Positions 1 through 32,080 of a stretch of DNA of 32,080 bases are shown here, in pieces. Each line of letters begins with the position of its first letter. The first letter of the stretch is position 1. The notes beneath the pieces were generated by a model. It did not search any database and was not told the origin of the DNA. It worked only from the letters and a program-made list of their open reading frames with translations. A program made the translations under genes and the position numbers. Source of the stretch: an uncultured Neglectibacter sp. (GTDB lineage: Bacteria; Bacillota; Clostridia; Oscillospirales; Acutalibacteraceae); NCBI GenBank assembly GCA_904391645.1, contig CAJFMJ010000006.1:1-32080 (forward strand), written 5' to 3'.

Positions 1-2
1 GC

Positions 3-395
3 GTGTTCCTGTGCGCGGCAGCGCTGATTGTTTCCTTTGCCCTGAACGGCGAGTGGTGGGTCAAGGTGCTGGCTGTGGGCGTGGCCGTGTACTACGGCTA
101 TAAGATCTTCAACGCCCCCCATGTGATGGAGAAGACCCAGCGCCGGGTGTACGACCGGGGCATCTCCTCCACGGCCCACTATGCCTTCTATGACGAGGCC
201 TTCCGGGTGTCGGGCATCCAGTCGGCCAGTGTGTTCCCCTATTTCCAGATCACCGATATCCGCCGGCACAAGCAGCACCTGTATTTGTACTACGGCCCGG
301 AAAACGCCTACATGGTGGACAAGAACGGGTTCTCCAAGGGCAGCTATGAGGAGTTTGTGAAGTTCCTGGCGGAAAAGACCGGGAAAAAGTTCTAA
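3..395 (+). CDS. YcxB-like membrane protein, C-terminal part (N-terminus probably cut by window edge)
   Basis: Open from window start; hydrophobic N-terminal segment followed by a YcxB-like C-terminal domain (DRGISSTAHYAFYDEAFRV...). Confidence 0.5.
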   Translation: MFLCAAALIVSFALNGEWWVKVLAVGVAVYYGYKIFNAPHVMEKTQRRVYDRGISSTAHYAFYDEAFRVSGIQSASVFPYFQITDIRRHKQHLYLYYGPENAYMVDKNGFSKGSYEEFVKFLAEKTGKKF

Positions 396-406
396 GGAGG
401 CCCGTT

Positions 407-1120
407 ATGGAACAGCGACCCATGGGCGTCATTGGCGCCATGAAAATTGAGGTGGACGCCATCCTCTCTGCACTGGAAGAGGCCCAGGAGAAAGTCCACG
501 GCAATATGGTGTTCACCAGCGGCCGGCTTTCCGGCGTGCCGGTGGTGGTGGCCCAGTGTTCCCCCGGCAAGGTGAACGCCGCCCTGTGCACCCAGGCCCT
601 GATTGATTTCTATGCCCCCCGGCTGGTGTTGAACATCGGCGTGGCGGGAGGCATCGGGGAAAACGTCCACATCGGGGACGTGGTCATCGCCACCGCCTGT
701 GTGGAGTACGACTTTGACACCAGCGCACTGGACCAGTGCTCGGCCGGCCAGATGTCCGTCCCCGGCCAGGAAGGGCTGCTGGACCAGTTCCCCTGCGACG
801 AAGCTGCGGCCAACATTCTGGCGGCTGCCGGGGAGGGGCTGTACGGCCATGCCCACCGGGGCGTGGTGGCCACCGGCGACAAGTTTGTGGCGGACCCCCA
901 GGTGGGGGAGTGGCTCCAGAAGGAGTTTGGCGCCCTGGCTTGCGAAATGGAAGGCGGCGCCATTGCCCACGCCTGCCTGATGAACAACGTGCCCTGCGCT
1001 GTGCTGCGGACCATCTCCGACAATGCCCACGACAGCGAAACCGTGGACTTCCTCACCTTTGCGGCCAGCTCCGCCCAAAAGGCCCAGCAGCTGCTGGGGG
1101 AAGTCCTGCCCCGGTTGTGA
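407..1120 (+). CDS. mtnN: 5'-methylthioadenosine/S-adenosylhomocysteine nucleosidase
   Basis: MGVIGAMKIEVDAILSAL..., NIGVAGGI, ACEMEGGAIAHAC and ISD motifs of the MTAN/PNP family; RBS aaggagg upstream. Confidence 0.93.
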   Translation: MEQRPMGVIGAMKIEVDAILSALEEAQEKVHGNMVFTSGRLSGVPVVVAQCSPGKVNAALCTQALIDFYAPRLVLNIGVAGGIGENVHIGDVVIATACVEYDFDTSALDQCSAGQMSVPGQEGLLDQFPCDEAAANILAAAGEGLYGHAHRGVVATGDKFVADPQVGEWLQKEFGALACEMEGGAIAHACLMNNVPCAVLRTISDNAHDSETVDFLTFAASSAQKAQQLLGEVLPRL

Positions 1121-1127
1121 GCGCGCC

Positions 1128-1712
1128 ATGAATATCTACGACCTGTCGAAAGAGGTGTTCTCGGCCGCTGTGTTCCCCGGGGACCCCGTGGCCTCCCACC
1201 AGCCCGTGCTGGAGTTGGCCAAGGGGGACGGGTGCAACCTCACCGCCCTGGCTTTGGGCAGCCACACCGGCACCCATATGGACGCCCCCAGCCACTTTGT
1301 GCCGGGAGGGAAGACCATCGACCAGGTGGAGCTTTCCCGGTGCGTGGGCCCCTGCACTCTGGTGGAAGCCCAAGGCCTCCTGACTGGGGAGTGGGCGGAG
1401 AAGGTGTTGGAAACCGGCGTCCGGCGGCTGCTCATTAAGGGGGAGGTGGAGCTCTCCCTGGAGGCTGCCCAAACGTTTGCCCAAGGGGGCTTGCTGCTGC
1501 TGGGGGTGGAAGGCATGACCGTGGGAACCCAGGAAACCGGCGCCCAGGTGCACCGGGCGCTGCTGGGCGGCCAGGTGGCCATTTTGGAAAGCTGTGTTAT
1601 GGAGGGGGTCCCGGCGGGGGAGTATTTCCTGGCAGCCCAGCCTCTCAAATACGGCGGCCTGGACGGTGCCCAAGTGCGGCCCCTGCTGGTGGAGCTGCCT
1701 GAAAAGGTTTGA
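1128..1712 (+). CDS. Cyclase family protein (kynurenine formamidase-like metal hydrolase)
   Basis: MNIYDLSKEV..FPGDP..., GSHTGTHMDAPSHFVPGGKTIDQ is the HxGTHxDxPxH signature of the cyclase family. ORF-track start at 1023 is an upstream extension. Confidence 0.88.
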   Translation: MNIYDLSKEVFSAAVFPGDPVASHQPVLELAKGDGCNLTALALGSHTGTHMDAPSHFVPGGKTIDQVELSRCVGPCTLVEAQGLLTGEWAEKVLETGVRRLLIKGEVELSLEAAQTFAQGGLLLLGVEGMTVGTQETGAQVHRALLGGQVAILESCVMEGVPAGEYFLAAQPLKYGGLDGAQVRPLLVELPEKV

Positions 1713-1721
1713 AAAATAGGG

Positions 1722-1750
1722 AAAGGGCGTGTTGCGGTACGCCCTTTTTT
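1722..1750 (+). terminator. Intrinsic terminator
   Basis: AAAGGGCGT gttgcggt ACGCCCTTT followed by TTT. Confidence 0.75.
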
Positions 1751-1756
1751 GAAAGG

Positions 1757-2473
1757 ATGATGGATGTGACCCAACTGCAACAGGCCCAGGAGTATTTGGA
1801 ACGGGAGCCCCTGTGGAACATGGATATGCTGGAACCCCTGCGCCGGGGGATGCTCCGGGTGGAGGCGGTCAGCCCCCGGGGGGTGCTGGTGTACAACATT
1901 CCGGGTGAGCTGCATATGCTGGCTTGCGACACCCGGGAGGAGGCAGAAGCCCTGTGTGCCGGCGTGGAGGAAATGGATCTGGCCACCGCCCACAGCCTGG
2001 AGAGCGCAGCCTTTTTGCAGGAGCGGTACGGCTTTGCCAAGTGCCAGCCCTGCTGCCAGGGTGCCTACTTGAAAAAAGAACCCCTGCCGGTGCCCGGGCC
2101 TTGGGAGGTCCGGCAGCTGGGGAGGAAGTTCCTGCCAGTGGTGGTGGAGCACTACCACTCCTACCCCAACCCGAAGTACCTGGGGGAGCGTCTGGACGCC
2201 GGTGTGATGCACGGCGCTTTTGAAGGCGAGGAGCTGCTGGGGTTTATCGGGATGCACTCCGAGGGCAGCGTAGGGCTGCTGGAGGTGCTGCCGGCCCATC
2301 GCCGCCGGGGGGTGGCCTCCGCGCTGCTGGCCTATATGACCAACTGGTGCCTGGAGAAAGGCTGGACGCCCTTTTCCCAGATTTATGAGGGCAATACCGC
2401 TTCCGAGGGGCTGCACCAAAAGCTGGGCTGGGAGCTGAGCCGCCAGCAGCTTTTCTGGGTGATGGACGACTAA
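1757..2473 (+). CDS. GNAT family N-acetyltransferase
   Basis: C-terminal LLEVLPAHRRRGVASALLAYMTNWCLEKGWTPFSQIYEGNTASEGLHQKLGW matches GNAT motif A/B; ATG at 1757 behind gaaagga. Confidence 0.85.
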   Translation: MMDVTQLQQAQEYLEREPLWNMDMLEPLRRGMLRVEAVSPRGVLVYNIPGELHMLACDTREEAEALCAGVEEMDLATAHSLESAAFLQERYGFAKCQPCCQGAYLKKEPLPVPGPWEVRQLGRKFLPVVVEHYHSYPNPKYLGERLDAGVMHGAFEGEELLGFIGMHSEGSVGLLEVLPAHRRRGVASALLAYMTNWCLEKGWTPFSQIYEGNTASEGLHQKLGWELSRQQLFWVMDD

Positions 2474-2475
2474 AA

Positions 2476-2501
2476 AGGAGGGGAAATCCCCTCCTTTTTT
2501 G
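2476..2501. terminator. Bidirectional terminator between convergent genes
   Basis: AAAGGAGGGG aaat CCCCTCCTTTTTT. Confidence 0.8.
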
Positions 2502-2515
2502 ATGGCGTTTTGGAT

Positions 2516-3298
2516 TCAGCGGACAATGGCTCTCCGCAGCAGCAGCCAGTCAAACAGGCCAAACAGTGCTGCCAGTGCCAGCAGACTGATGAAACAGTTG
2601 GGAACGGAGTTGAAGGCAAAGTCCAGCGCCGGTGCCAGAGTGGCTTGGGCAAAGGCCTGCAGCCGCTCCCCAAAGTACAGTGTGTCCAGGGCGGTGATGG
2701 CGGGGATGCCGAAGAGCAGTACCACAGGGACGCCAGCGCCAACCAACACCTTCCCCAGCTTGTTCAACCGGTAGGACAGCATGACAATGGCATAGCCTGT
2801 ATTGGCCATGAACAACAACAGGCAGAACCCAAACAGCGCGGACAGGAAAAATCCCTGAACGGGGCTGCCGTAAGCCTGGGGATAGAGCTGCTGGAACAGG
2901 GACACGCTGAGCTGGCTGGTGTTGAACAGTTGCCCCACAAGGGAGAGCAGGGAGTGGATGATTTGATCCACCACCCCCATGAACAACGCTGTGACTCCGG
3001 CGGTGCAGAGCCGGGTGAAGAACAGCGTTTTGCGGCTGACGCCGTTTTGCAGGGAGAACCGGAAATTCTCCGTGAAGGAGTTGAGGCCTACAATAAAGAT
3101 AAAAATAGCGGAAGATGAGGTGATCCCCGACATGATCACGTTGTGTTCCTCGGTAGTTGCCCCTGTGGATGTGGAAGCCATCAGGGTGATCACCGAGTAA
3201 TTGGCCAGCAGCGTCAAGCAGAAAATGCTAAAGTAGTAGATCAGCACTGCCCAGCGCAGGTCGAAAATCTGATAGAGAAAACAGGCTTTGGCTTTCAT
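2516..3298 (-). CDS. ABC transporter permease (ABC-2 type, multi-TM)
   Basis: Hydrophobic protein with several TM stretches, adjacent to an ATPase and a YtrA-type GntR regulator. Confidence 0.75.
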   Translation of the reverse strand: MKAKACFLYQIFDLRWAVLIYYFSIFCLTLLANYSVITLMASTSTGATTEEHNVIMSGITSSSAIFIFIVGLNSFTENFRFSLQNGVSRKTLFFTRLCTAGVTALFMGVVDQIIHSLLSLVGQLFNTSQLSVSLFQQLYPQAYGSPVQGFFLSALFGFCLLLFMANTGYAIVMLSYRLNKLGKVLVGAGVPVVLLFGIPAITALDTLYFGERLQAFAQATLAPALDFAFNSVPNCFISLLALAALFGLFDWLLLRRAIVR

Positions 3299-3308
3299 AA
3301 ATGCTCCC

Positions 3309-4190
3309 TCACTTTCTGGGTGTGCCGGAAAAGGCGTCTTCCGGGTTGCCGGTCATCAGGATGAACAGTTTTTGCAGGTCCAGCCCGGACAATTCCAGCC
3401 CCTGGGGCAGGCCCGCCCGGTCTGGGGTGCCCAGGAGATAGGCGCTCTCCAGGCCGCCCAAACAGTCGGCGCCCAGCAGATGCTTGCCCTGGATGTACGT
3501 TTCCACCAGGCTGCGGGGCCCGCTGACCGTATACCCCTGGCGCAGCAGCTCTTCACAAGGGCCGTTTTTCAGCACCTGGCCCCGGTGGATGATGACCACG
3601 TCTTCCACCAGGGAGGCCACCTCTTCGATCAAGTGGGTGGAGATCACCACCGTGAAGGGGTGCTCCGTATACCGGGCCAGCAGGGTCTTGTAGAACAGCT
3701 CCCGGTGGTTGGCGTCCAGGCCCAGCACCGGTTCGTCCAACAGCACATAGGGTGTGTTTACCGACAGGGCCACGATCAGCTTGAAAATAGAGGTGTACCC
3801 GGTGGACAGCTTCGAAACCTTGGCGCCCACGTTCAGTTCAAAAGCGTCTGCCAGGTTCCAGGCAAAGTCCATGTCAAAGTCGGGGTAAAACTGCTTGGTC
3901 CACCGGAAAGCGTCCTTTACCTTCATGGAATCGGGATAGCAGCTGGGTTCGCTCATCAGGTACATCTTGGAAAGGGCACGGTCGTTGTTGTGCACCGGTT
4001 CCCCGTCCAGGGTGACGCTGCCCCCGTTGGGGAAGATCCGGTCGGTGAGGATGTTCAGCAAAGTGGATTTCCCTGCGCCGTTTCGCCCCAGCAGCCCGTA
4101 GATCTTGCCCTCCTCCAGGGTGAGGCTCACGTTTTGCAAAGCCTGCACCGGGCCGAAGTTTTTGCTTACCTGGTTGATGACGATGCTCAT
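3309..4190 (-). CDS. ABC transporter ATP-binding protein
   Basis: Walker A GRNGAGKST, LSTGYTSIF signature region, Walker B YVLLDEPVLGLD, H-loop STHLIEE. Confidence 0.92.
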   Translation of the reverse strand: MSIVINQVSKNFGPVQALQNVSLTLEEGKIYGLLGRNGAGKSTLLNILTDRIFPNGGSVTLDGEPVHNNDRALSKMYLMSEPSCYPDSMKVKDAFRWTKQFYPDFDMDFAWNLADAFELNVGAKVSKLSTGYTSIFKLIVALSVNTPYVLLDEPVLGLDANHRELFYKTLLARYTEHPFTVVISTHLIEEVASLVEDVVIIHRGQVLKNGPCEELLRQGYTVSGPRSLVETYIQGKHLLGADCLGGLESAYLLGTPDRAGLPQGLELSGLDLQKLFILMTGNPEDAFSGTPRK

Positions 4191-4576
4191 ACAATCTCCT
4201 CCTTTTCCTCTTGGGCAAATCCCCGGTCGATGAGCCGTTGAAGCTCTTCCCGAGAAAGCCCCAGGCGTTTGGCCTCTTCGATCATCGAGGCTACAAAATG
4301 GTCGTAAAACCCTTCTTTCCGTTTGGCGCGGAGGGCCTCCACCGCACCCTGTGCCACAAACATACCAACTCCCCTTTTCTTGTAGACCACCCCGGCGTCT
4401 ACCAGCAGGTTGATGCCCTTGAGGGCTGTGGCGGGGTTGATCTTATACAGCACGGAAAACTCTGTGATGGAGGGGATCTGGCTTTCCTCCGGGAAGGCTC
4501 CAGAGAGGATGCTGTCCTCCAGCCCTTCGGCGATCTGTTGGAAAATCGGCTTTTCCGAGTTGAAATCCAGTTCCAT
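4187..4576 (-). CDS. GntR family transcriptional regulator, YtrA subfamily
   Basis: PIFQQIAEGLEDSILSGAFPEESQIPSITEFSVLYKINPATALKGINLLVDAGVVYKKRGVGMFV is a GntR wHTH; short C-terminus typical of YtrA; 4-nt overlap with the ATPase gene. Confidence 0.92.
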   Translation of the reverse strand: MELDFNSEKPIFQQIAEGLEDSILSGAFPEESQIPSITEFSVLYKINPATALKGINLLVDAGVVYKKRGVGMFVAQGAVEALRAKRKEGFYDHFVASMIEEAKRLGLSREELQRLIDRGFAQEEKEEIV

Positions 4577-4599
4577 GGCTGCCTCCTATCTTGATTGGT

Positions 4600-4621
4600 T
4601 AGTTAGTTGAGTAACTAACTA
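4600..4621. promoter_or_regulatory. Perfect inverted repeat TAGTTAGTT-gagt-AACTAACTA, candidate YtrA/GntR autoregulatory operator
   Basis: 9-bp perfect arms; sits just downstream of a minus-strand promoter TTGACA-17-TATCAT reading into 4187..4576. Confidence 0.8.
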
Positions 4622-4660
4622 CAATGCTATGATACCAGTGCCCTTCCTGGTTGTCAAGGG

Positions 4661-5179
4661 GTGGGCCGGAAATTTTTTCATGGGGGCTGGGGGAGATTCC
4701 CCTTGACGGCAGCCCGGGGAAAGGCTACCATAAAAGAAACGACACCGGGCTGGGATTGCCTGCCCTTTGAGGAGCGGGCTCGGGCGGAGCTTTCCCAGTA
4801 TGACAGGGTGGTGTTTGGCTCCAGCCTGCGGGCGGGGAGCATCCGGAAGCTTTCCTGGCTGAAAAAGCAGCTGCCGGGGCTTTCCAGCAAACGGGTTGCG
4901 GTGTTTTTCACAGGGGCAATGGGGCCCGATGAAAAGGCCATTGCCCAGTGCGTGGAGAAAAATTTCACCCGGGCGGAGCTTTCCCAGGTGCAGCCCTTTT
5001 ACCTGTGGGGCGGCATGAACTATGGGTCCATGGCCGGCCTGGACAAGTGGATGATGTCCGTGTTCCGGAAGATGCTGGCGTCCAAGAAAAACCCCACTCA
5101 AGAGGACAAGTTGGCCGCCTCCTTTGACAAAGCAGACCGGAAGTATCTGGCTCCCTTGGAGGAGTACCTCACCCGGTAA
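4661..5179 (+). pseudogene. Flavodoxin-domain protein lacking a recognisable N-terminal FMN-binding loop (possible 5'-truncated gene)
   Basis: YDRVVFGSSLRAGSIRKLSWLKKQLPGLSSKRVAVFFTGA and WGGMNYGSMAGLDKWMM resemble the flavodoxin / HemG-like family; the N-terminal region has no (S/T)xTGxT-type loop in any frame upstream. Confidence 0.55.
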
Positions 5180-5187
5180 AACAACAT

Positions 5188-5222
5188 GAAAAAAAGACCT
5201 GCCCCCAAGGGGCAGGTCTTTT
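5188..5222. terminator. Intrinsic terminator
   Basis: AAAAAGACCTGCCCC caa GGGGCAGGTCTTTT. Confidence 0.8.
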
Positions 5223-5235
5223 GCTTGTAGGGCTT

Positions 5236-5604
5236 TCAGCCCAGGGTAGCGCTGACCAGGAATGCAATGAGCACCACCACGGCTGCCACCAAAACGCTCA
5301 GGGAGCCCAGCAGCCGGCCCCTCATGGGAGGGACCTTCCGAAGCAGCTTTGATTCCTCATAGGCCACTTGGGCAGCAAAGGCCGATTGGGCGGTGGAGTT
5401 GGTGGAGAGAAAACCCATCCCACTTTGGATGCGGCGGCCGCTGAAAAGCACCAGCAGCCACAGCAGCACCGTGGCAATGAGAAAGCCGAAGGCCAGGTCT
5501 TGGAACTGGCCCGCGTTTGCCCGAAAGGCCAGCAGGGCAATGGCTCCCACCTCCAGGCCGCCCACCACCAGCCCGGCAACCAGAATCTTAACAAGTCGTT
5601 TCAT
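5236..5604 (-). CDS. Small membrane protein of unknown function (3 TM)
   Basis: MKRLVKILVAGLVVGG..., three hydrophobic helices; promoter TTGACA-18-TATAAT upstream on the minus strand around 5650-5680. Confidence 0.65.
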   Translation of the reverse strand: MKRLVKILVAGLVVGGLEVGAIALLAFRANAGQFQDLAFGFLIATVLLWLLVLFSGRRIQSGMGFLSTNSTAQSAFAAQVAYEESKLLRKVPPMRGRLLGSLSVLVAAVVVLIAFLVSATLG

Positions 5605-5976
5605 ACAGTGTCCCTCCTTTTTTGGTTTGTGTCCATTGTGTAATTCCATTATAGTGGAAGGGAAAATCCGCTGTCAAGGGAAAGCTAGACAGCTGGCCCG
5701 AAAATCCCTTTCAACTATAAGAATCCCAGCAAGGCCGGTTTGGTTGCAAGGGATGCACAATTTTTTTCAAAGACCATGCCGGGGGTGAAAAGAGGGAGGG
5801 ATGATAAAATCCGGTCGTTCCCGCTGGATTTCCTTTGGTTTTTTAAAAATTATTGGGAGGAAAGTCTAAAAAACTGAGCGGAACATCTTGTATTTTTCAG
5901 TGATGATTGTTATAATTAATAAAAATACCGCTTTCCCTTGCTTGCGGGCGGGAAGGCGGCAGGGAGGTTAGCATTT

Positions 5977-6615
5977 ATGGAAAACCGCACCATGAAGATC
6001 CTGTCGCAAAACGGAAGCGTTCCGCTGAAATTGATCTATGGCCATTTTGCCACCAACCATTCCCACATCAACTGCTATTTGGACATGACCACCCTGAAGA
6101 CCCGCCAAAGCGAGGCGGAATTGGCGGCCCAAGCCCTGGTGCAGCATTACGTGGCCACCACCATCGTGGATACCATCCTGTGTTTGGACGGCACCCAGAT
6201 CATTGGCGCCTACCTGGCCAAGGAGCTGAACCAAGCCGGGTTTGTCAGCATCAACGCCCACCAGACCATCTATGTGGTCACGCCGGAGTACGATGCCACC
6301 AGCCAGCTGATTTTCCGGGACAACCTCCAGCCCATGATCCGGGACAAGCACGTGTTGATCCTCACCGCATCGGTGACCACGGGCATCAGCGTGCGCAAGG
6401 CCATGGAGTGCGTCCAGTATTACGGCGGTACGGTGGCCGGCGCCTGCGGCATTTTCAGCGCTTGCCCAGAAGTGGACGGCATGAAGATCCAGTCCATTTT
6501 CGGGCCGGAGGACATTTCTGGCTATGCCACGTACCCAGTCCACGATTGCCCCCTTTGCAAACAGAAGGCCAAGCTGGAAGCCCTGGTCAACGGCTACGGC
6601 TATTCCAAGCTGTAA
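5977..6615 (+). CDS. Phosphoribosyltransferase-fold protein (orotate phosphoribosyltransferase-like) with C-terminal CPLC motif
   Basis: DKHVLILTASVTTGISVRKAMECVQYYGGTVAGACGIFS resembles the PRPP loop region of type I PRTases; C-terminal HDCPLCKQ. Confidence 0.7.
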   Translation: MENRTMKILSQNGSVPLKLIYGHFATNHSHINCYLDMTTLKTRQSEAELAAQALVQHYVATTIVDTILCLDGTQIIGAYLAKELNQAGFVSINAHQTIYVVTPEYDATSQLIFRDNLQPMIRDKHVLILTASVTTGISVRKAMECVQYYGGTVAGACGIFSACPEVDGMKIQSIFGPEDISGYATYPVHDCPLCKQKAKLEALVNGYGYSKL

Positions 6616-6629
6616 CAGCAGGAAAACGG

Positions 6630-6676
6630 GATAACAAAAGGCACGCGGGGAAGAGTTCCTGGCGTGCCTTTTCTGT
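6630..6676. terminator. Intrinsic terminator between convergent genes
   Basis: AAAAGGCACGC ... GCGTGCCTTTTCT. Confidence 0.75.
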
Positions 6677-6694
6677 TGGGGCGTTGCCCCCTTT

Positions 6695-7651
6695 TTAAAA
6701 TTCCTGTTTCAAGCTGCGGGAGAATAACCCGTCCAGGGTTTCCCTGGGGTCGGCCCCCTGATAGAGCACCCGGTCCACCGCTTTGCAGATGGGCAGGGAC
6801 ACCCCCTGTTCCTCTCCCAGTTGGACCAGGGCTTTCACCGTGGCGCAGCCCTCGGCCAGCTCGGTGTAAGCCTCTCCTCGCACAAAGGCCTCTCCATAGC
6901 GGCGGTTGTGGCTGTACTGGGAGAACACCGTGGCTTCGTAGTCCCCCAGATGGCACAGTCCGTAGGCGGAGAGCTCGTTGCCCCCCATGGCCTGGATCAG
7001 CCGGGCGATTTCCCGGGTGCCCCGGCTCATCAGTGCCCCCTTCAGGGAGGAAAGCCCCAGGCCGTCCAGCATCCCGGCGGCAATGCCGATGACGTTTTTG
7101 GACGCCCCGCCGATCTCATTGCCGATCAGGTCCCGGCCATAGTAGAACCGGATCAGCTGGCTGGAAAAGGCGGAGATCAGCTCCTCTTTCAGGGCTTCGT
7201 CCTCGCTGTCGATGACCATACAGTTGGGGATGCCTGCGGTGAACTCCTGGACGTGGCCAGGCCCCAGCCATACAGCCACTGGCGTGCCTTCTCCCAGCTC
7301 CTCCTTCACAATGGTGGAAAGCCGTTTGCCGGTGCCGGTTTCCAAGCCCTTCATGCACAGCACCAAGCGGAGCTTCCCCGGTGCGCAGGGGGCGATCTCC
7401 CTCAGCAGCCCCCGCAGGCTTTGGGAGCCCACTGAGATCACCAGGGTGTCTGTTTGAAGGGCGGTGGGCAGGTCTTGGGTCAGGTGCACAGAGGGGGGCA
7501 GGGTGGTCACCCCGTTGGAGTGGGTGGAGAGCAGCTGTTCCATCCGCTTGGAACCCTTCCTGCCGTAAAGGGTCACCTCCGACCCGGAACGCTCTAAGTA
7601 CCAGGCCAGGAACGTGCCCCATCTGCCACAGCCGATCACCGAAAGTTTCAT
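6695..7651 (-). CDS. gpsA: NAD(P)H-dependent glycerol-3-phosphate dehydrogenase
   Basis: MKLSVIGCGRWGTFLAWYLERSGSEVTLYGR Rossmann start; GNEIGGASKNVIGIAAGMLDGLGL and EIARLIQAMGG family motifs. Start set at the internal ATG. Confidence 0.92.
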   Translation of the reverse strand: MKLSVIGCGRWGTFLAWYLERSGSEVTLYGRKGSKRMEQLLSTHSNGVTTLPPSVHLTQDLPTALQTDTLVISVGSQSLRGLLREIAPCAPGKLRLVLCMKGLETGTGKRLSTIVKEELGEGTPVAVWLGPGHVQEFTAGIPNCMVIDSEDEALKEELISAFSSQLIRFYYGRDLIGNEIGGASKNVIGIAAGMLDGLGLSSLKGALMSRGTREIARLIQAMGGNELSAYGLCHLGDYEATVFSQYSHNRRYGEAFVRGEAYTELAEGCATVKALVQLGEEQGVSLPICKAVDRVLYQGADPRETLDGLFSRSLKQEF

Positions 7652-7927
7652 GAGATGCTTCCCCTTTCCAACAGGTTTCTCTACCCTGTATTGTACCACC
7701 AAGGAGGGCGTTGGCGCAAGCTGGGGCGTTGTGGGAAAAAAACTTTGGATTCTCGTATCTTTTTCCCCGTTTGCCCGTCTAATAAAGGGATTATCTCCCA
7801 TGCTTTTGGAAAATCACCCAGTTTTTTTCAAAGATTCCCTCCATATTTTTCTTCCCATCCTCTTTGCTTTGCTTTATAATAAAGGAAATACACCTGTCAG
7901 CTTTGACCCAGAAACGGAGATCGATTT

Positions 7928-9889
7928 ATGAAACACCGTCACAAACTCCAACGCATTGCAACGTCCGTACTTTCCCTGGTTTTGTGCGGGGCCCTGGCCT
8001 TGGGAGGCCCTGCCTTTACCGCCCAGGGAGAGGAGCTTTCCACCCCGGCGGTTTCCAGTGGGGATTCCACCCAGCTGGCACCTTCCCCCAGCCGGGAAAC
8101 AGAGGACACTGGGTTGCAGGCTCCTGCCACCCCCAGCCCCTCCCCTGCGGCTCCTTCCAACACGGAGGACACCAAAGAACCGGGTACCAGCCCCTCTCCC
8201 TCTGTCAGCCCCAATCCTTCTGCCAGTCCCGATCCCTCTGCCTCTCCCGACCCGTCTACCAGCCCTTCGCCCTCTCCCTCCCCGGAGGTGACCCGCTACA
8301 CCGTCACCTTCCAAATGGGCAGCTTTGGCACCGTGACCCTGGAAGTGGAAGACGGGGAGCGCCCGGAAGAAGTGCCGGAGATCCCCGAGAAGCCCGCTGC
8401 CAAAGTGCTGGGCTGGTTTGACCAAGAAGGCAACCAGGTGGATCCCTCCCGCTTGACTGTCACAGCGGACGTGACCTATACCGCCCGTTGGGGACGGGAA
8501 GTGGAAGACCTGCTGGACACAGAGGACCACAGCGCCTACATCTCCGGTTATGACACAGGGATGTTCCTGCCGGACAAGACCGTGACCCGGGCGGAGGCCG
8601 CCACCATGTTTTACAAGCTGCTGCGTTCCCAGGATTGGGAAAAGCAGTCCTTCCCCGATGTGAAGGCTGACCAGTGGTACGCCCAGGCGGTGGAAACCCT
8701 GGCGGGGCTGGGAGTCATCTCCGGTTATGAAGACGGCACCTTTGGCCCGGACAAGAAGATCACCCGGGCGGAGTTTGTCACCATCGCCATGGCGTTCAGC
8801 ACCCTGCAGGAGGGGGAGAACCCCTTCCCCGACGTGGGGGAGAACTTCTGGGCCACCCCGTTCATCGTCAGTGCTGTGTCCCAGGGGTGGATCTCCGGTT
8901 TTGAAAACGGTACCTTTGCCCCCAACGACCCGGTGACCCGGGCCCAAGCGGTGAGCATCATCAACAAGATGCTGGGCCGTCAGGCGCCGGAAAACGTCAA
9001 GGGTTTGAACGACGTGAAGAACTTCTATGACCTGTTTGCCACCCATTGGGCCTATGGCGCCATTGTGGAGGCTTCCACCACCCATACCTACCACCAGAGC
9101 ACCCAAGGGGAACAGACTGTGGAAACTTGGGACTCCTACGAGAAGGACACCACCCAGGTGGAGAGCCACTGGGTCAGTGAGAACGGCGCCTTGTACTATG
9201 TGGACGGCGCTACCCGGAAGGTGGTCCGGGGGGCCACCACCATCAACGGAGTGAAGTACCTGTTTGGCAGCAGCGGTGCGGCGTTCACCGGCTTTGCCAT
9301 GGACGGTGAGTGGCGGCGCTATTACCGCAACGGCTTGATGGTGGAGGATATCTCCGGGCTGGGAGTCGTCAGCGGCCCCTATTACATCAAGGTGTATAAA
9401 CCTGCCAACTACCTGATCATCTTTGCCAAGGACCCTGCTACCGGCGCCTATAACACCCCGGTGCGGGCCATGCTGGTGTCCTGCGGCGTACCCACCCCCA
9501 CAGGCACCTATTACACCCCGGCCAGATACCGCTGGCTGAAGATGGTGGGCGATACCTGGGCCCAGTGGTGTACCCAGATCGAAGGGAACTACCTGTTCCA
9601 CTCGGTGCCCAACTGGACCAAGAACAACAAGGACCTGGAAGTGGACGAGTATAACAAGCTGGGGCAGACACGGTCCCTGGGCTGTATCCGCCTGTGCTGC
9701 CGGGATGCCAAATGGATCTATGACAACTGCCAGATCGGCACCCAGGTGTACATTTCCGGCACGGAAACCTCCGGGCCGCTGGGTAAGCCCACCGGGATCC
9801 AGATCCCCTATTGGCACACCTGGGATCCCACGGACCCCACCGCCTATGTCTACTGTGACCAGTACGGCTGCCATCAAGACCTGCATTAA
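7928..9889 (+). CDS. Secreted L,D-transpeptidase (YkuD) with P/S-rich linker, a Listeria-Bacteroides-type repeat and three SLH domains
   Basis: Signal peptide; PSASPDPSASPDPSTSPSPSPSPEV linker; YTVTFQMGSFGTVTLEVEDG...TARW repeat; SLH motifs ISGYDTGMFLPDKTVTRAEAATMFYKLL, ISGYEDGTFGPDKKITRAEFVTIAMAF, ISGFENGTFAPNDPVTRAQAVSIINKML; YkuD HSVPNW...LGQTRSLGCIRLCCRDAKWIYDN. Confidence 0.93.
   Translation: MKHRHKLQRIATSVLSLVLCGALALGGPAFTAQGEELSTPAVSSGDSTQLAPSPSRETEDTGLQAPATPSPSPAAPSNTEDTKEPGTSPSPSVSPNPSASPDPSASPDPSTSPSPSPSPEVTRYTVTFQMGSFGTVTLEVEDGERPEEVPEIPEKPAAKVLGWFDQEGNQVDPSRLTVTADVTYTARWGREVEDLLDTEDHSAYISGYDTGMFLPDKTVTRAEAATMFYKLLRSQDWEKQSFPDVKADQWYAQAVETLAGLGVISGYEDGTFGPDKKITRAEFVTIAMAFSTLQEGENPFPDVGENFWATPFIVSAVSQGWISGFENGTFAPNDPVTRAQAVSIINKMLGRQAPENVKGLNDVKNFYDLFATHWAYGAIVEASTTHTYHQSTQGEQTVETWDSYEKDTTQVESHWVSENGALYYVDGATRKVVRGATTINGVKYLFGSSGAAFTGFAMDGEWRRYYRNGLMVEDISGLGVVSGPYYIKVYKPANYLIIFAKDPATGAYNTPVRAMLVSCGVPTPTGTYYTPARYRWLKMVGDTWAQWCTQIEGNYLFHSVPNWTKNNKDLEVDEYNKLGQTRSLGCIRLCCRDAKWIYDNCQIGTQVYISGTETSGPLGKPTGIQIPYWHTWDPTDPTAYVYCDQYGCHQDLH
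8205..8285 (+). repeat. Low-complexity P/S/D-rich coding repeat (cell-wall spanning linker)
   Basis: Tandem ccc-tct/gcc-agt codons encoding PSVSPNPSASPDPSASPDPSTSPSPSPSP. Confidence 0.8.
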
Positions 9890-9908
9890 AACTGGATAAA
9901 AACAAATA

Positions 9909-9940
9909 AGGGCCTGTTGCGCTGCTGCAACAGGCCCTTC
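9909..9940. terminator. Intrinsic terminator
   Basis: AAGGGCCTGTTGC gctgc TGCAACAGGCCCTT; a second hairpin AAAACGCTG...CAGCGTTTTTT follows at about 9955-9996. Confidence 0.8.
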
Positions 9941-10011
9941 CCTTTGAAAAAAGAAAACGCTGAGGGGGATCGAACCATCCCTTCCAGCGTTTTTTATGAA
10001 ATGCTCTGCCT

Positions 10012-10191
10012 TTACGGGGTTTTTTCCTTGTGGGAGATCACTTTATATTTCAGCAGTAAATCTTCCATGGCCTCGTCCAGAAGGCGGGAAGCGGGGATGC
10101 GCGTTTTGTCTGACAGGCTTCGGAAGGCCTCCCACAGTTCGGGGTCCACTGTGGAAGCGATTTGCTTTCGGTTGCGTTTGATTTGACCCAT
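10012..10191 (-). CDS. Small ribbon-helix-helix (CopG/Arc-like) protein
   Basis: MGQIKRNRKQIASTVDPELWEAFRSLSDKTRIPASRLLDEAMEDLLLKYKV: beta strand followed by two helices in RHH pattern. Confidence 0.75.
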   Translation of the reverse strand: MGQIKRNRKQIASTVDPELWEAFRSLSDKTRIPASRLLDEAMEDLLLKYKVISHKEKTP

Positions 10192-10408
10192 GTCGATGCA
10201 CCTATCCTTTCCCATTGATTGACCGTGGCGGTGTATGGATTTGTTCCCATTATAGAGGATTTCTATGGGTTCTTCAAGGGAAATCGTGGCATTTTTTTGG
10301 AGGAAAAACCCAGGGGAATTTATGCATTGCGCACAGAATTGTTTTTGGCTGGAAAATAGGGGCGAATGGAGGCTTTTCAGAGGACTGGGTGGAGGAACGG
10401 AAGGGGAG

Positions 10409-10429
10409 TCGTGTGCAAATTGCACACGA
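10409..10429. promoter_or_regulatory. Perfect 21-bp palindrome TCGTGTGCAA-a-TTGCACACGA
   Basis: 10-bp perfect arms around one central A; between the RHH gene and the S9 peptidase promoter (TATAAT near 10495). Confidence 0.7.
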
Positions 10430-10538
10430 TGGTTTCCTCAAAGGAAAAGAGGCATCCTGGGGAAAAAGCCCTTGCCCCTTTAACGCTTCTGCACTATAAT
10501 GTAGAAAAGCCTATGGTGTATAGAAAGGATGAGGTACC

Positions 10539-12539
10539 ATGGAAGCACTGAAAATGGACGCTTTTACCGAATATGCCTTCCTGTCGGCTCTGCGCTGCGG
10601 GCCGGAGGGCAGTGTGGCCTTTGTGGCCGCCAAAGCCGATGTGGAAGAAAACGGTTACCAGCGGGACCTGTGGGTGAAACCCCAGGAGGGGGAGGCTTTC
10701 CAGCTGACCACCGACGGCAAGACCGGCGGGTTCCTGTGGGACGGCCCCCACACCCTGCTGTTCCAGTCGGGGCGTGACCCCCAGGGGAAAAAGGCCCAGG
10801 AGGCCGGGGAAGAGTACACCGCTTTTTACCGTCTGGATGTCCGGGGCGGCGAGGCCCAAAAGGCTTTCAGCGTGCCCCTGTCCGCCTCTTTGGTGGACAA
10901 GGTAGGGGAGGGCCTGTACCTGCTCTCCGTCAACTGGGACCTGCGGTTCTCCAAGGCCTATGCTATGAAGGGCGCCGCCAAGGAGGCCCTGCTCCGGGAG
11001 AAAAAGGAGGAGCGGGATTACCAGGTGCTGGATGAGCTGCCCTTCTACTTTAACGGCGCCGGCTTTGTGAACAAGCACCGCACAGCCCTGTTCCTGCTGG
11101 AGGAGAGCACCGGGAAGCTGACCCGCATCACCCGGGAAACCTTCAGCGTGGGCGGAGCCCATCTCAGCGCCGATGGGAAGAAGATCCTCTACACCGGCCA
11201 GGCATTCACCGTGAAACGCAAGGAGAAAAGCGGAGTGTATGTGTATGACCTGGAAACCGGCTCCACCACCGAGCTGCTGAAGCCCCGGGTCTACAGCCTG
11301 TACGACGCCGCCTGGTGGGGGGACAAGATCCTGCTGTTGGGCACAGACAGCAAGCGTTACGGCATCAATGAGAACGCCCAATTCTACACCCTGGACCCGG
11401 AAACCAGGGAGGTTTCCCTGTTTGCCCCCTATGAGCAGGCGGTGGGGTCTTCCGTGGGCAGCGACTGCCGGCTGGGCGGGGGCCGTGACCTGATTGCCCA
11501 GGACGGCAAGTACTATTTTGTGGCCACCATCCGCAATGCCTCCCATGTGTACTGCCTGGAGCAGACCGGGGAGATCCGGCCGGTGTACACCCAGGAGGGC
11601 TCGGTGGACTGCATGGATGTGCAGGACGGCAAGCTGTACTTTGTGGGAATGCAGGACATGAAGCTGCAAGAGGTGTACGCCTGGGACGAGGCCAAGCGGG
11701 AGCGCACCCAGTTGACCTCCCTCAACGAGAAAGTCCTGGAGGACGTGTATGTGGCCATGCCCCAAAAGTTATCCTATGAAAACGACGGCACCGACCTGGA
11801 CGGCTGGGTGCTGCTGCCCAAGGACTTTGACCCCAGCAAAACTTACCCTGCTGTGTTGGACATCCACGGCGGCCCCAAGACGGTTTACGGCGAAGTGTTC
11901 TACCATGAGATGCAGTTCTGGGCCAACAAAGGCTATTTTGTGTTCTTCTGCAACCCCCGTGGCGGCGATGGCCGGGGCAACGAGTTTGCAGACCTCCGGG
12001 GGAAATACGGCACCATTGATTACGACGACATCATGGTGTTCACCGACAAAGTCCTGGAGAAGTATCCCCAGATCGACACAGAGCGGCTGTGCGTCACCGG
12101 CGGCAGCTATGGCGGCTTTATGACCAACTGGATCATCGGCCACACCCACCGGTTCTGCGCCGCAGCCACCCAGCGTTCCATTGCCAACTGGGTGGGCTTT
12201 GGATTTACCAGCGATATCGGCGAAGGCTTTGGCGGGGACCAGATGGGCCTGGGCGCCAAGGACAATGTGTGGAACAGCATGGAGAAGCTGTGGTTCCACT
12301 CCCCCTTGAAATATTTGGACCACGCCTCCACCCCCACCTTGGTGATCCACAGCGATGAGGATTACCGCTGCCCCCTGCCGGAAGGCTACCAGATTTACTC
12401 CGCCTTGCAGCAGCTGGGCGTGGAAACCCGGATGATCATTTTCCACGGGGAGAACCACGAGCTCTCCCGGTCCGGCAAGCCCCGTCACCGCATCCGCCGG
12501 CTGAAGGAGATCACCGACTGGTTTGAAAAGCACATCTGA
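10539..12539 (+). CDS. S9 family peptidase (prolyl oligopeptidase / acylaminoacyl-peptidase type)
   Basis: Beta-propeller N-terminus; catalytic GGSYGGFMTNWIIGHT, Asp in VIHSDEDYRCPLPEG, His in FHGENHELSRSGKPRHRIRR. Confidence 0.94.
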   Translation: MEALKMDAFTEYAFLSALRCGPEGSVAFVAAKADVEENGYQRDLWVKPQEGEAFQLTTDGKTGGFLWDGPHTLLFQSGRDPQGKKAQEAGEEYTAFYRLDVRGGEAQKAFSVPLSASLVDKVGEGLYLLSVNWDLRFSKAYAMKGAAKEALLREKKEERDYQVLDELPFYFNGAGFVNKHRTALFLLEESTGKLTRITRETFSVGGAHLSADGKKILYTGQAFTVKRKEKSGVYVYDLETGSTTELLKPRVYSLYDAAWWGDKILLLGTDSKRYGINENAQFYTLDPETREVSLFAPYEQAVGSSVGSDCRLGGGRDLIAQDGKYYFVATIRNASHVYCLEQTGEIRPVYTQEGSVDCMDVQDGKLYFVGMQDMKLQEVYAWDEAKRERTQLTSLNEKVLEDVYVAMPQKLSYENDGTDLDGWVLLPKDFDPSKTYPAVLDIHGGPKTVYGEVFYHEMQFWANKGYFVFFCNPRGGDGRGNEFADLRGKYGTIDYDDIMVFTDKVLEKYPQIDTERLCVTGGSYGGFMTNWIIGHTHRFCAAATQRSIANWVGFGFTSDIGEGFGGDQMGLGAKDNVWNSMEKLWFHSPLKYLDHASTPTLVIHSDEDYRCPLPEGYQIYSALQQLGVETRMIIFHGENHELSRSGKPRHRIRRLKEITDWFEKHI

Positions 12540-12540
12540 C

Positions 12541-12686
12541 CCTGTGCCCCAACCGGGCTGCCCATAGCGGAGTGCAGGTCCCCGGCGGCGTTGCCTTTGC
12601 CTGAAGCCCGAAAAGGCCCCGCGGGCAGTGCCCTGCTGTTTCCGGGAGAACTCTCAGCGCCCCGCCAGGGCAGGGAACGGCATAGA
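12541..12686 (+). ncRNA. Possible structured RNA in 3' region of S9 gene (long interrupted helix; 6S-like shape only)
   Basis: Nested pairings CTGTGCC/GGCATAG, CTGCCC/GGGCAG, GCGG/CCGC and GCAGG/CCTGC fold the segment on itself; no coding potential; no clear own promoter seen. Confidence 0.25.
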
Positions 12687-12691
12687 AAAAT

Positions 12692-12728
12692 AGCGCCCCA
12701 CCAAGGGAAACACTTGGGGGGCGCTTTT
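12692..12728 (+). terminator. Intrinsic terminator
   Basis: AGCGCCCC-a-CCAAG ... CTTGGGGGGCGCT TTT. Confidence 0.8.
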
Positions 12729-12811
12729 CCTGTCCACGGGGTCAGGCGGTTTTGTACTAACCGCCCCCGCTTCCTCATATCTATCTAACACATTGGAAGC
12801 GAGGGGTGCTT

Positions 12812-13066
12812 ATGAGAAGCCGCGTCATTGATGACCGGGCTACCAAGCTCGGGGAGTATATTGTGGAAAACAAGGCCACTGTGCGCCGGGCTGCCAAGCA
12901 GTTTGGCGTGAGCAAGAGCACCGTGCACAAGGATGTTTCCCAGCGCTTGAAAGAGCTGGACAGCAGCCTGTATCGGGACGTGAAAAACGTGTTGGCGGTC
13001 AACAAAGCCCAACGGCATATCCGGGGCGGTATGGCCACCAAAAAGAAATATCAGGCCATGAAGTAG
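12812..13066 (+). CDS. spoIIID: Sporulation transcriptional regulator SpoIIID
   Basis: MRSRVIDDRATKLGEYIVENKATVRRAAKQFGVSKSTVHKDVSQRLKELDSSLYRDVKNVLAVNKAQRHIRGGMATKKKY is a near-canonical SpoIIID. Confidence 0.97.
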   Translation: MRSRVIDDRATKLGEYIVENKATVRRAAKQFGVSKSTVHKDVSQRLKELDSSLYRDVKNVLAVNKAQRHIRGGMATKKKYQAMK

Positions 13067-13068
13067 GC

Positions 13069-13108
13069 CGAAAAAAGGCACCTGGAAGCACCCGGGTGTC
13101 TTTTTTCT
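13069..13108. terminator. Bidirectional terminator between spoIIID and spoIIQ-like gene
   Basis: AAAAAAGGCACC...GGTGTCTTTTTTC between convergent genes. Confidence 0.65.
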
Positions 13109-13111
13109 GTG

Positions 13112-13945
13112 TTACAGGGTGCCTTCCAAAACTGCCTGGGGGTCTAAGGCAACGCCGTCGCGGCGGACTTCCAAGTGGAGGTGAGGCTCTTCGGCGGCCT
13201 CATAGGGGACAGCTGTCACCACGCCCAGCTTCTGCCCGGCAGTGACCACATCCCCGGGGTTCACCAGGAAATTCTCCCCAACGCCGCAGTAGTAGAACAG
13301 GTAGTCCCCGTGTTCCACCAGGATCACGTTGCCCAGCATACTGTCGGTGTAGGTTTCTTTCACCTGGCCGTTGGCGCAGGCAAGTACGGGGGACTCGTTT
13401 TCAGCGGCCACATCCAGGCCGGTGTGGATGCGCCAGTCCTTCATGGTTTTGGAGTACACCGGCGCGCCGGCGCTGTAAGCATTGAGGGATTCCCCGCCTT
13501 CGATGGGCCAGATCATCTCCTGGCTGATCTCATACAAAGGCGCAGTGGCAGGCACCTGTTCCTGGGTTTCCTCCTGTTCGGGTTGGCTCTCAGGGGCAGG
13601 GGAAGGCTCCGGCGTTTCCTGAGTCACCTGGCCGGCGGTTTCCTGGGCAGAGGAGCCCTGGGGGGCCTCCGGGTCGTCGCTGGGCTTGCTGGAGGTTTCA
13701 CTGCGGCTGGAGGAGCTCCCTTGGCCCTCCCCGTCTTCCTCCTCTAACGAGATGCCTGCCTGCACCTGGGAAGAGGTGGAGGAGCTTCCCTCCTGCTGGG
13801 AAAGGGAGCTTTGGGGCTCTGTGTAGCTGTTTACTGCGTCGTAGGTGCTCCATGCAGCGATGCCCACCGCCACCAGGCACACCGCCAGCGCCAAATAGAA
13901 CCCATTGCGCCGGGTCTTCTCCTCTGAAAAGCGTTTTCCGTTCAT
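13112..13945 (-). CDS. spoIIQ: M23 family metallopeptidase-domain protein, SpoIIQ-like
   Basis: Single N-terminal TM, S/E-rich linker, then LEGGESLNAYSAGAPVYSKTMKDWRIHTGLDVAAENESPVLACANGQV...HGDYLFYYCGV...HLHLEVRRDG (M23/LytM fold). Next to spoIIID. Confidence 0.8.
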   Translation of the reverse strand: MNGKRFSEEKTRRNGFYLALAVCLVAVGIAAWSTYDAVNSYTEPQSSLSQQEGSSSTSSQVQAGISLEEEDGEGQGSSSSRSETSSKPSDDPEAPQGSSAQETAGQVTQETPEPSPAPESQPEQEETQEQVPATAPLYEISQEMIWPIEGGESLNAYSAGAPVYSKTMKDWRIHTGLDVAAENESPVLACANGQVKETYTDSMLGNVILVEHGDYLFYYCGVGENFLVNPGDVVTAGQKLGVVTAVPYEAAEEPHLHLEVRRDGVALDPQAVLEGTL

Positions 13946-13988
13946 AAGCACACGTTCCTTTCGGCTCAAATTGCGTTTGTTGCAAAGG

Positions 13989-14018
13989 TATTCTGAGCTT
14001 TTTGGAAGTGCTTTATGC
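13989..14018 (-). promoter_or_regulatory. Candidate forespore sigma (SigF/SigG-like) promoter for the spoIIQ-like gene
   Basis: Minus strand GCATA-N18-CAGAATA; one mismatch to the SigG-type CATNMTA -10 box. Confidence 0.35.
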
Positions 14019-14122
14019 ACGGTTTGCAATCTCAAAATCGATCGGGAGCGCTCTTGTGCGTGGGCGGGATTTTCCAGGCAGTGGTTTTTGGAAAGCGGTC
14101 CCCGCGGGGACGCCGCTGCGTG

Positions 14123-14173
14123 AAAAAACGGGAAAGGCCAGCAGCCAAATCGACTGCCGGCCCTTCCCGTTTT
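14123..14173 (-). terminator. Strong intrinsic terminator (minus strand) between spoIIQ-like gene and lexA
   Basis: 18-bp stem AACGGGAAGGGCCGGCAG/CTGCTGGCCTTTCCCGTT (two wobbles) followed by T6 on the minus strand. Confidence 0.7.
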
Positions 14174-14383
14174 AGCTTGAGGGGTATTATTGAGGAGGGT
14201 AGAACATTGTATCTCAAGAAAAGGTGCGGTCCATTTCTTTTGAGTACGGTGTTATTATACCCTGTCCACCTTGGCCAGTTGTTACGGCGCTGTGAATAAA
14301 CCTTAAAGATTTTCTTCCCATTTTATGAACTTTTCCAGGGGAAGGGATTTTCCGACAGAAAGCAAGAAAATTCGCGTTTTTCA

Positions 14384-14423
14384 CAAACAAACGTTTGCGA
14401 ACAGCACACGCCTGTGCTATAAT
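14384..14423 (+). promoter_or_regulatory. lexA promoter with SOS box CAAACAAACGTTTG (14384-14397) overlapping the -35 TTGCGA (14395-14400); -10 TATAAT (14418-14423)
   Basis: Palindromic match to the Gram-positive LexA box CGAACRNRYGTTCG with two symmetric substitutions; 17-bp spacer. Confidence 0.85.
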
Positions 14424-14464
14424 ACAAGTATCTCATAGTATTCTGGAGAAAGCGGGGCGTGGCG

Positions 14465-15046
14465 ATGGAGCGTCTTACGAAAAGCCAGCAAAAAGTCTAC
14501 GATTTCCTCCGGCAGGAGGCTTCCATGGGGGTGCCCCCCACGGTGCGGGAAATCTGCGCCGCAACAGGGCTGAAGTCCACCTCAACGGTCCACGCCCACT
14601 TGAAAACTTTGGAGCGCCTGGGGTACATCACCCGGGAAGCAGGGCACAACCGCTCCATCCGTGTGGAGGGGGAAACCCCCGCTGCCCAGGTGCCCATTTT
14701 GGGAAAGGTCACCGCAGGAATGCCCATTTTGGCGGTGGAGGATGTGGAAGGGTACCTGCCCTTCCCCAAAAAAGAGGGGAAAGAACTGTTTGCCCTGCAC
14801 GTCAGCGGCCTGAGTATGCGGGATGCCGGGATCCTGGACGGGGACTATGTGGTGGCAGAATGCACCGCCACCGCAGAGGACGGCGAGATCGTTGTGGCCA
14901 TGATCGACGACGAGGCCACGGTGAAGCGGCTGTTCCGGGAACAGGGCGGCGTGCGGCTGCAGCCGGAAAACCCGGACTTTTCACCTATCTATTCCGACCA
15001 TGCCTCTGTGCTGGGGAAGGTCATTGCCGTGATGCGCTATTATTGA
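14465..15046 (+). CDS. lexA: SOS repressor LexA (GTG at 14459 is an alternative start)
   Basis: LTKSQQKVYDFLRQEASMGVPPTVREICAATGLKSTSTVHAHLKTLERLGYI; cleavage/catalytic region ILGKVTAGMPILA..., HVSGLSMRDAGILDGDYVV, VAMIDDEATVKRLFRE. Confidence 0.97.
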   Translation: MERLTKSQQKVYDFLRQEASMGVPPTVREICAATGLKSTSTVHAHLKTLERLGYITREAGHNRSIRVEGETPAAQVPILGKVTAGMPILAVEDVEGYLPFPKKEGKELFALHVSGLSMRDAGILDGDYVVAECTATAEDGEIVVAMIDDEATVKRLFREQGGVRLQPENPDFSPIYSDHASVLGKVIAVMRYY

Positions 15047-15243
15047 GCTTTGTAGGATCCATGAACGAGGGGGCTGGTGGATACCTGAAACCCGTCAACG
15101 CCCACTGCCCAGAGCTTCTCCTGCAGCTCTTTTGGGAGGGTCACCCGGGGGCTGCCGTCCGGTTGGCGGAAGGGCTTTTTAAAACCTTCCAGAACTATAT
15201 GGTGTGAGGCTGCTCCTGCCCGAAAAAGGGGTATCTTTGCAAA

Positions 15244-15284
15244 AAGAGTGGGCAGGCCCTTTCAGAGGGCCCGCCCACTTTTGG
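15244..15284. terminator. Intrinsic terminator
   Basis: AGTGGGC-a-GGCCC tttcaga GGGCC-c-GCCCACTTTT. Confidence 0.75.
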
Positions 15285-15374
15285 TTATATGGGGCAATAT
15301 GCGTTCCGTTTATCCCGTTGTCTGAAATACCTGCCACTGCCAACCCGTTGGGGGGCGTATGGGATGGTTCCGTT

Positions 15375-17111
15375 TTACCGCCCCAGGGTTTGGTGGAACT
15401 TTGTCAGGAGGCTGGCGGCCTGTCCCCGGGTGGCAGTGCTTTCCGGGTCAATGGTGCCGTTGCCGTGCCCTGTAAACAGCCCTTCCCCTACGGCCCAGCC
15501 CATGGCGTCCAGAGCCCACCCCTGGATCTTCCCCCTGTCTGGGTAAAGGCTCAAGTCCCCTCGGGCGCTCAGATCACGGCCTTTGTAGGAACTGTAATTG
15601 TACAGCATTTGGGCCAGCTCCTGCCGGGTGACACCCTGTTCCGGGCAAAACGTCCCATTGTTGTAGCCGGACACCACCCCGTTCTGGGCGGCCCAGGCAA
15701 TGGCCGAAGCTGCCCAATGGCCGATCACGTCTGGGAAGCAGCTCCCCTGTGTGGGGGTTGGCTGGCCTTCCAGGTTGTAAAGGATCTGGGCGGCTTGGGC
15801 CCGGGTCAGGGCGGTGTTGGGGGAGAACTGGTATTCCTCCATGCCGTCCATCAGGCCCAGCCGCACCGCCTCGCCCACACTGGGGTAAAACCACTGGTCT
15901 GCCCCCACATCGGTGAACAGCCGTCCATAGGGGGTGAGGGTGCAGGTGATGGCCACACTGTCTAAGTACCCCTCTCCAGAGGCCACGCATTTTGTGGTGA
16001 TCCCAGGGGTGAAGGGCTGGGTGTACAAGTTGCTGGAGGAGGTGGGCTGTGAGCCGTCTGTGGTGTAATAGATCTGTGTGCCTTGGGTGGGGGAGGTCAG
16101 GATGAGCCGCCCGCCTTCAAAGGTGAATTGGGGGGCAGAAGCCTGGGGCATCCCAGCCACAGTTTGGCAAACAGCTTGGGTGCGGGTGCCGAACTGGTCG
16201 ATTCCCACCACAGTGAACGTGGTGTCTTTGGTGATGGTGAGGGGCCCGGTGTACCGTTGGCTGCCCAGGTTGGGCAGGGAGCCGTCCGTGGTGTAGTACA
16301 GGGGCAGGTCTTCCGCCGAAGAGAAGGTGACCTGGACCCCGGCAGCATCCGCGGCCGAGGAGATAGAGGGAGCACGGTAGGCAGGCAGGTTGACCCCTTT
16401 GTTGGGGGCGCTGCTGTACACCTTCCCGTTTTCCGGGGTGATGCCCCGGCGGCGGAAGAGTTCTGACACGGTCACAAACTCATATCCCTGGGACTTCAGA
16501 GTGTCCATGGCCCGCAGCACCCCTTGGACACTGGTGGAATACAGGTCGTGGAGCAGTACGATGGCGCCGTCGTAGGCATCGGAAAGGATGTTGTTGTACA
16601 CGGTGTTGGCGTTGCGGTATTTCCAGTCCAGGGTATCCACACTCCAGGTGATGATAGGCGCCGGGACGGTGCTCTTCACCAGACCGCCGGTGGCCCCGCC
16701 AGGGGTGCGGACCATGTCGGTGTAGCTGCCCCCCATGTGTTGGAACAGCAGCTCTTCCACGCGGCTGACCTGGCTGCTGATGGTGGCGGCAGACTGGGTG
16801 TCAAAGGGCATGATATGGTTGTAGGTGTGGTTTGCCAGCTGGTGGCCCTCGTCCCGCATCCGGTCCAACAGGGATCCCTGGTTGGCGATGCCGCTGCTGC
16901 CGTTTACGCCGGTCATGAAGAAGGTGACTGCTGCGCCCCGTTCCTTGAGGCCGTCCAGAAGGGCGGGGGTGTTGTAAGAGGGGCCGTCGTCGAAGGTGAA
17001 CGCAAGGAGCTTGGGTTCGGCCGCCGCCCCTTCCATCCCGAAAAAGCCGGTGGAAACGGTGGTAAAAAGCAATGCCAGTGCTAGAACCAGTGCGTAACAT
17101 TTCCGCTTCAT
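15375..17111 (-). CDS. Secreted polysaccharide deacetylase (NodB/CE4) with CHB_HEX_C-type repeats and SLH domains
   Basis: MKRKCYALVLALALLFTT signal; LLAFTFDDGPSYNTPALLDGLKERGAAVTFFMTG, HQLANHTYNH (CE4 motifs); PLYYTTDGSLPN / IYYTTDGSQPTSSS repeats; SLH motifs MDGMEEYQFSPNTALTRAQAAQILYNL, VSGYNNGTFCPEQGVTRQELAQMLYNY. Confidence 0.94.
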   Translation of the reverse strand: MKRKCYALVLALALLFTTVSTGFFGMEGAAAEPKLLAFTFDDGPSYNTPALLDGLKERGAAVTFFMTGVNGSSGIANQGSLLDRMRDEGHQLANHTYNHIMPFDTQSAATISSQVSRVEELLFQHMGGSYTDMVRTPGGATGGLVKSTVPAPIITWSVDTLDWKYRNANTVYNNILSDAYDGAIVLLHDLYSTSVQGVLRAMDTLKSQGYEFVTVSELFRRRGITPENGKVYSSAPNKGVNLPAYRAPSISSAADAAGVQVTFSSAEDLPLYYTTDGSLPNLGSQRYTGPLTITKDTTFTVVGIDQFGTRTQAVCQTVAGMPQASAPQFTFEGGRLILTSPTQGTQIYYTTDGSQPTSSSNLYTQPFTPGITTKCVASGEGYLDSVAITCTLTPYGRLFTDVGADQWFYPSVGEAVRLGLMDGMEEYQFSPNTALTRAQAAQILYNLEGQPTPTQGSCFPDVIGHWAASAIAWAAQNGVVSGYNNGTFCPEQGVTRQELAQMLYNYSSYKGRDLSARGDLSLYPDRGKIQGWALDAMGWAVGEGLFTGHGNGTIDPESTATRGQAASLLTKFHQTLGR

Positions 17112-17379
17112 ACAAAACCCCTCCTTTTCTCTGATTTTATTGTACTTCCCTGTGGCGTCCCCGTCAATCGGGGAAGCTTTTTTCATTCTTAGAAGTTTTT
17201 TGAGGGCCTTCCCGGGGGAGATCCCTTTTAAAACACGGGAAAGGTGGAAGGGCAAAACGGGTTTTACCCTAGTGTGCCCCTCATCTGTAGTCCCATCCGA
17301 AGGAGGGCGGTGTTTTTTGTTTGAAAATTCCGGCACAGTGGCTGGCTAGCTGCTTTTTTGCAACCGCGTCGGATGGTAG

Positions 17380-18270
17380 TTACGAGAAGAGGTAGGGGAG
17401 GAAGGTGTACAGGTAATTGTAGACCGCCTCATAGGCATGGACCTGCCCCTCGGCCAGGTAAAAGTGCAGGTTGCCGGTATCGCCCTTTTCGCTGAAGGTA
17501 AATACCTCGGGGTGGCGCTTCATCTCTTCAATCTGGGGGACCAGCGATTCGCAGGCGGGGTCCTCAGTGCCAGTTGCCGAATAGATGTTGAAATCCAGTC
17601 CCGATTGGGCTGCAACTTCACACAGGTGCTCCACGGTTTTTTCGGCATACAGCGAGCCGCCCTTGATGCCAAATTCCCAGCAGTCCCCGCTCAGGGGGAC
17701 AAACGTCCGGAAGTAGGGGAGATGGGATAAGAACGTGAACCAAGTGGTGCAGCTTCCCATGGAGAAGCCGCCAATGCCCCGGTGGGCGCGGGCTGCCTGA
17801 AGGGCTTCCGGAGAAGTGCCGGCGGCGTAGCCGTTGTACTTCCCTTCCACGGCGGGCAAAAGCTCATTTGTCAATTCAGGCATGAAATCCCAGACTTTGT
17901 CCCGTTCTGCTTCCGCGTTGTAGGAGGTGCGGGCGATCTTTTCCTTGTAATAGGAGGGGAACACCGCAATGAAGGGCTTGGCCACACCGGCGTAGAAGCA
18001 GTAATCCAGCATATTTTTCACTTTGCAGCAGTCCAGCCAGGCGTCCGGGTTCCCGCCGCCGCCATGGATCACATACAGGATATTGTACTTTGTTTCTTTG
18101 TCTTCCGGGTTGTAGCCATAGGGCAGGTAAACATTTGCATATTTCTCCCGGGGCTCGCCCTGGGGGTTGGTGGTGGTGTAGGTGACCCGTTCGATGCTGC
18201 CGCGGAAATCCACGTCATGATACTCGTAGATCAGCCCCGGGCTGAGGGTGGCCTTCACAGTTTCGCTCAC
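17380..18270 (-). CDS. Alpha/beta hydrolase esterase (CE1-like, feruloyl/enterochelin esterase fold)
   Basis: YNILYVIHGGGGNPDAWL, GIGGFSMGSCTTWFTFLSHLPYF (GxSxG nucleophile). Confidence 0.85.
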   Translation of the reverse strand: MSETVKATLSPGLIYEYHDVDFRGSIERVTYTTTNPQGEPREKYANVYLPYGYNPEDKETKYNILYVIHGGGGNPDAWLDCCKVKNMLDYCFYAGVAKPFIAVFPSYYKEKIARTSYNAEAERDKVWDFMPELTNELLPAVEGKYNGYAAGTSPEALQAARAHRGIGGFSMGSCTTWFTFLSHLPYFRTFVPLSGDCWEFGIKGGSLYAEKTVEHLCEVAAQSGLDFNIYSATGTEDPACESLVPQIEEMKRHPEVFTFSEKGDTGNLHFYLAEGQVHAYEAVYNYLYTFLPYLFS

Positions 18271-18494
18271 TTTTCATTCCTCCGTTCGGTTCTATGTTGT
18301 TGAAATAAGTTGTGTTTCCAAAAGGATGTGATCAATTGGATGGTTCTATTTTACCAAAAAGTTGGTTGTACGACTATCATTTTTCTGATGCTATTTGTTT
18401 GCAATTGGTAGATATCAGAGAACCGTCCGTGGTTGGACGCATGGGGGCAGTTCGCCCTTCACAGCGAATGAGGTTTTTTAGCTGAATTTCTATT

Positions 18495-18530
18495 TGAAAA
18501 AGCCAGGGTGCATGGACCCTGGCTTTCACG
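18495..18530 (-). terminator. Intrinsic terminator downstream of amt
   Basis: Minus strand AAAGCCAGGGT ccatgc ACCCTGGCTTTTTC. Confidence 0.75.
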
Positions 18531-18570
18531 ATACAATGGTTTTCTTGTAGATGACGGGACAATTGTTGGT

Positions 18571-20292
18571 TTATTCCACATCCTGTAAGGCGTCGTACCC
18601 CTCTTCGCCAGTGCGGACTTTAACCACATTCTCCACATCGTAGACAAAGATCTTGCCATCCCCAATATGGCCCGTGTAAAGGACCCTCTTGGCGGTGTCG
18701 ATGACAGTGCGGACGGGCACCTTGCTCACCACAATATCCACCTGTACTTTTGGCAGCAGGGTGGCTTCCATCTGAACGCCCCGGTAATATTCCGGTTTCC
18801 CCTTCTGGAGGCCACAGCCAAGCACATGGCTCATGGTCATGCCGGTAATGCCAATGTCCATCATGGCCTGCTTCAAAGCCTCAAACCGGGATTCTTTGCA
18901 GAGAATCTCAACCTTTGTAAACTTCGGCCGTTCGTCAGAGAAGGTGGGCATCTTCTGCACAGGAATCGCTTCAGCAGCGGGCACATCGCCGGTGACCTGC
19001 ACGGGAACGGGCACAGCGCTCTCTTCCAGAGAAGCGGTGTCGGGCTGCATACCAAAACCGGCATAAGCAGTCAGCAGACCATGTTCGGACACGTCCAGAC
19101 CCATCAGTTCATCCTCCGGGTCTGCCCGCAGGCCGATGGTGTGCTTGATGGCCTGGAATACGATGGTGATAACCACCGCCACATACAAGGCCACAGAGAA
19201 CACGCCCAAAGCCTGAATGCCCAACAGGCCCAGGCCACCGCCGTAGAACAGGCCAGGGACCGTGGAAGAACCTGTGGCAAAGAGGCCAGTCAGCAGGGTG
19301 CCCAAAGCACCGCACACGCAGTGGACGGAGATAGCTCCTACCGGGTCGTCAATCTTGGCAACCTTGTCAAAGAACTCGATAGCCAGTACCATCACGATAC
19401 CGCAGATAGAACCGATGAAAAAGGCGCCAACAGGGCTCACAGCGTCGCACCCGGCGGTGATGCCCACCAGGCCTGCCAAGGCTGCATTGTAGGTCATGGA
19501 AACATCGGGCTTTTTGTAACGGATCCAAGTGAAGATAAGGGTGGCACAGCAGGCCATGGCGGCTGCCAAGTTGGTGTTGAAGAACACCAGGCCTGCCCGC
19601 TCCATCAGCTCGTCGGTGTCCATTCCAACGGTGGAGGCTCCGTTAAATCCAAACCAGCAGAACCACAGGATGAACACGCCAAGAGCAGCGGCAGTCAGGT
19701 TGTGGCCCAGAATTGCCCGGGGTTTGCCATCCTTGCCGTATTTTCCAATGCGGGGCCCCAAGATCTTGGCACCAATGAGAGCGCAGATACCACCTACCAT
19801 GTGCACCGCCGTGGAACCAGCAAAATCGTGGAAGCCCAGCTGGGCAAGCCAGCCGCCGCCCCAGATCCAGTGGCCGGAAACAGGATAGATGATGAGGGAG
19901 ATGGCAGCGGAGTAAATGCAGTAGGAAGCAAACTTTGTCCGTTCTGCCATAGCTCCGGAAACAATGGTGGCAGATGTGGCACAGAACACGGTCTGGAAGA
20001 TGGCGTAAGCCCACAGGGGAACGCCTGCCGGGAGGATGTGGCTGTAATCCCCCATGATGAGGGGATCGAGGGTTCCAAACAGGGCCGTACCGCTGCCAAA
20101 CATGATGCCAAACCCTACCAGCCAGAAACAAGGTGTGCCGATACAGAAGTCCATCAGGTTTTTCATCAGGATGTTGCCGGTGTTTTTCGCCCGGGTGAAA
20201 CCTGCTTCGCAGAGGGAGAACCCGGCCTGCATAAAGAACACGAGAACTGCACCAAACAGTACCCAAATCGTGTTGACCGCACTGAACGTCAT
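18571..20292 (-). CDS. amt: Ammonium transporter (Amt) with C-terminal fused P-II (GlnB/GlnK) domain
   Basis: Amt motifs GFSLCEAGFTRAKNTGNILMKNLMDFCIG, FAGSTAVHMVGGICALIGAKILGPR, FWFGFNG; after a linker, FTKVEILCKESRFEALKQAMMDIGITGMTMSHVLGCGLQKG...YYRGVQ...TGHIGDGKIFVYDVENVVKVRTGEEG is a PII domain. Confidence 0.96.
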   Translation of the reverse strand: MTFSAVNTIWVLFGAVLVFFMQAGFSLCEAGFTRAKNTGNILMKNLMDFCIGTPCFWLVGFGIMFGSGTALFGTLDPLIMGDYSHILPAGVPLWAYAIFQTVFCATSATIVSGAMAERTKFASYCIYSAAISLIIYPVSGHWIWGGGWLAQLGFHDFAGSTAVHMVGGICALIGAKILGPRIGKYGKDGKPRAILGHNLTAAALGVFILWFCWFGFNGASTVGMDTDELMERAGLVFFNTNLAAAMACCATLIFTWIRYKKPDVSMTYNAALAGLVGITAGCDAVSPVGAFFIGSICGIVMVLAIEFFDKVAKIDDPVGAISVHCVCGALGTLLTGLFATGSSTVPGLFYGGGLGLLGIQALGVFSVALYVAVVITIVFQAIKHTIGLRADPEDELMGLDVSEHGLLTAYAGFGMQPDTASLEESAVPVPVQVTGDVPAAEAIPVQKMPTFSDERPKFTKVEILCKESRFEALKQAMMDIGITGMTMSHVLGCGLQKGKPEYYRGVQMEATLLPKVQVDIVVSKVPVRTVIDTAKRVLYTGHIGDGKIFVYDVENVVKVRTGEEGYDALQDVE

Positions 20293-20363
20293 ACAAACCA
20301 ACTCTTTTCTTTGAGATTGCTCTATGTAAAGCGGTAGGACCGCGGTTTTTCCCTGCATAATAG

Positions 20364-20400
20364 AATGGCGCCCGGGGGAATTTTCCACCCGGGCGCCATT
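20364..20400 (-). ncRNA. Second stable hairpin in the amt 5' leader (13-bp perfect stem, no U-tract)
   Basis: AATGGCGCCCGGG ggaattttcca CCCGGGCGCCATT. Confidence 0.7.
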
Positions 20401-20404
20401 GCCC

Positions 20405-20438
20405 AAAAAAGCGCTTCCGAGGGCATCCTCGAAAGCGC
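20405..20438 (-). terminator. Leader terminator of amt
   Basis: Minus strand GCGCTTTCGAGG-atgc-CCTCGGAAGCGC followed by T6, about 20 nt after the inferred TSS. Confidence 0.85.
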
Positions 20439-20447
20439 CGTTGCTTT
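20432..20447 (-). promoter_or_regulatory. Hexaloop antiterminator-type hairpin AAAGC-AACGGC-GCTTT (amt leader)
   Basis: 5-bp stem, hexaloop AACGGC; 3' arm overlaps the 5' arm of the leader terminator. Confidence 0.75.
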
Positions 20448-20461
20448 TCTCAATGTGTTGC

Positions 20462-20490
20462 ATTATACGCCTTAAAGGGAAAAGTGTCAA
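20462..20490 (-). promoter_or_regulatory. amt promoter TTGACA-17-TATAAT
   Basis: Consensus -35 (20485-20490) and -10 (20462-20467) on the minus strand. Confidence 0.85.
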
Positions 20491-20716
20491 GATGATTTTG
20501 CAAGAAAATGAATAGTCAAATTCATATTTGGCGGGTTATACGCAAGCTTTGGCTAATTTAAAATAGATTTTGGGGATAATATGAAACATTGAAATCTGCG
20601 ACATTCAAAATTGCTTTAGTGCATTTTTTGCTGTGGCGTATTGTTTGGTAAGGGGTTTGGCTTTCCGGGGTGGAACCGTTGCCCTGGGTTTTGACCCTGG
20701 GTGCAAAAAGCATTTG

Positions 20717-20754
20717 CGGCGCTGCCGGGGGAGGAAACCCAGGACAGCGCCGCG
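20717..20754 (-). terminator. Intrinsic terminator-like hairpin at the end of the glutamate synthase operon
   Basis: GCGGCGCTG ... CAGCGCCGC; weak U-tract. Confidence 0.55.
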
Positions 20755-20769
20755 AAGTTGGTTTGCTGT

Positions 20770-21423
20770 TTAATTGTTGACGTACAGCTGCTTGTAGGGG
20801 CTTTGCGAGTTGGGGGAGAGCAGGAAATAGTCCGACTGAAGCAGGGCGTTTGCATCCCCGCCAAAGTGGGCGCAGTATGCTTCCACTAAGGGACGGATGG
20901 TTTCTTTGTCCTCGGCTTGAGCCTTTCGAGCCATCACCTGGGCGGGCAGGTCTGGGGGCAGGTGGGCGGTGCGCAGGAAGATCTTTCCCCCGTGCATTCC
21001 TGTGCCGCAGAAGTTCCCCACAGGGCACACGTCCTCATAGCCGATGCCCAGCACCAGGATGAGGCCCCCGGCTTGGTATTCCCCCAAAAAGCTGCCGCAC
21101 CGGCCGCCAATGACGATTTGGGGCACTTTCTCCTGGTATTCCTTCATGTGGATGCCGCAGCGGTAGCCCGCGTCCTTTTCAATGAAGATGGCGCCGCCCC
21201 GCATGGCATAGCCGGTGGCGTCCCCGCAGCAGCCGTGGACGATGATCTTCCCATCGTTCATGGTGTCGCCGGTGGCATCCTGGGCGTTGCAGAATACCTG
21301 GATCTCAGCCCCGTCCAGGTAGGCCCCCAGGGCGTTGCCGGGCACTTGGTGGAGTTCAATAGTACCCTGGCTGGCTCCCGCGGCGATGTACCGCTGGCCC
21401 AGGGCATAGGTGGTTTGCATCAT
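20770..21423 (-). CDS. gltB3: Glutamate synthase alpha-subunit C-terminal (GXGXG/GltB3) domain protein
   Basis: GNALGAYLDGAEIQVFCNAQDATGDTMNDGKIIVHGCCGDATGYAMRGGAIFIEKDAGYRCGIHMKEY is the GXGXG beta-helix. Confidence 0.92.
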   Translation of the reverse strand: MMQTTYALGQRYIAAGASQGTIELHQVPGNALGAYLDGAEIQVFCNAQDATGDTMNDGKIIVHGCCGDATGYAMRGGAIFIEKDAGYRCGIHMKEYQEKVPQIVIGGRCGSFLGEYQAGGLILVLGIGYEDVCPVGNFCGTGMHGGKIFLRTAHLPPDLPAQVMARKAQAEDKETIRPLVEAYCAHFGGDANALLQSDYFLLSPNSQSPYKQLYVNN

Positions 21424-21435
21424 GATACCCTCCCT

Positions 21436-22662
21436 TTAGTTTCCGAACATTTCCCGGCGTTTCTCCCGAGAAAAGGCGGCAAATTGGGGCCGCTGGCAAA
21501 GCAGGTCAAAATCAACGGTGGAAAGAGGGGTGCGTTCCCGGATCAGGGCCGTGTAGATCCCGGCGTTTTCCAAACAATCCCCCAGGAAGATAAAGCCCTT
21601 TAACAGGCCGTCCTCTACAAAAAAGACCTGATAGTGCTTTTCGTCCTCCGATATCAGTTTCTCTCCACGGTAACTTCCTGTGGTGATGAGGTGCAGGCCG
21701 AACAGCCCCATGGCGTTCATGGGGAGGGCCTGGCTAAAATGGCTGGGCGACCCGGCCATATTCTTCCCCGCACACTCCCCTTGCAGGTAGGCGTTGGGAA
21801 GCAGCGCCAGCACCTTGTGCTCGCCTGTGGTCATGTCCAGGCTCTCGCAACAGTCCCCAGCTGCGTATACATCGGGCAGGGAGGTGAGTCCGGTGTCATC
21901 CGTCATGATGCCCCGGCCCACTTCGCCCCCGGCCTTTTGCACCAGGGAAACAGAGGGGCGTACACCCACGGCCACCACCAGAATATCAAAATCGACCTTG
22001 CCGCCGCTTTGGAGAAACGCCCGGTTCCTCTCAAAGCGCACCGCGGTGTCCCCCAGGTGGAAGCGCAGCCCTTGAGCTTCCAAATGGGCCTGCACCCGTT
22101 GGGCGGCTGTTTCATCTAAGATGCTGGGAAGCACCTGGGAGGCCAGGTCGGCCACCTCCACGGAGCCCACCCGCCGGGCGATGCCCTCGGCACATTTCAA
22201 GCCGATGAGCCCGGCGCCCAGGATGAATACACGGCTTTTCGGGGTCAGGGCGGATTCCAGAGCTTGGGCGTCATCCAAGGAGAGGAAGGTGAACTTGTGC
22301 TCCACAGTGTCCAGGCCCTCGATCTGGGGGACAAAGGGCACAGAGCCTGTGGCCACCAGAAGTTTATCGTAAGGCAGCGTCTCACCGGTGTCCAGCACCA
22401 CCTGGCGTTCTTGGGGGCGGATCTCTGTGGCCTTTACACCCAAGTGTGCTTCCACGGCCATGTCCCGATAAAAGCTGGTGGGACGGTACGTCATGTGCTG
22501 CAAATCGGTCTTGTTCTCCAACAGGTAAGAGATGAGAGGCCGGGAATAGGTGTGGAACCGCTCCTGGGAGAGAAGGGTGATTTTCCCCTCTTTGTCCACC
22601 GAGCGGATGCCCTCCACGCAGCCAATGGCCGCCGCAGAGTTGCCAATGATGACATAGTCCAT
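21436..22662 (-). CDS. FAD-dependent NAD(P)-disulfide-type oxidoreductase
   Basis: MDYVIIGNSAAAIGCVEGIRSVDKEGKITLLSQE; LLVATGSVP; SRVFILGAGLIGLKCAEGIARR; TSLPDVYAAGDCCE. Confidence 0.92.
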   Translation of the reverse strand: MDYVIIGNSAAAIGCVEGIRSVDKEGKITLLSQERFHTYSRPLISYLLENKTDLQHMTYRPTSFYRDMAVEAHLGVKATEIRPQERQVVLDTGETLPYDKLLVATGSVPFVPQIEGLDTVEHKFTFLSLDDAQALESALTPKSRVFILGAGLIGLKCAEGIARRVGSVEVADLASQVLPSILDETAAQRVQAHLEAQGLRFHLGDTAVRFERNRAFLQSGGKVDFDILVVAVGVRPSVSLVQKAGGEVGRGIMTDDTGLTSLPDVYAAGDCCESLDMTTGEHKVLALLPNAYLQGECAGKNMAGSPSHFSQALPMNAMGLFGLHLITTGSYRGEKLISEDEKHYQVFFVEDGLLKGFIFLGDCLENAGIYTALIRERTPLSTVDFDLLCQRPQFAAFSREKRREMFGN

Positions 22663-23103
22663 TTATTCCCCCTCCTTTTCCTCAAAGACAATCGCCCGGT
22701 TGGGGCAGCCTGCCACGCAGGCGGGCTCCCCGGAGATGCTGTCCAGGCAGAGCTGGCACTTCTCCATGGGGCCCTCTTCGCTGGGACGCAGGGCTCCATA
22801 GGGGCAAACCAATACGCAGGTGTAGCAGCCCACGCATTTATCCTTGTCGATGCACACCACCCCGTCCCGTTTGGAGATGGCTCCGGCGATGCAGCTTTTC
22901 AGGCACAGGGCATCGTCACAATGGCGGCAGGATACGGCAAAGTGCACATCGTTTTCCCCGTCTTCCACGTGGATGCGGGGCCGAATATCTTGGCCCTTCA
23001 AGGCCTTTACCATGTTGTCCGAGCCAGAGTTGGCAAAGGCGCAGTTGTATTCACAGAGATGGCACCCAAGGCACCATTCTTCCCGCACATAAACTCGTTT
23101 CAT
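22663..23103 (-). CDS. 4Fe-4S dicluster ferredoxin (HycB/DMSO-reductase-B-like)
   Basis: Repeated Cys motifs CLGCHLCEYNC, CRHCDDALCLKSC, CVGCYTCVLVCPYGA, CQLC...CVAGCP. Confidence 0.93.
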   Translation of the reverse strand: MKRVYVREEWCLGCHLCEYNCAFANSGSDNMVKALKGQDIRPRIHVEDGENDVHFAVSCRHCDDALCLKSCIAGAISKRDGVVCIDKDKCVGCYTCVLVCPYGALRPSEEGPMEKCQLCLDSISGEPACVAGCPNRAIVFEEKEGE

Positions 23104-23115
23104 AGCGCTCCCTCC

Positions 23116-24621
23116 TTATTCCCCGGCGTGGCGGACACCCAAAATCCGCAGTTCGGTTTCGGTGAGGCCAATACCCCGGAGCATCAGCCGGTTGCCGCGA
23201 AGGGCTTCGATGGAGTTGATGCCCATGCCGCCCATCATCTCTTTCATTTCGTGGGTCCAGGCATTGACCAGGTTCACCAGGTGCTGGGTCCCCATTTCCG
23301 GATTGAGGCGCTTGACCAGCTCGGGCCGTTGGGTGGCGATGCCCCAGTTGCATTTCCCAGAGTGGCAGCTGCGGCACAGGTGGCAGCCCAAGGCCAACAA
23401 GGCCGCTGTGCCAATATATACCGCGTCGGCCCCCAGCATGATGGCCTTTAGGGCGTCGGCACTGGAGCGGATGGAACCGCCCACCACCAACGATACGTTT
23501 TCCCGGATGCCCTCATCCCGCAACCGCTGGTCCACAGCGGCCAAAGCCAACTCGATGGGGATGCCCACGTTGTCCCGGATGCGGGTGGGCGCAGCGCCGG
23601 TGCCGCCCCGGAAGCCGTCGATGGCGATGATGTCCGCGCCGCTGCGGGCAATGCCCGAGGCGATGGCGGCCACGTTGTGCACGGCGGCGATCTTCACGAT
23701 CACGGGCTTTTCAAAGTGGGTGGCCTCCTTCAGGGAGAACACCAGCTGGCGAAGGTCTTCAATGGAGTAGATATCGTGGTGGGGAGCAGGGGAGATGGCG
23801 TCGGTGCCTTCCGGGATCATCCTGGTGCGGGACACATCCCCCACGATCTTGGCCCCGGGCAGGTGACCGCCAATGCCGGGCTTTGCGCCCTGGCCCATCT
23901 TGATCTCAATGGCTGCTCCGGCGTTCAGGTAGTCCTTGTGGACGCCAAACCGGCCGGAGGCCACCTGGACAATGGTGTTTTTTCCGTACTGGTAGAAGTC
24001 CTGGTGCAGGCCGCCTTCGCCGGTGTTGTAATAGATGCCCAGCTGGGACGCTGCCCTGGCCAGGCTTTCATGGGCATTGTAGCTGATGGAGCCGTAGCTC
24101 ATGGCGGAGAACATAATGGGGGTGGAAAGCTCCAACTGGGGCGGCAAACTGGGCACGATGTTCCCTTGGGCGTCCCGGTGGATCTGGGTGGGCTTGCAGC
24201 CCAAAAATGTCTTGGTTTCCATGGGCTCCCGTAAGGGGTCGATGGAGGGGTTGGTCACCTGGGAGGCGTTGATGAGCAGCTTATCCCAGTATACAGGATA
24301 CTCTTTGGGGTTTCCCATAGAGGACAGCAGAACACCGCCGCTCTCTGCCTGCCGGTATACCTCTTGGATCGCCTGTCCCGACCAGTTGCTGTTTTCCCGG
24401 AAGGTGTGGTCTGTCTTGACGATCTTCAGGGCGCGGGTGGGGCACAGGGTGACACACCGATGGCAGTTGACACATTTGCTTTCATCTGCCAGCATCTTTT
24501 TTAAATCGGGGTCATAGTGGTGTACCTCGTTGGCGCACTGACGCTCGCACACCCGGCAGGCGATGCACCGGTCTGTGTTGCGGATGACTTCGTATTCGGG
24601 ATAGATCCTAGTGACTGCCAT
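23116..24621 (-). CDS. gltB2: Archaeal-type glutamate synthase FMN-binding subunit with N-terminal 4Fe-4S domain
   Basis: CIACRVCERQCAN / CVNCHRCVTLCPTRAL; GQGAKPGIGGHLPGAKI, AIDGFRGGTGAAPTRIRDNVGIPIELALAAV, GADAVYIGTAALLALGCHLCRSCHSGKCNWGIATQ. Confidence 0.95.
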   Translation of the reverse strand: MAVTRIYPEYEVIRNTDRCIACRVCERQCANEVHHYDPDLKKMLADESKCVNCHRCVTLCPTRALKIVKTDHTFRENSNWSGQAIQEVYRQAESGGVLLSSMGNPKEYPVYWDKLLINASQVTNPSIDPLREPMETKTFLGCKPTQIHRDAQGNIVPSLPPQLELSTPIMFSAMSYGSISYNAHESLARAASQLGIYYNTGEGGLHQDFYQYGKNTIVQVASGRFGVHKDYLNAGAAIEIKMGQGAKPGIGGHLPGAKIVGDVSRTRMIPEGTDAISPAPHHDIYSIEDLRQLVFSLKEATHFEKPVIVKIAAVHNVAAIASGIARSGADIIAIDGFRGGTGAAPTRIRDNVGIPIELALAAVDQRLRDEGIRENVSLVVGGSIRSSADALKAIMLGADAVYIGTAALLALGCHLCRSCHSGKCNWGIATQRPELVKRLNPEMGTQHLVNLVNAWTHEMKEMMGGMGINSIEALRGNRLMLRGIGLTETELRILGVRHAGE

Positions 24622-24625
24622 GCCC

Positions 24626-25747
24626 TCACCTCCTCTCTTCTCCAGGCAGGATACCCTCGTTTAGCTGGTAGACCACCGGTTCTCCTCCTCGGGGGGCAAA
24701 CAGGGTGTCCAATTCCGGCTCGATGACCCGGATGGCAGACTCCTCGCTGGCAATGTAGACATTGTCGCCCTTTTCGCCCACCACCATGCTCCGCAGCTTC
24801 AGGCGGTCGTTGAGGGCCATGATCCCTCCGTTGAAGCCCACTAGGATGGAAAAGGGCCCGGTGATGAGCATTCCGGGGAATGCGGCGCGCAGGTAGGTCA
24901 AGCGGGCCTTTTCTTCGGGGTCCATGCGGCTGATGGTGCTCCAGAAGGGAGCGGCCATAACGCTGGCGGCTTCCTGGTAGGAAAGTCCCCGGCGGCGCAC
25001 TAAAAAGTCGATGATATAGGTAATGGCCTCGGTATCGGTGAGCAGGTTGCACTGATAGCCATACATTTCAATGGTGCGGCGGTTGGCATCGTAAGAGGAA
25101 ATCTCCCCGTTGTGAACCACAGTGCGGTCCAGCAGGGCAAAGGGGTGTGCACCGCCCCACCAGCCCGGGGTGTTGGTGGGGTAACGGCCGTGGGCTGTCC
25201 AACAGTAGCCCTTGTAATCTTCCAGACGGTAGAAGTCACCCACGTCTTCGGGGTAGCCTACCGCTTTAAAAACGCCCATGTTTTTGCCGCTGGAGAAAAT
25301 GTAAGCCCCGTCCACCTGGGAGTTTACCCGGATGACGCACCGGGACACAAAGGTGTCCTCGTCCAGCTGGCTTTCAGCCAATTTGGTGTGGAGAGGCTCC
25401 ACAAAGTACCGCCAGATCAGAGGCTCGTCTTGGATGCGGGGGTTTTTCCGCGTGGGGATCTTGGAGAGGTTCACCACATCGAAGTGTTCATTCAGGAAAT
25501 CCTCGCAGACTTCCTTAGAGCGTTTGCCTTCGTAAAACACGTGGAGGGCATAGAGGTTTTGGTATTCGGGATAGATGCCATAGGCGGCAAACCCGCCGCC
25601 CAGGCCGTTGGAACGGTCATGCATCATGGCGATGGAGCGGATGATATCTTCGCCGCTTCGCCGCTGGCCGCTTTTGGAAAAGATGGCTGACACCGCGCAC
25701 CCAGAGGGCACACGCACGCCGTCCAATCCTTCTCGCAACATCTTCAT
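24626..25747 (-). CDS. gltB1: Class II glutamine amidotransferase subunit of split glutamate synthase
   Basis: SGCAVSAIFSKSG start with catalytic Cys; AHGRYPTNTPGWWGGAHPFALLDRTVVHNGEISSYDANRRTIEMYGYQCNLLTDTEAITYIIDFL. ORF-track start at 26593 is an upstream read-through of the leader. Confidence 0.93.
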   Translation of the reverse strand: MKMLREGLDGVRVPSGCAVSAIFSKSGQRRSGEDIIRSIAMMHDRSNGLGGGFAAYGIYPEYQNLYALHVFYEGKRSKEVCEDFLNEHFDVVNLSKIPTRKNPRIQDEPLIWRYFVEPLHTKLAESQLDEDTFVSRCVIRVNSQVDGAYIFSSGKNMGVFKAVGYPEDVGDFYRLEDYKGYCWTAHGRYPTNTPGWWGGAHPFALLDRTVVHNGEISSYDANRRTIEMYGYQCNLLTDTEAITYIIDFLVRRRGLSYQEAASVMAAPFWSTISRMDPEEKARLTYLRAAFPGMLITGPFSILVGFNGGIMALNDRLKLRSMVVGEKGDNVYIASEESAIRVIEPELDTLFAPRGGEPVVYQLNEGILPGEERR

Positions 25748-25879
25748 TACCTGCCTTTCTGAACCGCCGTGTACCCAAAAACACGGGGGACATTTTCCCA
25801 AGGATATACATACAACCAGGTTCTCTTTAAAATGCATATCTTTCGTTTTTAACTTGCATTTTAAAACATGGAGAACAAC

Positions 25880-25938
25880 AAAAAGCGCCCGGCCCAGAGA
25901 GGGAGTTGAGTTCTCCTTTTCATGGGCCGGACGCCTTT
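25880..25938 (-). terminator. Leader terminator of gltB1 operon
   Basis: Minus strand AAAGGCGTCCGGCCCA ... TGGGCCGGGCGCTTTTT (16-bp stem with two wobbles, T5). Confidence 0.85.
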
Positions 25939-25943
25939 GTCCG
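25928..25943 (-). promoter_or_regulatory. Hexaloop antiterminator-type hairpin CGGAC-AAAGGC-GTCCG (gltB1 leader)
   Basis: 5-bp stem, hexaloop AAAGGC; loop and 3' arm form the 5' arm of the leader terminator. Confidence 0.8.
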
Positions 25944-25951
25944 TGAAGTGT

Positions 25952-25980
25952 AGTATAATACAATAAAAGTCGCTTGTCAA
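25952..25980 (-). promoter_or_regulatory. gltB1 operon promoter TTGACA-17-TATACT
   Basis: -35 at 25975-25980, -10 at 25952-25957 (minus strand). Confidence 0.85.
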
Positions 25981-26093
25981 GCGTATTTGCAACTTTTCGA
26001 TTTAGTTCTTGCATATTTTTGGAAAGATGCCCAAAATCCACCCGGGCTTTGCAAGGCCGGTTTGTGCACCGGAGAGAAACCCGCCTTGCCCCA

Positions 26094-26122
26094 TTGACAA
26101 ACGTGCCCGAGGTGCTTATAAT
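26094..26122 (+). promoter_or_regulatory. glnA promoter TTGACA-17-TATAAT
   Basis: -35 at 26094-26099, -10 at 26117-26122. Confidence 0.88.
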
Positions 26123-26131
26123 TGCCTCATA

Positions 26132-26147
26132 CCAGCAAAGGCGCTGG
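26132..26147 (+). promoter_or_regulatory. Hexaloop antiterminator-type hairpin CCAGC-AAAGGC-GCTGG (glnA leader)
   Basis: 5-bp stem, hexaloop AAAGGC identical to gltB1; overlaps the terminator 5' arm. Confidence 0.8.
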
Positions 26148-26176
26148 GGGTTCATGCCCCTGGCGCCTTTCTTTTT
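26137..26176 (+). terminator. Leader terminator of glnA
   Basis: AAAGGCGC(tg)GGGG gttcatg CCCC(tg)GCGCCTTT followed by CTTTTT. Confidence 0.85.
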
Positions 26177-26219
26177 GCGGAAAGTGGCTGGAATCCAAAA
26201 ATGAGAAAAGAGTGGTACT

Positions 26220-28325
26220 ATGGGAACCTGTTGTGAAAAAAGGCAAAGCGTGCCGGAGCTTTTCGGCAGCCATGTGTTTAACGATAACGTGATGCAAGAA
26301 CGCCTGCCCAAAGATGTGTACAAATCTCTGCGCCAGACCATTGACGAAGGCAAAGACCTGGACCTGGGCGTGGCAAACGCTGTGGCCAACGCCATGAAGG
26401 ACTGGGCCGTGGAGCAGGGTGCCACCCACTTCACCCACTGGTTCCAGCCTTTAAACGGGGTTACGGCGGAGAAGCACGACAGCTTCATCTCCCCCACCAG
26501 TGATGGCAGGGTCATCATGCAGTTTTCCGGCAAGGAGTTGGTAAAGGGCGAACCGGACGCCTCCTCCTTCCCCAGTGGCGGCTTGCGTGCCACCTTTGAA
26601 GCCAGAGGCTACACTGCCTGGGACCCCACCAGCTATGCCTTTGTCAAGGGGGATTCCCTTTACATCCCAACGGCCTTCTGCTCCTACAGCGGGGAAGTGC
26701 TGGACAAGAAAACGCCTCTTTTGCGTTCTATGGAAGCCCTTTCCGATCAGGCGCTGCGGGTGTTGCGGATCTTTGGGGACAACAAATCAAAACGAGTGGT
26801 CACCACCGTGGGGCCGGAACAGGAGTATTTTCTGGTTGACAAGAAGCTCTACGACCAGCGGCCAGACTTGCTGTTTACCGGGCGGACCCTGTTTGGCGCC
26901 AAGGCGCCCAAGGGCCAGGAACTGGAAGACCACTATTTTGGGTCCATCAAGCCCAGGGTGGCTGCCTTTATGAAAGAGCTGGATGAGGAGCTGTGGAAGC
27001 TGGGGATCCTGGCCAAGACAAAGCACAACGAAGTGGCCCCCGCCCAGCACGAGCTGGCGCCCATTTTTACCACCACCAACGTGGCAACGGACCACAACCA
27101 GCTCACTATGGAAGTGATGAAAAACGTGGCTGCCCGCCATGGCCTGGTGTGCTTGCTCCATGAGAAACCCTTTGAGGGCGTCAACGGCAGCGGCAAACAC
27201 AACAACTGGTCCCTGTCCACGGATACCGGGGAGAACCTGTTGGATCCCGGGAAGGAGCCGGCGAAAAACACCCGGTTCCTGCTGTTCTTGGCGGCCATTA
27301 TCAAGGGCGTGGATGAGTACCAGGATCTGCTGCGTATCTCCGTAGCCTCCGCCGGGAACGACCACCGTTTGGGGGCCAACGAAGCGCCGCCGGCCATCGT
27401 TTCCATGTTTGTGGGGGATGAACTGGAGAGTGTTCTGGATTCCATTGAACAGGGCCACGCTTACACCGGCACCGAGGAAAAGAAGCTGGCCACAGGCGTA
27501 CACGTCCTTCCCGATCTGCACATGGACACCACTGACCGGAACCGCACCTCTCCCTTTGCCTTTACCGGCAACAAGTTTGAATTCCGGATGCTGGGTTCGG
27601 CCATTTCCATCGCTTGTCCCAACATCATGCTCAACACCATTGCCGCTGAGGAGCTCCGCCAGTTTGCGGATATGCTGGAAGGTTCCGACGACCTGGATCG
27701 GGACGTGAGAAAGATCGTCCAGCGGGTGATGAAAGAGCACGGGCGGATCATCTTCAATGGGGATGGGTACTCCCAGGCTTGGCAGGAAGAGGCTGCCCGT
27801 CGGGGGCTGCTCAATCTCCCCACCACCGTGGATGCCCTGCCTCACTACCTGGACGAGAAAAATGTGGAGCTTTTTGCTGTCCATAACATCTACACCAAGG
27901 CGGAGATGGAAGCCCGCTGCGAAACTGCCCTGGAGGAATACGCCAAGACCCTCCTGATCGAGGCCCAGACCATGAGTCAGATGGCTCACCGGGAGATTCT
28001 CCCTGCAGTGGGGGGATACGCTTCCCAGCTGGCAGAGGGCCTTGCCTCCCGGCGGGTTGCCTGCGAGGGGATCTCCTGGACAGGGGAAGTGCGGTTGATG
28101 GAAAAGCTTTCCTCTTTGCTGAATGCCGCCTTTGACAAGCTGGATGCGTTGGATAGTGCCATCTCCCAGGCAGAGGGGGATGCCCTTGCCCAGGCAACTT
28201 TTTGTAAGGATACCCTGCTCCCTGCCATGGAGGGCCTGCGTGGGATGGTGGATCAGATGGAAACCCTCACCGACGCCAAAGTCTGGCCCTATCCCAGCTA
28301 TGGTGATTTGATGTTCCGGGTGTAA
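26220..28325 (+). CDS. glnA (glnN-type, GSIII): Glutamine synthetase type III
   Basis: [99 protein letters not shown] - all GSIII signatures; ~700 aa. Confidence 0.97.
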
Positions 28326-28406
28326 AGCTTGGGTGTGAGTGGCTGGAGGGCCACCGGGCCTTCCAGAAGTGCCAAAGAGTATAAGTTGAACATTTTCCCA
28401 TAGGAA

Positions 28407-28437
28407 AGGGCCGTTCCCGTGAGGGAGCGGCCCTTTC
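28407..28437 (+). terminator. Terminator after glnA
   Basis: AAGGGCCGTTCCC gtga GGGAGCGGCCCTTTCC. Confidence 0.7.
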
Positions 28438-28455
28438 CATATGTTTGCAACCCCA

Positions 28456-28496
28456 AAAAGGGAGCTGCCTTCAGGCAGCTCCCTTTTTAGTTTTTT
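28456..28496. terminator. Bidirectional terminator between glnA and asnB
   Basis: AAAAAGGGAGCTGCC ttca GGCAGCTCCCTTTTTAGTTTTTT. Confidence 0.85.
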
Positions 28497-30078
28497 ATTT
28501 GCCGCTGTCCCCGTAGTTGGAGAGGACACGGGCTGAGGGGTCGTTTACATCGCAGCCCTCCCAGTCTTTGTTGGGCATCCAGAAATCTGCGATCATTTCC
28601 CCTTGGCCGGGGTAGTGCTTTTCAAAAAGATCCCGGTACAGGAGGGACTCTTTCGTAAAGGGCTGGGTATGGTGGTATTTTTTGCAGCCTTCGGCAAATT
28701 GTTCGTCCGTGTATTGGGCTTCGGCGTACTCTTTCAGGTAATCCACCATGGAGTGGCCCACCGCGTCTGAGAAGGCGGCCTTTTCCCGCCAAAGGATGCT
28801 CTCGGGCAAATAATTGCCCTCTGCAAACGCCCTGCGCAACAAGTACTTCCCTTTTCCGGTGGTGTTCATTTTCAAAGCAGGATCCAGGGACATGACGTAC
28901 TCTGCAAAATCTAAATCTCCAAAAGGCACCCGGGCCTCCAAGGAGTTGACGGAGATGCACCGGTCTGCCCGGAGCACATCGTACATATGCAGCTCCCGCA
29001 CACGCTTTTCGGACTCCTTTTGAAAGGCTTCCGGGCTGGGGGCAAAGTCTGTGTACTTATAGCCAAAGAGTTCGTCGGAGATCTCCCCTGTCAGCAGCAC
29101 CCGGATATCGGTGTGCTGGTGGATATACTTGCACACCAGGTACATACCCATGCTGGCCCGGATGGTGGTGATGTCGTAGGTTCCCAACAGTAGAATGACT
29201 TCCTCTAGGGAGTCGATGACCTCCTTGGGAGTCATGAATACCTCTGTGTGGTGGCTGCCGATAAAGTCCGCCACTTGCCGGGCGTATTTCAAGTCAATGG
29301 CGTCCCCCTCCATGCCGATGGCAAAGGTGCGGATGGGCGTTTTACTTTTCCGGGCGGCAATGGCACACACCAGAGAGGAGTCCAGCCCGCCCGACAGGAG
29401 GAATCCCACTTTGGCGTCGGACACCAGGCGTTTTTCCACCCCGGCCACCAGCTTTTGGTGGATCTTTTGACAGGCTGTGTCCTCGTCATCCCGGCAGACC
29501 GCCGTGACATGGGACAGATCTCGGAAGCGGTGGAATTGCCCGCCCTGATAATAGCAGCCAGGCGGGAAAGGCAAGATCTTCCCGCAAAGCCCTACCAGGT
29601 TTTTGGGTTCGCTGGCAAAGAGGATCGTCCCCTTCTCATCGTACCCATAGTATAGGGGCCGGATGCCGATGGGGTCCCGAGCGGCGACAAATTCTTCCCG
29701 TTCCCCATCGTAGAGGATCAAGGCGAACTCCGCATCCAGCATGGAGAACATGGCTGTGCTGTACTCCCGGTAGAGCGGCAGCAATACTTCGCAGTCGCTG
29801 CCGCTTTGAAAGGTGTAGCCTTTCCTCTCCAGCTCCATCCGGAGCTTCTCAAAGCCGTAGATCTCCCCGTTGCAGACCACAGCGCTTTTGCCCAACTGGA
29901 AGGGCTGCATCCCCGCCTCCGTCAGGCCCATGATGGCAAGCCTGTGGAAAGCCAGCACACCACCGCCCACCTCCAGTACCCGGCTCTCGTCCGGGCCTCG
30001 GGAGAGTGTGCGGTCAAACCCCTTTTGAAAGGCGGCCCAGTCCTGCACCGCCCCGCAGATACCCATGATGGAACACAT
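28495..30078 (-). CDS. asnB: Asparagine synthase B (glutamine-hydrolysing)
   Basis: MCSIMGICGAV with Cys2 nucleophile; RGPDES, AVVCNGEIYGFEKLR, GFLLSGGLDSSLVCAIAARK PP-loop, TGEISDELFGYKY. Start at 30078 behind GGAGGG; longer ORF overlaps the T-box. Confidence 0.96.
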   Translation of the reverse strand: MCSIMGICGAVQDWAAFQKGFDRTLSRGPDESRVLEVGGGVLAFHRLAIMGLTEAGMQPFQLGKSAVVCNGEIYGFEKLRMELERKGYTFQSGSDCEVLLPLYREYSTAMFSMLDAEFALILYDGEREEFVAARDPIGIRPLYYGYDEKGTILFASEPKNLVGLCGKILPFPPGCYYQGGQFHRFRDLSHVTAVCRDDEDTACQKIHQKLVAGVEKRLVSDAKVGFLLSGGLDSSLVCAIAARKSKTPIRTFAIGMEGDAIDLKYARQVADFIGSHHTEVFMTPKEVIDSLEEVILLLGTYDITTIRASMGMYLVCKYIHQHTDIRVLLTGEISDELFGYKYTDFAPSPEAFQKESEKRVRELHMYDVLRADRCISVNSLEARVPFGDLDFAEYVMSLDPALKMNTTGKGKYLLRRAFAEGNYLPESILWREKAAFSDAVGHSMVDYLKEYAEAQYTDEQFAEGCKKYHHTQPFTKESLLYRDLFEKHYPGQGEMIADFWMPNKDWEGCDVNDPSARVLSNYGDSGK

Positions 30079-30084
30079 AACGAT

Positions 30085-30330
30085 CCCTCCATACAAGATT
30101 TCAGCATCCCATAGGGCGAGTGCTGTGCTCGCGGTGCCACCTATGTTTGTGCTCATTCCGCCTCGCAAAAGGCTCTGCCCGGTAACGGGGGCGGGCCGGC
30201 GCGCCTACTGAGGAAATCCCGTTCAGCTTGCGGCTTGGCAAGTGTTCTTCCCTGGGGTCTGCTGCGCGGTTCCCACCGTCCCGTGCTCTCTGAAGGCAGG
30301 TGTCCCCAGGTACTTTTCTCACCTCAAACG
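30085..30330 (-). promoter_or_regulatory. T-box leader, predicted tRNA-Asn specific, upstream of asnB
   Basis: Minus strand: AGTA, AGAGAG and GGTGGGAACC Stem I elements; CCTGGGG/CCCCAGG helix; specifier loop GAAGAACA with AAC codon at 30244-30246; antiterminator ATAGGTGGCACCGCGAG...CTCGCCCTAT (30111-30144) with TGGC complementary to tRNA 3' GCCA (Asn discriminator G). Confidence 0.92.
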
Positions 30331-30334
30331 CCTG

Positions 30335-30376
30335 TAAAACAGAAAAGGCGCCTTTCCTCTTTGGGAAAGACGCCTT
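30335..30376 (-). terminator. Promoter-proximal leader terminator of asnB (upstream of the T-box)
   Basis: Minus strand AAGGCGTCTTTCC caaaga GGAAAGGCGCCTT (one wobble) followed by TTCTGTTTT. Confidence 0.82.
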
Positions 30377-30382
30377 CGTCTT
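30367..30382 (-). promoter_or_regulatory. Hexaloop antiterminator-type hairpin AAGAC-GAAGGC-GTCTT (asnB leader)
   Basis: 5-bp stem, hexaloop GAAGGC; overlaps terminator 5' arm. Confidence 0.75.
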
Positions 30383-30390
30383 ATGGGAGT

Positions 30391-30419
30391 ATTTTACAGG
30401 AAATAGGTGGTGTTGTCAA
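30391..30419 (-). promoter_or_regulatory. asnB promoter TTGACA-17-TAAAAT
   Basis: -35 at 30414-30419, -10 at 30391-30396 (minus strand). Confidence 0.82.
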
Positions 30420-30818
30420 GAGGGGAGAGGGTTTTGCCCCCATCCATTTTCAGGGAGCCGTAGCTATCTGGAGGATACAGCACCCAAAGGGATGGCTTCT
30501 TGGAGCATCTGGAGTGCCACGGCCGTTTGTAGCCAGGGGCGGGTTAACGCTGGCTGGGTGCGCCCAGTGCGGGAAAAGCCCTATTACTGGACGCCAGTCC
30601 AACTGGCGATTGCCGGACATGAAATCGGAAAATGCAAGGAAACAAGTCGTAAAAAACAATGGGAAATCCAGGATGGATTCACTATAATTTAGCCATAACA
30701 ATTCCACAATCGATCAAATGACTGTGATGGATGAACAAAATCATGGCCACAGAGGGGAGGTTAATCCCAGTTGTGGGAATCAAGAAGAGAATGGACATAC
30801 TTTTCAGGGGGGTTAAAA

Positions 30819-31484
30819 ATGGAAAAAACCATGCCCGCAAAAACAGGGAAATCAAAGCGGAAAATCCATTGGAAGCAGTATTTGCCGGTGTATTTATTGG
30901 CTCTTCCAGGGCTCATTTATCTGGTGATTAACAATTATATGCCCATGTTTGGCGTTGTTATCGCGTTTAAGGATTTAGATTTTCGCAAGGGGATTTTCGG
31001 AAGTGATTGGGCAGGGCTGAACAATTTCGCCTATTTGTTCCGCACTTCGGACGCTTGGCAAATCACAAGAAATACAGTATGCTATAATCTAGTTTTTATC
31101 GTTTTAAATGTGGTGTTAGGCATCTCTGTAGCAATTTTCCTCAATGAAATCCGGAACAAGCTGGCCACCCGGTTTTATCAAAGCGTGATGTTGGTCCCGT
31201 TCCTAATTAGCTGGGTGGTGGTGAGCTATCTTGTCTATGCATTTTTAGCGCCAGACACAGGGTTTATTAACAACTCGGTTTTAAAGGCGGCAGGGAATTC
31301 GCCGATTTCTTGGTATACGGAATCGAAATACTGGCCGTTTATCTTGGTGTTTGTAAACACCTGGAAATCCATCGGGTTCAACTGCGTGATCTATTATTCC
31401 AGCTTGATCAGCATCAATACCGACTACTATGAAGCTGCCACCATTGATGGCGCCAACAAGTGGCAACAGATCAAGAGCATTACA
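30819..31484 (+). pseudogene. ABC transporter permease, LplB/carbohydrate type, 3'-truncated
   Basis: QYLPVYLLALPGLIYLVINNYMPMFGVVIAFKDLDFRKGIFGSDWAGLNNFAYLF...SINTDYYEAATIDGANKWQQIKSIT; the EAA loop stops at the point where homology should continue, and the frame then runs into unrelated residues. Confidence 0.88.
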
Positions 31485-32080
31485 CCCAGTCCTTTTCTCC
31501 AAAGGAACCCATCACCGGCCCCCAGGCCCACCAGCTGGCGAAAGAATTCGCGGAACAGGCCTGGCCGGAGAGCCAGGTGCTGGTGGCCACTCATGTGGAC
31601 GCCCACCACATCCATTCCCATTTCCTGGTGAACGCGGTGTGCTATGAGAGCGGGAAAATGCTCCGTCAAGGGCCCCGCACCTTGGAGCATCTGCGCAACC
31701 TCTCCGACCAGCTCTGCATGAAGTACCACTATTCTGTGCTGCCCAGGGAGCGCCCTCAGCAAAATAAAGAGCCCTCCACCCGTGAGTACCGCTCCATGGA
31801 AAAGGGCCAGAGCTGGAAGCTCCACCTGATGGTGGCTATCGAGGACTGCATGGCTTCGGCCCGTTCCCGGCAGGACTTCATCCGCAGGATGAAACACCGT
31901 GGCTACGGCGTCCGGTGGGAGGATGGCAGGAAGTATATCACCTACACCACCCCCGGCGGGATGCGCTGCCGGGACAACAAACTCCATGAAATGAAATTCA
32001 GGAAGGAGAAAATGGAATATGAACTACGAATCCGAGCGGAGATCCTTAGAAGACTTGAAGCAGCAGGCCCGGCAGCAATC
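31478..32080 (+). pseudogene. Relaxase/mobilization nuclease fragment, 5'-truncated, open to window end
   Basis: My translation of the +2 frame from 31478: HYTQSFSPKEPITGPQAHQLAKEFAEQAWPESQVLVATHVDAHHIHSHFLVNAVCYESGKMLRQGPRTLEHLRNLSDQLCMKYHYSVLPRERPQ..., with the HIHSH metal-binding motif of MobA/VirD2-type relaxases. No start codon upstream at the junction. Confidence 0.85.

Follow-up and report, generated by a model that had tools for sequence, protein, structure and literature searches.

The asnB leader and its setting

The window, that is, the whole 32,080-nt stretch of DNA analysed here, comes from an uncultured Neglectibacter sp. that is closely related to, among others, Candidatus Acutalibacter stercorigallinarum and has an assembly 1.83 Mb long and 82% complete. 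On its minus strand lies asnB, with a reading frame that is intact by its Pfam domains and translation, preceded by a leader in which a strong promoter, a hexaloop hairpin with a terminator, and a T-box follow one another in series (Table 1), an arrangement that the first-pass annotation had proposed and that the promoter, terminator and RF00230 scans confirmed. The only promoter-like site that the consensus scan found on the minus strand of 29900-30850 is the one at 30419-30391, whose TTGACA and TA...T are shared by the elements aligned from relatives, and transcription is expected to start near 30384. The hexaloop hairpin begins ~8 nt past the -10 box, and its loop and 3' arm double as the 5' strand of the intrinsic terminator; hairpin and terminator are thus mutually exclusive. 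The segment 30384-30335 folds at -25 kcal/mol (z -5.6), and none of 200 shuffled sequences folded equally well. Of the hexaloop hairpin/terminator originally placed at 30335-30382, the terminator stands, while the relevant hexaloop turned out to be the alternative 5' hairpin, the first loop base of which is G and not A. A canonical P1-P2 hairpin pair was rejected for the asnB leader, since there is no room for it and none was found; between the -35 box and the start codon no hexaloop with A as its first and G as its fourth base (A1/G4) was found on a stem of at least 3 bp. The apical loop of the terminator, CAAAGA, also has six bases and was rejected as an ANTAR loop because it does not fit A1/G4. 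We also rejected assignment of the terminator to an upstream gene, as the neighbour there is a plus-strand permease gene and nothing found on the minus strand needs a terminator. An ABC permease frame at ~31476-32080 appears broken off, running into mobilisation-protein-like sequence as at an insertion or an assembly join.

The T-box matches RF00230 over its full length with 70.7 bits (E 3.7e-15 for the stretch). Since this is below the Rfam gathering score of 93, a default Rfam scan gives no match at all and a permissive scan was needed; orthologous or related T-box leaders elsewhere score 55-91 bits. The specifier remains AAC after covariance alignment, and AAC recurs at this place in the aligned asnB leaders of relatives. 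The tRNA-Asn of the source genome has the anticodon GTT and ends in ...G-CCA, with G as the discriminator, and its GCCA-3' end pairs with the TGGC of the T-box core, so that specifier and core both fit one tRNA, tRNA-Asn (GTT). The earlier claim of a complete T-box with these two motifs therefore holds, except that this T-box is without a terminator of its own. Its first position, 30337, lies inside or beside the U-tract of the first terminator, which leaves no room for a promoter of its own, and a separate T-box promoter was rejected because the minus-strand scan of 29900-30850 found none. Either a T-box transcript starting past the first terminator or a specifier other than AAC would have refuted the original reading, and by promoter scan and alignment neither applies.

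Table 1. Positions of the features in the window.
Feature	Position	Strand	Basis or remark
asnB promoter, TTGACA-17-TAAAAT	30391..30419	minus	consensus scan, 11/12 positions
Single ANTAR-type hexaloop hairpin, AAGAC[GAAGGC]GTCTT (alternative antiterminator fold)	30367..30382	minus	aligned element set
Intrinsic terminator, 14-bp stem, loop CAAAGA, U-rich tail	30334..30377 (stem 30377-30344)	minus	terminator scan, folding
T-box leader, Stem I to antiterminator/antisequestor	30109..30337	minus	RF00230 model positions 1-219, full length
Specifier codon AAC (Asn), context GAAG-AAC-A	30244..30246	minus	RF00230 alignment and relatives
T-box core AGGTGGCACCGCG	30130..30142	minus	TGGC = 30139-30136, complementary to GCCA 3' end of tRNA-Asn
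T-box helix 3' half, conserved ATGCTGA, Shine-Dalgarno GGAGGG	30085..30120	minus	without terminator
asnB, asparagine synthetase (GATase and Asn_synthase)	28495..30078	minus	Pfam, translation; start M-C-S-I-M-G
Promoter-hexaloop element before glnN (glutamine synthetase III), CCAGC[AAAGGC]GCTGG	26094..26156	plus	scan and model search
Promoter-hexaloop element before glutamate synthase operon, CGGAC[AAAGGC]GTCCG	25919..25980	minus	scan and model search
Promoter-hexaloop element before ammonium transporter-PII fusion gene, AAAGC[AACGGC]GCTTT	20423..20490	minus	scan and model search

Hexaloop elements and the ANTAR protein

The first-pass annotation had suggested looking for the same tandem in related genomes, and the direct series of hexaloop, T-box and asnB is present in five species, namely the window, L016 (G025), L018 (G012), L004 (G011) and L072 (uncultured Ruminococcus); the loops of the series in sister species are AAAGGC or AAGGGC. 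At 14 further loci asnB is directly preceded by the T-box, and the hexaloop lies far upstream on the same strand; at those of the 14 whose gene order was drawn, glnN, usually together with amt and PII, lies in between. Joint use of hexaloop and T-box on asnB is therefore recurrent, within one leader or along one operon. Five other asnB leaders (L009, L020, L025, L026, L095) have the hexaloop only, and from these and the loci with a distant hexaloop we conclude that the two modules are separable. We found no report of an ANTAR element and a T-box in series in the open-access literature. In the window, the -10 region and the beginning of the T-box are connected by an inverted repeat, CCTGTAAAA...TTTTACAGG (30391-30400 and ~30331-30340), which is also present in L016 and absent from L018.

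A hexaloop scan of 80 asnB loci of other genomes together with the window yielded 99 promoter-fused hexaloops. The scan filtered for A1, G4, arm pairing of at least 4 bases and overlap with a terminator, A1/G4 being demanded of all except the asnB copy of the window. A1 is found in 98 of the 99 elements, G4 in all 99 and a C-G closing pair in 98, the A1 and G4 counts being partly by construction because both were filters. The arms had to pair, but no given arm sequence was demanded, and they vary in sequence yet pair: 95% of cells are paired, a value reached by 0 of 500 shuffles, and slid controls gave 35-55%. Because pairing of at least 4 bases was itself filtered, the independent evidence is a leave-genus-out search with a covariance model trained on other genera only, without Acutalibacter sequences. 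Its top eight matches in the source genome precede the amt-PII fusion gene, carA, the glnA-ANTAR operon, the gltB operon, glnN, a second glnN (this and carA identified from translated starts) and asnB, with one orphan; seven of the eight thus precede nitrogen or glutamine genes, and the model-found elements overlap an intrinsic terminator. The asnB element is the eighth and weakest match, and since its E of 0.019 compares with 0.066 for the next one, it would be borderline without the relatives. A1/G4 was seen in the other seven genome elements, for five of them, including three outside the window, in the model-search sequences and for the rest in the scan. A second hexaloop lies within ~90 nt downstream of 30 of 93 elements, possibly as stacked attenuators.

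One ANTAR gene was detected above the Pfam cut-off in the source assembly. It lies directly behind a glutamine synthetase gene (glnA operon) and is followed by a glutamine amidotransferase gene (purF-like), and the operon is itself led by a hexaloop element; of 30 ANTAR loci, that of the source genome included, 29 have glutamine synthetase as the neighbour. These ties, to nitrogen genes genome-wide and to an ANTAR protein encoded beside glnA, bear out the initial reading of the hexaloop as a nitrogen element. Over its receiver and ANTAR regions the protein matches the structures of EutV (PDB 6wsh, E 5e-9) and Rv1626. The phospho-acceptor Asp of the receiver is replaced: of 30 aligned sequences, 24 have Asn there and one has Asp. 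From these sequences we infer that the signal is unlikely to be phosphorylation. Element and ANTAR gene co-occur across 60 genomes (counts 29/2/11/18 at E<=1e-4, Fisher p 5e-6) and across the near-complete ones (24/2/11/11, p 0.0024), neither test being corrected for kinship and the E<=1e-4 threshold having been chosen afterwards. Two genomes, G032 and G052, have strong elements (best E 9e-10 and 5e-5), but relaxing the cut-off to E 10 brought up no ANTAR match in either. In C. saccharobutylicum, NitR induces the GS/GOGAT genes under nitrogen limitation (PMC6316151).

A proposed two-stage gate on asnB and its alternatives

The first-pass annotation had asnB gated by a nitrogen signal AND by uncharged tRNA-Asn. 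Because no terminator follows the T-box, we restate this as a gate that probably acts on transcription and then on translation. RNA polymerase would start near 30384 and meet the terminator within ~50 nt. If nitrogen is short, the NitR-like ANTAR protein encoded beside glnA would bind the hexaloop hairpin, which uses the 5' strand of the terminator; the terminator could then not form and transcription would continue. The binding, the antitermination and the direction of this signal are inferred, whereas the leader anatomy, its conservation, the regulon and the one ANTAR protein are observed. The T-box would in turn read tRNA-Asn through AAC and TGGC, and uncharged tRNA-Asn, again an inferred direction, would stabilise the AUAGG...CCUAU helix and most likely free the asnB start region for ribosomes, as in a translational T-box. 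Full asnB expression would then need nitrogen limitation AND uncharged tRNA-Asn. In the absence of expression data, we consider it likely that the leader is such a two-stage gate, with the hexaloop/terminator acting on transcription and the T-box probably on translation.

The most serious competing explanation is that the nitrogen gate has decayed in this one copy, in which case the terminator would give constant read-through and the T-box alone would control asnB. The loop of the asnB copy is GAAGGC, with A1 changed to G and G4 kept, and it is the sole element of the 99 without A1; folding predicts a G1-C6 pair that closes the loop to four bases, and the asnB element has the lowest model score of the eight in the genome. 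An A1U change lowers induction of EutV targets (PMC3369931), and because of this cost and the shortening of the loop that G1-C6 pairing would cause, the asnB copy may be weak or inactive in the source genome, though the sister copies look sound. On the other hand, this copy keeps an intact stem with its C-G closing pair, as well as G4, the terminator and the promoter; sister species retain the series with their A1 loops, and G4 is the only base-specific contact described in the EutV structure (PMC8934654). We therefore regard decay of the nitrogen gate as unlikely, though it cannot be set aside.

The two-stage gate also depends on the level at which the T-box acts. Most annotated T-boxes control transcription (PMC7583486), and one related asnB leader, L011, has by eye a terminator-like hairpin and a T-run past its T-box, so that a non-canonical or Rho-dependent terminator downstream could be envisaged here as well. 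In the window, however, the terminator scan found no terminator-like site between the T-box core and the asnB start codon, and the longest T-run there is 2 bases (1-5 across 16 leaders). We accordingly think transcriptional control by this T-box improbable, more so than decay of the hexaloop, and that it probably gates translation. When the antiterminator helix is absent, folding predicts pairing between the 3' half of the T-box and codons 1-6 of asnB. At codon 3 (Ser3) the wobble base tends to pair with a base just past the T-box, with a paired change in 21 of 35 leaders (permutation p 0.004, kinship uncorrected); this signal is weak, and we take it as suggestive only, having rejected it as a demonstration that a sequestrator lies within the reading frame. 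Masking of the Shine-Dalgarno sequence in the off state rests on such modelled folds and is not firmly shown, and the window segment from the T-box core to the start codon, folded alone, has unremarkable stability.

That the palindrome after the -10 box instead serves a repressor or activator as a DNA operator is hardly credible: it is an inverted repeat at the classical operator position, but its arms covary around six spacer bases (AAAGGC etc.) that stay fixed, the reverse of what an operator would do and the pattern on which we rejected this reading. Overlap with an intrinsic terminator is seen in the collected elements (where this was a filter) as well as in the model-found ones, and the palindrome tracks an RNA-binding ANTAR protein.

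Relation to known systems

The hexaloop elements resemble the ANTAR antiterminator RNAs (EutV/eut, NasR/nasF, AmiR/amiE) and clostridial NitR in the fixed closing pair, the overlap with a terminator and, as far as counts from a filtered scan can show, the A1/G4 rule, and further in their association with nitrogen genes and with a EutV-related ANTAR protein encoded beside glutamine synthetase. They differ from described targets, in which a short linker connects two hairpins (PMC3369931, PMC8934654, PMC8164766), in having a single hexaloop so close to the promoter that P1 would not fit, and the protein differs from known ANTAR systems in its replaced phospho-Asp. EutV genetics indicated that two hexaloops are needed for antitermination (PMC3369931), while in the paper on the EutV structure a single hexaloop became the new definition of the minimal binding site (PMC8934654); the element described here makes it testable whether ANTAR antitermination works with a single one. 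The T-box resembles Asn-specific T-box riboswitches (RF00230) of the translational class in its full-length Stem I to antiterminator, AAC and TGGC. Unlike typical members it scores below the gathering score and lacks a downstream terminator though it comes from Bacillota, translational T-boxes being described as mostly actinobacterial (PMC7583486). The closest parallel to the series is the ppGpp riboswitch with a Leu T-box, likewise two serial RNA switches forming an AND gate (PMC9481103, Table 2); here, in contrast, nitrogen status would enter first, through a terminator bound by a protein, and each gate probably works at a level of its own.

More broadly, and only tentatively, as we hold it somewhat less probable than not, single-hexaloop promoter-fused terminators may be a widespread clostridial class of ANTAR targets, served by a pseudo-receiver NitR that would be signalled by its operon partner glutamine synthetase and not by phosphorylation, to which asnB would add a translational T-box and thereby a two-level AND gate. 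The gate on asnB, if it works as proposed, would be a natural case of one gene under two inputs, general nitrogen status and the particular amino acid that the gene product makes, with control divided between transcription and translation, and the element would offer a simple handle on the nitrogen regulons of many uncultured gut Clostridia. An orphan promoter-hexaloop-terminator (L160, ~1460-1562; G000:C5, element 3360-3420, minus strand) lies between two genes without a nitrogen gene behind it and is followed by a second strong hairpin; by analogy with EutX/Rli55, a role as a short RNA that acts as a decoy for the ANTAR protein is conceivable.
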